DNA from: Eubacteriaceae bacterium | GTDB taxonomy: Bacteria > Bacillota > Clostridia > Oscillospirales > Acutalibacteraceae | Assembly (NCBI GenBank): GCA_021770095.1 | Contig: JAETRQ010000001.1 | Span: 124,001 to 188,000, forward strand | Reading direction: 5' to 3' | DNA: 64,000 bases | Made by a program: the position numbers and the translations under genes | Shown here: positions 1 to 64,000 of the stretch, in pieces | Numbering within the stretch: position 1 is the stretch's first letter | Layout: each line of letters begins with the position of its first letter | Notes under the pieces: model-generated | Told to the model about the DNA's origin: nothing | Database searches by the model: none | What the model saw: the letters and a program-made list of their open reading frames with translations, nothing else

Positions 1-462
1 ATCCTTAAAACTGACATCATGATTTTCAACCGCTTTGGTTAAAAAAGAAAGAACAAACTGTTCTGCACACTTCATACCGCCGTCAAGATATATAGCAGCA
101 ATCAATGCCTCAAATGCATTTTCAAGAATGGATGGTCTGTCTGCGCCGCCTGTATTTGTTTCGCCCTTGCCTAAAAATAAATAATCGCCAAGATGAATCT
201 CACGTGCAAATTTTGATAAACTGTCTGTACAAACGAGTGAGGAGCGAAGTTTTGATAACTGTCCCTCAGGCATATCGGGATATTTGTGAAATAAAAAATC
301 AGCAGATATTATGGATAAAACCGCATCACCGAGAAATTCCAATCTTTCATTGCAATTCAGATTTTTATGACGCTCATTCGCAAATGAAGAATGCGTAAGC
401 GCCTCCATCAAATAATCTTTATTATTAAATTTATAACCTATTTTCATTTCAAGGTCTTTCAT
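1..462 (-). CDS. rnc: Ribonuclease III (partial, N-terminal 154 codons)
   Basis: Double-strand-specific endoribonuclease that matures rRNA precursors and some mRNAs. The gene leaves the window at its left edge, so the C-terminal dsRNA-binding domain is not seen. The RNase III signature ERLEFLGDAVL lies at residues 39-49 and the second acidic cluster ENAFEALIAAIYLDGG near residue 118, so the metal-binding catalytic residues are intact. I chose the ATG at 460-462 because AAGGA sits 8 nt upstream; the in-frame ATG at 469-471 leaves no room for a ribosome site. It follows plsX by 38 nt, and no acyl carrier protein gene lies between them, unlike the common plsX-fabD-fabG-acpP-rnc order. Confidence 0.95.
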   Translation of the reverse strand, partial: MKDLEMKIGYKFNNKDYLMEALTHSSFANERHKNLNCNERLEFLGDAVLSIISADFLFHKYPDMPEGQLSKLRSSLVCTDSLSKFAREIHLGDYLFLGKGETNTGGADRPSILENAFEALIAAIYLDGGMKCAEQFVLSFLTKAVENHDVSFKD

Positions 463-500
463 ATTTACCATCCTTAAATCCAGCAATACGTTAAAAATCT

Positions 501-1496
501 TTAACAATTATCACTGATTAAAGCCTTTTCAATTTCTTCTATCAAATTCGTTTCCAAGAACCATACAGCCTGCTTGATTGCGTTTTTAAAAGTTCTGGCA
601 TCGGCAGAACCGTGTGCTTTGATTACAGGTTTTCTGACACCCAGCAAAACCGCACCGCCGTATTCTTTATAATCAAATTGTTTTTTCAAATCATCAATAC
701 CGCTTTTTACACCGAGGTATGAAATTTTTGAAACTATATTTTTCATAAAGGCATCTTTGACATTGTTCATAAGAACTTTAGCAACACCTTCATATGTCTT
801 TAAAATCAGATTACCTGTAAATCCGTCTGCAACAATAACATCAGCATCGCCGAACGGTATCTGTCTGCCTTCAATATTGCCGACAAAATTATATGCTGCG
901 TTCTTCATAAGTTCATATGCCTCTTTAACCGTCGGCGTACCTTTTGTTTCTTCTGTGCCGTTATTGGCAAGTGCAACACGCGGGTTATCATATTTAAGAA
1001 TGTGTTTCATATAAAGACTTCCCATCATACCAAACTGATAAAGAAAATCCGCACGGCATTCCGCATTAGCACCACAGTCCATAAGAAGTATCGGTTTTTT
1101 TGCACTTGGCATAACAGAGGCAATTGCAGGGCGCTTAATACCTTTTATACGCTTAGTAATGAGCGTTGCACCAACAGTGATTGCACCTGTATTACCGGCA
1201 CTTACAAACGCATCTCCTTTTCCGTCGTTCAGGAGTTTAAAACCTACTGACATAGATGAATCGGGCTTGGCTTTAAGAACACTTTTCGCATCATCATGCA
1301 TAGTAATCACTTCTGTTGTATTAACGATTTCCGTATTCTTCAATACTATATTATTGTCCTTGGCGCAAGTATGAATTTGTTCTTCATTACCGACAAGCAA
1401 TGTCTCAATCCCATACTCATCCACAGCAAGCATTGATCCTTTGATAATTTCAAGAGGCGCATTGTCCCCGCCTTGTGCATCAATTATAATTTTCAT
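501..1496 (-). CDS. plsX: Phosphate acyltransferase PlsX
   Basis: Converts acyl-ACP to acyl-phosphate, the acyl donor for PlsY in the first step of membrane phospholipid synthesis; a peripheral cytoplasmic enzyme. The 331-residue length is normal. The N-terminus MKIIIDAQGGDNAP and the region DCGANAECRADFLYQF are typical of the family, as is the glycine-rich C-terminal half (VADGFTGNLILKT, YGGAVLLGV). The gene starts only 3 nt after the trmFO stop and is followed 38 nt later by rnc, so it is almost certainly co-transcribed with both. The usual neighbours fabD, fabG and acpP are absent. Confidence 0.95.
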   Translation of the reverse strand: MKIIIDAQGGDNAPLEIIKGSMLAVDEYGIETLLVGNEEQIHTCAKDNNIVLKNTEIVNTTEVITMHDDAKSVLKAKPDSSMSVGFKLLNDGKGDAFVSAGNTGAITVGATLITKRIKGIKRPAIASVMPSAKKPILLMDCGANAECRADFLYQFGMMGSLYMKHILKYDNPRVALANNGTEETKGTPTVKEAYELMKNAAYNFVGNIEGRQIPFGDADVIVADGFTGNLILKTYEGVAKVLMNNVKDAFMKNIVSKISYLGVKSGIDDLKKQFDYKEYGGAVLLGVRKPVIKAHGSADARTFKNAIKQAVWFLETNLIEEIEKALISDNC

Positions 1497-1499
1497 TTT

Positions 1500-2807
1500 T
1501 CATCCCAAATACCGTTCAACAGATGTTTTCAGTGAACTGATTGCTCTGTCAGAAAGGGCTTTGTACCTTTCATTTTTATCTCTAATTTTTGGTTCAATAG
1601 GTGGCAGTACGCCAAAATTTGCACCCATTGGCTGGAAATTTTTAACACTTTCATCGCTTATATAATCGCATAATGCACCGAGCATTGTTATGTTTTCTGG
1701 AACAAACGGCTCCTTACCCTGGGCAAATCTTACCGCATTTATACCTGCGATAATACCGCTGCCTGCAGATTCCATATAACCTTCCACACCTGTAATCTGC
1801 CCTGCAAAGAAAACATTGGGATATTTTCTTAAACTGTAATCACTGTTAAGCATCTGCGGTGCATTCAAAAATGAATTCCTATGCATAACACCATAACGGA
1901 CAAACTGTGCATTCTCCAGTCCCGGAATCATTGAAAAAACTCTTTTTTGTTCACCGAACTTAAGATTCGTCTGAAAACCAACAAGATTGAACATGGTTCC
2001 CTTATCATTTTCTCTTCTTAACTGAACACATGCCCATGGCCTGTGGTTCGTGTTCGGGTCAATAAGACCGACAGGCTTCATCGGACCAAACCTTGCGGCA
2101 TCAAGTCCTCTTTTTGCCAATTTTTCAATAGGCATACAGCCCTCATAAACATCAAAATCATGAACAATTGCACTTTCGGCATGAATCAGTTCACAGATAA
2201 AATCTTCATATTCCTGTTTATTAAACGGGCAATTGATATAATCACTCTCTCCGCCGCGGTTGTATCTTGACGCACCGAATGCTTTTGTCATGTCAACGCT
2301 GTCGGCTGTGACAATCGGTGCTGCTGCATCGTAAAAAGAGAGATAATCACCAACCACATCCTGAATACTCTGTGCAAGTTTATCATCTGTCAACGGACCG
2401 CTGGCAATAATTGTGACAGTATCTTTATCTTCAAAATCAATAGTATCAACAACCTGATTAATCACCCTGATGTTTGGATGAGATTTAATTTTATCCGTTA
2501 TCAGTTGAGAAAATATATTTCTGTCAACTGCCAATGCACCGCCTGCAGGGACTGAACACGACCTTGCAACAGGGACTGTCAGCGAACCGAGGATTGCCAT
2601 CTCTTCCTTAAGCAATCCTGCCGCACTCTCCAGCCGTGATGCCTTAAGCGAATTTGAACATACAAGTTCTGCAAACAAATCCGATTTGTGTGCAGGAGAT
2701 CGTTTGATTCCCTTCATTTCATAAAGTTCAACTTCATACCCTGCCTGTGCAATCTGCCATGCTGATTCAACACCTGCAAGACCTGCACCTATTACTTTAA
2801 ATTTCAT
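1500..2807 (-). CDS. trmFO: Methylenetetrahydrofolate-tRNA-(uracil-54-C5) methyltransferase TrmFO
   Basis: FAD- and folate-dependent enzyme that makes ribothymidine at position 54 of the tRNA T-loop, the route used by many Firmicutes in place of SAM-dependent TrmA. The protein has 435 residues, the normal size. An FAD-binding GAGLAGVESA motif stands at residues 7-16, and the family segment SDLFAELVCSNS follows near residue 42 with a conserved cysteine. The C-terminal flavin-contact segment GQITGVEGYMESAGSG is present. The order dprA-topA-trmFO is the standard Firmicutes arrangement, which supports the call. It is separated from topA by 16 nt. Confidence 0.95.
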   Translation of the reverse strand: MKFKVIGAGLAGVESAWQIAQAGYEVELYEMKGIKRSPAHKSDLFAELVCSNSLKASRLESAAGLLKEEMAILGSLTVPVARSCSVPAGGALAVDRNIFSQLITDKIKSHPNIRVINQVVDTIDFEDKDTVTIIASGPLTDDKLAQSIQDVVGDYLSFYDAAAPIVTADSVDMTKAFGASRYNRGGESDYINCPFNKQEYEDFICELIHAESAIVHDFDVYEGCMPIEKLAKRGLDAARFGPMKPVGLIDPNTNHRPWACVQLRRENDKGTMFNLVGFQTNLKFGEQKRVFSMIPGLENAQFVRYGVMHRNSFLNAPQMLNSDYSLRKYPNVFFAGQITGVEGYMESAGSGIIAGINAVRFAQGKEPFVPENITMLGALCDYISDESVKNFQPMGANFGVLPPIEPKIRDKNERYKALSDRAISSLKTSVERYLG

Positions 2808-2823
2808 AAACTTCTTTCTTTAT

Positions 2824-4926
2824 TTATTCATCGTCAGATTTCTTTTTTCTCGGAATTGGCTTTGTGAAACCGCATCCTTCTGTATCCGGACAATAAAGGA
2901 TATTGCCTCTGCGTTTGAACAATGATTTACCGCACTTAGGGCAAACTTCGTCAGACGGAGCATCCCATGTCATAAAATTACAGTTCGGATAATTGGAGCA
3001 ACCGAAAAATGTGCTGCCTTTTTTCGTTTTCTTTTCAATAACATCTCCGCCGCATTCAGGACATTTTGCACTGGTTTTGAACACAAGCGGTTTTGTATTT
3101 TTACACTCTGGATAACCGGGGCATGCAAGGAACTTTCCGAATCTGCCGACTTTGATAATCATATTGCGTCCGCACTTTTCACAGACAATATCAGTCTCTT
3201 CTTCTTTCAGTTTTATTTTAACACCCTGCATATCAGCCTTTGCTTTTTCAAGCGGTTCTTCAAACTCATCATAATAGAGTTTAATCATACTCTTATAATC
3301 CTTTTCACCGCTGTCAATTTTATCAAGGTCAGTTTCCATCTTGGAAGTATACTTAACATTTACAATATTCGGAATTCTTTCCTCCAGCAATTTTGTAACT
3401 GCCTCACCAAGTTCAGTCGGTACAAACTGCTTACCTTCACGCTTAACATATTCACGATTAAGGATTGTTGAAGTAATTGTAACATATGTTGAAGGTCTGC
3501 CGACACCGTTTTCTTCAAGTGCTTTTGTGAGTGATGCCTCTGTATATCTTGCAGGGGGCTGCGTAAAATGCTGATTGCCGAGTATACTTTTGAGTTTAAG
3601 TACATCTCCGGTCTTCATTGCAGGCAACGGTGCGGATGAATCTGATTTTTCATCATCACTCTTTTCTTCATAAAGAGCAGTGAAACCATCAAACTTAACC
3701 GTATATCCCGTTGCAGTAAACACATAATCACCTGCAGTAATTTCAATCTTCATTGTCTCCTGCTGACAAGCTTCCATAAGAGAAGCAATAAAACGCTCCC
3801 ATATGAGTTTATAAATTTTATACTGATCAGAAGTAAGATAATTCTTTATTGAATCAGGCGTTACATTCGGCATTGAAGGTCTGATTGCTTCGTGACCGTC
3901 CTGAATATTACTTTTTGATTTATAATATCTTGGCTTTTTGGGAAGATATTTTTCACCGTAAGTATTTGTTATATATTCATTACCTGCGGCTCTTGCCTCT
4001 TCCGAAATACGAAGAGAGTCTGTTCTCATATAAGTGATAAGACCGACTGTACCGAGTTCACCTGCATCAAGACCTTCATAAAGTTCCTGTGCGGCTTTCA
4101 TTGTACGTCTCGCCTGGAATGAAAGACGGCGGGATGCCTCCTGCTGGAGGGTGGATGTTGTGAACGGAGGAGTAGGATTTTTCTTCCTGCTGCCTTTCTT
4201 CACACCTGTTACAACATATTCTGCACCATCAAGATCTGAAAGAATTTTATCACTTTGTTCTTTATTTTCAATCTTGATTTTTTCACCATTCTTGCTGTGG
4301 ATTGCAGCAGAGAATACTTTTCGTTCAGGCGGATTGGTGAACTTGGCATCAATTGACCAATATTCTTCAGGATTAAAAGCTCTTATTTCATTCTCTCTGT
4401 CAACTACCAGTCTGAGTGCAACAGACTGAACACGACCTGCTGAAAGTCCTCTTCTGATTTTTTGAGAAATAAACGGTGAGAGTTTATAACCGATAAGTCT
4501 GTCAAGAATTCGTCTTGCCTGCTGCGCATTAACAAAATCAATATCAATTTCTCTCGGCTGAGCCATACCGTTTTTAACACCGTTTTTTGTGATTTCATTG
4601 AAAGTGACTCTGTTTTTTTCTTTCAAATCAAGACCGAGCAGATAAGCAAGATGCCAAGAAATAGCCTCTCCCTCACGGTCGGGGTCAGTTGCAAGATAAA
4701 CATAATCTGCTTCATCAGCCTTTTTCTTCAAATCTTTAACAAAATTTTCTTTACCCTTGATAACTGCATACTTTGGTTCAAAGTTATTTGCAATATCAAC
4801 GCTGAGCCTTGCTGCGGGCAAATCTCTGACATGACCCATTGAAGCAACAACTTCATATCCTTTGCCAAGATAACCTTTAATATTTTTTGCCTTAGCAGGC
4901 GACTCAACAATAACTAATTTTGACAT
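2824..4926 (-). CDS. topA: DNA topoisomerase I (type IA)
   Basis: Relaxes negative supercoils by a single-strand passage mechanism. The TOPRIM domain opens the protein (VESPAKAKNIKGYLG at 7-21, DPDREGE at 81-87) and the catalytic tyrosine lies in GLITYMRTDS near residue 296. Three C-terminal C4 zinc fingers follow (starting CEKCGRNM, CPECGGDV and CPKCGKSL), as in other bacterial topoisomerase I enzymes. I placed the start at the ATG at 4924-4926, giving 700 residues, because AAAGGA sits 8 nt before it and the TOPRIM fold begins immediately. An upstream extension of 18 codons is open but lacks a ribosome site and family similarity. Confidence 0.96.
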   Translation of the reverse strand: MSKLVIVESPAKAKNIKGYLGKGYEVVASMGHVRDLPAARLSVDIANNFEPKYAVIKGKENFVKDLKKKADEADYVYLATDPDREGEAISWHLAYLLGLDLKEKNRVTFNEITKNGVKNGMAQPREIDIDFVNAQQARRILDRLIGYKLSPFISQKIRRGLSAGRVQSVALRLVVDRENEIRAFNPEEYWSIDAKFTNPPERKVFSAAIHSKNGEKIKIENKEQSDKILSDLDGAEYVVTGVKKGSRKKNPTPPFTTSTLQQEASRRLSFQARRTMKAAQELYEGLDAGELGTVGLITYMRTDSLRISEEARAAGNEYITNTYGEKYLPKKPRYYKSKSNIQDGHEAIRPSMPNVTPDSIKNYLTSDQYKIYKLIWERFIASLMEACQQETMKIEITAGDYVFTATGYTVKFDGFTALYEEKSDDEKSDSSAPLPAMKTGDVLKLKSILGNQHFTQPPARYTEASLTKALEENGVGRPSTYVTITSTILNREYVKREGKQFVPTELGEAVTKLLEERIPNIVNVKYTSKMETDLDKIDSGEKDYKSMIKLYYDEFEEPLEKAKADMQGVKIKLKEEETDIVCEKCGRNMIIKVGRFGKFLACPGYPECKNTKPLVFKTSAKCPECGGDVIEKKTKKGSTFFGCSNYPNCNFMTWDAPSDEVCPKCGKSLFKRRGNILYCPDTEGCGFTKPIPRKKKSDDE

Positions 4927-4939
4927 ATATTTATTCCTT

Positions 4940-6145
4940 TCAGGATAATTTGTATCTTTTGCCCGAAGCACTTTGTGCAAGTCCTAAAATTTCAAGCTGC
5001 GTAAGACCTGATATTACTTTAGCACCTGTAAGCCCTGTTTTTTGAATAATAACATCAATATGCACAAAACTATCTTCAAGACATTCATATATAATTTTAT
5101 TATCACCTATAAGATTATTTACTTCATTTTCTGTCTTAATTCTTTTTATTCGTCCGCTTTCCAAATTTTCAAACGAAAATTTATCAATTTGGTGACTTAT
5201 ATTAGCGCTTTTATCACTTGTGTCATACATAAGTTCTTCAACACTTCTGACTTTTGAGATGTTGATTGAATCAAACCGCTCTGCATAAAGTGAAAGGATT
5301 TGTTCAGGTTTTGTTGCCACCATGGCACCATCTTCAATCAGTTTATTCGTTCCTGAAAAATCAGTTGAAAGAAGGGATGCAGGAATTGCAAAAACATCTC
5401 TGCCTTGTTCAACGGCATATCGTGCAGTGATAAGACTGCCGCTTCTGACCCCTGCTTCAACAACAACAGTTGCAAGAGAAAGACCGCTTATAATTCTGTT
5501 TCGCATTGGAAATGTTCTTTTGCCGGCAGGGACAAACGGTGGATATTCCGTAACAAGTGCACCGTTGCATCTGATTGTGTCCCGGAGTGATTTGTTTGCC
5601 GCAAGATAACTTGTTCCAAATCCGCATCCAAGTACGGCAATTGTTTTTCCGCCTGCCATCAATGCACCCTTATGTGCGGCAGAATCAACACCTAATGCGC
5701 CGCCGCTGACTACAACCGCACCGCATTCTGTCACACCTCGGCTCAGAATATTCGTTACCTTAATTGAATATTCACTTGCCTTTCTTGTTCCTACCATAGC
5801 AATCGTTACAAGATTATCTATATCCGGCAAAACACCGTCAACAAATAACACAGCCGGCGGGTCCGGAATTTCTTTTAACCGCTGCGGGTAAGATATATCA
5901 TCATAATCAATAATCTGCCAATTGTTTTTACTGCAAATATCAATTATACTATCGGATTCTGAAATATCAGTATGTTCAAGTTTTTCAATTTTTCTTGGTG
6001 TGAGAGCAGTACTCATCCGCCAATCAAATGGTGTTGCATTAAAAAATGTTTGAACACTGCCAAATTCGGCTAATATTGTTTTTATATCAAAACCTTCACC
6101 AAGAGCTTTTTGAAACCAAAGCCAATAACGTACATTTTTACTCAT
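4940..6145 (-). CDS. dprA: DNA-processing protein DprA/Smf
   Basis: Binds incoming single-stranded DNA and loads RecA during natural transformation; it is kept in many bacteria not known to be competent. The Rossmann-like core is visible in VGTRKAS, SGGALGVDSAAH, AVLGCGF and the stretch FPMRNRIISGLS followed by VEAGVRSGSLITA. A winged-helix-like C-terminal segment (residues about 330-401) carries the DprA C-terminal domain. The start ATG at 6143-6145 overlaps the stop of the upstream methyltransferase gene as ATGA, and GGGAG lies 8 nt upstream. Translation of the two is therefore probably coupled. The encoded protein has 401 residues. Confidence 0.95.
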   Translation of the reverse strand: MSKNVRYWLWFQKALGEGFDIKTILAEFGSVQTFFNATPFDWRMSTALTPRKIEKLEHTDISESDSIIDICSKNNWQIIDYDDISYPQRLKEIPDPPAVLFVDGVLPDIDNLVTIAMVGTRKASEYSIKVTNILSRGVTECGAVVVSGGALGVDSAAHKGALMAGGKTIAVLGCGFGTSYLAANKSLRDTIRCNGALVTEYPPFVPAGKRTFPMRNRIISGLSLATVVVEAGVRSGSLITARYAVEQGRDVFAIPASLLSTDFSGTNKLIEDGAMVATKPEQILSLYAERFDSINISKVRSVEELMYDTSDKSANISHQIDKFSFENLESGRIKRIKTENEVNNLIGDNKIIYECLEDSFVHIDVIIQKTGLTGAKVISGLTQLEILGLAQSASGKRYKLS

Positions 6146-6918
6146 CGCAGCATCTCCCACATCGTTATTGCTGCTGCAACAGAAGCATTCAGGCTCTCTG
6201 CCTTACCGAGCATTTTTATTGTAACCAAATCGTCACAGCAATTTTTTACCTCAGCACTTATTCCATTTGCTTCATTACCAATAACACAAACTGCACCGTT
6301 TGAGAAATCAATCTGCGTGATATTCTTTGCTGAACTGTCAGGACTGGTAGCATAAACACGCATACCCATTGATCTTAACGCATTGATAGTATCCGCAAGA
6401 TTATCACTGTGCATAATATTCATCCTCAGCACCGAACCCATTGAAGAACGCAGAACTTTTGGATTATACACATCACATCCGCCGAATGTAATCATTCCAT
6501 CAATACCAAGTGCTTCGGCAGTTCTGATTATTGTACCGAAATTTCCGGGGTCCTGGACATGATCAAGTGCAATATAATGAGAATGAATATTCAGAGCAAA
6601 ATGATTCGCCTGCATTGCACACACAGCAAATATGCCTTGTGAATTCTGTGTTTCTGATAATTTATCTGAAATTTCTTCAGAAATAATATAAGACTTTTTT
6701 GCACGCTCAATCATTGCCTGACAAGATTTAGGATATTTTTGCATAACAGTATCCGTAACAAGAAAGACCTTTACATTTATAACAGAATTAAGGACATCAA
6801 AAACAAGTCTTGCTCCTTCAATAACAAATGCATTGCGTAGTTTACGCTCTTTTGAAGAGGAAAGAAGTTTTTTAATGTCCTTTATTAAATCATTATTTTT
6901 ACCTGTGATTTTTTCCAT
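6142..6918 (-). CDS. TrmH/SpoU family RNA 2'-O-methyltransferase (RlmB-like)
   Basis: SAM-dependent ribose methyltransferase acting on rRNA or tRNA; the exact target cannot be read from the sequence. It has an N-terminal substrate-binding segment (FVIEGARLVFDVL) and a knotted SPOUT catalytic domain with its three motifs: NFGTIIRTAEALGIDG, VIGNEANGIS and LNASVAAAI. The start at 6916-6918 is preceded by GGAG at 6 nt, giving 258 residues; a 17-codon upstream extension lacks support. The gene heads a run continuing through dprA, topA, trmFO, plsX and rnc, with a promoter candidate about 80 nt upstream. Confidence 0.9.
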   Translation of the reverse strand: MEKITGKNNDLIKDIKKLLSSSKERKLRNAFVIEGARLVFDVLNSVINVKVFLVTDTVMQKYPKSCQAMIERAKKSYIISEEISDKLSETQNSQGIFAVCAMQANHFALNIHSHYIALDHVQDPGNFGTIIRTAEALGIDGMITFGGCDVYNPKVLRSSMGSVLRMNIMHSDNLADTINALRSMGMRVYATSPDSSAKNITQIDFSNGAVCVIGNEANGISAEVKNCCDDLVTIKMLGKAESLNASVAAAITMWEMLR

Positions 6919-6999
6919 ACACAACTCCAAAAAGCGTGCCAATAATTTACATTCGTTTAAAGAAATCACTGACTATAATTTATTTTAAATATAATATAC

Positions 7000-7028
7000 A
7001 TTATATAGCAAAAAATAGCAATACCAAA
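7000..7028 (-). promoter_or_regulatory. Promoter candidate for the rlmB-like/dprA/topA run
   Basis: On the minus strand a perfect -10 TATAAT (7000-7005) stands 17 bp from a weak -35 TTTGGT (7023-7028). It lies just downstream of the rplT terminator and about 80 nt before the methyltransferase start, so it would serve that operon. The poor -35 lowers confidence. Confidence 0.45.
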
Positions 7029-7040
7029 AAATAAAAAAAC

Positions 7041-7075
7041 ACAAAAAAGCAGCACCGAACATCAAGTCGGTGCTG
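7041..7075 (-). terminator. Intrinsic terminator after rplT
   Basis: On the minus strand a 9-bp perfect stem (CAGCACCGA paired with TCGGTGCTG; arms at 7067-7075 and 7050-7058) is followed by CTTTTTTGTG and further T-rich sequence. It lies 19 nt after the rplT stop and ends the infC operon. Confidence 0.92.
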
Positions 7076-7093
7076 TTCATTGCTGAAATTAAA

Positions 7094-7447
7094 TTAGAGA
7101 GCAGCCTTTGCGGTTTCAACAAGTGATGTGAATGCTTTTGGATCTGAAACAGCAATTTCAGAGAGCATTTTTCTGTTAAGATCAACACCTGCTTTTTTAA
7201 GACCGTTCATAAATGTTGAATAATTAGTACCATTCATTTTACAAGCAGCAGAAATACGGGTAATCCATATTCTTCTGAAATCTCTCTTTTTCTGCTTTCT
7301 GCCAATATATGCATACTGACCGCTCTTCATTACAGCCTGTTTTGCTGTTTTGAAAAGACGATGTTTTCCGCCATAATAGCCTTTTGCTGCTTTTAATACT
7401 TTCTTTCTTCTCTTACGAGTGGCCATAGCGCCTTTAATTCTTGCCAT
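7094..7447 (-). CDS. rplT: 50S ribosomal protein L20
   Basis: Large-subunit protein needed for early 50S assembly. All 117 residues match the family in length and in pattern: the basic N-terminal extension [19 protein letters not shown], then [26 protein letters not shown], and a globular C-terminal half. It is the last gene of infC-rpmI-rplT, 51 nt downstream of rpmI and followed by a terminator. In B. subtilis L20 represses this operon through its leader RNA; the long leader upstream of infC here suggests the same but does not prove it. Confidence 0.98.
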
Positions 7448-7498
7448 TTTAATATACCTCCGAGTTTATGATATTTGCATCCATTTGCATTATAATTC

Positions 7499-7696
7499 TT
7501 ATTTATAAGGAACAAGTCTCTTACACTGCTTCTGATTTGTAACATCAGCAACTGCAGTCTTGCGAAGATTTCTCTTACGCTTTGTTGACTTCTTAGTAAG
7601 AATGTGTGAGGTATAAGCATGAGCACGCTTAACCTTGCCGCTTTTTGTTGTCTTGAAACGCTTTTTAGCGCCGCTGTGTGTTTTAATCTTAGGCAT
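7499..7696 (-). CDS. rpmI: 50S ribosomal protein L35
   Basis: A 65-residue highly basic large-subunit protein. It begins [15 protein letters not shown] and continues [20 protein letters not shown], both diagnostic of L35. It lies between infC and rplT, with a gap of 21 nt to infC and 51 nt to rplT. GGAGGAATAATT precedes the ATG. Expression follows the operon promoter at 8371-8399. Confidence 0.98.
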
Positions 7697-7717
7697 AATT
7701 ATTCCTCCATCTTATAA

Positions 7718-8233
7718 TTACTTATTTGTTTTCGGGGACAGGAACATAAGAATTTGTCTGCCCTCAAGTTTTGGTGCTTTGTCCACATTAACATCTTCAA
7801 GTGCAGCGGCAAAACGTTTCATATTCTCTACTCCCAAATCAGAGTGAGCCATCATTCTGCCCTTGAGCCTGATAGAAACTTTAAGTTTGTGGCCTGATGC
7901 AAGAAACTTTTTCGCTTGATTAACTTTCGTGTTGAAATCACCGACATCAATTGTTACAGAAAGACGAATTTCTTTTGTTTCAATCTGCTTTTGGTTTTTA
8001 CGATTTTCTTTCTCACGCTTCGCCTGTTCATAACGGTACTTGGAATAGTCCATTATTTTGCATACCGGCGGTTTCGCCTGAGGAGCAATTTTGACTAAAT
8101 CAAGATTATTATCGTCTGCAATCTTTTGTGCTTCTTTGGCACTCATGATTCCAAGCTGTTCACCATCGGCAGAAATAACTCTCAATTCCTTGTCTCTGAT
8201 TTCGTCATTAATTTGCTGTGTTTCCTTGCTGAT
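7718..8233 (-). CDS. infC: Translation initiation factor IF-3, probably starting at AUC
   Basis: Binds the 30S subunit and enforces start-codon fidelity. The product has both IF-3 domains: an N-terminal domain (INDEIRDKELRVI, then DLVKIAPQAKPPVCKIMDYSK) and a C-terminal domain ending in RQILMFLSPK. No ATG lies near the expected N-terminus. The family start is M-S-K, and here the codon before S-K-E is ATC (8231-8233). It stands 8 nt after a strong ribosome site (AAGAGG). The in-frame GTG at 8240-8242 overlaps that site and is unlikely to be used. E. coli and B. subtilis infC use AUU, which lets IF-3 repress itself, so AUC is plausible. The length is then 171 residues. Confidence 0.93.
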   Translation of the reverse strand: MSKETQQINDEIRDKELRVISADGEQLGIMSAKEAQKIADDNNLDLVKIAPQAKPPVCKIMDYSKYRYEQAKREKENRKNQKQIETKEIRLSVTIDVGDFNTKVNQAKKFLASGHKLKVSIRLKGRMMAHSDLGVENMKRFAAALEDVNVDKAPKLEGRQILMFLSPKTNK

Positions 8234-8242
8234 AAATAACAC

Positions 8243-8370
8243 CTCTTAAATAAAAATAAATAAAGTGCGAACGCAAAATGCCCGCACTTCAATAATTAAC
8301 GAATAACTATTGCCCTTTTTGCTCAATTACTCAAGGGGAGAACGGGAGCGTTCTTCTTTGTTGTGAAGAT
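8243..8370 (-). promoter_or_regulatory. Structured leader RNA of infC-rpmI-rplT
   Basis: About 125 nt separate the promoter from the infC ribosome site. On the minus strand there is an early hairpin AGAACG-CTCC-CGTTCT (8339-8354). A second hairpin, with arms AAGTGCG and CGCACTT (8283-8289 and 8263-8269), is followed by a T-rich tract that looks like an attenuator. This layout resembles the L20-controlled leaders of other Firmicutes, where L20 binding promotes premature termination. I could not fold the full leader, so the match to that family is an inference. Confidence 0.6.
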
Positions 8371-8399
8371 ATATTAGCACAACTGCAAACAATTGTCAA
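8371..8399 (-). promoter_or_regulatory. Sigma-A-type promoter of infC operon
   Basis: On the minus strand a perfect -35 TTGACA (8394-8399) and a -10 TAATAT (8371-8376) are separated by 17 bp. The promoter abuts the end of the upstream acyltransferase gene (8403) and drives infC-rpmI-rplT. Confidence 0.85.
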
Positions 8400-8402
8400 G
8401 TA

Positions 8403-9464
8403 TTATTTAACTGTTTGAGGAATACGATTAAAAACCTTTGTTTTCTCACAAATTAAATAAGATAAAATTCCAAATAAAACTGCAAGTACTGTTATGAGTA
8501 ATAGGCTCATTTTATCTGACAAAAATTCTAATTCATTCTTGACTATACTTCTTGCTGCATTCTGACAAAGATAAATCGGTAGGCTCAGTTTACCGAGAAA
8601 GAACACCAATCTATTGTTATAAACACCGTTATTGATATTCCTGCCAAAAGTAAGTGTGACACCAAATGCCATAAAATATATTACATACGATTCATATCTG
8701 ATATTAATATTGGAAATCATATAATAAACAGCAACAATCCAGCATATATTTTCTGCAATAATCAATACAAATTTTGATAAATGTGATAAATCAGCTGATT
8801 TGATTTTTTCGCTTATTGCAAAACAAAAACAACCTAATAAAACAACTGCAAATCCTCTGATATTACAGGCATATGTATATTTTTCATAAACATATGTGGG
8901 TGGCATAGCACCGTATGTTTTAACCAAATAGCCGATTAATACTGAAGAAGCTGTCGGTGCAAAAACAAGAGCTGTAAAATCAAAATTTTTCAACAACAGC
9001 GGATATATTATTACAAGTGCTAAAAGCATAGAACAAATATACCATTCAACTGAAATAAGATCATAATTGGAAATACCTGTTCTTTGAAGAAAAAAGGCAC
9101 CAGGAATTCGGTTGGCAAATTCAATTATAAAATTATCACTATACAAATAAAGCATAATGATTGCCAGTATAACAGCAATAATATGATATGGCAGGATTGT
9201 TTTAATTTTTCTTAATATAAAATCAAAAGTTTTATAACCAACTGAACCCTCTGTATTTCTGATTTTACAGGCACTTTTAGCGGCAAGAAATCCGGAAATT
9301 AGGAAGAAAAACTCCACGCCTATTCTGCCTTTTGAAAAAAAGCTGAAATATGGATTGATTACACAGTTATTCCCTAACACATCATTTCCTGCGTGAAAAA
9401 GGAGAACACCAATACAAAATACAAATCGCAGTATTTCAATTTTACCATTTCTTTTTGTTAGCAT
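8403..9464 (-). CDS. Acyltransferase 3 family membrane protein
   Basis: A multi-pass membrane protein of 353 residues that probably transfers an acyl group, often acetyl, to a cell-surface glycan or lipid. The family hallmark is near the N-terminus: EILRFVFCIGVLLFHAG with the conserved His, then GRIGVEFFFLISGFL. About ten hydrophobic segments follow. The substrate cannot be told from the sequence. The gene stands alone behind its own strong promoter at 9510-9538 and is divergent from a ribbon-helix-helix gene. No terminator is seen between it and the infC promoter. Confidence 0.85.
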   Translation of the reverse strand: MLTKRNGKIEILRFVFCIGVLLFHAGNDVLGNNCVINPYFSFFSKGRIGVEFFFLISGFLAAKSACKIRNTEGSVGYKTFDFILRKIKTILPYHIIAVILAIIMLYLYSDNFIIEFANRIPGAFFLQRTGISNYDLISVEWYICSMLLALVIIYPLLLKNFDFTALVFAPTASSVLIGYLVKTYGAMPPTYVYEKYTYACNIRGFAVVLLGCFCFAISEKIKSADLSHLSKFVLIIAENICWIVAVYYMISNINIRYESYVIYFMAFGVTLTFGRNINNGVYNNRLVFFLGKLSLPIYLCQNAARSIVKNELEFLSDKMSLLLITVLAVLFGILSYLICEKTKVFNRIPQTVK

Positions 9465-9509
9465 ATTTTCCCCTACCTAAGAATTTTTATACTAATGTTA
9501 ACAATTCTT

Positions 9510-9538
9510 ATTATAAGGTGATGTCACTTTGATGTCAA
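9510..9538 (-). promoter_or_regulatory. Promoter of the acyltransferase gene with internal direct repeat
   Basis: Minus-strand -35 TTGACA (9533-9538) and -10 TATAAT (9510-9515) are both perfect and 17 bp apart. Read on the plus strand, the 8-bp word TGATGTCA occurs twice at 11-bp pitch (9519-9526 and 9530-9537), covering the -35 box and spacer. This looks like a repressor site. The neighbouring ribbon-helix-helix protein is an obvious but unproven candidate to bind it. Confidence 0.8.
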
Positions 9539-9587
9539 TATCTTTTCATTCAAATATTTTTGATAAAATAGTAGCAGAGGTGATACT

Positions 9588-9779
9588 ATGCCATCAAAAT
9601 TGCCGCAGTTTACGCTGCGCATTCCACAAGAACAAATGGATAAATTCAGATACATTGCTGAATACAATGCCCGTTCATGCAACAGAGAACTTGAACATCT
9701 GATAAAAAAACAAATTGATGAATTTGAAAAAGAGCATGGTAAAATCCTAAAAGAGGATATAAAAAATCTAAAAAAATAA
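9588..9779 (+). CDS. Small ribbon-helix-helix (Arc/CopG-like) DNA-binding protein
   Basis: A 63-residue protein with a predicted beta-strand (FTLRIP, residues 8-13) followed by two helices and a charged C-terminal tail. This is the Arc-type ribbon-helix-helix plan, in which a dimer inserts the strand pair into the DNA major groove. AGAGGTG precedes the ATG at good spacing, and a TAAAAT -10-like box lies at 9564-9569. No toxin gene accompanies it. It is divergent from the acyltransferase gene, whose promoter carries a direct repeat, so local regulation is likely but inferred. Confidence 0.7.
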   Translation: MPSKLPQFTLRIPQEQMDKFRYIAEYNARSCNRELEHLIKKQIDEFEKEHGKILKEDIKNLKK

Positions 9780-9828
9780 AAATAATATAAATAATATAGT
9801 TAACTTCATCTCAATAGACAGAAATTGA

Positions 9829-9856
9829 AAAACCACGGATATATCCGTGGTTTTTA
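9829..9856. terminator. Bidirectional terminator between the RHH gene and mltG
   Basis: A perfect palindromic stem (ACCACGGAT paired with ATCCGTGGT) is flanked by A-runs on the left and T-runs on the right. It can stop the plus-strand RHH transcript and the minus-strand operon ending with mltG. Confidence 0.9.
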
Positions 9857-9860
9857 TCTT

Positions 9861-10916
9861 TTAATTTGTATTCGTACTGCCGAGTTTTGCCCATTGTGAC
9901 TGGAAGTCATTATAATCATCCGTGAAATAAAAATCAGCACCGTTATTATATGAGAAGAAATAAAAATAATCCGTATCATTATGATTAACAACTGCATCAA
10001 TATTAGCAACACCCGGATTACAAATCGGTCCGCTCGGGAGGAAATCGCACTTATAAGTGTTGTAGGATGTTACAACTTCATCGCCATACCCTGCTGCCCT
10101 GAGCAGATTGCCGTAATCAATTGTGACATCACTCTGAAGTTTTTGAGGCTTTTCAAGTCTGTTAACAAAGACAGAAGCAATATTCTCTGCAACACCCTGA
10201 CCGAGCGTTTCTTTTTCAACAATTGAAGCAAGTGTTACAAGTTCATACAAGGACATTCTGTTTTGGGTACAATAATCCTTCCACTGCTGTGTAATTCTGT
10301 CATCGAATACAGTAAGCATCTGATTGACAATATCTTTCGGTTCGGAATTCTCAGCAAAATCGTATGTTGCAGGGAACAAAAAGCCTTCAACCCCATAGGC
10401 AATTGTTGAATCAGACGGATAATCGGACAGAAAATCATAATTATAGTCCCCTGCTGATTTGCAGGCATTCAAAAACGCCTGTTCTTCACAAACGCCGTTT
10501 TCGTCAAGCGTTTTTGCTATATCAAAAACATTGTACCCTTCAGGAATACAGACAGAAACCGTTTTGTGTGAAACATCAGGATTTTTAAGTTTTTGTGCAA
10601 TATCTTCATAACTCATTGAAGAAGATAAAAGATATTCACCATTATAATAAACAAAATCGGGATAATGCCTGTCCATCCAATAAGACCAGACCGTATCATT
10701 ATTAATAATACCATTTTGTTTTAATTTCAAACCGACATCATACTGAAAATCAGAAGATTCAAGCATAAGATTATATTCAACATTCGTATTCCTGTTTCCT
10801 GATATATCCTTTTGAACATATGAGTAACCAAAAAATCCCACCACTGCCAAAAGAACAATAACAAGTATAATTGCAACGAATGACAATCCTTTATTACTTT
10901 TATTCATCTTTGCCAT
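9861..10916 (-). CDS. mltG: Endolytic murein transglycosylase MltG
   Basis: Membrane-anchored lytic transglycosylase that cleaves nascent peptidoglycan strands and limits their length. One N-terminal membrane helix (residues about 10-30) is followed by a LysM-like region and the YceG/MltG domain. The catalytic Glu lies in the motif LASIVEKET, then NIASVFVNRL and LQSDVTIDYG. The start was set at the ATG at 10914-10916 because AGGAG lies 9 nt upstream, giving 351 residues; it overlaps the end of the GNAT gene by 17 bp. It is the last gene of the run beginning at glyA. Confidence 0.93.
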   Translation of the reverse strand: MAKMNKSNKGLSFVAIILVIVLLAVVGFFGYSYVQKDISGNRNTNVEYNLMLESSDFQYDVGLKLKQNGIINNDTVWSYWMDRHYPDFVYYNGEYLLSSSMSYEDIAQKLKNPDVSHKTVSVCIPEGYNVFDIAKTLDENGVCEEQAFLNACKSAGDYNYDFLSDYPSDSTIAYGVEGFLFPATYDFAENSEPKDIVNQMLTVFDDRITQQWKDYCTQNRMSLYELVTLASIVEKETLGQGVAENIASVFVNRLEKPQKLQSDVTIDYGNLLRAAGYGDEVVTSYNTYKCDFLPSGPICNPGVANIDAVVNHNDTDYFYFFSYNNGADFYFTDDYNDFQSQWAKLGSTNTN

Positions 10917-11355
10917 AACAGAATTCTCCTTTTTCAATCCTCATAGGTATATGTGCAAGTCCGCGGTCGACAATCTCACTGCCGATAACTTTAAAACCGA
11001 TTTTTTCATAAAACGGCACAGCATAATTCTGTGAATCGACAAGGACAAAATCTGCACCCTGTTCAAATACTTTTTGAACAACAAAGCGAACAATTTCCGC
11101 CCCATAACCTTTGCCTCTGCCGTTTTTGAGCAGGGCAATCCTGCCGATTTTATAACCCTGTTCTGTCAAAACAAATCTTGCGGTGCCAATTGCACAATCA
11201 TTATCATAAAGAATTGCAAAAGTTGAAATCTTATCATACTCATCAAATTCTTCTTCTGCAATTGCACCTTGTTCTTCAATAAAAACAGTGGTACGGATAT
11301 ACTTTACTGTTTCAAAATCTTCATCATAAAATGACAGCAACTTAATATTATTCAT
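10900..11355 (-). CDS. GNAT family N-acetyltransferase
   Basis: A 151-residue protein with the GNAT fold. The acetyl-CoA-binding loop appears as IALLKNGRGKGYGAEIV, and the C-terminal segment YAVPFYEKIGFKVIG is typical of the family. The N-terminal pattern VFIEEQGAIAEEEFDEYD resembles ElaA-like acetyltransferases. The substrate is unknown. The ATG at 11353-11355 overlaps the pyk stop by 8 bp (ATGAATAA), so translation may be coupled to pyk; its own ribosome site is weak. Confidence 0.85.
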   Translation of the reverse strand: MNNIKLLSFYDEDFETVKYIRTTVFIEEQGAIAEEEFDEYDKISTFAILYDNDCAIGTARFVLTEQGYKIGRIALLKNGRGKGYGAEIVRFVVQKVFEQGADFVLVDSQNYAVPFYEKIGFKVIGSEIVDRGLAHIPMRIEKGEFCYGKDE

Positions 11356-12790
11356 CAACCGACTGTACCTTGAGCATATTTGTTGTACCCGAAATACCGA
11401 GTGGAATACCTGCTGTGATAACAACAGTATCACCTTTATTTATTATTCCCGCTTGATAGGAAACTTCCACTGCGTGGTCAAAAAGTTCATCGGTATTATT
11501 TTTCAATTTGCACATAAGCGGAGTAACACCCCAACTGAGGTTGAGCTGACGCCATACTTTCTCATCAATAGTTGCACCTATGATATTGGTATATGGTCTG
11601 AATTTAGAAATCATTCTTGCCGTTGTTCCGCTTTTGGTAACCGTAATAATCGCAGAAGCATTTATATCATGAGAAGTCGTAACCGTAGCATGACTGATTG
11701 CAGAAGTGATTTCTTTTGCTCCGCTTCGGGAATAGAACTTATTAAATCTCTTTTCATAATCAATATCGTTTTCTGTTGTTTTGGCAATGGAAGCCATTGT
11801 TTCAACAGCCTCAACAGGATGTTTGCCTACTGCAGATTCACCTGAAAGCATAATTGCACTTGTACCATCATAAATCGCATTTGCAACATCAGTAATTTCT
11901 GCTCTGGTCGGGCGTGGATTCGTAATCATGGATTCAAGCATCTGGGTTGCCGTTACAACAATTTTTCCGGCTTCATATACCTTATGAATAATCATTTTTT
12001 GTATTGCCGGAATTTGTTCAAAATGGATTTCAACACCCATATCACCGCGTGCAACCATAATTCCGTCTGATACTCTGATAATATCATCAATATTTTCTAC
12101 ACCCTGTGCATTTTCGATTTTGGCAATAATCTTGACATCTTTCCAACCGATAGCGTCGGTATAATTCCTGAGTATGGTAACATCCGTCGCATTTCTGACA
12201 AAAGAGGCAGCAATAAAATCAAAATCATGATCTTTACCAAACTGCAAATCGGACATATCCCTTGCAGAAAGATAAGGCATATTGAGTTTTACGCCGGGAA
12301 CATTAACGCCCTTATGGTTCGTTAACAGACCACCGTCAACAACTGTACAGTTAATGTCCGCACCATTAACATTATCAACCGTCATTGAAATAAGTCCGTC
12401 ATTAATAAGAATGGTTGTGCCGACACTGACATCGGCAGCAAGACCATCATAATTGATAAAACATCTTTCTTTTGTACCAAGGCATTCCTGCGTTGTAAGC
12501 GTATATTTATCTCCATGGCTGATAACAACACCGTCAGGGTTTTCAAAATCACCAAGACGGATTTCAGGTCCTTTGGTATCAAGCAAAGTTGCGATTGGCT
12601 TATTCAATTTCTTTCTTACAGAAACAAGTTCATTGAGCCGCATTTCATGGTCTTCATATGAACCATGGCTGAAATTGAATCTTGCCACATTCATACCCGA
12701 CTCAATCATTTTTTCAAGCACTTTGGGATCATCGGTTGCAGGACCTAAAGTACAAATGATTTTTGTCTTTTTCAAATAATTAGTCTCCAT
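11348..12790 (-). CDS. pyk: Pyruvate kinase
   Basis: Converts phosphoenolpyruvate and ADP to pyruvate and ATP at the end of glycolysis. The 480-residue protein has the substrate segment ARFNFSHGSYEDH, the PK signature region IIAKIENAQGVENID and MVARGDMGVEI, and the allosteric C-domain. It lacks the extra PEP-utiliser-like domain found at the end of Bacillus pyruvate kinase. The ATG at 12788-12790 is preceded by GGAG at 6 nt; an in-frame ATG 12 nt upstream has no ribosome site. It lies between trpS and a GNAT gene in one packed run. Confidence 0.97.
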   Translation of the reverse strand: METNYLKKTKIICTLGPATDDPKVLEKMIESGMNVARFNFSHGSYEDHEMRLNELVSVRKKLNKPIATLLDTKGPEIRLGDFENPDGVVISHGDKYTLTTQECLGTKERCFINYDGLAADVSVGTTILINDGLISMTVDNVNGADINCTVVDGGLLTNHKGVNVPGVKLNMPYLSARDMSDLQFGKDHDFDFIAASFVRNATDVTILRNYTDAIGWKDVKIIAKIENAQGVENIDDIIRVSDGIMVARGDMGVEIHFEQIPAIQKMIIHKVYEAGKIVVTATQMLESMITNPRPTRAEITDVANAIYDGTSAIMLSGESAVGKHPVEAVETMASIAKTTENDIDYEKRFNKFYSRSGAKEITSAISHATVTTSHDINASAIITVTKSGTTARMISKFRPYTNIIGATIDEKVWRQLNLSWGVTPLMCKLKNNTDELFDHAVEVSYQAGIINKGDTVVITAGIPLGISGTTNMLKVQSVDE

Positions 12791-12820
12791 AATAGTCTCC
12801 ATAGTAAATTTGCTAAAGAA

Positions 12821-13831
12821 TTATTTTGCTAAAAAGCCGATTTTTTTCATAGCCTTATCAAGCGTACGCTGTGAAAGTCTGCTTGCAAAATCAGCACCCT
12901 TTTTCCACTGCTGTTCAAGATAAGCCTTATCAGCCATAAGTTCTTTATATTTTTTCTGAACAGGTTCAAGTTCGGCAATAACCGCTTCACCTACTGCAGT
13001 TTTAAAATCACCATATCCTTTTCCGGCAAATTCGGTTTCAATCGCATCAAAAGTCTTTCCTGTAACAGCGGAATAGATTGTCATAAGATTATTTATACCG
13101 TCTTTACCGTCTGCATAACGCACGCTCATTTCACTGTCGGTAACAGCAGACTTAAATTTTTTCATAATCACATTCGGCTCATCTGTAAGATAAACAGTAC
13201 CCTTAGGATTCGGGTCTGACTTGCTCATCTTTCTTGTTGGGTCTGCAAGGCTCATTACTCTTGCACCTGATTTTACAAGATAAGGTTCCGGCACGGTAAA
13301 CACATTGCCGTAAACGCCGTTAAAACGTTCTGCAATATCCCTTGTAATTTCAAGATGCTGTTTTTGGTCAGCACCAACAGGAACAATATCCGCCTGATAA
13401 AGAAGTATATCGGCAGCCATAAGGCATGGATATGTAAAAAGACCGGCATTGACATTGTCAGAATGCTGCTGAGACTTATCCTTAAACTGAGTCATTCGGT
13501 TGAGTTCACCAAACTGGGTATAACAGTTGAGCAGCCAAGCGAGCTGGGAATGCTGAGGAACATGAGACTGAATGAATAAAATACTTTTTTCAGGGTCAAG
13601 TCCAACTGCAATCAATTGAGCATAAAGCTGAATTGTCTGCTCTCTCAACTTTTTAGGGTCCTGACGAACAGTGATTGAATGCAAATCCGCAACGCCGTAT
13701 ATTGTATCAAACTCCTCCTGAAAATCAGGCCAAGCACGCATTGCTCCAAGATAATTTCCAAGTGTAGGGACAGAAGTAGGCTGAATTAATGACAAACTTC
13801 TTTTTTTACGCTGTTTTATTTCTTCTGACAT
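12821..13831 (-). CDS. trpS: Tryptophanyl-tRNA synthetase
   Basis: Class Ic aminoacyl-tRNA synthetase that charges tRNA-Trp. The HIGH-like motif is TLGN within PTSVPTLGNYLGAM and the KMSKS motif is intact in RKMSKSDPN. The 336-residue length is normal. It lies 23 nt after the aminotransferase gene and 30 nt before pyk. There is no T-box leader, because no leader exists inside the packed run. Confidence 0.97.
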   Translation of the reverse strand: MSEEIKQRKKRSLSLIQPTSVPTLGNYLGAMRAWPDFQEEFDTIYGVADLHSITVRQDPKKLREQTIQLYAQLIAVGLDPEKSILFIQSHVPQHSQLAWLLNCYTQFGELNRMTQFKDKSQQHSDNVNAGLFTYPCLMAADILLYQADIVPVGADQKQHLEITRDIAERFNGVYGNVFTVPEPYLVKSGARVMSLADPTRKMSKSDPNPKGTVYLTDEPNVIMKKFKSAVTDSEMSVRYADGKDGINNLMTIYSAVTGKTFDAIETEFAGKGYGDFKTAVGEAVIAELEPVQKKYKELMADKAYLEQQWKKGADFASRLSQRTLDKAMKKIGFLAK

Positions 13832-13854
13832 AAATTAATCACCATTGCCTTTCA

Positions 13855-15042
13855 TTATCTATATGACTCTGCAACTTCGCCGAGAGCCTTAATACCTTTA
13901 ACAATTCCATCATCTGTAGGTGTTGAGAAATTGAGGCGAATATACTGCGTTGACTGCGTATCGTCCATAAGGAATGCCTTACCCGGAACCACTGCAACTT
14001 TCTTTTCAAGTGCTTTTTGTACAAAATCAAGCATACCAACATCATCAGGCAGTTTGCACCAGATAAACAGTCCGCCCTCGGGCTTAACATACTCCACAAA
14101 ATCACCGAGATATTCATCAATACAATCACACATAAGTGTGAGTTTTTTTCTGTAAATATTCTGAATTTTGGTTATATGGGCATCAACGTCATATTTCTTA
14201 AACCAATTATAAACAATCATCTGATTGAGACATGGAGTATGAACATCCGACGCCTGCTTGCCGACAGTCATCTTTGCAACCAAATCTTTGTGCGCGCAAC
14301 AATAAGCAACTCTTAATCCGGGTGAAAGAATTTTTGAAAACGAGCCTGCATAAACAACGATACCGTCTGTATCCATAGACTTTATTGAAGGAACTCTCTT
14401 GCCCGATACTCTGAGTTCACCATATGGATTATCTTCAAGAATAACAACACCGTATTTTTTTGCAACGGCATAAAGTTTCTGTCTTTTTTCAAGTGACATT
14501 GTTGTACCTGACGGATTTTGAAAATTAGGGATTGTATAGATAAATTTAATATTCTCCGTTGTTTTCAAAACATCTTCAAGAGCATTGACATCCATTCCGT
14601 CATCTTCAACGGGAATACCTTTCAACTTGCATCCGTAAGAACGAAAACAGTTAAGTGAACCGATAAAGGACGGCTCTTCACACACTACAGTGTCTCCCTC
14701 GTTGCACAAAACTTTGGTTACCAAATCAATAACCTGTGTTGCACCTGATGTGATTAATACACTGTCAAAATCCGCACCGATATTTTCTCTTTGCTTCAGC
14801 CAATCGGCAATCGTATCTCTGAGTGGTTGATACCCTTCACTGACACCATATTGCAGTGCCTCTATAGGATTCGTATCCAGAATTTCTTTTGTAATGGCCT
14901 TCACTTCATCAACAGGAAAAGCATCAGGTGCAGGATTGCCAGCAGCAAGAGGAATTATCTCAGGGTTTGAGGTTGCCTTGAGTATCTCTCTGATTGCACT
15001 TGGCTGAAGTGAAGAAATTTTGTTTGAAAAAGTAAATTTCAT
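13855..15042 (-). CDS. PLP-dependent class I/II aminotransferase
   Basis: Fold-type I aminotransferase of 395 residues. The PLP-lysine motif is GSFSKILSPGLRVAY, and the active-site stretch PNFQNPSGTTMS and the substrate Arg region near the C-terminus are present. The overall pattern resembles the 2-aminoadipate/aromatic aminotransferase (MocR-related) group, so the amino-acid substrate cannot be fixed. The start follows the stop of the large CDP-glycerol transferase gene by a single nucleotide. The ribosome site is weak, which suggests coupling. Confidence 0.9.
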   Translation of the reverse strand: MKFTFSNKISSLQPSAIREILKATSNPEIIPLAAGNPAPDAFPVDEVKAITKEILDTNPIEALQYGVSEGYQPLRDTIADWLKQRENIGADFDSVLITSGATQVIDLVTKVLCNEGDTVVCEEPSFIGSLNCFRSYGCKLKGIPVEDDGMDVNALEDVLKTTENIKFIYTIPNFQNPSGTTMSLEKRQKLYAVAKKYGVVILEDNPYGELRVSGKRVPSIKSMDTDGIVVYAGSFSKILSPGLRVAYCCAHKDLVAKMTVGKQASDVHTPCLNQMIVYNWFKKYDVDAHITKIQNIYRKKLTLMCDCIDEYLGDFVEYVKPEGGLFIWCKLPDDVGMLDFVQKALEKKVAVVPGKAFLMDDTQSTQYIRLNFSTPTDDGIVKGIKALGEVAESYR

Positions 15043-15043
15043 T

Positions 15044-18000
15044 TTAAATTATGCCGTCTTTCTTTAAGAATTTTATTAATCTGTCTGTATTCCTGCCGTC
15101 ATGGTAAGTAACAATTTTTCTGTAATTATCAACATATTCCTGTTTTTGAGGATTATGATAATTAGATTCAATTGCTTCTGTCAGACCATCTGTGTTATAG
15201 AAATAGTCACCGTAAACATTCTCTTCATTGAGCATAAGTTTTGTTGTCGGTCCGTAATGCGCCATACAATCATCTTTTTCTTCCCAATAGAAAATTACAC
15301 GGCTGCCGCGGTAAAATGCATCATAAGCGATGGAAGAATAGTCTGTAATAAGTATTCTTGCCTGTCTGAGTATATTATCATACTTAGCGTCCATAACAAT
15401 TGTATCTGTTACGGATTTCGGCAGATTTTTGAGTTCATTTACAATAAGCGGATGCGGAAGAATGATAACTTTATCCTTTAACGCTTCAGGAACACTGTTA
15501 TAAATCTTCATTATCATTTTGAAATAACTTGTTTCAAGGAAATTATCACGTGCAGTATTAATCTCCCAAGGGCGCCATGTCGGCATAATAACAATCTTGT
15601 CCGCATCGTCATTCAATATATTTTTATCAAACTTAGGCAGACCGCATATATACAAATCTTCATAATAATGATGCCCGAGTTCGGCAAAATGATCCGCCTC
15701 CTCCTGTGAGGAGACGACTACACGGTATTTACCGTTAAGATTTTTTCGTTTGAACATTTTTCTGGATTCGGAATCAAGAGAAACCATATACATAACGCCA
15801 TGCTGGAGAAAAACATAGTTTTTGTTTTTGCTTGCAACTTTCATCAGTGCAAGTTTATTGAAAGTTTTAAGGTCCATTGCATGCACAAGCGTCTCTGTTC
15901 CGATAAAAGTCTTAGCCTTGAAAAAATACAGATAATGCTTGAAAGAATGTTTAATCAGAACATTCTTTCTGTATTTTTCAGGAACATCACCCAACGCATC
16001 TTCCGTTACAATAAAATATGCATAATTGTAACCGCTGTCAATCAATTTTTCAAAAGTAACACTGGCACTTTCTTCATACTTTGAAGAATTCTTTTCATAC
16101 AAAATAACAAGATTATTTGCTTTCTTACTATACCAAAACTTTGAAACAGCATAAGCAAAAATCTGCATCACTCTCTTTGAAAAAGCATCAGATACATTAT
16201 AGGAACGGACATATATATTAAGTCTGTTAGCCCGTGATTGTCTGAAAATGGCTACGGAATTCGTTTTTTTCTCAATTGTAAACGGACCGCAGAGTCCCAA
16301 AAATCTGTTAAAAAGAAGTGCATTATAAATAATATGACACTGAACCCGCGCACCCAGACTGTTATTATAATTGAGTGCGACATTATTGGTAGCAGGCATA
16401 TCAATAACATCTTCAACAGGAACACTGAAATAGTAAAGTCCGAAATGTGACTGTGAAAGTGCATTGGTATTCGCAAAAAACTTTGGTTTATACACAGCAT
16501 CACCAACGGTGATCCAAGTGTCTTTCAGTCTCATTTCAACAGGTGTCTTTAATTTAAAAAGGCTGAAGCAAATCATTTTATTGCCCTTTTTCAAATAAAG
16601 CGGCAGGATATTTTTCATCTTGGAATTTTTCCTGTAACTTATATCCGCCATACCGTCTTCATTATTTTCAACAAAGAACCTGTCCTCATCCGCACCAAAA
16701 TCAAATTCCTTAAAACCGGCTGCTTTCTCACACTGCCTTACAAAAGACACTGTCTTTTTTGTTCTGTTTGAAGATGAAATAAATTCACCGTGTTTTACAT
16801 ATTCTTTTTCCCCTGTCATTTTGCCGAGAATATTGGCAATCGTTAAATTAACACAGGAAAAATCCACTACTTTTTTGGGGGTTATTGAATAAAACAGCCT
16901 GTCCTTTTCTCTTTCAAAAAACGATGAAAGGAGATGGTTATCCTTGGTTTTCCCAAGCAAACGTTTAAATACAAACGCTGCCGCTTCACTGAACCTGAAC
17001 TGAAATGCCGTAACAGTCCCTAAGGTTGATACACTGTTATCAAGAGAAAGGATAAATTCTTTTTTAGCTTTATTAAGATTTCTTCTGTAAGCAACAACAT
17101 ACCGGTATCCCGGATTTGAATAAATATAGTTCCTTATATTCTCAAACTGGGATTCAGGCATCCGACCAGCATAAATGAGGCAAATATTTTCACCGGCGTC
17201 AGGCTGTTTTTCAAGTTTATACGAATCAGTCCTGCCGGTAACCATAAGTTCAAATAACAATTCACAGGAATTGATATATCCGTTAGAACAATATGATTTA
17301 ACAAAATCTTCCTGTAACACAACAGGGGTATTCATCTCATCAATAACACCGTCAACCGTTTCCGTAATCGGGAACGGCAAACTCTCAAACGGAATATAAA
17401 CACCTCTTGAATTAAGATATTTATCTTTATCATAAGCATAAAGGATTATCTTTTTACCGGTAACTGCAAAATCGAAAAATACGCTTGAATAGTCTGTAAT
17501 CAATCCATCACAGGCGTTAAGAATCTCATATGTATCATAATCAGAAGGAAAATAATCTATGTGCTTGAACGCAGAACAATTTATATTACTTGCAAGAAGG
17601 AAATGAAGATTGACAAGGAGAACTGTATCGTCATCCAGTTTTTCATCAAATTCCTTGAGTATATCCATAGTACATTCAAGTTGATAATTTGTATCTGCTG
17701 TTCTGCCTGTACCGCGCCATGTAGGCATATAGGCAAAAAGTTTTTTGTCGTCATAACCCAACTTGCTTTTCATTTTATGAGATTGATTTTCATCATAAAA
17801 AACATAATTTCGGGGATAGTTGGCAATAAGAGAATAACCTTTAAAAATATGTTTGAGGTCATAGTCATTCATAAAGACATCACGTGTAAACTCGTTAGGG
17901 AAAAGAGCATAATCGCTCATAAGATAATTCTTCTGAATATTTGCAAGAGATGCAAGATTGGATTTATCTGATTTGCCAAGCGTTTTAAGCGGTGTTCCGT

Positions 18001-18394
18001 GCCACGTATTAAGAAATACCTGTCCTTCCCTTTTATTAAAATACGGCGGGAAAGAATTATCTGTCATAATATACTTAGCTGTTGCAAGGTATTTGCAATA
18101 CTGCTTTGAATCTCTGACTGACAGAATAACATTATTAAAACCGTAAAACTGCATACGTGCCTTAGCACTGTCTAAAGTATCCTGAGTAACAACGAATACA
18201 GTTACATATTCTTTCCAGCGTGGATTGGAATTTATTTCATTAAGCATTGAAAACATATTACCATTGATATTTGTACCTTGGCCGCCTTCAAGCAAAACCA
18301 ATTTGTCATCAATCGGCAAAGAACAAAAGTCAATATAATATGATTTCAAATTTTTACTTAATTTTTTAAATTTTTTTACAAACTTTTTTAACAC
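15044..18394 (-). CDS. Very large CDP-glycerol glycerophosphotransferase family protein with two catalytic domains
   Basis: Members of the TagB/TagF family add glycerol- or ribitol-phosphate to wall teichoic acid or capsule. Two copies of the catalytic pattern are visible. The first has LNTWHGTPLKTLGK near residue 130, MPTWRGTGRT near 230 and GLITDYSSVFFDF near 305. The second has VFLQHGVMYMVSLDS near 865, IVIMPTWRPWE near 955 and ILITDYSSIAYDAF near 1045. About 450 residues of unassigned sequence lie between. The start is uncertain: a GTG at 18392-18394 has GAGG 9 nt upstream, while a TTG at 18407-18409 overlaps the previous stop as TTGA. The GTG version has 1116 residues. Confidence 0.88.
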   Translation of the reverse strand: MLKKFVKKFKKLSKNLKSYYIDFCSLPIDDKLVLLEGGQGTNINGNMFSMLNEINSNPRWKEYVTVFVVTQDTLDSAKARMQFYGFNNVILSVRDSKQYCKYLATAKYIMTDNSFPPYFNKREGQVFLNTWHGTPLKTLGKSDKSNLASLANIQKNYLMSDYALFPNEFTRDVFMNDYDLKHIFKGYSLIANYPRNYVFYDENQSHKMKSKLGYDDKKLFAYMPTWRGTGRTADTNYQLECTMDILKEFDEKLDDDTVLLVNLHFLLASNINCSAFKHIDYFPSDYDTYEILNACDGLITDYSSVFFDFAVTGKKIILYAYDKDKYLNSRGVYIPFESLPFPITETVDGVIDEMNTPVVLQEDFVKSYCSNGYINSCELLFELMVTGRTDSYKLEKQPDAGENICLIYAGRMPESQFENIRNYIYSNPGYRYVVAYRRNLNKAKKEFILSLDNSVSTLGTVTAFQFRFSEAAAFVFKRLLGKTKDNHLLSSFFEREKDRLFYSITPKKVVDFSCVNLTIANILGKMTGEKEYVKHGEFISSSNRTKKTVSFVRQCEKAAGFKEFDFGADEDRFFVENNEDGMADISYRKNSKMKNILPLYLKKGNKMICFSLFKLKTPVEMRLKDTWITVGDAVYKPKFFANTNALSQSHFGLYYFSVPVEDVIDMPATNNVALNYNNSLGARVQCHIIYNALLFNRFLGLCGPFTIEKKTNSVAIFRQSRANRLNIYVRSYNVSDAFSKRVMQIFAYAVSKFWYSKKANNLVILYEKNSSKYEESASVTFEKLIDSGYNYAYFIVTEDALGDVPEKYRKNVLIKHSFKHYLYFFKAKTFIGTETLVHAMDLKTFNKLALMKVASKNKNYVFLQHGVMYMVSLDSESRKMFKRKNLNGKYRVVVSSQEEADHFAELGHHYYEDLYICGLPKFDKNILNDDADKIVIMPTWRPWEINTARDNFLETSYFKMIMKIYNSVPEALKDKVIILPHPLIVNELKNLPKSVTDTIVMDAKYDNILRQARILITDYSSIAYDAFYRGSRVIFYWEEKDDCMAHYGPTTKLMLNEENVYGDYFYNTDGLTEAIESNYHNPQKQEYVDNYRKIVTYHDGRNTDRLIKFLKKDGII

Positions 18395-18405
18395 CGAGTT
18401 ATACC

Positions 18406-19524
18406 TCAACTTTCAGTTAATTCCATTGCTATAAACTTTGCAATAATTGAAGCATTATTTGTGTCTGTATTCTCAACATATTTTGACTTAAACGCAAATA
18501 ACGAATTTGAATCATAAATATTGTTTTTTATAGATAAACAAAGATCGTGTGCATTTTCAAACACTGCTGACGGCAGTTCTGCCTTCAGGTCGATATTTGT
18601 TCCTCTTTCCTCAAGATATTGATTATAATCAGGAACAAAAAAATAAAGAGGTTTCATCAGTATACTGGCCTCAAATGCACAAGCAGAATAATCTGTAATT
18701 ATAAAATCTGCAACTTTCATCAATTCAATGGATGAAAAATTGCCGTTATATGAAAACCTGTCATCTTTTTTGGTTTTGGAAAAAAGCGGATGCTCGCTTA
18801 CAATAAGATGATAGTCTTTCATATCATCTGCAAACTCAACTTTAAGTTCGTTGACTGCATAGATTTCTCTATCTCTGAAAGTTGGAAGATAAAGGACAAT
18901 TTTTTTATCACAAAGAGCAGGATTTTCTTTAAAAAACTTTGAAGCAATACCGTTATCCGATAATATTTCATCAACTCTTGGGAGCGAACAGATTTTAATT
19001 TTGTCTGCTGTATACCCAAAAGCCTGCATATAAAACCGTGCGGTTGCTTTGCTTGGAGCAAGGACAACATCATAATTCTTATGCATACACATTGCTTTAC
19101 TGATTTTTTCATCCCTGCCTTCTTTTGTTCCGACACTTTGAAGTCCGAATTTTTTGACAGCACCGAGTGCATGCCACATCTGGATAACCTTCAAATCTTT
19201 TTTATGCTTCAGGCAGGAAACGGTTATTGAATATGTATCAAGTATCGCAACTTTTGACGTAGCAAGATAATACATATCCGCAATTATACCAAAACAGTAT
19301 TTGATTTTTGCAGCGAAACCATCAGGTATCATACGGAGTCTGAACACCTGCTCATAGTCAGGCAGTTCAGACTCAATTGCTTTTTCAAGCAAAGACATAT
19401 CAATACTTTTATCATTGCTTTGACGTGACAGATAGACAATTCTGTTTTTAGTCTTAAAAAGTTTAATCGGTGCATACAGCACCCTCAATCCGAATTTTAA
19501 GATTGAAATCAATATAACTTTCAT
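18406..19524 (-). CDS. CDP-glycerol glycerophosphotransferase family protein (TagB-like)
   Basis: A single-domain member of the teichoic acid transferase family, 372 residues. It carries IQMWHALGAVKKFG near residue 130, YLPTFRDRE near 220 and FIITDYSACAFEA near 285, the three marks of the catalytic domain. An N-terminal hydrophobic segment suggests peripheral membrane association at the inner leaflet. It overlaps the start region of the large two-domain transferase and follows glyA by 12 nt. The pair probably builds one surface polymer; the other genes of that pathway are not in this window. Confidence 0.88.
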   Translation of the reverse strand: MKVILISILKFGLRVLYAPIKLFKTKNRIVYLSRQSNDKSIDMSLLEKAIESELPDYEQVFRLRMIPDGFAAKIKYCFGIIADMYYLATSKVAILDTYSITVSCLKHKKDLKVIQMWHALGAVKKFGLQSVGTKEGRDEKISKAMCMHKNYDVVLAPSKATARFYMQAFGYTADKIKICSLPRVDEILSDNGIASKFFKENPALCDKKIVLYLPTFRDREIYAVNELKVEFADDMKDYHLIVSEHPLFSKTKKDDRFSYNGNFSSIELMKVADFIITDYSACAFEASILMKPLYFFVPDYNQYLEERGTNIDLKAELPSAVFENAHDLCLSIKNNIYDSNSLFAFKSKYVENTDTNNASIIAKFIAMELTES

Positions 19525-19536
19525 ATAGTCTTATTT

Positions 19537-20790
19537 TTATTCGTAGAGAGGATATTTTGCACAGATTTCTGCAACACCCTTTAAAATTTCATCTTTCTTA
19601 TTATCAAAATCTTTAACTGCAAAAGAAATATATTCAGCAATCTTATCCATATCATCTGTATTCAGACCTCTTGTTGTTGCGGCAGGAGTACCGATACGAA
19701 CACCTGATGTAACAAACGGAGAAAGAGGTTCGTTGGGAACAGTATTTTTATTAAGCGTAATATGAACTTCATCAAGGCGATGTTCAAGTTCTTTACCTGT
19801 TACATCCGTGCCTCTGAGATCAAGAAGACAAAGATGATTATCTGTACCGCCTGAAACAAGATTAAGACCACGCTTTGTAAGTCCGTCTGCAAGAGCCTTG
19901 GCATTATCAATAACTCTCTGCTGATATTCTTTGAATTCAGGTTTAAGAGCTTCACCGAAGCACACAGCCTTACCTGCAATAACATGCATAAGAGGACCGC
20001 CCTGTGTTCCCGGGAATACTGCGGAATTAAGTTTCTTTGCAAGGAATTCATTGTTGCAAAGGATAAGACCGCCTCTTGGTCCGCGAAGCGTTTTATGTGT
20101 TGTAGTTGTTACAACATCTGCATATGGGATTGGTGACTGATGAAGACCTGCGGCAACAAGACCTGCAATATGAGCCATATCAACCATAAGCATAGCACCA
20201 TTCGCATGAGCAATATCCGCCATAGTTTTGAAATCAATTTCTCTTGGATAAGCAGATGCACCTGCAACAACAAGTTTCGGCTTAACTTTATTAACCTGCT
20301 TAGCAAATTCTTTAAGGTCGATAAATCCGTTATCATCAACACCGTATGAGACAAAATTGAAATATTTACCGCTGATATTTGCAGGTGAACCGTGAGTTAA
20401 ATGTCCGCCGTTATCAAGGCTCATACCCATAACTGTGTCACCCGGCTGAAGAAGAGCAAGATAAACGGCTGTGTTAGCCTGTGCACCTGAATGCGGCTGA
20501 ACATTTGCAAACTTGCAGCCAAAGAGTTCACATGCTCTTTTTATTGCAATCTCTTCAACAATATCAACATACTGGCAGCCGCCGTAATATCTCTTTGACG
20601 GCAAACCTTCTGCATATTTATTTGTAAGAACAGAACCCATTGCTGCCATTACCTGTGGTGAAACGAGATTTTCAGAAGCGATAAGTTCAATATTTTCTCT
20701 CTGTCTTTTAAGTTCAAGAGACATTGCGTCTGCAACTTCCTTATCTGTTTCTGCTACTTTTGCGATTGAATCATAATAATCTGGAAACAT
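19537..20790 (-). CDS. glyA: Serine hydroxymethyltransferase
   Basis: PLP enzyme that interconverts serine and glycine with tetrahydrofolate, the main source of one-carbon units. The 417-residue length is standard. The PLP-lysine motif is [14 protein letters not shown] near residue 230, and [10 protein letters not shown] opens the fold. GGAGGATATTTAAG precedes the ATG. It is the first gene of a packed run that continues through the CDP-glycerol transferases to mltG. Confidence 0.97.
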
Positions 20791-20847
20791 CTTAAATATC
20801 CTCCGATAAAAAATTTTATACGGCTATATATTAACATAAATAATTAT

Positions 20848-20876
20848 AATATACAATAGCAATTTTTATACTTGAA
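20848..20876 (-). promoter_or_regulatory. Promoter candidate for glyA
   Basis: Minus-strand -35-like TTCAAG (20871-20876) and -10 TATATT (20848-20853) are 17 bp apart. The -35 overlaps the -35 of the divergent yebC promoter, so the two polymerases would compete. The -35 match is moderate. Confidence 0.4.
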
Positions 20877-20900
20877 AGATATAATGATATGTGATAAAAT
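20872..20900 (+). promoter_or_regulatory. Promoter of yebC
   Basis: -35 TTGAAA (20872-20877) and -10 TAAAAT (20895-20900) are separated by 17 bp. The box pair lies 25 nt upstream of the yebC ATG, which leaves a very short leader with AAAGGAG. Confidence 0.7.
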
Positions 20901-20925
20901 CTTTACAGTAAAAAGGAGTGATACT

Positions 20926-21669
20926 ATGAGCGGACATAATAAATGGAGCACTATTAAAAGAAAAAAAGGTGCTAACGACGCTGCTCGTGCAAAAATCTTT
21001 ACCAAAATAGGCAGAGAGCTTGCAGTTGCAGTAAAAAACGGAGGTCCCGATCCAAACAATAATGCCAAACTCCGTGACGTCATTGCCAAAGCAAAACAGA
21101 ATAATGTTCCGAACGATAATATTGACAGAATGCTCAAAAAAGCAGCAGGAGATACTGACGGTGCAAACTTTGAAGAAATCGTATATGAAGGATATGGTCC
21201 ATCAGGTATTGCAGTAGTTGTTGAAACACTTACTGACAACAGGAACAGAACTGCAAGTGAAGTTCGCCACTATTTTGATAAAGCAGGCGGAAATATGGGT
21301 ACTCCGGGTTCTGTAACATTTATGTTCGGAAAAGAGGGCGTTATTATCATTGAAAAAGAAGATACGGACGAAGATGCGCTTATGATGGATGCCCTTGAAA
21401 GCGGAGCAACCGACTTTTTAACCGATGATGAAGATATTTTTGAAATCAGGACAGATGCAAACGATGTTGGCGTTATCCGTGATGAACTTGAGGCAAAAGG
21501 ATACAAGATTATTTCATCAGAACCTGCATATATTCCTCAGACATATACAAGACTTGAAAATGCCGATGATATGAAAGCAATGGCAAAGATGATTGAAATG
21601 TTTGAAGAAAATGATGATGTGCAGAACATCTGGCACAACTGGGAAAATGAAGATGAATATGAGGGATAA
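20926..21669 (+). CDS. yebC: YebC/PmpR family protein
   Basis: A conserved 247-residue protein of a family first described as a transcriptional regulator; more recent work links members to translation of proline-rich stretches. It opens MSGHNKWSTIKRKKG and contains NVPNDNIDRMLKKAAG, TDNRNRTASEVRHYF and GNMGTPGSVTFMF, all family hallmarks. The ATG at 20926 is preceded by AAAGGAG at 7 nt. The gene is a single unit facing glyA and ends 9 nt before a large inverted-repeat element. Confidence 0.95.
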   Translation: MSGHNKWSTIKRKKGANDAARAKIFTKIGRELAVAVKNGGPDPNNNAKLRDVIAKAKQNNVPNDNIDRMLKKAAGDTDGANFEEIVYEGYGPSGIAVVVETLTDNRNRTASEVRHYFDKAGGNMGTPGSVTFMFGKEGVIIIEKEDTDEDALMMDALESGATDFLTDDEDIFEIRTDANDVGVIRDELEAKGYKIISSEPAYIPQTYTRLENADDMKAMAKMIEMFEENDDVQNIWHNWENEDEYEG

Positions 21670-21677
21670 TCCCTGTT

Positions 21678-21999
21678 TATAAAAAGCAACCCCGTACTAA
21701 AGCTGAGGTTCGGTAACGAAGTGTTGCTTAAAATCATTATCTTTTCAGCTATAATTACGTTAAAAAATACCATAAGGCGTCAGCCTTATGGTATTTTTAT
21801 GCCTTATTCTAACTAAAAATCTAACAATTTTAAGTGCTTCGCAGTTTTGTAGCATGGAAAATTTGTCTGTAAATATAGTTTAAAAACGCAGCAAGACTTG
21901 CGTCTTGCGAGGCTTTTGAACTGTATTTCAGGCTATTTCCGTGAAAAACCAATACTTCGTTATCGCACCTCAGCTAACAAAGTACGGGGCTGTTTTTAT
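21678..21999. repeat. About 320-bp imperfect inverted-repeat element between two converging genes
   Basis: This fills the only gene-free stretch over 300 bases. The outer arms (21678-21726 and 21951-21999) are inverted copies with a few mismatches; both carry CCCGTACT, AGCTGAGGT and TAACGAAGT. Inside are a perfect hairpin at 21764-21797 (stem ACCATAAGGC) and a long hairpin at 21853-21943. The latter has apex GCAAGAC-TTGC-GTCTTGC and an imperfect lower stem pairing AGTTTAAAA with TTTTGAACT. The right arm includes the stop codon of the GNAT gene. It could be a miniature inverted-repeat transposable element or a multi-branched structured RNA. I see no second copy in the window and no clear target duplication. 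Confidence 0.7.
21764..21798 (+). terminator. Terminator-like hairpin downstream of yebC
   Basis: A 15-bp perfect stem (ATACCATAAGGC paired with GCCTTATGGTAT, plus flanking A/T pairs) with loop GTCA ends in TTTTT on the plus strand, with A-runs on the other side. It lies inside the inverted-repeat element and could end yebC transcripts, or GNAT transcripts from the opposite side. Confidence 0.7.
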
Positions 22000-22475
22000 A
22001 ATTCAATATAATAAGGGCATATATTGGCGTATTCTCCGTTTTTCAGCCTGAAGCCATTCGGAATTATACCGAGTTGATGAAATCCAATATGTTCATACAA
22101 GTGGCGAGCATGGATATTCGATTCTACAACAGCATTAAACTGCAATATTTTGAATCCGAGAATTTTGCCTTTATCCATACAATCAAGAACAAGTTTTTCA
22201 CCGATATGCTGTCCGCGAACATCAGATTTTACAGCATAACTGGCATTGCAGATATGACCGCATCTTCCGACATTATTGGGATGTAAAATATAAAGTCCGA
22301 GAATTACGCCATCCTTTTCTGCAACGGCAGTATAGCTCTGTGACGAAAAGAATTCAAATCCCGTAGTTTCATCCAGATATTCTTCCTGCGGAAAAGCAAT
22401 ACCTTCCTCAACAATACTGTTCCAGATATTTATCATTTCAGAAATATCTGTTTGTTCAAAATTTCTGATAACCAT
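21996..22475 (-). CDS. GNAT family N-acetyltransferase
   Basis: A 159-residue GNAT acetyltransferase. The acetyl-CoA loop is SDVRGQHIGEKLV near residue 88, and the C-terminal part HARHLYEHIGFHQLG is typical. The N-terminal region (WNSIVEEGIAFPQ) resembles acetyltransferases of the phosphinothricin/YwnH type, but the substrate is open. It is a lone gene between an ABC transporter operon and the inverted-repeat element, whose right arm contains its stop codon. Confidence 0.85.
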   Translation of the reverse strand: MVIRNFEQTDISEMINIWNSIVEEGIAFPQEEYLDETTGFEFFSSQSYTAVAEKDGVILGLYILHPNNVGRCGHICNASYAVKSDVRGQHIGEKLVLDCMDKGKILGFKILQFNAVVESNIHARHLYEHIGFHQLGIIPNGFRLKNGEYANICPYYIEL

Positions 22476-22540
22476 ATATAATACTCCTCAAAATTTTTAC
22501 CGATACAAAATGAAACAAATTAAATGTTTTTTCAATTATT

Positions 22541-22585
22541 AAAAACTGCGTATTTTATATCAAGACGTGATGATATAAAATACGC
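22541..22585 (-). terminator. Terminator of the nucleoside-type ABC transporter operon
   Basis: On the minus strand a 15-bp perfect stem (GCGTATTTTATATCA and its complement, arms at 22571-22585 and 22548-22562) with an 8-nt loop is followed by AGTTTTTAAT. It stands 10 nt after the stop of the last permease gene. Confidence 0.85.
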
Positions 22586-22594
22586 AAATTTTTG

Positions 22595-23593
22595 TTATCT
22601 TTCTTCTCTGAAATAGGAAAGGCCGAGAGACTGCGGTCCCTGATTCTCTTTTTTCTTTTTAACACTTACCAATATAAGCACAATGATTGTAACTATATAC
22701 GGCAGCATTTTGAAAAGTTCCTGTGTACGCATAGCAAGACCGGGAATAAAAAGATAAACAATATACAGTCCGCCGAAAACAACTGAACCCAAGATACCGA
22801 GTTTAGGCCTCCATATAGCAAAGATAACCAATGCAATGGCAAGCCATCCACGATCACCGAAACCTTCGTTTGACCATACACCGCAGGCATAGTCCATTAC
22901 ATAATAAAGTCCGCCGAGACCTGCAATAACACTGCCGATACAGGTAGCAAGATATTTTGATTTTGTAACACTGATACCTGCTGCATCTGCAGTTGCGGGA
23001 TTTTCACCTACTGCACGCAGATGAAGACCGCCGCGTGTACGGTTCAGGAAAAAACTGCAGGCAAGCGCAATTATAATTGCGGCATAAGCAAGAAATCCAT
23101 ATGAAAGAAATATTTTGCCGAATGCGCCTGTTGTTTCGGCAATAGGCAATGTCTGCCTGAAGAAATTACTTGTTGTTGTAAGTGCTACAGACGGAACATC
23201 GGCACCGGTAAGTTTGATTAATGAACCGCCGAAGAAATTACCGAATCCGACACCAAAAGTTGTTATTGCCAGACCTGTTACATTCTGATTTGCACGGAGT
23301 GTAACCGTAAGGAAACAATAGAGCAGACCAATAAGTGCCGAACCCAAAATACTGCAGAGTAAAGGTATAATCACAGCCAGAAAAGCATTTGCGTCGTTAG
23401 GATTAGCCAATGAATTCTCATAAAAGAAAGCACCGATAACACCACTGATACCGCCAATATACATAATACCGGGAATACCGAGATTAAGGTTACCTGATTT
23501 TTCAGTTAAAATTTCACCTGTTGAGCCATACAAAAGAGGGATACCCTGCATTACAGCCCTTTGAAGAAAAGTAACAACTGTTGCTGAAATCAT
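22595..23593 (-). CDS. BMP-type (nucleoside) ABC transporter permease, second subunit
   Basis: Integral membrane subunit of 332 residues with about ten hydrophobic segments; BPD_transp_2-type permease like NupQ of B. subtilis. It has the motif region YGSTGEILTEKSGNLNLGIPG near the N-terminus and RAVGENPATADAAGISV in the cytoplasmic coupling region. It lies 1 nt after the partner permease and is the last gene of the xpt operon. With the BMP lipoprotein and dual ATPase it forms an importer, most likely for purine nucleosides. Confidence 0.9.
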   Translation of the reverse strand: MISATVVTFLQRAVMQGIPLLYGSTGEILTEKSGNLNLGIPGIMYIGGISGVIGAFFYENSLANPNDANAFLAVIIPLLCSILGSALIGLLYCFLTVTLRANQNVTGLAITTFGVGFGNFFGGSLIKLTGADVPSVALTTTSNFFRQTLPIAETTGAFGKIFLSYGFLAYAAIIIALACSFFLNRTRGGLHLRAVGENPATADAAGISVTKSKYLATCIGSVIAGLGGLYYVMDYACGVWSNEGFGDRGWLAIALVIFAIWRPKLGILGSVVFGGLYIVYLFIPGLAMRTQELFKMLPYIVTIIVLILVSVKKKKENQGPQSLGLSYFREER

Positions 23594-23594
23594 A

Positions 23595-24698
23595 TTACTT
23601 TACCTCCTTTGAATGATGAAATTGAATTTTATAATTAATAAAGAACTCCGAACCGATAATAAAGAACAAAACAATACCCGTTATAATATCTGCAAATGAT
23701 TCATTGAGTCCATATACAGTTGATATTTCGCCCGCACCCTTTTCAAAAAAGACAAGGAGAAACGAGGTGAAAATCATAATAATCGGATTGAATTTGGCAA
23801 GCCAAGAGACCATAATAGCAGTGAACCCGCGTCCGCCTGCGATAGTTGTGGTAATAGTATGATTCGTACCGCTTACAAGAAGAAGTCCTGCGATACCGCA
23901 CACTGCCCCTGAAAGAAGCATTGTACGGATAATTACTTTCTTCACATTAATACCTATATATCTTGCCGTATTTTCACTCTCTCCCACTACTGCGATTTCA
24001 TATCCGTGTTTGCTGTATTTCAGATAAACATACATCACAACTGTGATAATGAGAACAACAATAATATTGAGCAGATAATCATACTGACCGATAGTGGGCA
24101 TCCATCCTTCACGACCGGCCTGATTAATAATACCGATTGTGCCCGAACCCTTTGGGTTTTCCCAAAGCATTGCAAAATAGGAAACAAGCTGAATCGCTAC
24201 ATAGTTCATCATAAGGGTAAAGAGTGTTTCATTTGTATTGAATTTTGCTTTAAAAACAGCAGGAATAAATGCCCACAATGCACCTGCAGCAATGCTGGCA
24301 ATAATCATCACGATAATAAGAAGTGCATTGGGTATTTTTCCGCCAAGCAATATCATACAAGCGGCAGTAGCAAGACCGCCGATAAGCACCTGTCCTTCAG
24401 CACCGATATTCCAAAATCTCATTTTGAATGCAGGTGTTATTGCCAATGATATGCAAAGAAGCATTGCCAGACTCTGCAGCATATTCCAAATTCTTCTCGG
24501 ACTGCCGAAAGCACCTTTAATCATAGTACCATAAACGCTGATTGGATTTTGGTGTGTAAGCAGCATGGTAACAACGGCACAAACAACAAGGGCAATAACA
24601 ATAGAAAGAAGCCTGATTCCCCAAGCATAGGCTGTCGGGAGAGCATCTCGTTTTACCACATGAACTTTTGGTTCATGCGTTTTATTTTTATTACGCAT
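23595..24698 (-). CDS. BMP-type (nucleoside) ABC transporter permease, first subunit
   Basis: A 367-residue integral membrane protein like NupP, with a basic cytoplasmic N-terminus and about nine hydrophobic segments. The segment FWNIGAEGQVLIGG and the coupling-helix region VVGESENTARYIGINVKK are characteristic of this permease family. It overlaps the ATPase gene by 8 bp and precedes the second permease by 1 nt, which fits a fixed heterodimer. Confidence 0.9.
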   Translation of the reverse strand: MRNKNKTHEPKVHVVKRDALPTAYAWGIRLLSIVIALVVCAVVTMLLTHQNPISVYGTMIKGAFGSPRRIWNMLQSLAMLLCISLAITPAFKMRFWNIGAEGQVLIGGLATAACMILLGGKIPNALLIIVMIIASIAAGALWAFIPAVFKAKFNTNETLFTLMMNYVAIQLVSYFAMLWENPKGSGTIGIINQAGREGWMPTIGQYDYLLNIIVVLIITVVMYVYLKYSKHGYEIAVVGESENTARYIGINVKKVIIRTMLLSGAVCGIAGLLLVSGTNHTITTTIAGGRGFTAIMVSWLAKFNPIIMIFTSFLLVFFEKGAGEISTVYGLNESFADIITGIVLFFIIGSEFFINYKIQFHHSKEVK

Positions 24699-26235
24699 CA
24701 GCAGCCTCCCCCTTCTTTGTACTCTTGGTCATCAACAGTCCTATATCTTCTTTAACCGCATTTTTACCATCAACAATGCCTGTTATCTCGCCTGAATTGA
24801 TAACCATAATTCTGTCACACAGTTCAATAAGAACATCAAGATCTTCGCCGACAAAAATAACGGCAGTACCCTTTTCTTTTTGTTCGGTAAGCAGATTATA
24901 GATTGTATAAGATGAATTAATATCAAGTCCTCTTACCGGATAAGCAACCATAAGCACTTTGGGGTTTGAAGATATTTCTCGACCGACAAGTACCTTCTGC
25001 ACATTGCCGCCGGAAAGACGTCTGACAGGCGTTGTAGGACCCGGTGTTACGACTTCAAGTTTTTCAATTATGGTATCGGCAAGTTTTTTAGGTGCTTTTC
25101 TGTTAAGAAATGCTGAAGCACCTTTCTTATAACTTCTAAGCATCATATTGTCAATAATATCCATATTACCGACAAGTCCCATACCGAGTCTGTCTTCAGG
25201 CACAAATGAGAGCGCAACACCGAGTTTGCGTATAGCACGCGGAGATTTGCCAATCAACTGCTTTTCTTCGCCGTCATTAGGCTTATACACAATAGAAGAA
25301 CCCTCAATGGTTTTTTGAAGACCTGCAATGGATTCAAGCAATTCTTTCTGTCCGCAGCCTGAGATACCTGCAATACCTAAAATCTCTCCGCCGTATGCGG
25401 TAAAACTGACATTGCGGAGCGCATTTTTACCATCCTTGTTCTTTACAGAAAGATTTTTGACAATCAAACGCTCCTTAGGATTGACCGGCTCTTTTCTTTC
25501 AATATTGAGTTCAACCTTTTCGCCGACCATCATTTCGGTCAATGACTGCTCTGTTGCATCAGCAGTTTTTACAGTTCCCACATACTCGCCTTTGCGAAGC
25601 GTTGTTACTCTGTCAGAAATGTCAAGCACCTCGTGGAGTTTGTGGGTAATTATGATAATTGACTTATTATCCTGTCGCATATTGCGAAGGATGTCAAATA
25701 GTTTTTCAGTTTCCTGTGGTGTAAGTACAGCGGTAGGCTCATCAAGAATCAGAATATCTGCACCTCTGTAAAGCACCTTTATAATTTCAACAGTCTGTTT
25801 TTCTGACACAGACATTTCATAAACTTTTTTATCTAAATCTATAACAAAACCATATTTGTCAGTAATCTCGCTGACACGTTTTTTAGCTTCTTTTATATTA
25901 AATTTCTTTTCATCATGAACACCGAGAACAATATTCTCGACAGCAGAAAAAACATCAACAAGTTTGAAATGCTGATGTATCATACCAATTTTATATTTGA
26001 AAGCATCTTTTGGTGAACGGATAACAACTTCCTCTCCATCAACAAAAATCTGACCTTCGTCAGGATAATAAATACCTGACACCATATTCATCAAGGTTGT
26101 TTTGCCGGAACCGTTTTCACCAAGGATTGCAAGGATTTCTCCCCTGTGAACCTGAAGGTTCACATTTTTATTTGCAACAACATGACCGAATGTTTTTGTA
26201 ACACCCTTTAACTCGATTGCCAAAGTATCGCTCAT
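24691..26235 (-). CDS. Dual-domain ABC transporter ATPase (nucleoside/sugar importer type)
   Basis: Energises the BMP-type importer. The first ATPase domain has Walker A GENGSGKTT (about 39-47), the signature region MSVSEKQTVEI and Walker B ILILDEPTAVL. The second has a degenerate Walker A (GISGCGQKE), a good signature RRLSGGNVQKV and AYPVRGLD. This asymmetry is usual in RbsA/NupO-type ATPases. I set the start at the ATG at 26233-26235, preceded by GGGAGGTTGAAT, giving 514 residues; a 23-codon upstream extension is unsupported. Confidence 0.93.
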   Translation of the reverse strand: MSDTLAIELKGVTKTFGHVVANKNVNLQVHRGEILAILGENGSGKTTLMNMVSGIYYPDEGQIFVDGEEVVIRSPKDAFKYKIGMIHQHFKLVDVFSAVENIVLGVHDEKKFNIKEAKKRVSEITDKYGFVIDLDKKVYEMSVSEKQTVEIIKVLYRGADILILDEPTAVLTPQETEKLFDILRNMRQDNKSIIIITHKLHEVLDISDRVTTLRKGEYVGTVKTADATEQSLTEMMVGEKVELNIERKEPVNPKERLIVKNLSVKNKDGKNALRNVSFTAYGGEILGIAGISGCGQKELLESIAGLQKTIEGSSIVYKPNDGEEKQLIGKSPRAIRKLGVALSFVPEDRLGMGLVGNMDIIDNMMLRSYKKGASAFLNRKAPKKLADTIIEKLEVVTPGPTTPVRRLSGGNVQKVLVGREISSNPKVLMVAYPVRGLDINSSYTIYNLLTEQKEKGTAVIFVGEDLDVLIELCDRIMVINSGEITGIVDGKNAVKEDIGLLMTKSTKKGEAADA

Positions 26236-26317
26236 ATTCAACCTCCCATAAAAAGCACTACCGTGACCGTGATATTGCACACGGCCACGGGTAAATTTAT
26301 CCAAAATGAATTAAATA

Positions 26318-27538
26318 TTAATACTGTTCATCAAGGAGAGTGATACCATCAATTCTGAGATCAAAATAAGGTGCAGAACGCTTAACTGATTCCTGGAAAT
26401 AACCGTCAGCGATAACTTCTGTATCCTTTTCATATGCAGCGTCAGTATCTACATCAGCCATATATGAATCAAGAGTTTTGCCCTCAACTGTGAATGTTGA
26501 TGTGTCAAATACATGAAGAGTACCGGCCTTCATTTCAGCAATAGCCTTATCAATTGCATCCTGAGTACCTGCTGCAGCTGCTGTTTCATTTACTTCTGTA
26601 AGAACAACGGATTCTGTATCAAGAGTACCTGTCCAGTCTTTGTCAATTGCCTTACCTTCAGCAGTAGCTTTGATTGCATATTCAAAGTAAGGAGCCCAGT
26701 TGATTCTTGAAGATACGATGAATGTGTTCGGGCAAGCTGTAACAGTACTGCCGTTGTATGATACATTCGGAACATTTGCTGTTTCACAAGCAGTCGGAGC
26801 ACCCATTGAGTCAGCATGCTGGCTGATAAGAACACAACCGTCAGAAATCAATTTGGTTGCTGCTTCTTTTTCAGCAGTTTCATCATACCAAGAACCTGTA
26901 AATGTAACTTCCATTGTTACACTTGGACAAACTGAACGTGCACCAAGGAAGAATGAGGTGTAACCTGAAATAACTTCAGCATATGTAAATGCACCAACAT
27001 AACCCATCTTTGCCTGGTCAGCTGTGATTGTTTTTGCTTCAATCATTTCATTCAGTTTCATACCTGCTGCAATACCTGCAAGGTAACGGCCTTCATAAAT
27101 TGAAGCAAATGCGTTATGGAAATTGTTGAGATTTTCAGTATGAGCCTTAGTACCTGTTGCGTGGCAGAACTGAACTTCAGGATAAAGTTTTGCTGCTTCA
27201 ATCATATAATCTTCATGACCGAAACTGTCAGCAAAAACGAATGTACATCCCTGATCAACAAGGTCCTTTGCAGCATCAAGACATTCCTGTCCTTCCGGAA
27301 TGTTTGTCTTTTTGAACACATTCTCTTCAGGAATGCCAAGAGCTTTACATGCTTCGTCAGCAGCAGTGATAAAGTTCTTGTCATAAGTAGAGTTCTCATC
27401 GTGCAAGAAAATAAATCCTACTTTGATGTCTGTGCTTGCAGCGTCATCCTTTTTCTCTTCAGTTGAACAGCCTGCAAAACAAGCAGCAACAACCAAAAGT
27501 GCAAGAACAACCGCAAGGATTTTCTTCATAAGTTTCAT
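26318..27538 (-). CDS. BMP family ABC transporter substrate-binding lipoprotein
   Basis: Extracellular lipid-anchored binding protein of the Bmp/Med/PnrA family, which binds purine nucleosides where studied. A lipoprotein signal (MKLMKKILAVVLALLVVAAC) ends in a lipobox with Cys20 or Cys24 as lipidation site. The mature part has KVGFIFLHDENSTYDKNF, then a stretch of tryptophan and aspartate residues typical of the ligand cleft, in 406 residues overall. GGAGG lies 8 nt before the first ATG. It lies between xpt and the ATPase gene in one transcript. Confidence 0.93.
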   Translation of the reverse strand: MKLMKKILAVVLALLVVAACFAGCSTEEKKDDAASTDIKVGFIFLHDENSTYDKNFITAADEACKALGIPEENVFKKTNIPEGQECLDAAKDLVDQGCTFVFADSFGHEDYMIEAAKLYPEVQFCHATGTKAHTENLNNFHNAFASIYEGRYLAGIAAGMKLNEMIEAKTITADQAKMGYVGAFTYAEVISGYTSFFLGARSVCPSVTMEVTFTGSWYDETAEKEAATKLISDGCVLISQHADSMGAPTACETANVPNVSYNGSTVTACPNTFIVSSRINWAPYFEYAIKATAEGKAIDKDWTGTLDTESVVLTEVNETAAAAGTQDAIDKAIAEMKAGTLHVFDTSTFTVEGKTLDSYMADVDTDAAYEKDTEVIADGYFQESVKRSAPYFDLRIDGITLLDEQY

Positions 27539-27598
27539 TTTTACTTCCTCCGTAAAAAAATTCTTTATTATAAGGCTAAAGCCGAATAACCGTATTTA

Positions 27599-28177
27599 TT
27601 AATCTCTGAAATAGACCTGACCTGTTGTGTGGTCCATACTGTCAACAATAGCAAGCGATTGCACATTGACACCCAGCTCTCTGAGTTTATCTCCGCCATG
27701 CTGAAATCCTTTTTCAATAACAACACCGCAGCCGACAACCGATGCGCCGCTATCATTCACCAAAGAAATCAAACCATTAAGCGCATTACCGATTGCAAGG
27801 AAATCATCAACAATAAGAACTCTGTCCCCTTCATTGAGGAAACGTTTTGACACGATAATATCATAAGTAGTGCCGTGTGTGAAAGACTCAACTTTTGACG
27901 TATACACATCACCGGCAATATTTTTTGTCTTTGTTTTTTTTGCAAAAACAAGCGGACACTCAAATTCCTGAGCAACAAGAGCCCCGATAGCAATACCTGA
28001 TGATTCGATAGTTAAAATCTTATTTATTCCGTCATCCTTAAAAAGGCGATGAAATTCCTTACCAACCATACGCATAAAAGGAATGTCGATACGATGATTC
28101 AGGAAACCGTCCACCTTCAAAATATTACCTTCGTAGACTTCACCCTCGTCCAAAATTTTCTGTTTCAGCAAATCCAT
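27599..28177 (-). CDS. xpt: Xanthine phosphoribosyltransferase
   Basis: Purine salvage enzyme that makes XMP from xanthine and PRPP. The 192-residue length fits. The PRPP-binding loop RVLIVDDFLAIGNAL is clear, and the N-terminal MDLLKQKILDEGEVYEGNILKVD matches Xpt. Its place at the head of a nucleoside transporter operon supports a salvage role. The leader (about 150 nt) contains possible promoters such as TTGCAA-17-TAAGAT. I could not find the conserved core of a purine riboswitch, which often precedes xpt in Firmicutes. Confidence 0.94.
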   Translation of the reverse strand: MDLLKQKILDEGEVYEGNILKVDGFLNHRIDIPFMRMVGKEFHRLFKDDGINKILTIESSGIAIGALVAQEFECPLVFAKKTKTKNIAGDVYTSKVESFTHGTTYDIIVSKRFLNEGDRVLIVDDFLAIGNALNGLISLVNDSGASVVGCGVVIEKGFQHGGDKLRELGVNVQSLAIVDSMDHTTGQVYFRD

Positions 28178-28320
28178 AAAAATATACCACCATTTTAACT
28201 TATACTTATCTTATTCCTTATCAGCAAATTTTGCAATAAATATTGAAATATTGACATCAAATTTTAATATTTGTATTCACAATCATATCTTGGTATTCCA
28301 TATTTCATAACAAATTGTTA

Positions 28321-28349
28321 TAGACAGTATTTTAACAATATGATAGAAT
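28321..28349 (+). promoter_or_regulatory. Promoter candidate for the small membrane protein/DUF523 genes
   Basis: -35 TAGACA (28321-28326) and -10 TAGAAT (28344-28349) are 17 bp apart, 16 nt before the ATG at 28366. Confidence 0.6.
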
Positions 28350-28365
28350 AAGAACGGTGGTAAAT

Positions 28366-28548
28366 ATGAACAACAAAAAGAATGCAGTTATAGTGACTTT
28401 ATTTATAGCTGCAGTATTTATTATCATTGCAATTCTCGGTATTGCAGAGCATATTCCGTTTATCGGAAAAATATTTGCATTTATCATTGCAATATTGCTG
28501 ACTGCATTTATTGTACTGTTTTTTGTAATAATAGAAAGGAGAAAATAA
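28366..28548 (+). CDS. Small hydrophobic membrane protein of unknown function
   Basis: A 60-residue protein of two predicted membrane helices (about 7-28 and 33-55) joined by a short loop, with a basic tail ERRK. No family was recognised. GGTGG lies 5 nt before the ATG. Its stop overlaps the next start as TAATG, so it is probably translated together with the DUF523 gene. Confidence 0.65.
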   Translation: MNNKKNAVIVTLFIAAVFIIIAILGIAEHIPFIGKIFAFIIAILLTAFIVLFFVIIERRK

Positions 28549-28982
28549 TGAACATACTTGTCAGTGCCTGTCTGTTGGGAGAAAACTGTAAATACAGCGG
28601 AGGCAACAATGAAAATGAAAAGGTAATTGCTTTGGGTACAGAACACAAACTGATACCAATCTGCCCCGAGTGTTTTGCAGGACTGCCGATACCAAGAGTT
28701 CCGAGTGAAATCAGAGACGGAAAGGTATTTTCAAAAGATGGTATTGACCTGACGGAAGAATTCATCGACGGTGCTGAAAAATCCCTGTATGTTGCAGAAG
28801 AAAGCGGATGCAGAATTGCTGTATTGAAAGAACGCAGTCCGTCATGCGGATTTGGCAAAATATATGACGGTACATTCAGCGGTAATATTATCAACGGAAA
28901 CGGAATCACTGCACAACTGCTGTATAACAACGGAATTATCATTTACGGTGAAAGTCAAGTTGACCAAATAGAAGATATATAA
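28548..28982 (+). CDS. DUF523 family protein
   Basis: A 144-residue cytoplasmic protein of the DUF523 family, whose function is not established. Conserved cysteine motifs are present: SACLLGENCKYSGG at the N-terminus, PICPECFAGLPIPR near residue 40 and KERSPSCGFGKIYDG near residue 98. This pattern suggests metal or cofactor binding. It overlaps the small membrane protein gene by one base and is followed 16 nt later by an acetyltransferase gene. Confidence 0.88.
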   Translation: MNILVSACLLGENCKYSGGNNENEKVIALGTEHKLIPICPECFAGLPIPRVPSEIRDGKVFSKDGIDLTEEFIDGAEKSLYVAEESGCRIAVLKERSPSCGFGKIYDGTFSGNIINGNGITAQLLYNNGIIIYGESQVDQIEDI

Positions 28983-28998
28983 GTTAAGGAGACCGATT

Positions 28999-29622
28999 AT
29001 GGATTTAGAAAGCAAAGACAGTGTACTGCATAACGGGGATCTTTATTATCCTACTGATGATAAAATATTTAATATTCAACTGCAACATATGGAAAAGTTG
29101 TATGACTATAACAATACACGCCCAACAGAACTTGAAAAAAAGCAGTCATTATTAAAAGAAATGTTCGCCGAAATCGGAGAGGATTGTTATATTGAAACAC
29201 CATTTCGTGCAAATTGGGGCGGTAAATTTGTGCACCTTGGAGACAAAGTGTATGCCAATCATAATCTGACTTTGGTAGATGATACGCATATTTATATAGG
29301 CAGTCACACATTGATAGGTCCTAATGTAATAATTGCAACGGCAGGACACCCTGTTCTTCCACAACTGAGAGAGAAAGAATACCAGTTCAATATGCCTGTG
29401 CATATCGGTAAAAACTGTTGGATTGGTGCCGGTGCAATCATTCTTCCCGGCATAAACGTCGGTGATAATTCCGTTATCGGTGCAGGGAGTGTGGTAACCA
29501 AAGATATACCGGATAATGTTGTAGCAGTCGGAAATCCCTGCAAAGTGCTCAGAAAAATCAGTGACAGGGACAAAGAATACTATTATAAGGAAAGAAAAAT
29601 AAATATTAATTTATTGAAATAA
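28999..29622 (+). CDS. Maltose/galactoside O-acetyltransferase-like hexapeptide enzyme
   Basis: Acetyl-CoA-dependent sugar O-acetyltransferase of the LacA/Maa family, 207 residues. An N-terminal helical segment with the Maa signature (LYDYNNTRP) is followed by a left-handed beta-helix of hexapeptide repeats. The catalytic His lies in IATAGHPV near residue 117, and the C-terminal coil includes IGAGSVVTKDIP and AVGNPCKVLR. The natural substrate is uncertain. It is followed by a terminator and closes the three-gene plus-strand unit. Confidence 0.92.
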   Translation: MDLESKDSVLHNGDLYYPTDDKIFNIQLQHMEKLYDYNNTRPTELEKKQSLLKEMFAEIGEDCYIETPFRANWGGKFVHLGDKVYANHNLTLVDDTHIYIGSHTLIGPNVIIATAGHPVLPQLREKEYQFNMPVHIGKNCWIGAGAIILPGINVGDNSVIGAGSVVTKDIPDNVVAVGNPCKVLRKISDRDKEYYYKERKININLLK

Positions 29623-29638
29623 TAATCATATATATCAA

Positions 29639-29672
29639 AAAATCAGCGGAAAAATCCGCTGATTTTCTTTTT
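29639..29672 (+). terminator. Terminator after the sugar O-acetyltransferase gene
   Basis: A 12-bp stem (AAAATCAGCGGA paired with TCCGCTGATTTT) with a 4-nt loop is followed by CTTTTTT. Confidence 0.9.
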
Positions 29673-29777
29673 TATCTTAGAATGTATCACAATACTGTTA
29701 TCAATAATCCATATTGCTTGACATTGAAAGAATAAAAGTATACGTTAAAAATGAAAATAATAATGGGAGGAAAATTT

Positions 29778-30755
29778 ATGATTAGCAAAACTAAATTTTT
29801 AATGGATGATGATACTATCAAAAAAATGTTCAGAAAAGCAGGAATTGATAAAATAAAAACGATTTCTCCGCTTGGTGCAGGTGAATTCAATGCGGTATAT
29901 GAGGTATGTGCTGACAAAAACTATGTACTCAAAATTGCGCCTCATCCAAAAACACCTGTGCTGACTTATGAAAAAGATATGCTGAGAGCAGAAATATATT
30001 GGTATGAAATAATGAAAAAGAATACGGATATAAAAACACCTGAAATATACTACAAAGATTTTTCAAGAGAAATTATTCCGGCAGACTGGTTTATCATGGA
30101 AAAACTCAGCGGGAAACAAGTGGATAAAACGGATATTGATAAAAATATTGTGACCGAAAAAAATGCAAAAATGATTGCACAAATTCATAACATACACAAT
30201 GATAAATTCGGTTATATTCAAAATGAACTCCACGAAACTTGGTATGACGCGCTTTGCAGCATAATCCAAAATCTGCTTGATGACTGCAAAAGAGTCGGTA
30301 GAAAATCAAAAAACGGAGAAAAACTTTTAGCCTTCGCACAAAAATACCGTGATATTTTAGTCAAAGTTCCCTGCTGTATGATTAACTATGACTTATGGGC
30401 TCCAAACATCATATGTTCAACAAATGACAAAAACGCAGTTGAATTTGCATGGATTGATCCTGAAAGAAGTTTTTGGGGTGACAGGATATTTGACTTTTTA
30501 TGTTTTGAAAATCCAATCGGATTAATCGACGCTAAAAGAAAATCAATTGAATTCTATAATACAGTTGCATATTCTGAAATTAAAATCAACAGAGAAATGG
30601 AAATCAGATTTGCATTTGCTCTCGGTCTGCTTGCACTGATACAGGAAACAGAAAAATATTACAGATATACACCAAAGAATTTTGGCTGGTGGAGAAATAT
30701 TGCATGTCATAAAACATATTACTTTCAGGCTTTCAGGGTATTAAAAAATGGATAA
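29778..30755 (+). CDS. Aminoglycoside phosphotransferase/choline-kinase-like protein
   Basis: A 325-residue protein with the APH-type kinase fold. The nucleotide-binding loop is SPLGAGEFNAVYEV near residue 31, the ATP lysine lies in YVLKIAP, and the catalytic loop is INYDLWAPNII near residue 205. There the usual HGD is replaced by NYD, leaving Asp and the downstream Asn. The metal Asp lies in FAWIDPERSFWGDR. The substrate is unknown, and resistance should not be assumed. GGGAGG is 7 nt before the ATG. The stop overlaps the MATE gene by 8 bp. Confidence 0.85.
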   Translation: MISKTKFLMDDDTIKKMFRKAGIDKIKTISPLGAGEFNAVYEVCADKNYVLKIAPHPKTPVLTYEKDMLRAEIYWYEIMKKNTDIKTPEIYYKDFSREIIPADWFIMEKLSGKQVDKTDIDKNIVTEKNAKMIAQIHNIHNDKFGYIQNELHETWYDALCSIIQNLLDDCKRVGRKSKNGEKLLAFAQKYRDILVKVPCCMINYDLWAPNIICSTNDKNAVEFAWIDPERSFWGDRIFDFLCFENPIGLIDAKRKSIEFYNTVAYSEIKINREMEIRFAFALGLLALIQETEKYYRYTPKNFGWWRNIACHKTYYFQAFRVLKNG

Positions 30756-32070
30756 TAAAGCATCAAAAATTGAAGAAATGCAATATGCCAATTTACCGAA
30801 ACTGATTGCAAAATATTCGGTATTCACTTTCTGTGCATTATTTTTCAATGAGTTATATAATATTGTTGACACTTTATTTGTGAGCCATGGAATCGGTGAT
30901 AACGCTATGGGCGGAGTGTCAATCATATTCCCTTTCGTAATGATACAAGGAGCTGTTTCGCAAACCATAGGCTCAGGAGCAGCGTCCATAGTATCCAGAC
31001 TTCTTGGAAGAAAAGAATATGAAAAAGCAGGAAATGTAACTGTAAATGCCATGTTTATTTTTTATGTAACTGCAATCGTTATAACTGTAATCGGACTGAT
31101 ATTCATAAATCCGTTATTAAAAATATTCGGAGCGACAGATGACATAATGCCATACGCTAAAGAATACTTTACCATTATGCTTATCGGTAATGTATTTTCA
31201 ACAGGATTTTCGTCACTAATCCGAGCGGAAGGCAAAATGATTTACAGTCTTTTGATATGGCTGATACCGACAGCAATTAATATTGCACTTGATGCAGTAT
31301 TCATATATGGAATGCATATGGGTGTCAAAGGAGCTGCATTTGCTACGGTAATCAGTTATTTTTCAAGTTTCGTTATGAGTGTAATATTCTTCACAAAAAT
31401 CAGCGTGCAAAAATTCAGATGCATCAAAATCGAATTAAAAACAATACTGGATATAATTACCATAGGCGTACCAATGCTGTTACAATTGGGCGGCATATCC
31501 ATTATTTTTGTATTCGTTAACAAAGCGCTTGCAACAGCAGGCGGAACAACATCAGTTAATACATTTGCCTATGTAAGCAAAATCATAACATTTGCAATTG
31601 TACCGTTCAACGCAGTTGCATCTGCATCTTCACCGATTATCAGTTACAATTACGGTACAAAGAATCGGCAACGTGTTAATCAATGCATTCATTACAGTAT
31701 CATATTCTGTGAAATATACAGTATAATTGCATGGATAGTTGTTTTTCTTGTTCCTGAAATATTTATAAAAATATTTACTGCTGACAATGAAATCATATCA
31801 ATTGGTGCCGATGCGCTGAAAATAATTGCACCTGCATTGCTGTTTGCTCCGATTGTATTCATCATCGGCACATATTTTCAGGCAGCAGGTAAAAAAGCAA
31901 CTGCATTGTTCACAAACAGTTTGGTTATTATCTTTTCAATAATATTGATACCGATTTTTTCAATCTTAATGAATGTAAGCGGAATATACGCCGCACTGAC
32001 TGTATCATTTATCCTTTCCGGTATAATTGCATTGATAATAAAAATACAAAAACAAAATCAGAAATGTTAA
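30748..32070 (+). CDS. MATE family efflux transporter
   Basis: A 440-residue membrane protein with about twelve hydrophobic segments in two related halves, coupled to Na+ or H+ to export cationic compounds. The N-terminal half has NELYNIVDTLFVSHGIGDNA and GSGAASIVSRLLGR, both typical of MATE proteins of the DinF/MepA branch; the second half contains NTFAYVSKI and APIVFIIGTYFQAAGKK. It starts inside the end of the phosphotransferase-like gene (ATGGATAA), so the two are translationally coupled. The exported compound is unknown. Confidence 0.93.
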   Translation: MDNKASKIEEMQYANLPKLIAKYSVFTFCALFFNELYNIVDTLFVSHGIGDNAMGGVSIIFPFVMIQGAVSQTIGSGAASIVSRLLGRKEYEKAGNVTVNAMFIFYVTAIVITVIGLIFINPLLKIFGATDDIMPYAKEYFTIMLIGNVFSTGFSSLIRAEGKMIYSLLIWLIPTAINIALDAVFIYGMHMGVKGAAFATVISYFSSFVMSVIFFTKISVQKFRCIKIELKTILDIITIGVPMLLQLGGISIIFVFVNKALATAGGTTSVNTFAYVSKIITFAIVPFNAVASASSPIISYNYGTKNRQRVNQCIHYSIIFCEIYSIIAWIVVFLVPEIFIKIFTADNEIISIGADALKIIAPALLFAPIVFIIGTYFQAAGKKATALFTNSLVIIFSIILIPIFSILMNVSGIYAALTVSFILSGIIALIIKIQKQNQKC

Positions 32071-32127
32071 ATTTATGATACAAAAATGAAACAAACAAAG
32101 GCTGTTTTTTTCATAAATCTAATAACT

Positions 32128-32174
32128 TTAACCTGCATTTAACATTTGTACAAAAACTTAACGCATACTTTACT
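32128..32174 (+). promoter_or_regulatory. Candidate Pho box upstream of the Na/Pi transporter gene
   Basis: Four TTAACA-like words stand in two pairs, each at 11-bp pitch: TTAACC (32128-32133) and TTAACA (32139-32144), then TTAACG (32158-32163) and TTTACT (32169-32174). A weaker TGTACA at 32147-32152 is also 11 bp before the third. This is the layout of PhoP boxes in Gram-positive bacteria (TT-A/T-ACA direct repeats about 5 bp apart). A TAAAAT box near 32206 may be the -10. The downstream gene imports phosphate, which makes phosphate-starvation control likely, though inferred. Confidence 0.6.
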
Positions 32175-32229
32175 GCTGACATATTCAGATTTAATTTTAT
32201 ATGGGTAAAATAAATCTGAGGTGAAAGGA

Positions 32230-33222
32230 ATGAGTATATATCATGTAATCCAATTGATTGGCGGACTTGCACTGTTTTTGTATGGAATGAATTATATGGA
32301 GAAATCGCTGAAAAAATTAAGCGGCGGCAAACTTGAAACCATACTGGAAAAAATGACCAACAACAGATTTAAAGGTTTGATTTTAGGTGCAGGTGTAACG
32401 GCTGTTATACAAAGTTCATCCGCAGTTACGGTTATGGCGGTCGGATTTGTTAATTCCAATATCATGTCACTGCACCAAGTTACAGGCATAATTATGGGTG
32501 CGAATATCGGTACAACAATTACAAGCTGGCTCTTGTCACTGACAGGAATTGAAAGTTCGGATATTTTAGTTAATCTTTTAAAGCCATCATCATTCACACC
32601 GATACTCGCCATAATCGGTGCTATGATGCAAATCTATTCAAAAACCGAAAAAAACAAAAGTATCAGTTCCATTCTGCTTGGATTTTCAGTACTTATTTTC
32701 GGAATGGACACAATGAGCGGTGCTGTTGCTCCATTAAAAAATATACCTGAATTCACGCAAATACTGACGATGTTTTCAAATCCGATTTTAGGTATACTGG
32801 CAGGTGCATTAATCACAGCTGTTATTCAGAGTTCATCCGCATCAGTAGGAATTCTGCAGGCATTATCCGTCACAGGATCAATATCCGTTTCAGCTGCTTT
32901 CCCGATTATTCTCGGACAGAATATAGGCACTTGTGCAACTGCATTAATATCTTCAATCGGAACAAGCAAAAATGCCAAAAGAACGGCAATCGTACATTTG
33001 ATGTTCAATACTGTGGGTGCCATAGCGGCATTAATTGTTTTTTACGGTATTAACACAATATTCAAATTGCCGTTTTTAAATGAAAGTGTTAATGCAGTAT
33101 CCATAGCAATTATTCATTCTGTTTTCAATATATTTGCTACCGTAATCTTATTCCCATTCGGCAGTGCATTGGAAAAACTCGCATACCGACTCATCCCGCT
33201 CAGCAAGGAAGAAAAAGCTTAA
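32230..33222 (+). CDS. Na+/phosphate cotransporter family protein (NptA-like)
   Basis: A membrane protein of 330 residues with two inverted Na/Pi-cotransporter repeats. Each holds the substrate motif QSSSA: VIQSSSAVTVMAVGF near residue 57 and VIQSSSASVGILQALS near residue 199. GANIGTTITSW and GQNIGTCATALI are the matching loops. It lacks the C-terminal PhoU-like domain present in many bacterial members, so it is the short form. GAGG is 8 nt before the ATG; a GTG 9 nt upstream is less likely. A candidate Pho box precedes the gene. Confidence 0.9.
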   Translation: MSIYHVIQLIGGLALFLYGMNYMEKSLKKLSGGKLETILEKMTNNRFKGLILGAGVTAVIQSSSAVTVMAVGFVNSNIMSLHQVTGIIMGANIGTTITSWLLSLTGIESSDILVNLLKPSSFTPILAIIGAMMQIYSKTEKNKSISSILLGFSVLIFGMDTMSGAVAPLKNIPEFTQILTMFSNPILGILAGALITAVIQSSSASVGILQALSVTGSISVSAAFPIILGQNIGTCATALISSIGTSKNAKRTAIVHLMFNTVGAIAALIVFYGINTIFKLPFLNESVNAVSIAIIHSVFNIFATVILFPFGSALEKLAYRLIPLSKEEKA

Positions 33223-33236
33223 ACAATAAAACAAAT

Positions 33237-33280
33237 AAAAACAAGGCTTGTTATATAAAGTATAACAAGCCTTGTTTTTA
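33237..33280. terminator. Bidirectional terminator between the Na/Pi gene and atpC
   Basis: A 16-bp perfect stem (AACAAGGCTTGTTATA and its complement, 33239-33254 and 33261-33276) with A-rich and T-rich flanks. It serves the converging Na/Pi and atp transcripts. Confidence 0.9.
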
Positions 33281-33691
33281 TATATTATGTTTATTCTTTA
33301 ATTTAAGTCTTTCCATTGCACGGGCAAGATTTGCTTTTGAATGATAATATTCCAGTCGTGAATGCTCCTGACGCAATTCCTCTTCTGCCCTGATTTTAGC
33401 CTCCTGTGCACGGCGGGCGTCAATCTCCTCAGGGAGTTCGGCAGAGACACAGACAAGAGTGGCTGTATTATCAAGGAATTCTAAAAAACCATTTCCGACA
33501 AAAGCATAAATCTCTTTACCGTTCGCATCCGTTATTTTCATTTCACCTTCGTCAATCGGCAAAACACAATTTTCATGATTGGCAAGAAAACCTTTATATC
33601 CCATATCAACATGCGGAATTACGAGTGACTGTGCATCACCATCAAAAAAAACTTTGTTTGATGCAATGATTTTTAATTGAAAAGTATTCAT
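33278..33691 (-). CDS. atpC: ATP synthase epsilon subunit
   Basis: Central-stalk subunit of F1 that couples rotation and can inhibit ATP hydrolysis. The 137 residues include the N-terminal beta-sandwich (VFFDGDAQSLVIPHVDMGYKGFLANHENCV) and the C-terminal two-helix part (EIDARRAQEAKIRAEEELRQ). It is the last gene of the atp operon, 8 nt after atpD, and ends at a bidirectional terminator. Confidence 0.96.
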   Translation of the reverse strand: MNTFQLKIIASNKVFFDGDAQSLVIPHVDMGYKGFLANHENCVLPIDEGEMKITDANGKEIYAFVGNGFLEFLDNTATLVCVSAELPEEIDARRAQEAKIRAEEELRQEHSRLEYYHSKANLARAMERLKLKNKHNI

Positions 33692-33699
33692 CCGTTCAC

Positions 33700-35978
<2,279 letters not shown>

Positions 35979-35986
<8 letters not shown>

Positions 35987-37997
35987 TATTTACCTTCTTA
36001 AATTCATTTACTGCTTGTAAAATCTGTTCTTTGATTTCGTCATCAAGAACCTTTTCGTTATCAATAGCAGATATAATCTGAGGATAATTCGTATTGATAT
36101 ATTCAAGCATCTGCATCTGAAATACTTTTATCTCTTCAATAGGAATATCAACAAAACATCTGCTTGTTGCCGCAACAAGAGTCACTACCATATCTGCAAG
36201 TGACAATGGATTGCCAAGCGGCTGTTTGAGCAGCTCCATCAAACCTTTACCATAAACAAGTCCTGCCTTTGTTTCTTCATCCAAATCTGAAGAAAACTGG
36301 GTAAACACTTCCATCTCTCGGTATTGAGCCAAATCAATACGGAGCGAACCGGCGGCTTTCTTCATAGCCTTTGTTTGTGCTGCACCGCCAACACGGGATA
36401 CAGACAAACCAACATTAACAGCAGGACGCATACCACTGAAAAACAAATCACTCTCAAGAAAAATCTGACCGTCAGTGATTGAAATTACATTGGTAGGAAT
36501 ATAAGCAGATACATCACCTGCTTGTGTTTCAATAATAGGCAAAGCGGTAATTGAACCTCCGCCCAAATCATCATTGAGTTTGCTTGACCTTTCCAGAAGC
36601 CTTGAATGGAGATAGAAAACATCACCGGGATAAGCCTCACGGCCAGGACTTCTTTCAAGCAGAAGTGACAATGCACGATATGCAACAGCATGCTTGCTCA
36701 AATCGTCATAAACAATAAGACAATCTTTTCCCTGATACATAAAGTACTCTGCAAGAGCAGTTGCCGAATATGGTGAAATATATTGGAGAGATGCAGGATC
36801 TGACGCGGTTGCCGCAACAACTATCGTATAGTCCATTGCACCTGCTTTTTTTAATGTATTTACAAGTTTGGCTATGCTTGATGCTTTCTGTCCGATTGCA
36901 TTATAAACACAGATAACGCCTTTGCCCTTTTGATTGATAATGGTATCCAGAGCAATTGAGGTTTTACCTGTTTGTCTGTCACCTATAATCAGTTCTCTCT
37001 GTCCTCTGCCAATCGGGAACATGGAATCTATGGAAAGAATGCCTGTTGCCATCGGGGTATCGACACTTTTTCTGTCAACTATTGACGGTGCATTATTTTC
37101 AATAGGGCGATAATCAGCCGCACTGATTTCACCATTGCCGTCAATCGGCTCACCGAGAGCATTGACAATTCTGCCTATAAATTCTTCGCCGACAGGGATA
37201 CCTGCTTTTTTATGTGTACGCTTCACTTTTGTGCCCTGGTGGATACCGACATCACTGCCGAATAAAATAACACCTACCTGATGTTTTTTTATATCCTGCA
37301 CCATTCCCTTAACGCCGTTTTCAAACACAACAATCTCACCGTACATTGCATGGTCAAGTCCATGGATTGTTGCAATGCTGTCACCGACTCTGACAACAGT
37401 ACCGATTTCCTCACCATTGGATTTTATCTCAAAATCCTGAATATCCTGTCTGAGTACGGCAATAACAGATTCATAATCAACACTGCTTTCACGTGCAGAT
37501 GAGATAACACGATTTTTGATAGACTCCAGTTTGCCTTTTAAACTGAAATCATATTCTTTATCCCCTACGGTAATAATAAATCCACCGATAAGTTTATCAT
37601 CGTGAACAATTTCAATTTTGGCATCAACCGCATTCTCTTCTTTGCAGATAAATTGTTTTATCCCCTCAAGCTGCTGAGCATCAGGAGGTGTTATACAATG
37701 AAGTGTTGCAGTGGCAGTATTATTCCTTTTATCCAGTTCTGCGATAAAAGATTGAATAATCTCGTCCAAATCAGCAATTCTGCAATCCGATGCCAAACTG
37801 CATATAAACGGCTTCACAGAAGGTGCAAAAAGTTCATCAATAACATTATTCTTTTCATTCAAAGATACATTAGGGTTATCAAGAACAACAGCAAGCTCTT
37901 TACTGCTTCGGATTATTCTTAATGCATCTTCAAGACTTGACACACTGATTTGTGATGAAAGCAGGGTATCAAGATATTTATCCATATTTTGAATCAT
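35979..37997 (-). CDS. Fused ATP synthase delta-alpha subunit
   Basis: One uninterrupted 672-residue frame joins two subunits that are normally separate. Residues 1 to about 165 are the delta/OSCP subunit (LIGGFIITVGDKEYDFSL, then KGKLESIKNRV, its usual C-terminus). From about residue 174 the alpha subunit begins at its usual N-terminal helix (VIAVLRQDIQDFEIKS), with Walker A GDRQTGKTS at 339-347 and the alpha signature later. The normal delta stop and alpha start are absent: no in-frame ATG, GTG or TTG occurs from residue 110 to Met218. The gene overlaps atpF as ATGA and atpG by 8 bp. No separate atpH or atpA exists in the operon. Confidence 0.93.
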
Positions 37998-38479
37998 TTT
38001 TTATCACTGCTTTCATTTAAAAATTGGTCATAAATACTTTTGTCAATTTGTTCCGATGCTTTTTCACCAACAACTTTTTCAGCAGTTTCCATTGCCAGTT
38101 TCGCAATTTCTTCATTAATAGAAAGACGTGCACGCTCACATTCAAGATCAGATGCTTTCTTGGCGTCTGCCTTTATTTTATCAGCATCCTGCTGTGCCTT
38201 ATCGACAATACGGCTGTATTCCTTTTTGGCATTCTGTCTTGCCTGTGACAAAATCTCTTTTTTCTCATTTTCAACATCATCAAGTTGTTCCTGATACTGC
38301 TGTTTGAGTTCGTTTGCTGATTTCTGAACATTGTCAGCATCCTCAAATTGTTTTTCAATCAATTCTCTGCGTTTATCAAGAGTCTTTTTTATAGGTTTAA
38401 AAAGAAATACTTTCATAAGTATAAAAAAGAGAATTAAATCAATTAAAGTCCAGAGAATATTCCAGTCAAATTTTAACAT
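37994..38479 (-). CDS. atpF: ATP synthase b subunit
   Basis: Peripheral-stalk subunit: one N-terminal membrane helix (ILWTLIDLILFFILMKVFLF) followed by a long charged helix rich in Glu, Lys, Gln and Ala that dimerises as a coiled coil. The 161-residue length is normal. Its C-terminus normally contacts delta, here the N-terminal part of the fusion protein. The stop overlaps the next start as ATGA. Gap to atpE is 38 nt. Confidence 0.96.
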   Translation of the reverse strand: MLKFDWNILWTLIDLILFFILMKVFLFKPIKKTLDKRRELIEKQFEDADNVQKSANELKQQYQEQLDDVENEKKEILSQARQNAKKEYSRIVDKAQQDADKIKADAKKASDLECERARLSINEEIAKLAMETAEKVVGEKASEQIDKSIYDQFLNESSDKK

Positions 38480-38517
38480 TAACTGTATTTCCTTTCAGTT
38501 GGGTATTTCAATAAATT

Positions 38518-38775
<258 letters not shown>

Positions 38776-38778
38776 TTA

Positions 38779-39594
38779 TCAGGCAGACTTTGCTGCCTTA
38801 TTTTTTTCTTTTCTGCTTCTTTTCTTAATTTTCTTTAACTGCTTGCGTTTTTCCGTTTCTTCTTCATCTTCAACTGCTTCCTGAAGATAAAGTGCAGTTA
38901 AAAATACAAAGATATACGCCTGCAGTAAACCGTCAAATATATCAAAATACAGACTCAGTATCACGGGAACACCAACCGGAATGATTGCTTTGACAAGTTC
39001 CATAATCGTGAATGCTGCAATAATATTACCGAAAAGTCGCATACATAAAGAAAGCGGCTTTGTAAATATCTCAAGAATATTTATCGGTGTTATAATCCAG
39101 ATTGGTTTGGCAAGTGCTTTTATCCTGCCTATAATTCCTTTTTCCTTGATTGATGCATATTCAACCAGAACAATTGAAGTAACCGCCATTGCCGCTGTTA
39201 CCTGCATACTTTTGGTAGGCGGCTTCATACCGAACAAACCGATAATATTTGATGTACCGATAAATAATGCCATACTCATAAGCCATGGAATATATTTTTC
39301 AACCTTCTCGCTGAGTATACCTTTGAAAAAGTTCTCGCCTTTCTCATAAAGCATTTCAAGAATCTGCTGACGCTTTGATATTTCACCTGTTACTTTAAAA
39401 TTCCTGGTAAGAATGATTGCAAGTACAGTGAACACGGCAATAATTATCCACGACACAACAGTAGTTTCATCAAAGCCAATTCTGACACCGCCGACATTGA
39501 AATGAAAAACTTCTTCAATATTAAGTTGTTCCGTCAATTCACTCTGTAAATCAAGTTTCATTGAAATAGGGCCAAATATATCAATCACCCCCAC
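38779..39594 (-). CDS. atpB: ATP synthase a subunit
   Basis: Stator membrane subunit that forms the ion half-channels. The essential Arg is in LCMRLFGNIIAAF, and the last helices are typical. The protein is 271 residues from the GTG at 39592-39594. The start is uncertain: a second GTG lies at 39586-39588 and an ATG at 39559-39561, none with an ideal ribosome site. A 30-residue, strongly charged C-terminal tail (EDEEETEKRKQLKK and more Lys/Arg) follows the last helix, which is unusual for this subunit. It is the first gene of the atp operon; no atpI precedes it. Confidence 0.95.
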   Translation of the reverse strand: MGVIDIFGPISMKLDLQSELTEQLNIEEVFHFNVGGVRIGFDETTVVSWIIIAVFTVLAIILTRNFKVTGEISKRQQILEMLYEKGENFFKGILSEKVEKYIPWLMSMALFIGTSNIIGLFGMKPPTKSMQVTAAMAVTSIVLVEYASIKEKGIIGRIKALAKPIWIITPINILEIFTKPLSLCMRLFGNIIAAFTIMELVKAIIPVGVPVILSLYFDIFDGLLQAYIFVFLTALYLQEAVEDEEETEKRKQLKKIKKRSRKEKNKAAKSA

Positions 39595-39620
39595 TGATAT
39601 AATTATTTTATTATTATATT

Positions 39621-39649
39621 AATATACACCAATTGAATGAAAATTTCAA
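39621..39649 (-). promoter_or_regulatory. Promoter of the atp operon
   Basis: Minus-strand -35 TTGAAA (39644-39649) and -10 TATATT (39621-39626) are 17 bp apart. They lie about 27 nt before the first possible atpB start, so the leader is short. Confidence 0.7.
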
Positions 39650-39715
39650 ATAAAATTTATGAATAATTAATTAATGTACATATGGAGAATAAAATGAATT
39701 TTTTATTTTTCTCAC

Positions 39716-39744
39716 TTTACATATCGGGTCATATCGTATATAAT
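39716..39744 (+). promoter_or_regulatory. Promoter of proS
   Basis: -35 TTTACA (39716-39721) and -10 TATAAT (39739-39744) are 17 bp apart, followed by a leader of about 45 nt ending in AAGGAG. The short leader excludes a T-box. Confidence 0.75.
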
Positions 39745-39796
39745 ATATTACTGAATATATATTAAACAAATATACTTTTATATAAGGAGTTCAGAT

Positions 39797-41239
39797 ATGG
39801 CAAAGGACCAAAAGAAAATGGTTGATGCAATCACATCAATGGATGAAGATTTTGCAAAATGGTATACAGACGTATGCAAAAAGGCAGAACTTGTTTCTTA
39901 CACAAGTGTTAAGGGATGCATGGTAATACGCCCATACGGATATGCAATCTGGGAAAACATACAGAGAATTCTTGACGGTATGTTCAAAGAAACAGGACAC
40001 GAAAATGTTAATATGCCAATGTTCATTCCCGAAAGTCTGCTGCAGAAAGAAGCAGACCACGTTGAAGGATTTGCGCCTGAATGTGCATGGGTTACATACG
40101 GCGGAAGTGAGAAACTTGAAGAAAGACTTTGCGTCCGCCCGACAAGTGAAACGCTTTTCTGCGAGCATTTCAAAGATATAGTCCATTCATACAGAGATTT
40201 GCCGAAACTTTATAATCAATGGGTTTCAGTTGTAAGATGGGAAAAAACAACAAGACCTTTCCTTCGTTCACGTGAATTCTTATGGCAGGAAGGACACACG
40301 CTTCACGCTACTGCCGAAGAGGCAATTGAAGAAACAGAAAAAATGCTCAATGTATATACAAAATTCTGTCAGGAATATCTGGCAATGCCTGTTGTTCAGG
40401 GTATGAAAACCGAGAGTGACAAATTTGCAGGTGCTGAAAGAACATATTGTATTGAAGCATTAATGCATGACGGCAAGGCACTTCAGGCAGGCACCAGCCA
40501 TTACTTTGGTGACGGATTTGCAAAAGCGTTCGACATTCAGTATTCAAATAAAGAGAACAAACTCACTTATCCGCATCAGACATCATGGGGAATGACAACA
40601 AGACTGATTGGTGCAATCATTATGACACACGGTGATGACAACGGACTTGTTCTTCCGCCTGCAGTTGCACCGACTCAGGTTATGGTTATTCCGATTGCAC
40701 AGCATAAAGAAGGTGTACTTGATAAGGCAAATGAACTTACGGAGCAGCTCAAGAAAATCTGCAGAGCAAAGATTGATGATTCAAACAACTCACCGGGCTG
40801 GAAATTTGCCGAATATGAAATGAAAGGTGTTCCGGTCAGAGTTGAAATCGGTCCTAAGGACATCGAAAACAACCAATGTGTTGTTGTAACCAGACACAAC
40901 AGAGAAAAAACAATCGTATCACTTGATAACATTGAAGAAGTTGTTTTGCAGAAGTTGCAGGAAGTTCGTGACGGACTGTATGCCAAGGCTTTGGAAAACA
41001 GAGAAAACAGAACATACAAATGCAAAACTATGGAAGAAATCACGGCAGCACTTGAACAGAACGGAGACGGATTTGTTAAGGCAATGTGGTGCGGTAATGA
41101 AGAATGCGAAGATAAAGTTAAAGAAATTACCGGTGTCGGTTCACGATGCATTCCGTTTGCTCAGGAAGAAATCAATGATGTTTGTGTTTGCTGCGGCAAA
41201 CCGGCGAATAAAATGCTTTATTGGGGCAAAGCATATTAA
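39797..41239 (+). CDS. proS: Prolyl-tRNA synthetase, archaeal/eukaryotic type
   Basis: Class IIa aminoacyl-tRNA synthetase of 480 residues. It belongs to the short, eukaryote-like form without the editing insertion of the E. coli enzyme. Class II motif 2 is [23 protein letters not shown], read near residues 148-171, and motif 3 is [13 protein letters not shown]. The C-terminal domain has paired cysteines (CGNEEC and CVCCGK) typical of the zinc-containing form, and ends in Tyr. It is followed 26 nt later by galE. Confidence 0.96.
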
Positions 41240-41265
41240 CTGATAATAATTTGGAGGTAATATAT

Positions 41266-42282
41266 ATGTCAGTATTAGTAACAGGCGGATTAGGTTATAT
41301 CGGCTCACACACTTGTGTTGAACTTATGAATGCAGGTGCAGATGTTGTAGTTGTTGATAATCTTTACAACTGCAAAAAAAGTTCATATGACAGAATCAAA
41401 GCACTTGTGGGAAAAGATTTCAAATTTTATGAATGTGACATCCGTGATGCAGAAGGTATGAGCAAGATTTTCGACAATGAAAAAATTGACTCTGTAATCC
41501 ATTTTGCAGGACTTAAAGCTGTTGGTGAAAGTGTTGAAAAGCCGCTTGAATATTTTGATAACAATGTCAACGGCACACTCGTACTCCTTGATGTTATGAG
41601 AAAACACGGCTGCAAAAAAATCGTATTCTCATCTTCCGCAACCGTATACGGAATGAACAACGTTTCACCTCTGACAGAAGATATGGAAGTCGGCGGAGTT
41701 ACAAACCCATACGGCAGAACAAAATATATGATTGAGTGCATACTCAAAGATTTATATGTATCTGACAATGAATGGTCAATCTGCCTGCTGCGTTACTTCA
41801 ATCCAATCGGTGCTCATAAGAGCGGCACAATGGGAGAAGATCCGAACGGAATTCCGAACAACCTTATGCCATACATCACACAGGTCGCTATCGGCAAGAG
41901 AGAATGTCTCGGCGTATTCGGCAACGATTATGACACGCACGACGGCACAGGCGTAAGAGATTATATCCACGTTGTTGACCTTGCACTCGGTCATCTTAAA
42001 GCAGTTGAAAAAGTTGAAGACGAAAAAGGTCTGTTTATCTATAATCTTGGTACAGGCACAGGTTATTCTGTACTCGATGTTGTAAAGGCATTTGAAAAAG
42101 CATCAGGTCAGAAAATTCCGTATGAAATCAAACCGAGAAGAAGCGGTGACATTGCAACTTGTTATTCCGACCCAAAAAAAGCATTGGATGAACTCGGCTG
42201 GAAAGCAGAACGCGGCATTGAAGAAATGTGTGAAGACAGCTGGAGATGGCAAAGCACAAATCCGAACGGTTACCCTGATTAA
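41266..42282 (+). CDS. galE: UDP-glucose 4-epimerase
   Basis: NAD-dependent interconversion of UDP-glucose and UDP-galactose. The NAD loop GGLGYIGSH starts at residue 7, the catalytic Tyr-Lys pair is in [11 protein letters not shown] near 149-153, and the catalytic Ser/Thr is in FSSSATVYG. Length 338 is standard. GGAGG precedes the ATG at 41266. It is the second gene of the proS unit and is closed by a terminator. Confidence 0.96.
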
Positions 42283-42294
42283 TCAATCTTAATA

Positions 42295-42339
42295 AAAACA
42301 ACAAAAGCACCGATCATTGACCGGTGCTTTTGTTGTTTT
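42295..42339. terminator. Bidirectional terminator after galE
   Basis: An 18-bp perfect stem (arms 42295-42312 and 42322-42339, containing AAAAGCACCG and CGGTGCTTTT) lies between galE and the converging accessory operon. Confidence 0.92.
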
Positions 42340-42343
42340 ATAT

Positions 42344-43051
42344 TCAGTCAGTTTCTTCAAATTCTGCGTTATTGATTATGTCAATAAAAAGTTGCTTTAT
42401 ATCCTCATCAAGAACTTTATAAATTGTTCTGTCATCCCCGTCGGCATAGCGTTCAGGCAAATAGTATGCCTGATTTTTTTCTGTATCAATAGTAATTCCT
42501 TTTTGGCTATGCAATGACACAGGCATATTATCATAACAAAGTTCAATTGTATACATAATTGAACCTATATCATTTTTTGTGTAATCTCCTACTGACTCAA
42601 GCAAACTTGGATTATTATCCAGTTTGGCTATTGCATCAATCACACTCTGTTCCTTGCCGTAAAAAAAAGAACGCTCAAAGTTCTTTATAACTTTATAATG
42701 CGTTACCGTCCCATTCTGTCTGATATAATCCATATCTTCATACGTATAATCAAGAGCAGTCATAAGATAATGCATTCTGTAACCTGAACAGTATAAAAAA
42801 TCATTGTTGTCATCATATTTGACTGTATAAACATCGCATCCGCTTTCTGTTCGCCCTATCTTTTTATCAGGAGTAAAAGTATAAATACCAGATGCACCAA
42901 GTTCATAATATGTTCTGCCGTTATAATCATCAAAAGAAATTTTGGGATAAAGAATCTCTTGCCCCGCCCACATAACAAATATGCTCATAATCGGAGCAAC
43001 GCAAACAAATGCAATTATCGAACAAATAACCTTTGTCTTTTTGGAACTCAT
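42344..43051 (-). CDS. Membrane-anchored protein of unknown function
   Basis: A 235-residue protein with a short basic cytoplasmic tail and one membrane helix (about 8-31), then an acidic domain likely outside the cell. I recognise no family. Tyrosine and aspartate are frequent in the outer part. The ATG at 43049-43051 follows AAAAGAG at 8 nt. It is the last gene of the accessory operon that starts with the DUF2975 gene. A candidate small frame overlaps its N-terminal 120 bases. Confidence 0.7.
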   Translation of the reverse strand: MSSKKTKVICSIIAFVCVAPIMSIFVMWAGQEILYPKISFDDYNGRTYYELGASGIYTFTPDKKIGRTESGCDVYTVKYDDNNDFLYCSGYRMHYLMTALDYTYEDMDYIRQNGTVTHYKVIKNFERSFFYGKEQSVIDAIAKLDNNPSLLESVGDYTKNDIGSIMYTIELCYDNMPVSLHSQKGITIDTEKNQAYYLPERYADGDDRTIYKVLDEDIKQLFIDIINNAEFEETD

Positions 43052-43226
43052 ACAAAACACTCTTTTCAACAAATTCAGATACTGTGAACCACAAGTCAGA
43101 ATGAAACCAATTCAGCAAAACATATAATCCGCCAAACAGGTGATACAAAAACAGTAAGTCTGAAAGAATAAAAAACACTTTCTTTTTCTTACTGAAGGAA
43201 TGGATATACAAAAAAGTATCATTCAT
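42930..43226 (-). CDS. Possible small membrane protein overlapping the next gene
   Basis: A 98-codon frame beginning MNDTFLYIHSFSKKKKVFF with a hydrophobic helix at about residues 19-42. AGGTG lies 6 nt before the ATG, 16 nt after the stop of the upstream gene, which is what a real operon gene would show. Its last 40 codons overlap the following gene in another frame and look less protein-like. It may be a real short gene, a frameshifted remnant, or chance. Confidence 0.35.
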   Translation of the reverse strand: MNDTFLYIHSFSKKKKVFFILSDLLFLYHLFGGLYVLLNWFHSDLWFTVSEFVEKSVLYEFQKDKGYLFDNCICLRCSDYEHICYVGGARDSLSQNFF

Positions 43227-43241
43227 AAAAGTCACCTATTC

Positions 43242-44051
43242 TCACCACTTGTTCACGTCTACTTCAGGAACTGTATAGGACAATTCCATATCATCAACAC
43301 ACAGTTGCAAATCAGAGTTCATTATCAAGTCACGCGTAAAAAGATCTTCAATCTCTCGGAGTAACAACCACATATCATTCGAGATTTCCTGCCTTTGCTG
43401 ACGAGAATTATATTCTTCAACCTTTTTTATCAATTCGTCATCATTTGCCATTTCAGGCTTTTCAAGCATAAAATCATTTATGATACTTATGCCGTTTGAA
43501 ATCAAAAAGAACTCCATCGAAATATATTGAAGATAGGTCACAAAATCCTCTTCATCCAGCCATATTTCATCTTCTTCGATATACAGAACCTCAAGATATT
43601 CTTCTTGGAACTCCTCAGCAGTCCTATCTTCTGTTCCGTTATACCATTCATCATACAGTTTATCAGGTGCAGTTCTTATTCGCTCATCGCCCTTGATATT
43701 TGAATATTCTTTAGCAAGTTGAGCCTGCAGTTTGTTCTTAACCACTTCATAAAAAGCACTTTTACCTATGCCGTCCTTATGACCGTCAGCAATATAATTG
43801 TTTATGGAACGTCTGTATGTTTCAATCTCACGAAACAGGATTTCTTCCCCGTTGAATCTGGCAACAATGGTATTGGGCGGTATATCCATCTGCTCAAGTT
43901 TATCACCATAAGCAAATAACTTTTGAACTTCAGAATCCTTATATTCATTATACCGCATACTGTGTTTGATGCCAAAGCCTGTCGCCAATACAGAAATAAT
44001 GCATACCACTGCAATCAGAGGTATAAATATTCGCCATTTAATATTCTTCAT
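43242..44051 (-). CDS. Membrane-anchored protein with SurA/PrsA-like N-domain pattern
   Basis: A 269-residue protein with an N-terminal membrane helix (about 6-27) and an extracytoplasmic, acidic remainder. The segment VARFNGEEILFREIETYRRS and the following helices resemble the chaperone N-domain of SurA/PrsA-type foldases. No PPIase domain follows, so it would be a chaperone-like protein only. This similarity is from pattern and is uncertain. Its start lies within the 3' end of the DUF4173-like gene (14-bp overlap). Confidence 0.65.
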   Translation of the reverse strand: MKNIKWRIFIPLIAVVCIISVLATGFGIKHSMRYNEYKDSEVQKLFAYGDKLEQMDIPPNTIVARFNGEEILFREIETYRRSINNYIADGHKDGIGKSAFYEVVKNKLQAQLAKEYSNIKGDERIRTAPDKLYDEWYNGTEDRTAEEFQEEYLEVLYIEEDEIWLDEEDFVTYLQYISMEFFLISNGISIINDFMLEKPEMANDDELIKKVEEYNSRQQRQEISNDMWLLLREIEDLFTRDLIMNSDLQLCVDDMELSYTVPEVDVNKW

Positions 44052-45834
44052 AATAATCTTCGGTTACTTCACGCAAACCTGAATACTCGTATTTGTCGTC
44101 CTTATCATCATAAACATAATAATACTCATACTCTCCGCTGTATGTTGTGTACTCATCCTTTTCTTCATCATAAAAATAACCGCCTTCATCGAATGAAAAC
44201 TGTGTAATCAGATTTGCTTTTTGCTCTTTATCAAGAGTGTTATAGAATGCATCAAGTTCTTTGCGAGCATCCACCTTCGACTTATTATAGATTCTGAAAT
44301 CGTGATTATCCGCACACTCAACAATCGGGAAATAGGTTTTATCCTCTGTGTTGAAGTGCACATCAAAATTCTCCTCTATCTTAGACAGCACAGCAGTCTT
44401 TGCCTGTTTTGAAATCAGATGATTATCGTTATCAGCCAATTCAATCAGATACGGCACAGCACCGTTTGACATATTGGAAAGATTATCCACATCAATCGTA
44501 TCTATCTTACCGGAAGTGTAAGCGTTCACATTATATTTTGCAATCTGATAATCAACATTTGAATAGGAAAGAGCAATGAACATTGCACTGCAGATGATGA
44601 TAATCGGCTGCATATAACTGACTTTGGGAGCAAAAAGATGGATGATATAAAACACAATTACGACTATCATCATCAGCATAAATACAGAGACCATAAGTCT
44701 GTTTTTTGACAGGGCATATGTTTCGATATTCAGTTTCATTTTTGCTATTGCAGTGATAAGAATCAGTGTAGTAAATAATAAAATAAAAAGAGAAAGCAGT
44801 TTGATTGGCAGTTGAATTTTGCCTTTATGCTTTTTGGTAAGTAAACAGCAAAGCGTAATGATGATCATATTAATTACGCAGATTGCAAACATTTCAAAAA
44901 ATCCGCGGCGTGCATACTCACTTGCACTGAAAGTATACCCCTGCGGCAGTATCCCTGAAAATGCCGAAAAGAAATATGCAAGCTGAGAAAACAGATAAAC
45001 AAGATAGGTTACACTGATTACCGACAGAAAAGTTCCTGTGGCGGAAGGCTGGAAAATACCTTTGAATGAAGCAGATGCCTTTGCTCCTTTTTCCACATCA
45101 AGTCTTTTGGCTTTGTTAACAAAATACAGCACCAGCACAGGAGAAATCAGCAGCGCTGCAAGCAACTGAAAGATATATTCGCCAAGACTCTCAAGCAGAT
45201 GTTCAACAAGCCCGTCAAATGCGGCATCACTGCTCTTAAGCAAAGGAATAACAATCAAAAGCACAGGGATTGAAACGGCAAAACCGATAATAACATTTTT
45301 TATTCCCTTACTTTTTTTAAAACTCTTTGAGTATGATAAAGCAATGTCGCCTGAATTGGCAAATGGTGAAATCAAAACACCGCCAACAACATCGACAAGC
45401 ATTTTAAAACTTCCCTGACGATGTCTGAAGGTAGCACTCAAACCGCAGGTATAAACCGTGAAGAGCGCAAGAACAAGAAACAGCATAATTGCATTCATCA
45501 TCAAATCATCATAGAGTGCAAATGTTACTGAGCCTGCGATTGACAAAGCACCGCAGAGATAAGAAAACAAGGAAACTTTAACTTTACTGTCAAAAAGATA
45601 TACAGTAGCAGCAAGGAACAACAAGATAAAAGCAACAGTAAAGCCTAAATTAAGGCCATTGAAAATGACGAAATTGGAAATAATAAATCCAAGCAAAACA
45701 AAGATAAAAGTAAATACCAAATCTTTTTTGGTCATAATGAATTTTGCTTTTTTCTCAAATACCTTTGGCGGTTCATGGATTGGTTTTGTTTCATTATTTT
45801 GGTTTGGGTTAAAATAGAGTGAATGATTATCCAT
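44038..45834 (-). CDS. DUF4173/DUF4153-type multi-pass membrane protein
   Basis: A 598-residue protein with about twelve hydrophobic segments between residues 30 and 460. The segment GYTFSASEYARRGFFEMFAI matches the central motif of the DUF4173 group. A hydrophilic C-terminal domain of about 130 residues ends in a tail very rich in Tyr, Asp and Glu. The function is unknown. The ATG at 45832-45834 has GGAGAAG upstream; a 50-codon upstream frame overlaps the HTH gene and is rejected. The gene starts 1 nt after the HTH gene ends. Confidence 0.8.
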   Translation of the reverse strand: MDNHSLYFNPNQNNETKPIHEPPKVFEKKAKFIMTKKDLVFTFIFVLLGFIISNFVIFNGLNLGFTVAFILLFLAATVYLFDSKVKVSLFSYLCGALSIAGSVTFALYDDLMMNAIMLFLVLALFTVYTCGLSATFRHRQGSFKMLVDVVGGVLISPFANSGDIALSYSKSFKKSKGIKNVIIGFAVSIPVLLIVIPLLKSSDAAFDGLVEHLLESLGEYIFQLLAALLISPVLVLYFVNKAKRLDVEKGAKASASFKGIFQPSATGTFLSVISVTYLVYLFSQLAYFFSAFSGILPQGYTFSASEYARRGFFEMFAICVINMIIITLCCLLTKKHKGKIQLPIKLLSLFILLFTTLILITAIAKMKLNIETYALSKNRLMVSVFMLMMIVVIVFYIIHLFAPKVSYMQPIIIICSAMFIALSYSNVDYQIAKYNVNAYTSGKIDTIDVDNLSNMSNGAVPYLIELADNDNHLISKQAKTAVLSKIEENFDVHFNTEDKTYFPIVECADNHDFRIYNKSKVDARKELDAFYNTLDKEQKANLITQFSFDEGGYFYDEEKDEYTTYSGEYEYYYVYDDKDDKYEYSGLREVTEDYYEEY

Positions 45835-45835
45835 A

Positions 45836-46045
45836 TTAATCTTCTCCTTTATATTCAAGAATATCACCGGGCTGACAGTCCAGTTCATTACAGATTGCTT
45901 CCAGCGTAGAAAAACGAATTGCCTTAGCTTTCCCTGTTTTGAGAATAGAGAGATTTGCCTGTGTAATTCCAATTTTATTTGCAAGTTCCAGAGAGGACAT
46001 TTTGCGTTTTGCCAGCATTACATCAAGATTAACAATAATACTCAT
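45836..46045 (-). CDS. Small XRE-family HTH regulator (YozG-like)
   Basis: A 69-residue protein that is nearly all helix-turn-helix: MLAKRKMSSLELANKIGITQANLSILKTGKA gives the helices and recognition region. Proteins of this type usually pair with a DUF2975 membrane protein, and that gene lies 10 nt upstream here. It probably regulates its own operon; the promoter at 46553-46580 carries an 8-bp direct repeat that could be its site. Confidence 0.88.
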   Translation of the reverse strand: MSIIVNLDVMLAKRKMSSLELANKIGITQANLSILKTGKAKAIRFSTLEAICNELDCQPGDILEYKGED

Positions 46046-46055
46046 AACGCCCTCC

Positions 46056-46520
46056 TTATATCGTCAAATCATTTTCATCTTTAATTGCAATCGCAGACTC
46101 AAAAACATTTTTGACTACTCTTACAACCAGTCCCATAAATAATTCACCCAAAGCGAGGACAAGCATTGTCTCAAACATAAAATGCTCTGCCATAATAAAA
46201 ATAAATGAAAGCAGGCCTATTGCCCCTGCATAAAAACAAGCATTGCTTATGATTCTGAGAAGTTTTACATTATCTGAATCAAATACCAAATCTTTTTTTA
46301 TATTTATCAGCAGCTTATCAAGACATACAAGCGCTGCATATCCGGCAGGTACAACCGCATAAAAAGGACCGATTATATATGATTTTATCTCCCCAAGTAT
46401 TTCAAAATCATAAAGACCTTTATAAAGTAAAAACGGCAGAGCAATCGCTGCGGCAGTGAGCATAACATAGCATAATCTGATGAAAAAATGTGTTAATTTA
46501 ACAGAATGATTCGTATACAT
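46056..46520 (-). CDS. DUF2975 membrane protein
   Basis: A 154-residue protein with four hydrophobic segments. The middle loop KKDLVFDSDNVKLLRIIS is the DUF2975 family hallmark. Its function is unknown; the family nearly always stands next to a YozG-like HTH gene, as here. The ATG at 46518-46520 is preceded by AAGGAG at 9 nt. It is the first gene of the accessory operon. Confidence 0.85.
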   Translation of the reverse strand: MYTNHSVKLTHFFIRLCYVMLTAAAIALPFLLYKGLYDFEILGEIKSYIIGPFYAVVPAGYAALVCLDKLLINIKKDLVFDSDNVKLLRIISNACFYAGAIGLLSFIFIMAEHFMFETMLVLALGELFMGLVVRVVKNVFESAIAIKDENDLTI

Positions 46521-46552
46521 AGCGGTAATCTCCTTCAATGATTTACACCTTC

Positions 46553-46580
46553 ATTATACGCAATAATTATCGTTTGTCAA
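46553..46580 (-). promoter_or_regulatory. Promoter of the DUF2975/HTH/DUF4173 operon
   Basis: Minus-strand TTGACA (46575-46580) and TATAAT (46553-46558), both perfect, are 16 bp apart. The word AATTATTG occurs twice at 17-bp pitch, once at the -35 box and once before the -10, and may be a regulator site. Confidence 0.82.
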
Positions 46581-46616
46581 TAATTTTTTATTATTTTTCA
46601 TAAATTATTCCAAAAA

Positions 46617-46663
46617 AGAAAAGTCAGACAGTTTGAAAATAATTCAAAACCTGCCTGGCTTTA
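46617..46663 (-). terminator. Terminator of the ECF transporter operon
   Basis: On the minus strand AAAGCCAGGCAG-TTTTGAA pairs, with a few mismatches, with TTCAAACTGTCTGACTTT across a short loop, then TTCTTTTTT follows. It lies 23 nt after the last gene of the operon. Confidence 0.75.
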
Positions 46664-46685
46664 TTGATAATATAAGAAAACTTTT

Positions 46686-46934
46686 TTATTTTGAAAAACA
46701 AAGTAAAAGTACAATATCTACAACAAAAAGCACAAGTGCAATTATGCCGAGGATATTTGCAATTTTTATGTTTTTTGCACATTGGCCCTCTGCTGTTACG
46801 CCTTTTATTTTGAATACTATACCGACTGCAAGTCCCATCATTGCAAATGCAGGGCAGACACCCAAGGTGCAGATGCCGACTATAGACATTATTTTTGCAA
46901 AATTGGTAATCTTAACAATAATTTCATTGTCCAT
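46686..46934 (-). CDS. Small membrane protein (DUF4190-like) of unknown function
   Basis: An 82-residue protein with two hydrophobic segments (about 10-37 and 57-80) and a KGVTAEGQCAK loop. The pattern resembles small DUF4190-type proteins, but I am not sure of this. The ATG at 46932-46934 lies within the end of the ECF S-component gene (11-bp overlap), with GGTG upstream. Its role beside the transporter is unknown. Confidence 0.65.
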   Translation of the reverse strand: MDNEIIVKITNFAKIMSIVGICTLGVCPAFAMMGLAVGIVFKIKGVTAEGQCAKNIKIANILGIIALVLFVVDIVLLLCFSK

Positions 46935-47619
46935 AACATTCACCGCCAATACCATATTTGATAACTAACCTGTTGATTTTTGACACAAACTGTTCACCGA
47001 AAAGGAACAGGAACAATCCTGTTGTTGCTCCGAAAATCAGATTGAACGGTACGCCTGCACCGTAAACTGTAAGAACGGATGACAGAGTAAAATCGGATGA
47101 TAACATCAAAACCGAACAGGAATCAACAATTATTCCATACACTGCAAAAGTAAGAATAAAACCGACAATTGCAAGATTAAATCTGTTGATTTTTATTTTT
47201 GAAAATATCCATCCCGACAGCAGACCAATCAACCCGAGTCCCACCATTTGGAAAGGAGTCCATATCCCCTGACCGAAAATAAAATTGGATATAAAAGCAG
47301 AAAAAGCACCAATCAGATACCCTTTTTTTGCACCCAGACATACACCGCTCACAACCACAACTGCACCAATCGGTTTGACCTGAGGAATAAGATAAAACAG
47401 CGCTCTGCTGACAACCGCAATCGCAATCAGACTTGAAATAAGCGACAATTCCCTTGCAGTAGGCTTGCTGTGCTCGAATGAAACAAAAAACGGAATCATA
47501 GACAGAATAAGCACAAATACACTCATAAGATAATAATTTGTATCTGCAAAAAAGACCTGCCACAAAATGATACCAATTATACACCATAATACAGATAAGG
47601 ATAAAATGACTTTTTTCAT
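46924..47619 (-). CDS. ECF transporter substrate-specific component (S component)
   Basis: A 231-residue membrane protein with about six hydrophobic segments. The stretch PIGAVVVVSGVCLGAKKGYLIGAFSAF near residue 82 is typical of vitamin-binding S components, where the conserved glycines pack on EcfT. It overlaps the double ATPase gene as ATGA. The adjacent corrinoid adenosyltransferase suggests cobalamin or a precursor as substrate; the sequence alone does not prove it. Confidence 0.85.
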   Translation of the reverse strand: MKKVILSLSVLWCIIGIILWQVFFADTNYYLMSVFVLILSMIPFFVSFEHSKPTARELSLISSLIAIAVVSRALFYLIPQVKPIGAVVVVSGVCLGAKKGYLIGAFSAFISNFIFGQGIWTPFQMVGLGLIGLLSGWIFSKIKINRFNLAIVGFILTFAVYGIIVDSCSVLMLSSDFTLSSVLTVYGAGVPFNLIFGATTGLFLFLFGEQFVSKINRLVIKYGIGGECYGQ

Positions 47620-49076
47620 TCCAAATCCTCCGCTGACACTGCGTTTTTTAAATACAATTTTGTGATTCTGCGTATTTGCGTAGTGTAATAGTGAAGAGAT
47701 GAAAGGACATCACGCCTGTCTCCTGTTATAGTTATCATACCGTCAGAAAGGAAAGAAACACGGTCAGATATATCACCAACAAAATCCAAATCGTGCGAAG
47801 CCAAAACGACTGTTTTGCCGACAGATTTTAATGATTTTAGATAAAATGCAAGTTCCGATTTGCTTATGTTATCCAGAGCCTTGGTTGGTTCATCAAGAAT
47901 AAGAATATCAAAATTCTGTTTTGACAAAATTGCAAGGGCGAGTTTCTGCATCTGACCGCCGCTCAAATCATATGGGTGACGTGAGAGGAAGCATTCAAGT
48001 CCGAAATTTTCAGCAGTATCAGTATCAATTTCATCCGCAACAGTATCTTTTGTAAAAAGATAGCGGACATCCTGCGGCATATACGCGGTTTTACCAATAA
48101 TTTTAACTTTGCCGCAATATGCTTTTTTTATACTTGAAATAACCTTGAGCAATGTCGTTTTACCACTGCCGTTTGCACCTATGATTGAATGAATTTCACC
48201 TCTGCAGGCACAAAAAGACAAATTTGATAAAACATCTTTTTCTTTTTTTCCATAGGCAAAAGTGATATTTTTAAGACTGACCGACACAGAATTCCGCTCT
48301 GCTTTATCATAAGATTTTTCAGAAAAGTGTTCTTCGCACAAAATGGCAGACTTAACAGTCAACGGTCTTGAGGCGAACATATACGTGTATATAGGAAAGA
48401 AAGGTGTAAAAGTACTATCCTTTGCAAGTCTATCAGGCGTATCAAAGGCAATATTTTTCCCGCTGTCCAGTATAAGCAATTTATCACATTTATCAATAAT
48501 ACCATCACTTATATGTGATGACATAATAATACTGACACCCAGTTCATCATTCACTCTTTTAATAAGATTAATAATCTGATTGACCGCCTTTGGGTCAAGC
48601 TGGGCAAGAGGTTCATCAAGAATTAACAAATCACATTCTGTAATCATTGCGGCAGCAATTGCCACAACAGCACGTTCGCCGCCTGAAAGGGCAGCTATTT
48701 TTTTATCAAGCAGATGTGACAGATTAAAAAAAGATGCCGTTTCGCCTATTCTGACTGCAATTTTATCACTGTCAAACTGTTGATTTTCCAGTGCAAAAGC
48801 AAGTTCCCCCCTGACATTTTCAGAAACAAAAGTGACATCGGGATTTTGTGAAACAAAAGAAATTGAACGACATTCACTTTCAATTATACCGCTGATTTTA
48901 CCATACGGAGCAATCTCTTTTTTTAAGAGTCTGAGCAGTGTGGATTTTCCGCTTCCTGTTGCACCCATAACAACGATAAAATCCCCTTTATTCATTCCAA
49001 AGTTGATATTTTCAAGGGCATAAGTTTCACTTTCAGGATAAGCAAAACTCAGACTTTTTGCTTCAAGAAATGCCAT
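47616..49076 (-). CDS. Fused energy-coupling factor ATPase (EcfA-EcfA')
   Basis: Two complete ABC ATPase domains in 486 residues. The first has Walker A GATGSGKST (about 38-46), signature LSGGERAVV and Walker B LLILDEPLAQLD. The second has Walker A GANGSGKTT near 300, signature LSGGQMQKL and LILDEPTKALD. The fused pair, like YkoD of B. subtilis, powers one ECF transporter. GAGGAGG precedes the ATG, which overlaps the EcfT gene by 28 bp. Confidence 0.92.
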   Translation of the reverse strand: MAFLEAKSLSFAYPESETYALENINFGMNKGDFIVVMGATGSGKSTLLRLLKKEIAPYGKISGIIESECRSISFVSQNPDVTFVSENVRGELAFALENQQFDSDKIAVRIGETASFFNLSHLLDKKIAALSGGERAVVAIAAAMITECDLLILDEPLAQLDPKAVNQIINLIKRVNDELGVSIIMSSHISDGIIDKCDKLLILDSGKNIAFDTPDRLAKDSTFTPFFPIYTYMFASRPLTVKSAILCEEHFSEKSYDKAERNSVSVSLKNITFAYGKKEKDVLSNLSFCACRGEIHSIIGANGSGKTTLLKVISSIKKAYCGKVKIIGKTAYMPQDVRYLFTKDTVADEIDTDTAENFGLECFLSRHPYDLSGGQMQKLALAILSKQNFDILILDEPTKALDNISKSELAFYLKSLKSVGKTVVLASHDLDFVGDISDRVSFLSDGMITITGDRRDVLSSLHYYTTQIRRITKLYLKNAVSAEDLE

Positions 49077-49903
49077 CTTATATCCTCCTCAAAATCAATA
49101 ATTATGGGTAAAAACATCGTTATTGCAAAAATAATCATCGGTATCAACGGAAACGAAGTCATCTTAATAACCGGTTCAAAAAGAAATTGTGTACTGCCGT
49201 TAAATTTGAAAACAATAAGAAGAACCGACAGCACAATCATTACAGCCATACAAATGCCGTCAGACAAGGAAAACTTATATTTTGAATATACAGTTCTGCC
49301 TTTACCAAAACCACGTGCTTTCATTGAATCTGCTGTTTCTATGCTTTCTTCAAGCGTAAGTGTGACCAATGCGGAAAAGTTTGAAATTGACTTTCTCAAC
49401 CTGTTATGCTCACAGTCCAAAAGCATTCTTGCATCATTAATTTCCTGTGCATTTTTTCTGAACCTCGGAATAAATGACAAAACCATTGAAAATACCAACG
49501 CGATATTCGGCGCAAATCTGCCGAATATGGATATAAAACATTCAGAAGTTACAACCATACTGTAACAGGAAAACCAAATAATTACAGCGCCGAACATTGT
49601 CCCTTGGCATAAACCATAAAACATGGATTCAAGTGTAAAATGAATATCATGAACAGCAAAAAGCGTTGTAACACCATAATGTGCAAAAATAAAATTAAAT
49701 AAGGTTATCAAAAAAATAATCGGTAATATGAATTTAAACAGATAGAAAAAAGTTTTTCTGCCGTCAAGTTTAAATTTATAACCCAATGCGGCAATAAAAC
49801 TGATTAATACAAAAATCGGATGAAAAAAAGAGAGTGTGAATATAAAAACTAAAATAAAAAAAAGGAACGTAACTTTTGGATTGTATTTTGAAAATCTATC
49901 CAT
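49049..49903 (-). CDS. Energy-coupling factor transmembrane component EcfT
   Basis: A 284-residue membrane protein linking the ATPases to the S component. Hydrophobic segments fill the first half, and the cytoplasmic coupling region shows the Ala-Arg-Gly pattern DSMKARGFGKGR near residue 195. AAAGGAG precedes the ATG. The gene lies 18 nt after the adenosyltransferase gene. Confidence 0.9.
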   Translation of the reverse strand: MDRFSKYNPKVTFLFFILVFIFTLSFFHPIFVLISFIAALGYKFKLDGRKTFFYLFKFILPIIFLITLFNFIFAHYGVTTLFAVHDIHFTLESMFYGLCQGTMFGAVIIWFSCYSMVVTSECFISIFGRFAPNIALVFSMVLSFIPRFRKNAQEINDARMLLDCEHNRLRKSISNFSALVTLTLEESIETADSMKARGFGKGRTVYSKYKFSLSDGICMAVMIVLSVLLIVFKFNGSTQFLFEPVIKMTSFPLIPMIIFAITMFLPIIIDFEEDIRWHFLKQKV

Positions 49904-49921
49904 TATTACATCTCCTTTTAA

Positions 49922-50389
49922 TTAATATTCAATTCCTTTTCTGGCGGAAATTCCATCATCAAACGGATGTTTGATTTTTTCAAAACAGGTTACATAATCT
50001 GCTTTAGCATTTAATTCTTCAATCAATTTATGACCTGTGATAATTATTTCTTTATCGCTGAGTTTGGCAAGTATATCAAGAGCAGTATCAAGTGACACAA
50101 AACTGTCAATCACATCCAGAAATTCATCAAGAATAATCATATCCGAATCAGAATGCATTATATAATTCACTGCACCGTCAACCCATGTTTGATACGAACA
50201 ATCAGGATGGAACGGCAGGTTGTGAGGTGATTTAAAAATATCAAAATCAAGTGCATTGAGTTCTGATGATTTATCATCTTTTAAAAACTGAACCAAACTG
50301 ACTTTAAAACCGGCTCCGGCTGCTCTTATCCCGCAACCTATTGCACCGGTCGTTTTCCCTTTGCCGAAGCCATAATAAATATGAATCAT
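49922..50389 (-). CDS. Cob(I)yrinic acid a,c-diamide adenosyltransferase (CobO/BtuR-type)
   Basis: Transfers the adenosyl group of ATP to reduced corrinoids to make the coenzyme form. The P-loop GFGKGKTTGAIGCGIRAAGAG starts at residue 7 and the Walker B stretch is MIILDEFLDVID. The 155-residue length is a little shorter than BtuR (about 196). It overlaps the MreB-like gene as ATGA and precedes EcfT. Together they suggest that the transporter brings in corrinoids, which are then adenosylated. Confidence 0.9.
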   Translation of the reverse strand: MIHIYYGFGKGKTTGAIGCGIRAAGAGFKVSLVQFLKDDKSSELNALDFDIFKSPHNLPFHPDCSYQTWVDGAVNYIMHSDSDMIILDEFLDVIDSFVSLDTALDILAKLSDKEIIITGHKLIEELNAKADYVTCFEKIKHPFDDGISARKGIEY

Positions 50390-51420
50390 CTTGTACCTAC
50401 TTCTTCAGTTGTTTTGAATGAATAACCATACTGATCAAGAATACGCATTTTTTTCAGTGCAATTTCACACCCTTTTGAAACGCAGATATTTGGCCTTGCT
50501 GATTTTTCAACATTAAGTTCAAGTGCATTGCTGATTAAAGTATCCAGACCGTACAGTTGTGACATACCGCCTGTAAGGATAACACTGCTTTCCGTAATAT
50601 CAGACACCAATTGAGGTGAAGTACGTTCAAACAAATGCGTTGCCGCAGCAGTAATTTGTTCAAACAAAGGAGTAAGACAATCACAGATTTCATTTCCGGT
50701 AATTTCAACAGTCATCGGCAGACCTGTATTAATATTTCTGCCTTTTGCCGAAGTCACTATATCATTTTCTCTCTTAACAGCACATCCGACATTCTTTTTT
50801 ATTTCCTCTGCAGTTCTGATACCGACAAGAAGTTTATACTTATCTCTAAGATATTTGACAATTTGCTCATCCATTGCGTCGCCTGCAATTTTAATTGTTT
50901 CAATCTGGCTCATTGAACCCTGACTCACAACTGCCATATCCGATGTACCTGAACCGATATTAATAACCAATACACCATTGGGATGCAGAGGATCAACACC
51001 TGAACCAAATGCAGAACAAAGCGGTTCTTCAATAAGACATACAGACCTTGCACCTGCAGATATTAAAACGGAAATAAGTGTTCTTTTTTCAACATCGGTA
51101 CTGATTGACGGAACACTTGCAACTACACGCGGCTTGAACAAACTTTTTTTAAGAACTTTATTGATAAAATATCTCACCATCTGGCATGCAAGTGAATAAT
51201 TGCTGACCGCACCGTATTTAATCGGCTGAACAACCTGAACGCCGCTTGGCTCCCTGCCCTGAAGATAATATGCCCTTTTACCGGCGTAAAGTATTTTTTC
51301 ACTTTCAGTATCATATGCAACATAGGATGGTTCTTCAAGCACAATTCCCTTCCCTACAACAGAGATTACAATTGAACCTGTACCCAAATCTATTCCTAAA
51401 TCATAACCAAACATAAACAA
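50386..51420 (-). CDS. Divergent MreB-like actin-family protein
   Basis: A 344-residue bacterial actin homologue. The phosphate-1 motif is IDLGTGSIVISVVGKG near residue 10. The phosphate-2 motif, normally DIGGGTT, reads NIGSGTSDMAV, so the Asp is Asn. The adenosine motif ILTGGMSQLYGLD is intact. MreB organises wall synthesis along the cell side; this copy lacks mreC and mreD neighbours and is instead the first gene of the ECF/corrinoid run. It may be a paralogue with a changed nucleotide cycle. AAGGGA lies 8 nt before the first ATG. Confidence 0.85.
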   Translation of the reverse strand: MFMFGYDLGIDLGTGSIVISVVGKGIVLEEPSYVAYDTESEKILYAGKRAYYLQGREPSGVQVVQPIKYGAVSNYSLACQMVRYFINKVLKKSLFKPRVVASVPSISTDVEKRTLISVLISAGARSVCLIEEPLCSAFGSGVDPLHPNGVLVINIGSGTSDMAVVSQGSMSQIETIKIAGDAMDEQIVKYLRDKYKLLVGIRTAEEIKKNVGCAVKRENDIVTSAKGRNINTGLPMTVEITGNEICDCLTPLFEQITAAATHLFERTSPQLVSDITESSVILTGGMSQLYGLDTLISNALELNVEKSARPNICVSKGCEIALKKMRILDQYGYSFKTTEEVGTR

Positions 51421-51470
51421 AATCCCTTAATCATTAATATAAAATATGTTACTTAAAAACAATAGTATTG

Positions 51471-53696
51471 TCAAGTTTCAAAAGGTGAATTTTCTTCTTT
51501 GAACAAAAAATGTATGAGCGCGCTGTATCGTCTGCTCTTTTTATCATTATCAACCATCAGCCTGATTGAATTCTCGTTACCGACAATTACAAGAAGATTT
51601 TTAGCACGGGTAAGTGCTGTATAAAAAAGATTCCTGTAAGCAAGTTTGGGTGGCGTGTTGATAGTCGGCAAAACAACTGCATCAAACTCACTGCCTTGAC
51701 TTTTATGGACCGTCATAGCATATGCAAGTTCAATTTCCTTAGCGTTTTCGATACTGTACATTGCTTCTCTGTCATCAAAACGGACATTGATAATATCATT
51801 TGCTTTATCAATTTTTGTTAAAATGCCTATATCTCCGTTGAATACGCCTGTGCCGTTGTCATCATTCTTAAACCAAGGAACATCATAGTTGTTCCTAATC
51901 TGCATAACCTTATCCCCTTCACGCAGAATATAACCGCGATTGCGTATCTCTGCCTTATCAGGAGAAGGCGGATTTAATCTTTCCTGCAGGAGTGCATTAA
52001 TATTTTCTGTCCCAACTTCACCTTTTCTGCTTGGGCAAAGCACCTGAATATCATTAACACTGTCATAACCGTATCCGATTGGGATACGCTTTGTAACAAG
52101 ATTAACAATCTTCCTTGGTGCATTATATTTTGAATCTTCATTCAGTAAAAAGAAATCCGAATGAATATCGCTGTTATCAAGAATCGGCATCTGCCCTGCA
52201 ACCACTCTATGGGCATTTGAGACAATCATACTCTCCATAGCCTGACGGAAAATTTTATCAAGACTGATAACATCAATCAATCCACTTTTTATTAAATCTG
52301 CAAGAACATTCCCCGAGCCGACAGGAGGCAACTGGTCTTTATCACCAACCATAATCAAACGGCATGAAAGCGGAAGAGCATCAAGCAATGCAGAAAATAT
52401 TGTAACATCTACCATAGAAAGTTCATCCACAATTACTGCATCACACTCAAGCGGATTTTTCAGATTATGACAAAATACAGGCTCCGTTGCACCCTCACGG
52501 TATTCCACCTCAAGCAGGCGGTGTATGGTTTTTGCCTCATAGCCTGTAAGTTCCGTCATTCTTTTGGCTGCTCTGCCTGTTGGTGCAGCAAGTGCAACAT
52601 CAAGCCCTCTGTTCTTCATCAGGTTAATTATGCCTTTAACCGTGGTAGTTTTACCTGTACCGGGACCGCCGGTCAAAATCAGCATACCTTTGTTGACAGC
52701 AATTTCAATTGCCTGTCTTTGCTTGTCATCAAAAATGATATTGTTTGTGTTCTCAAATGACAAAATTTCTTCAGTCGTAATTTCCTTTTTTATAGGCGGG
52801 AATCGTAGCATAACCTGAATACGCTCTGCAATACCTGACTCTGCTCTGTAAATTTCAGGTAAGAAAAGGAAATCTTTGTCATTTATATTTTCCTGCACTA
52901 ACTGTTTTGCATCAACAGCATTATCAATTGCAATCTCAACTTCATCTTCACTGCAGTCAAGCAACGCCATTGCCGGCTTTATCAGGCTGTTTCGCGGAAC
53001 ACAGGTATGTCCGTTATTCAGATTATATCGCACTACATAAACAACACCGGCCTGACAGCGATAGTCAAAAGGCGGTTGATTCTGCATAGAGAAAGCAATT
53101 TCATCAGCACGTTCAAAAGTAAATCCTGTATTTTCTCCCACAAAAGCATAAGGATTTTCAGTTATTATATCAAGGGCATAGGCTTTATAAAGATTGTATG
53201 CCTGAAAAGCCTCTTGCTGATTGAGTCCCAAGTCTGCCAGTCCATTCATAACATCACGAGCAGCAAACTGCATTTTGAAATCCTGACTGATTTTTTTGGC
53301 TTTGGATTTATTGATTCCTTTAATTTCAGCAAGCCGTTCAGGCTCATTCTCAATTACATTGAACGTATCGGAACCAAACTTTTCAACAATTTTAGTTGCT
53401 GTTGCCTCTCTGATACCTTTGATAATACCATTTGAAAGAAATCTGAGCATACCGGCAGCATCAGCAGGCAAAGTACGCTGCAACCGTTCTGCTTTGAACT
53501 GTCTGCCAAAAGTGGGATGCATTGCCCATTCACCCTGAAACACACACTCCTCACCAATCGCAACACTGCCGAGAACACCTACAACAGTGACAAATTCATC
53601 CCCTGCATCAATCTCAATAACAGCAAATCCCGTTGAATCGTTGCTGTAAGTTATGTCTTCAATTGTACCTGTTAAATTTTCTAATTCATCCGACAT
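51471..53696 (-). CDS. recD2: ATP-dependent DNA helicase RecD2
   Basis: 5'-3' superfamily 1B helicase of bacteria that lack RecBC, involved in repair and replication. The protein has an N-terminal OB and helix-hairpin-helix region (ATKIVEKFG, IKGINKSKAKKIS) and Walker A GGPGTGKTTT near residue 350. Motif II follows as IVDELSMVD and the C-terminal UvrD-like motif as YAMTVHKSQGSEF. Its 741 residues match the family. The ATG at 53694-53696 is preceded by GGTG. Confidence 0.93.
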   Translation of the reverse strand: MSDELENLTGTIEDITYSNDSTGFAVIEIDAGDEFVTVVGVLGSVAIGEECVFQGEWAMHPTFGRQFKAERLQRTLPADAAGMLRFLSNGIIKGIREATATKIVEKFGSDTFNVIENEPERLAEIKGINKSKAKKISQDFKMQFAARDVMNGLADLGLNQQEAFQAYNLYKAYALDIITENPYAFVGENTGFTFERADEIAFSMQNQPPFDYRCQAGVVYVVRYNLNNGHTCVPRNSLIKPAMALLDCSEDEVEIAIDNAVDAKQLVQENINDKDFLFLPEIYRAESGIAERIQVMLRFPPIKKEITTEEILSFENTNNIIFDDKQRQAIEIAVNKGMLILTGGPGTGKTTTVKGIINLMKNRGLDVALAAPTGRAAKRMTELTGYEAKTIHRLLEVEYREGATEPVFCHNLKNPLECDAVIVDELSMVDVTIFSALLDALPLSCRLIMVGDKDQLPPVGSGNVLADLIKSGLIDVISLDKIFRQAMESMIVSNAHRVVAGQMPILDNSDIHSDFFLLNEDSKYNAPRKIVNLVTKRIPIGYGYDSVNDIQVLCPSRKGEVGTENINALLQERLNPPSPDKAEIRNRGYILREGDKVMQIRNNYDVPWFKNDDNGTGVFNGDIGILTKIDKANDIINVRFDDREAMYSIENAKEIELAYAMTVHKSQGSEFDAVVLPTINTPPKLAYRNLFYTALTRAKNLLVIVGNENSIRLMVDNDKKSRRYSALIHFLFKEENSPFET

Positions 53697-53736
53697 AATC
53701 TTCACCAATACAATTGTAACACATCAAAGTCAAAAA

Positions 53737-53770
53737 AAAAAGAAGCAAACTGTAAAGTTTTGCTTCTTTT
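53737..53770 (-). terminator. Terminator after the HTH gene
   Basis: On the minus strand a 12-bp stem (AAAGAAGCAAAC paired with GTTTGCTTCTTT) is followed by seven more T residues. It separates the HTH pair from recD2, so recD2 needs its own promoter. Confidence 0.9.
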
Positions 53771-53978
53771 AATCAAAATAGAACATATCTTCAAATTTGA
53801 CATCCAATGCTATACAAAGCACGAAAGCAAGTTTTGCAGTCGGGCTGTACTGCCCTGTTTCAATCGAACTGATTGTATTCCTTGAAACACCTACCATTGA
53901 GGCGAGTTGAGACTGAGAAAGACTGCGAACTGTTCGGATTTCTTTCAATCTGTTTTTCAATATCAGTTTATCATTCAT
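53769..53978 (-). CDS. Small XRE-family HTH regulator
   Basis: A 69-residue helix-turn-helix protein: LKEIRTVRSLSQSQLASMVGVSRNTISSIETG is a textbook Cro/CI-type motif. It ends FEDMFYFD. It starts 1 nt after the stop of the membrane protein gene and has little ribosome site of its own, so it is coupled to that gene. A palindrome in the promoter 54299-54351 is the likely operator. Confidence 0.93.
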   Translation of the reverse strand: MNDKLILKNRLKEIRTVRSLSQSQLASMVGVSRNTISSIETGQYSPTAKLAFVLCIALDVKFEDMFYFD

Positions 53979-53979
53979 A

Positions 53980-54285
53980 TTACAAACCACACTTATTTAT
54001 GATATAAAGCACAAAAGACAAAATAAAAATAATTATCCAAATTATAAAAGAAATTATATCACTTTTGCCTTTTAGTTTTAATGCCCTATATCCCCACATT
54101 GCCATACACATTGAATCAAGAATGATAAGGTAACTGTTGTTATCCTCAATAAAAATAAAAATCATACACAAGATTGCAGCAACTATAACTGCAATTCTAA
54201 ACGCTTTAATATGAACATCTTTCTCATGTTCATCCTGTTTTTGATTTTCCTGTCTGCTCTTCTCAAGAATTTCATTTTTATCCAT
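53980..54285 (-). CDS. Small membrane protein (DUF6442-like) paired with an HTH regulator
   Basis: A 101-residue protein with a charged N-terminal helix rich in Lys, Glu and Gln (about 2-25). Three hydrophobic segments follow at about 30-50, 52-64 and 80-98, with MWGYRALKLKGKSD as middle loop. This fits small proteins that usually sit beside an XRE regulator; function unknown. AAGGAGGAG lies before the ATG at 54283-54285. It is the first gene of a two-gene unit with the HTH gene. Confidence 0.8.
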   Translation of the reverse strand: MDKNEILEKSRQENQKQDEHEKDVHIKAFRIAVIVAAILCMIFIFIEDNNSYLIILDSMCMAMWGYRALKLKGKSDIISFIIWIIIFILSFVLYIINKCGL

Positions 54286-54298
54286 AAAAAGCTCCTCC

Positions 54299-54351
54299 TT
54301 GCCAAGTTTACTTTGCATTTTTATTATAGCATTGCCAAGTTAACTTGTCAA
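54299..54351 (-). promoter_or_regulatory. Promoter and operator of the DUF6442-like/HTH unit
   Basis: Minus-strand TTGACA (54346-54351) and TATAAT (54323-54328), both perfect, are 17 bp apart. The spacer holds a perfect 12-bp palindrome CAAGTTAACTTG (54336-54347). The word TTGCCAAGTT (plus strand) occurs at 54299-54308 and 54332-54341, 33 bp apart or three helical turns, flanking the -10. This is a strong sign of repression by the HTH protein of the same unit. Confidence 0.88.
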
Positions 54352-54360
54352 GAACAAGTA

Positions 54361-54389
54361 AAAAAAGAGCAAGTCATACGACTTGCTCT
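54361..54389 (-). terminator. Terminator after tuf
   Basis: On the minus strand AGAGCAAGTC pairs perfectly with GACTTGCTCT across a 4-nt loop, followed by TTTTTTT. It ends the rpoB-tuf cluster. Confidence 0.93.
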
Positions 54390-54409
54390 GATTTATTAAA
54401 GGTTATAGA

Positions 54410-55603
54410 TTACTCGTTGATAGCTGTAACAACGCCTGAACCTACTGTTCTACCACCTTCACGGATAGCGAAACGAAGACCTTCTTCAATAGCGATTGGA
54501 GTGATGAGTTCAACATTCATTACTACGTTATCGCCAGGCATACACATCTCTGTACCTTCAGGAAGAGTGATAACACCTGTTACGTCTGTTGTTCTGAAAT
54601 AGAACTGAGGACGATAGTTGTTGAAGAAAGGAGTATGACGGCCGCCTTCATCCTTTGAAAGAACGTAAACCTGACCTGAGAATTTTGTGTGTGGCTTGAT
54701 TGAACCAGGAGCAGCAAGAACCTGACCTCTTTCAATATCAGATCTCTGAACACCACGGAGAAGACAACCGATGTTGTCACCAGCCTCAGCATAGTCAAGG
54801 ATTTTTCTGAACATTTCGATACCTGTACATACAGTTGAAGATGTTTCTTCGTGAAGACCAACCATTTCTACTGTATCGTTTGTCTTAAGCTGACCACGTT
54901 CAACTCTACCGGTTGCAACAGTACCACGACCAGTGATTGTGAATACATCTTCAACAGGCATAAGGAAAGGAAGGTCTGACTTACGATCAGGAGTTGGGAT
55001 ATAGCTGTCAACAGCGTCCATGAGTTCCTGGATGCAAGCACAAGCAGGATCGTCATTTGATGCAGCCTCAAGAGCCTTAAGAGCAGAACCCTTAATGATT
55101 GGGCATTCATCATCAAATTCATATTCAGCAAGTGTTTCACGGATTTCCATTTCAACGAGTTCAAGAAGTTCTTCGTCGTCTACTTGGTCAGTCTTGTTCA
55201 TGAATACGATGATTGCAGGAACGCCAACCTGACGAGCAAGAAGAAGGTGTTCTTTAGTCTGAGCCATAGGACCATCAGTTGAAGCGATAACAAGGATAGC
55301 ACCATCCATCTGTGCAGCACCTGTGATCATGTTCTTAATATAGTCAGCGTGGCCCGGGCAGTCAACGTGAGCATAGTGACGAGCTTCTGTTTCATACTCA
55401 ACGTGAGCTGTGTTGATTGTGATACCACGTTCTCTTTCTTCAGGAGCCTTATCGATATCAGCATAGTCTTCAAACTTTGCAAAGCCCTTATTAGCAAGAT
55501 ACTTTGTGATAGCAGCAGTAAGAGTTGTCTTACCATGGTCAACGTGACCGATTGTACCAATATTTACATGTGGTTTGGTACGATTAAAATGTTCTTTTGC
55601 CAT
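54410..55603 (-). CDS. tuf: Elongation factor Tu
   Basis: GTPase that carries aminoacyl-tRNA to the ribosome. The G1 loop is [10 protein letters not shown] at residues 18-27, G3 is DCPGHADY and G4 is FMNKTD. Its 397 residues are full length. AAGGAGG precedes the ATG. The gene has its own promoter in the 100-nt gap after fusA, in addition to read-through from the upstream ribosomal genes, and is closed by a strong terminator. Confidence 0.99.
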
Positions 55604-55648
55604 TGGAATTTCCTCCTTAAAATTTACAATTGTAAAGTTGTCATTGAT

Positions 55649-55677
55649 ATTCTATCAAATACATATCAAAATATCAA
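55649..55677 (-). promoter_or_regulatory. Internal promoter of tuf
   Basis: Minus-strand -35 TTGATA (55672-55677) and -10 TAGAAT (55649-55654) are 17 bp apart, 45 nt upstream of the tuf ATG. It would let tuf be made at a higher level than fusA. Confidence 0.65.
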
Positions 55678-55703
55678 GACTTTTTTAATAATTTATAACT
55701 CAA

Positions 55704-57812
55704 TTAGTCTTTCTTAGCTCTTTCGCTGATGATTGACTCACTGATTGACTTAGGAACAGGTTCAAATCCGTCCGGTTCCATTGTATACTGTCCACGACCC
55801 TGAGTCTTTGAACGAAGGTCGTTGATATAACCGAACATTTCTGAAAGCGGTACTCTTGAGTTAATCTGCTTAGCACCGGCTCTGTCTTCCATACCCTGAA
55901 TCTGACCACGACGTGAGTTAAGGTCACCGATAACATCGCCCATATATTCTTCCGGAACAATAACAACAACCTTCATCATAGGTTCAAGGATGATTGGGTT
56001 TGCACCCTTAGCAGCGTCTTTGAAAGCCATAGAACCTGCAATCTTAAATGCCATTTCTGATGAGTCAACTTCGTGATAAGAACCATCATAAAGTTCAACT
56101 CTAACGTCAACAACATTGTAACCTGCAAGGATACCGCTCTTCATAGCGCCCTGGATACCGGCATCAACAGCAGGGATATACTCCTTAGGAATAGCACCGC
56201 CGACGATTTGGTTAACAAATTCGTAACCCTTACCGATACCATTTTCGTCAAGGTTAGGCATAATACGAATCTTAACATGACCGTACTGACCTGAACCACC
56301 GGACTGTCTCTTATATTTAAGGTCTGACTGGCCTTCGCTCTGGATTGTTTCTTTATAAGAAACCTGAGGAGCACCGACGTTTGCTTCGACCTTAAATTCA
56401 CGAAGAAGACGGTCAACAATAATCTCAAGGTGAAGTTCACCCATACCGGCGATAATTGTCTGTCCTGTTTCTTCATCTGTATAAGCTTTGAAAGTCGGGT
56501 CTTCTTCTGCAAGTTTTGCAAGAGCAATACCCATCTTTTCCTGACCTGCTTTTGTCTTAGGTTCAATAGCAACATTGATAACAGGATCAGGGAAATTCAT
56601 TGATTCGAGAATAATCGGATGATCTTCATCACAAAGCGTATCACCTGTTGTAGTATTCTTAAGACCTACAGCCGCAGCAATATCACCTGCATAACAGATT
56701 GGAATATCTTCTCTGTGGTTTGCATGCATCTGAAGAATTCTACCGATTCTTTCTCTCTTATCCTTAACTGAGTTGTAGCAAGGTGTACCTGCTTCAACAG
56801 TACCGGAGTAAACACGGAAGAAGCAAATCTTACCTACGAACGGGTCTGTTGCAATCTTGAATGCAAGAGCAGCAAACGGTTCGTCATCTGATGAATGGCG
56901 AGCTTCTTCTTCATCTGTGTCAGGATTAATACCCTTAATTGACTCAACATCTGTAGGAGCAGGCATATAATCAACAACAGCGTCAAGAAGTGGCTGAACA
57001 CCCATATTACGATAAGAAGTACCGCAGCAGATAGGCACCATATCATTTGCAATTGTTGATTTACGGATAATCCTTTTAATATCATCAACAGATATTGCAT
57101 CTTCGCCCTCTTCAAAATATTTTTCCATAAGCTCCTCGTCCTGTTCTGCAACATGCTCGATGAGTTCTGTTCTGTATTTTGCAGCAAGTTCCTTCATATC
57201 TTCAGGAATATCCTGAATTTCAAATTTCATACCCTTTTCTTTATCAGGATCGATATAGATAATAGCATGATTTTCAACAAGGTCAATAATGCCCTTGAAG
57301 GTATCCTCGCTTCCGATTGGAAGCTGGATTGGAAGAGCATTACACTTGAAACGGTCTTTAACCATTTCCAATGCTCTGTAGAAATCGGCACCCATAATAT
57401 CCATCTTATTAACATAGATCATTCTTGGTACCTTATATTCATCAGCCTGACGCCATACAGTTTCAGACTGTGGCTCAACACCGCCCTTTGCACAAAGAAC
57501 AGTAACTGAACCGTCAAGTACACGAAGTGAACGCTGAACTTCAACAGTGAAATCAACGTGACCCGGTGTATCTATAATATTGATTCTATGGTCTTTCCAG
57601 AAACAAGTTGTTGCAGCAGATGTGATTGTAATACCACGTTCCTGCTCCTGCTCCATCCAGTCCATTGTTGCAGAACCGTCGTGAGTTTCACCAATCTTAT
57701 GATTGATACCTGTATAGTACAAGATACGCTCAGTGGTGGTTGTTTTACCTGCATCAATATGAGCCATAATACCAATATTTCTTGTCATTTCAAGAGATAC
57801 TTTTCTTGGCAT
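55704..57812 (-). CDS. fusA: Elongation factor G
   Basis: GTPase that moves tRNAs and mRNA through the ribosome. G1 is [14 protein letters not shown] at residues 17-30, G3 is [12 protein letters not shown] and G4 is VNKMDI. Domains II to V follow to a total of 702 residues. A ribosome site GGAGGATATT precedes the ATG. It lies 12 nt after rpsG. Confidence 0.99.
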
Positions 57813-57824
57813 AATATCCTCCTA

Positions 57825-58295
57825 TTAATATCTGAAATGAGCAAATGCTTTGTTTGCTTCTGCCATCTTGTGTGTATCGTCGCACTTCTTCACTGCGCCG
57901 CCTGTCTTGTTTACTGCGTCCATAATTTCAGCAGCAAGACGTTCCTTCATAGTTCTTTCTGAACGCTGACGAGCGTAAAGAGTAATCCAACGAAGACCGA
58001 GAGTCTGTCTTCTTTCAGGGCGAACTTCAAGAGGAACCTGGTAAGTAGCACCACCGATACGGCGAGCCTTTACCTCAAGAACCGGCATAACATTTTCCAT
58101 AGCTGCTTCAAAAGTCTCTAACGGATCATTACCGGTCTTTTCTTTAACGATGTCAAATGCTCCGTAAACGATTTTCTGAGCGACACCTTTTTTTCCATCA
58201 AGCATAATGTTGTTGATCAGTCTTGTAACAAGTTTTGAATTGTACAACGGATCAGGTAATACATCACGCTTAGCGATTTGACCTCTTCTTGGCAT
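57825..58295 (-). CDS. rpsG: 30S ribosomal protein S7
   Basis: Primary binding protein of the 3' domain of 16S rRNA, 156 residues. The N-terminus [20 protein letters not shown] and the loop [23 protein letters not shown] are typical. The ATG at 58293-58295 follows AAGGAGGGAAGCGAG. A gap of about 125 nt separates it from rpsL. In E. coli S7 regulates its own operon; no such site was identified here. Confidence 0.98.
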
Positions 58296-58421
58296 CTCGC
58301 TTCCCTCCTTCATAAATTTTCAATGAGTTCATAGGTACTCGGTTTTCCCGTGGGCAACAAAAGGTCATATACGAAATATATATTAGGTATATAAACTATT
58401 GTTTTTCCATCAGAATAAGGC

Positions 58422-58844
58422 TTATTTCTTAGCAGCCTTTGGTCTTTTAGCACCGTATTTTGAACGGCTTTGCATTCTTCCGTTAACACCCTGAGTATCA
58501 AGAGTACCACGGATGATGTGGTAACGAACACCAGGAAGATCCTTAACACGTCCGCCACGAATCATAACAACTGAGTGTTCCTGAAGATTGTGACCAACGC
58601 CCGGAATGTAAGCAGAAACTTCAATACCGTTTGTAAGACGAACTCTGGCAATTTTACGAAGAGCAGAGTTAGGCTTCTTCGGAGTTGCTGTTTTAACTGC
58701 AGTACAAACACCACGTTTTTGAGGAGAACTGTTATCTGTCATAACGTTCTTCTTTGTGTTAAGTCCCTTAAGAAGTGCAGGTGCTTTTGCCTTTTTCTCA
58801 ACAGATTTACGACCTGTTCTGACTAATTGGTTAAAGGTAGGCAA
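58422..58844 (-). CDS. rpsL: 30S ribosomal protein S12, starting at UUG
   Basis: Decoding-centre protein of the small subunit, 140 residues. The conserved loops [19 protein letters not shown]-type and [13 protein letters not shown] are present, and the streptomycin-loop lysines are in place. The family start MPTFNQLVR is encoded here as TTG-CCT-ACC (TTG at 58842-58844), with GGAG 8 nt upstream; no ATG serves this N-terminus. It follows rpoC after a 196-nt leader that holds three hairpins. Confidence 0.97.
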
Positions 58845-59040
58845 TAGTTTATCTCCTTTCAAAATTATTTTATACGCAGTATGCGCATAAATCATACAGC
58901 AAAATTTACTGTATCATCTAAACGCACACCTTGGGGCAAAGATAAACTTCGCCCCAAAATGTTGTGTTTTTCACTAAAATCAGAGTATAAAATTTGTTAA
59001 TAATAGCCAAATCTCTACCCATGCAAAATAGCATTATATA
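58845..59040 (-). promoter_or_regulatory. Leader region between rpoC and rpsL with hairpins
   Basis: Read on the minus strand, a strong hairpin pairs CTTTGCCCC with GGGGCGAAG (58931-58957); the downstream side lacks a T-run, so it is not an ordinary terminator. Two smaller hairpins follow (ATACAG paired with CTGTAT; TATGCGCA paired with TGCGTATA). A weak promoter-like pair TTTGGC-16-TATACT lies upstream of them. The region may hold a promoter, a processing site or a translational control element for rpsL. Confidence 0.45.
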
Positions 59041-62000
59041 CTAAGACATTGTATTTGTCAAGAGTTCCTGTAATTGTTCAAGATTTAAAATCTCGTCACT
59101 GCCTTCTGATGAAAAGTAACTTGGAACAACATCAACATCTCTAAATACATCCATACCTGTGCCTGCCGGTACAAGTTTACCGATAATAACATTTTCCTTA
59201 AGACCAAGGAGTGGATCGCTCTTGCCCTTGATTGCAGCATCAGTAAGAACTCTTGTTGTTTCCTGGAAAGATGCAGCTGAAAGGAATGAATCAGTAGCAA
59301 GTGAAGCCTTTGTGATACCCATAAGAATAGGAATATAAGTTGCTTTCTTGAGTTCTGTTTCGCCTGCCTTTATTCTTGCATCAATCTTAGCATTTGCCTC
59401 ATCAACAGCAGCAACATCAATCATTGTACCTGAAACAAGATCAGTATCGCCTGCTTCATCAACCGTACACTTCTTGAGCATTTGACGAACAATTACTTCG
59501 ATATGCTTATCGTTGATGTCAACACCCTGTGTGCGGTAAGCAAACTGAACTTCTTTAATAAGATAATTATAAACAGCTTCTTCACCAAGGATAGCAAGTA
59601 CATCATGCGGATTTACTGCACCGAGAGTAAGTTCAGTTCCCTTTTGGATATGTGCACCTTCAACAATATTTTCGCAAAGACGAGCACCGTAAGGGATAAG
59701 ATATTTTCTTTCTTCTGCTGTTTCACTATTGAATACAACCACGTGACGGCTCTTTTTGATTTCTTCAAATCTAACATCGCCTTCAATTTCAGAAAGAATA
59801 GCAAGCTGCTTTGGCTTTCTTGCCTCAAAGAGTTCTTCAACTCTCGGAAGACCCTGAGTAATATCTGCACCGCCGGCAACACCACCGGTATGGAATGTTC
59901 TCATGGTCAGCTGTGTACCGGGTTCTCCGATTGACTGAGCAGCAATAATACCAACTGCCTCACCAACCTGAACCGGTTCGTTGAATGCAAGGTTTGAACC
60001 ATAACACTTACGGCATACACCATGGCGTGATTTACAAGTGATGAGTGATCTGATTTTAACGGATTCAACGCCTGCGTCAACAATTCTCTTTGCATCCTCA
60101 GAGGTCATCATCTTATCCGTTTCCATCAGAACTTCGCCTGTATTCGGATCAATAACAGGTTCAACACAGAAACGACCAGTAAGTCTTTCCTCAAGCGGTT
60201 CAAGGACACGGTTGCCGTCCATAATCTTAGAAACAACAATACCGTCATGGCATCCGCAGTCATCATCACGGATAATAACATCCTGTGATACGTCAACAAG
60301 ACGACGTGTAAGATAACCGGAGTCAGCAGTACGAAGCGCTGTATCGGCAAGACCTTTACGCGCACCACGTGAAGAAATGAAATATTCAAGGATATTAAGA
60401 CCTTCTCGGTAGTTTGCACGAATAGGAACTTCGATAGTCTTACCTGCTGTATTCGCAATAAGTCCTCTCATACCTGCCAACTGACGCAACTGAGAAGTAC
60501 TACCACGGGCACCTGAGTCAACCATCATATGGATTGGGTTGTGGGCACCGTCAAAGTTGCCTGTAAGCTCATTAGATACTTTATTTGTACAATCTTCCCA
60601 TGCTTTGATTACTGCTGAAGAACGTTCTTCATTCGTAATAAGACCATAGTTATAGTTATAAGTGATTTCATCAACTTTCTTTTCCGCCTCAGCAAGGAAG
60701 TCTTTCTTCTTTTCAGGAATAAGAGCATCACATACAGCAACGGTTGTACCGGACACAGTTGAATATTTATAACCCTGTGCTTTGAGTTCATCAAGCACTT
60801 TTGATGCAATTGAAACACCGTGAACATCAATACATTTTTCAGCAATCTGACCAAGTTGTTTCTTCTTAACAACAAATGAAATTTCAAGTTCAAATGCATT
60901 GTCAGGATTTGATCTGTCAACAAAGCCGAGATCCTGTGGTACAGGTCTGTTAAAGATAACACGACCAACAGTTGTCTTAACAAGTTTTGACTTAACTTCA
61001 CCGTCAATTTCTTTAGTAAATCTGATAAGGCATTCTGAATGAAGACCAAGAGAACCCTCCTGATAAGCCATCATTGCTTCGTCCTTATCACGATAGATAT
61101 TATATTTAGTAATTTCTTCACCGTTAATAACTTCTTTGTGCGGACAGCCGGGTTCGCCATCTTTAATCATAGTGAGGTAATAGGAACCGATAACCATATC
61201 CTGAGTAGGAACGGCAACAGGCTTACCGTCTGACGGTTTAAGAAGGTTATTCGCAGCAAGCATAAGCATTCTTGCCTCAGCCTGTGCTTCAGCAGAAAGC
61301 GGTACGTGAACAGCCATCTGGTCACCGTCGAAGTCAGCATTGAACGCTGTACATGCAAGCGGATGAAGTTTAATTGCACGACCTTCAACAAGTACAGGTT
61401 CAAACGCCTGAATACCAAGTCTGTGAAGGGTCGGAGCACGGTTAAGCATAACAGGATGATCCTTGATTACAACTTCAAGAGAATCCCAAACAGCAGGATT
61501 GTTTGCTCTTTCAACCATTTTTCTTGCTGATTTGATATTTGAAGCAACACCTGTTTCAACAAGACGTTTCATAACAAATGGTTTGAAAAGTTCAATTGCC
61601 ATTTCCTTAGGAAGACCGCACTGATGCATCTTCAATTCAGGACCGACAACGATAACAGAACGACCTGAATAGTCAACACGTTTACCGAGCAAGTTCTGAC
61701 GGAAACGACCCTGCTTACCTTTAAGCATATCACTGAGAGACTTAAGCGGTCTGTTATTAGGACCGGTAACAGGTCTGCCGCGTCTGCCGTTATCAATAAG
61801 AGCGTCAACAGATTCCTGAAGCATTCTCTTTTCATTTCTTACAATAATTTCAGGTGCACCGAGTTCAAGAAGTCTCTTGAGACGGTTATTTCTGTTAATA
61901 ACTCTTCTGTAAAGGTCATTGAGGTCAGATGTTGCAAATCTGCCGCCGTCAAGCTGAACCATAGGACGAATATCAGGCGGAATTACAGGAATAACATCTA

Positions 62001-62685
62001 AAATCATCCATTCAAGTTTGTTGCCGCTGTTATAGAAAGCATCAACAACATCAAGTCTCTTGAGTATTCTTACTCTCTTCTGACCTGTTGCAGTTTCAAG
62101 TTCAGCAGTAAGTTCATCACGCAGCTGAGCAACATCAATACTTTGAAGAAGTTCTTTAATTGCTTCGGCACCCATACCTGCTTTAAAGTCATCTTCATAT
62201 CTCTCACGCATTTCTGCATATTCTTTTTCATTCAGAATCTGCATTTTTTCAAGAGGGGTATCACCCGGATCTGTGACGATATAAAGCGCAAAATAAAGCA
62301 CTTTTTCAAGGTATCTCGGGCTGATGTCAAGAACAAGACCAAGACGGCTTGGAATACCCTTAAAATACCAAATATGAGATACAGGAGCAGCAAGTTCGAT
62401 ATGACCCATACGTTCACGGCGAACTTTTGCACGTGTAATTTCAACACCGCAGCGCTCACATACTTTGCCCTTATAACGAACTCTCTTGTACTTACCGCAG
62501 TGACATTCCCAGTCCTTCATAGGACCAAAAATTCTTTCACAGAAAAGGCCGTCACGTTCAGGCTTGAGAGTTCTGTAATTTATTGTTTCCGGCTTTGTTA
62601 CTTCGCCATAAGACCATTCACGAATCTGTTCAGGTGAAGCAAGACCGATTTTTATAGAACTGAATTCATTTTCATAATTATCCAT
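59041..62685 (-). CDS. rpoC: RNA polymerase beta' subunit
   Basis: Largest catalytic subunit of RNA polymerase, 1214 residues. The catalytic metal motif [12 protein letters not shown] is intact. The N-terminal zinc site ([20 protein letters not shown] near residue 60) and the later zinc site with [13 protein letters not shown] are present, as is the trigger-loop region [16 protein letters not shown]. The ATG at 62683-62685 has AAAGGAG upstream. It lies 47 nt after rpoB. Confidence 0.99.
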
Positions 62686-62732
62686 TTGGAAGCACTCCTT
62701 TTTCAATATTAATTAGCGGAAGTCGTATCAGA

Positions 62733-64000
62733 TTATTCTTCGTTTTCTGTTTCATCGCTGTAAACATCAGCAAACAAATCAGCAAACGCATCTGACTGAC
62801 CTGCTTCCTCGCTTTCGCCTTCAGTATTTTCAACTTCATAGCCTTCCTGACCCTCAAAGTCATTTACTGTTGTGAAAGCTTTATCATCAATAGGCTGAAT
62901 ACCTGTACCGTCATCCAAATCCTGTTTGAGTTCAATTTCGTTGCCGTTGCGGTCAAGTACTTTTGTATCAAGACCCAGAGCCTGCAACTCCTTGAAGAGA
63001 ACCTTGAATGATTCAGGTGTTCCTGCCTGAGGAACATTTTCACCCTTAACAATTGATTCATAAGTGCGGACACGACCGATTGTATCGTCAGACTTAACAG
63101 TCATAATTTCCTGAAGTGTATATGCAGCACCATATGCTTCAAGTGCCCAAACTTCCATTTCACCAAAACGCTGTCCGCCGAACTGAGCCTTACCACCGAG
63201 CGGCTGCTGTGTAACAAGACTGTAAGGACCTGTTGAACGGGCATGAATCTTATCATCAACAAGATGGTGGAGTTTAAGGAAGTACATATAACCTACTGTA
63301 ATTCTGTTATCAAATTTTTCACCGGTACGTCCGTCAATCAGTTCGGTTTTACCGTCAAACACTTTGTTGCCGTTTTCGTCAACATAATAACCGATGTCGG
63401 CAAGTTCAAGGCAATCACGGATGTCCTGCTCGTGAGCGCCGTCGAATACAGGTGTCATCATTTTCCAGCCCAGAGCCATAGCGGCATAGCCGAGATGAAC
63501 TTCAAGAACCTGACCGATATTCATACGGGAAGGTACGCCGAGCGGGTTAAGAACAATGTCAAGCGGTCTGCCGTCCGGAAGGAAAGGCATATCTTCCTGA
63601 GGAAGAATTCTTGAAACAACACCCTTGTTACCATGACGACCGGCCATCTTATCGCCGACCTGAATTTTACGTTTCTGAGCAATGTATACTCTTACAACTT
63701 TGTTTACACCGGGTGAAAGTTCATCACTGTTTGCTCGTGTAAATACTTTTACATCAACTACAATACCATATTCACCGTGAGGAACACGCATAGAAGTGTC
63801 TCTTACTTCTCTTGCCTTTTCACCGAAGATTGCACGAAGAAGTCTTTCCTCAGCAGTAAGTTCGGTTTCACCCTTAGGTGTTACCTTACCAACAAGAATA
63901 TCTCCTGAATGAACTTCAGCACCGACACGGATAATACCGTCAGCATCCAAGTCCTTAAGAGCATCTTCACCGACGTTAGGAATATCTCTTGTAATTTCTT
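62733..64000 (-). CDS. rpoB: RNA polymerase beta subunit (partial, C-terminal part)
   Basis: The last 421 codons of rpoB; the 5' part lies beyond the right edge. Conserved regions include [17 protein letters not shown], the segment [14 protein letters not shown], and [19 protein letters not shown] near the C-terminus. The protein ends in an acidic tail ([18 protein letters not shown]) that extends past the usual beta C-terminal domain. No rifampicin-site residues are visible in this part. Confidence 0.99.

Follow-up and report, generated by a model that had tools for sequence, protein, structure and literature searches.

A naturally occurring full-length fusion of the ATP synthase delta and alpha subunits in a member of the Clostridia, with apparently repeated loss of the delta N-terminal domain among its fused relatives

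The window analysed in this work is a stretch of 64,000 nucleotides from a genome of the family Acutalibacteraceae (Clostridia), and it contains an atp operon in the order a-c-b-(delta-alpha)-gamma-beta-epsilon, which is otherwise complete and standard. Its genes, and the parts of the fused gene, are the following:

38779..39594, minus strand: atpB, subunit a (open reading frame, Pfam; sole match in the genome)
38518..38745, minus strand: atpE, subunit c (open reading frame, Pfam)
37994..38479, minus strand: atpF, subunit b, whose 3' end overlaps the ATG of the fusion by 4 bases
35979..37997, minus strand: delta-alpha fusion gene, 672 aa (open reading frame, Pfam and NCBIfam matches)
37722..37997, minus strand: N-terminal six-helix domain (NTD) of delta (OSCP), residues 1-92 of the fusion (OSCP match, predicted helices)
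37488..37718, minus strand: C-terminal domain (CTD) of delta, residues 94-170 (Pfam, delta profile, model, alignment with PDB 9jc1)
37476..37487, minus strand: junction, residues 171-174 (model; residues 171-173 below pLDDT 50)
37419..37475, minus strand: N-terminal helix of alpha, residues 175-193 (alignment and model)
35994..37409, minus strand: body of alpha (barrel, nucleotide-binding and C-terminal domains), residues 197-668 (Pfam, NCBIfam)
35102..35986, minus strand: atpG, subunit gamma (open reading frame, Pfam)
33700..35226, minus strand: atpD, subunit beta (open reading frame, Pfam, NCBIfam)
33278..33691, minus strand: atpC, subunit epsilon (open reading frame, Pfam)

About 44 codons of the frame listed for atpD precede its match to the beta model, and this frame overlaps the 3' end of atpG. 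Neither an Rfam nor a tRNA scan of the window gave a hit.

The fusion gene is a single frame of 672 codons on the minus strand, from an ATG start to a TAA stop; read on the plus strand, positions 35979-37997 contain many stops. The delta part matches OSCP (Pfam PF00213) at residues 21-163, covering profile positions 25-171 of 172 with 85.8 bits against a gathering cut-off of 22.3, and so belongs to the delta/OSCP family. It is followed by the alpha domains ATP-synt_ab_N (197-261), ATP-synt_ab (319-534) and ATP-synt_ab_C (541-666), and the NCBIfam atpA model TIGR00962 spans residues 174-668 (758.8 bits, cut-off 484.45) over model positions 3-499 of 503, which identifies this part as an F-type alpha. 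The models of the F1-like ATPases MMOB1660 and MSC_0619 score it below their cut-offs (446.1 vs 600 and 320.5 vs 520, respectively). A complete delta and a complete alpha in one frame, as described in the initial annotation, are therefore what the reading frame coordinates, Pfam and TIGR00962 agree upon, and the two are joined by about four residues, a junction that is also short in the fusions of most relatives. An AlphaFold model from a shallow alignment of 47 sequences (mean pLDDT 73, pTM 0.57, with parts of the nucleotide-binding region below pLDDT 50) places six predicted helices of the NTD within residues 5-91, ends the delta CTD in a helix at 153-170, breaks at 171-174 and begins the alpha barrel at residue 198. 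The two domains of delta and the N-terminal helix of alpha are thus retained, with a minimal linker. The VIA-align list for the model consists of alpha chains, and bears on the alpha part of the protein, not on the delta part.

A search of the whole genome with the OSCP profile gave one match, the fusion itself; F-type alpha, beta and subunit a each occur once in the genome, with no further relatives of the fusion query beyond alpha and beta at E<=1e-3. The absence of a separate atpH or atpA, first proposed for the operon, thus extends by search to the genome. Subunit b is a stand-alone protein of 161 aa, which scores 39.6 against NCBIfam NF009961 (B/delta; cut-off 328), the model of what we take to be the mycobacterial b-delta fusion, and falls outside that family. 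The mycobacterial protein is like the window protein in that delta is fused to a neighbour from the atp operon, but its partner is b, whereas the partner in the window is alpha, present three times per head. Ordinary bacterial F-type enzymes have the same two delta domains and all alpha domains, encoded by two genes instead of one.

The closest known counterpart is an engineered one. Ueno et al. 2025 describe a delta(DeltaN)-alpha FoF1 of Bacillus PS3, solved as PDB 9jc1 (PMC12229609). The central dimple of PS3 FoF1 is occupied by the delta NTD, which touches the alpha N-termini, and these authors hold this domain responsible for limiting the head to one stalk (PMC12229609). Their fusion, which has no NTD, functions as an enzyme and carries as many as three peripheral stalks, with one a-subunit on each (2.2-fold a, 1.8-fold b); its H+/ATP ratio is 5.8 vs 3.0 and its equilibrium force 68 vs 133 mV. 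According to the same source, every ATP synthase known until then has one a-subunit only (PMC12229609). The article further lists natural cases without the NTD, one from Acidaminococcus fermentans and two UniProt entries, G4Q3K6 and A0A1I2C5T3 (PMC12229609). The initial annotation, which was aware of no characterised delta-alpha fusion, is therefore superseded on this point, one having been engineered and solved without its NTD and natural cases being reported alongside. Window residues 97-668 align with chain I of PDB 9jc1, and in both a short junction connects the delta CTD, which is the b-binding domain in known enzymes, to the N-terminus of alpha; the engineered chain lacks the NTD, whereas the window protein keeps it. 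In terms of the design of Ueno et al., the window has the in-frame fusion of CTD and alpha but not the absence of the NTD. The A. fermentans fusion, which we know from its published description, is natural and likewise has delta followed by alpha, and differs from the window in the missing NTD. Natural NTD-less fusions found in this work share the layout of the engineered PS3 chain: one from the window's genus (L019) aligns with chain I over residues 10-579 of 588, and its model (pLDDT 76.3) shows the delta CTD, a helix at 63-80 and then the alpha N-terminal helix at 86-98. We found no account of a full-length delta-alpha fusion, or of repeated NTD losses from such fusions, in the open-access literature; the consulted part of PMC12229609 holds no mention of a full-length fusion, and the words Lachnospira and Butyrivibrio are absent from its main text. 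The delta-alpha fusion is thus known in its NTD-less form, and the full-length form and the pattern of fusion followed by trimming are apparently undescribed.

The search for proteins combining OSCP and alpha and their placement on a tree, proposed when the gene was first noted, yielded many of them in several lineages. Among 80 genomes of the window's genus, 75 gave an alpha match, and 58 of the 80 have a full-length fused frame (39, including the window, verified by domains and 19 by frame length); the rest of the 75 comprise seven NTD-less fusions, two with separate genes (all nine verified) and eight partial matches. The fusion recurs in Lachnospiraceae and Ruminococcus. An artefact of sequencing or assembly, by which a stop or a frameshift would have been lost, was discarded, given that the same fused frame occurs in many separately assembled relatives (38 verified congeners besides the window, plus other families), and we regard it as having a negligible chance of being the explanation. 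Using a delta profile built from 72 separate deltas and 44 full fusions, and counting some genes under several loci, we classified a first batch of 205 alpha-bearing frames as 52 full fusions, 74 NTD-less, 77 separate and two alpha only, and a second batch of 73 as 32 full, eight NTD-less, 30 separate, one alpha only and two with an in-frame extension and yet a separate delta. The best 80 of at least 595 stretches, a sample biased towards the query, contained 28 full, 29 NTD-less and 23 separate cases. Of 196 genomes sampled across the class, 120 have an F-type alpha (E<=1e-100), and 30 of these carry a verified fusion, six of them full (including the window) and 24 NTD-less; the remaining 90 have alpha frames of at most 560 codons, some of which were checked. 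A phylum-wide sample gave alpha in 171 of 199 genomes and, among the matches listed, the longer frames that were fetched proved to be NTD-less fusions in G559, G634, G544, G503 and G528, whereas in G644, G608 and G595 the delta is separate. Named strains are among the loci: Pseudobutyrivibrio xylanivorans DSM 14809 (L050) and Agathobacter ruminis JK623 (L052) carry the full fusion, Butyrivibrio hungatei DSM 14810 (L088) and Shuttleworthella satelles DSM 14600 (L081) the NTD-less form.

On an alpha tree of 161 rows made by a quick method, the fused or separate state changes 10 times. Two congeners (loci L269 and L270, genomes G430 and G466) have separate delta and alpha genes with both delta domains kept, and this pair is nested inside the full fusions in a more careful genus tree of 61 rows (96/83; AU test p 0.09), which could represent a natural fission of the fusion. 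If genes can be split in two congeners, the fusion may not be indispensable. Two further observations concern unusual alphas. In G198, from the same family as the window, an alpha (L168:1372-2988) is extended at its N-terminus by about 39 residues, with no delta recognised in its locus; it sits among NTD-less fusions in the tree, and a second F-type alpha of this genome is ordinary. Weaker alpha/beta-like matches, in frames of about 460 and about 595 codons, occur in six congeners (G001, G002, G003, G007, G012 and G016) and resemble subunits of V/A-type ATPases; G016 (90% complete) has no other matches, and the genome of the window shows none of this kind in a search at E<=1e-3.

Fusions without an NTD begin at the delta domain boundary, at position 91-106 of 174 in the profile, with few extra residues before the CTD in most of them and with one outlier on each side (position 58 in L093 and 114 in L183). 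A separate NTD gene elsewhere was considered and rejected: on visual inspection of 11 NTD-less loci, subunit b directly precedes the fusion and no reading frame for an NTD was seen beside it, and genome-wide searches of seven NTD-less congeners gave no second OSCP match above the cut-off. At E up to 1 there are weak extra OSCP matches of 10.5-14.4 bits, two in G438 and one in G158 (a full fusion), which we take as chance. The state of the NTD changes 12 times on the 161-row tree by the quick method, at least nine of them on starred branches, and the seven NTD-less congeners fall in three places among full fusions in the 61-row genus tree. A single clade of the seven is rejected by the AU test (p-AU 4.5e-7), and the phylogeny thus argues for three independent NTD-less lineages within the genus of the window. 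By comparison, all 109 separate deltas, from partly redundant loci, keep at least 51 residues before the CTD, and the profile recognises the NTD in 107 of them, the exceptions being L161 (a frame of 132 residues) and L025 (a divergent delta). Among the genes examined, absence of the NTD is found only in fused ones. This restriction fits a covalent link that would replace the docking role of the NTD; a paired-lineage test of whether fusion goes with NTD loss comprised only six pairs and lacked power (median p 0.5). The alpha N-terminal helix has lower information in NTD-less fusions and, within the genus, mildly higher divergence, both in comparisons of sets that differ in breadth, which is at most a hint that it may have been relaxed after NTD loss. 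Spacing between the starts of b and delta or of b and the fusion showed no clear difference between architectures.

Where the NTD is kept in a fusion, it is under purifying selection, with dN smaller than dS in all 19 pairs with a finite dS (25 pairs were listed, and six had none). At equal alpha divergence, and with pairs that are not independent, the NTD/CTD divergence ratio lies above that of separate deltas in three bins (alpha distance 0.15-0.30) and equals it in the others. Relaxed selection was accordingly dropped, the NTD of full fusions not diverging clearly faster than that of separate deltas, which also argues against a superfluous NTD in the window enzyme. Purifying selection together with a divergence about as in separate deltas makes it most likely that one NTD copy still caps the head.

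As for the energetic setting, the genome encodes an RnfD-family protein between an RnfG-like protein and a neighbour that, from its sequence, we read as RnfC-like. The RnfG-like protein (L212:2433-3518) has two FMN-binding domains in tandem (two stretches of Pfam FMN_bind). From this Rnf-type cluster a small ion gradient is likely to be made by ferredoxin oxidation, and the cluster would suit a need for ATP synthesis at low force. Rumen butyrivibrios have Rnf and often Ech, with an F0F1-ATP synthase in all 62 genomes, as stated in the part of PMC4478896 used here, which makes no mention of a delta-alpha fusion. Nine of the 30 fused genomes in the class sample (G048, G062, G080, G088, G114, G158, G194, G212 and G229) have a second F-type alpha of ordinary length, and B. 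hungatei, too, probably has an ordinary F-type enzyme besides the fused one. Second atp operons were seen at L185 (G212), L187 (G158), L189 (G114), L191 (G062), L197 (G080) and L205 (G088). The c-subunits of these six ordinary operons have Gln/Glu in helix 1 and Glu-Thr in helix 2, presumably a sodium-binding pattern, while those beside full fusions, among those listed, have mostly Ile and Glu-Ala-Thr. The two ATP synthases of such double-operon genomes may use different ions.

The product of the window gene is likely to be one uncleaved chain of about 74 kDa. Release of free alpha or delta, through an internal start or a cut at the junction, would restore three alpha to one delta, and both the low model confidence of residues 171-173 and the separate genes usual in F-type enzymes are compatible with it. 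However, the stretch free of starts, which had been given as running from residue 110 to Met218, is real and even longer, with no in-frame ATG, GTG or TTG in codons 78-217. Among 45 full fusions a start with a Shine-Dalgarno (SD) sequence is found at the junction in seven, against 5-10 at three control positions, and any in-frame ATG, GTG or TTG near the junction in 26, against 43, 30 and 43 at the controls. The SD test is crude, detecting a start with SD in only 45 of 61 separate alphas; in NTD-less fusions such starts are slightly commoner at the junction (12 of 54, against 5-10 of 54 at the controls). There is, then, no conserved internal start at the junction of full fusions, and internal initiation as a general rule was rejected. 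Initiation at a CTG, put forward earlier as a way out, fares no better, with no such codon among codons 160-200 of the window fusion. A cleaved NTD-less fusion would, moreover, leave a CTD without a known hold on F1; this missing anchor is the strongest of our arguments for the intact chain as the working part, and we consider free subunits improbable.

An ordinary enzyme contains delta once and alpha three times. The explanation that we find best, and rather probable, is an uncleaved delta-alpha chain with three delta modules per head, in which the link anchors the stalk and the NTD is dispensable. An intact chain would place one delta module on each alpha of the F1 head. Of the stoichiometric puzzle raised in the initial annotation, the natural fusion is confirmed and the three delta modules per head hold on condition that the chain stays intact. 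One NTD would cap the central dimple as in ordinary enzymes and the other two would have no room there; each CTD would be held on its own alpha by the short covalent junction and could bind a b2 stalk. The covalent link would take over the anchoring of the stalk to F1 from the NTD, which would then be dispensable, and several fused lineages would have lost it afterwards; the window would represent the stage before this trimming, fused and with the NTD still present. The uncleaved product, the anchoring by the link and the single cap per head are what we infer here.

For this uncleaved chain two arrangements of stalks have to be weighed. If the NTD limits the head to one stalk, as Ueno et al. 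propose (PMC12229609), the extra modules may be idle in the window form, and the enzyme would be an intact fusion with a single stalk, two idle delta modules and a fusion that is near-neutral. We give this nearly even chances: the NTD is kept in most congeners, under selection, and the fusion has been both gained and possibly lost, but two idle modules of 170 residues per head would be costly and yet the fusion is held across most of the genus, the fused state recurs outside it, and what has been lost is the NTD and not the whole delta module. The other arrangement would have two or three b2 stalks on the three delta CTDs, with one a per stalk, which would raise H+/ATP and let the enzyme synthesise ATP, or export protons, when the proton motive force is low. 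All three CTDs would be tethered as in the engineered enzyme (PMC12229609), repeated natural NTD loss converges on the engineered layout, and the genome has the Rnf-type cluster, taken as a modest ion pump. Set against these are the single atpB of the genome and an NTD that is retained under selection and, according to Ueno et al. (PMC12229609), restricts the stalks to one; we see several stalks in the window enzyme as possible and lean against them.

More tentatively, and with considerable doubt, the Clostridia may offer a graded series, from separate genes (one stalk) through the full fusion (capped, extra stalks possible) to the NTD-less fusion (up to three stalks and a-subunits), in which fusion would free the NTD for loss and its repeated loss would be the repeated evolution of a higher H+/ATP gear at small proton motive force. 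The window's genus, whose sister species show all three architectures, provides a natural experiment on the limit to stalk number, and with the fusion one can test whether a natural ATP synthase is able to carry several supporting stalks. If natural fusions do carry more than one a-subunit, the H+/ATP assumed for these fermenters would be too low, by up to threefold.
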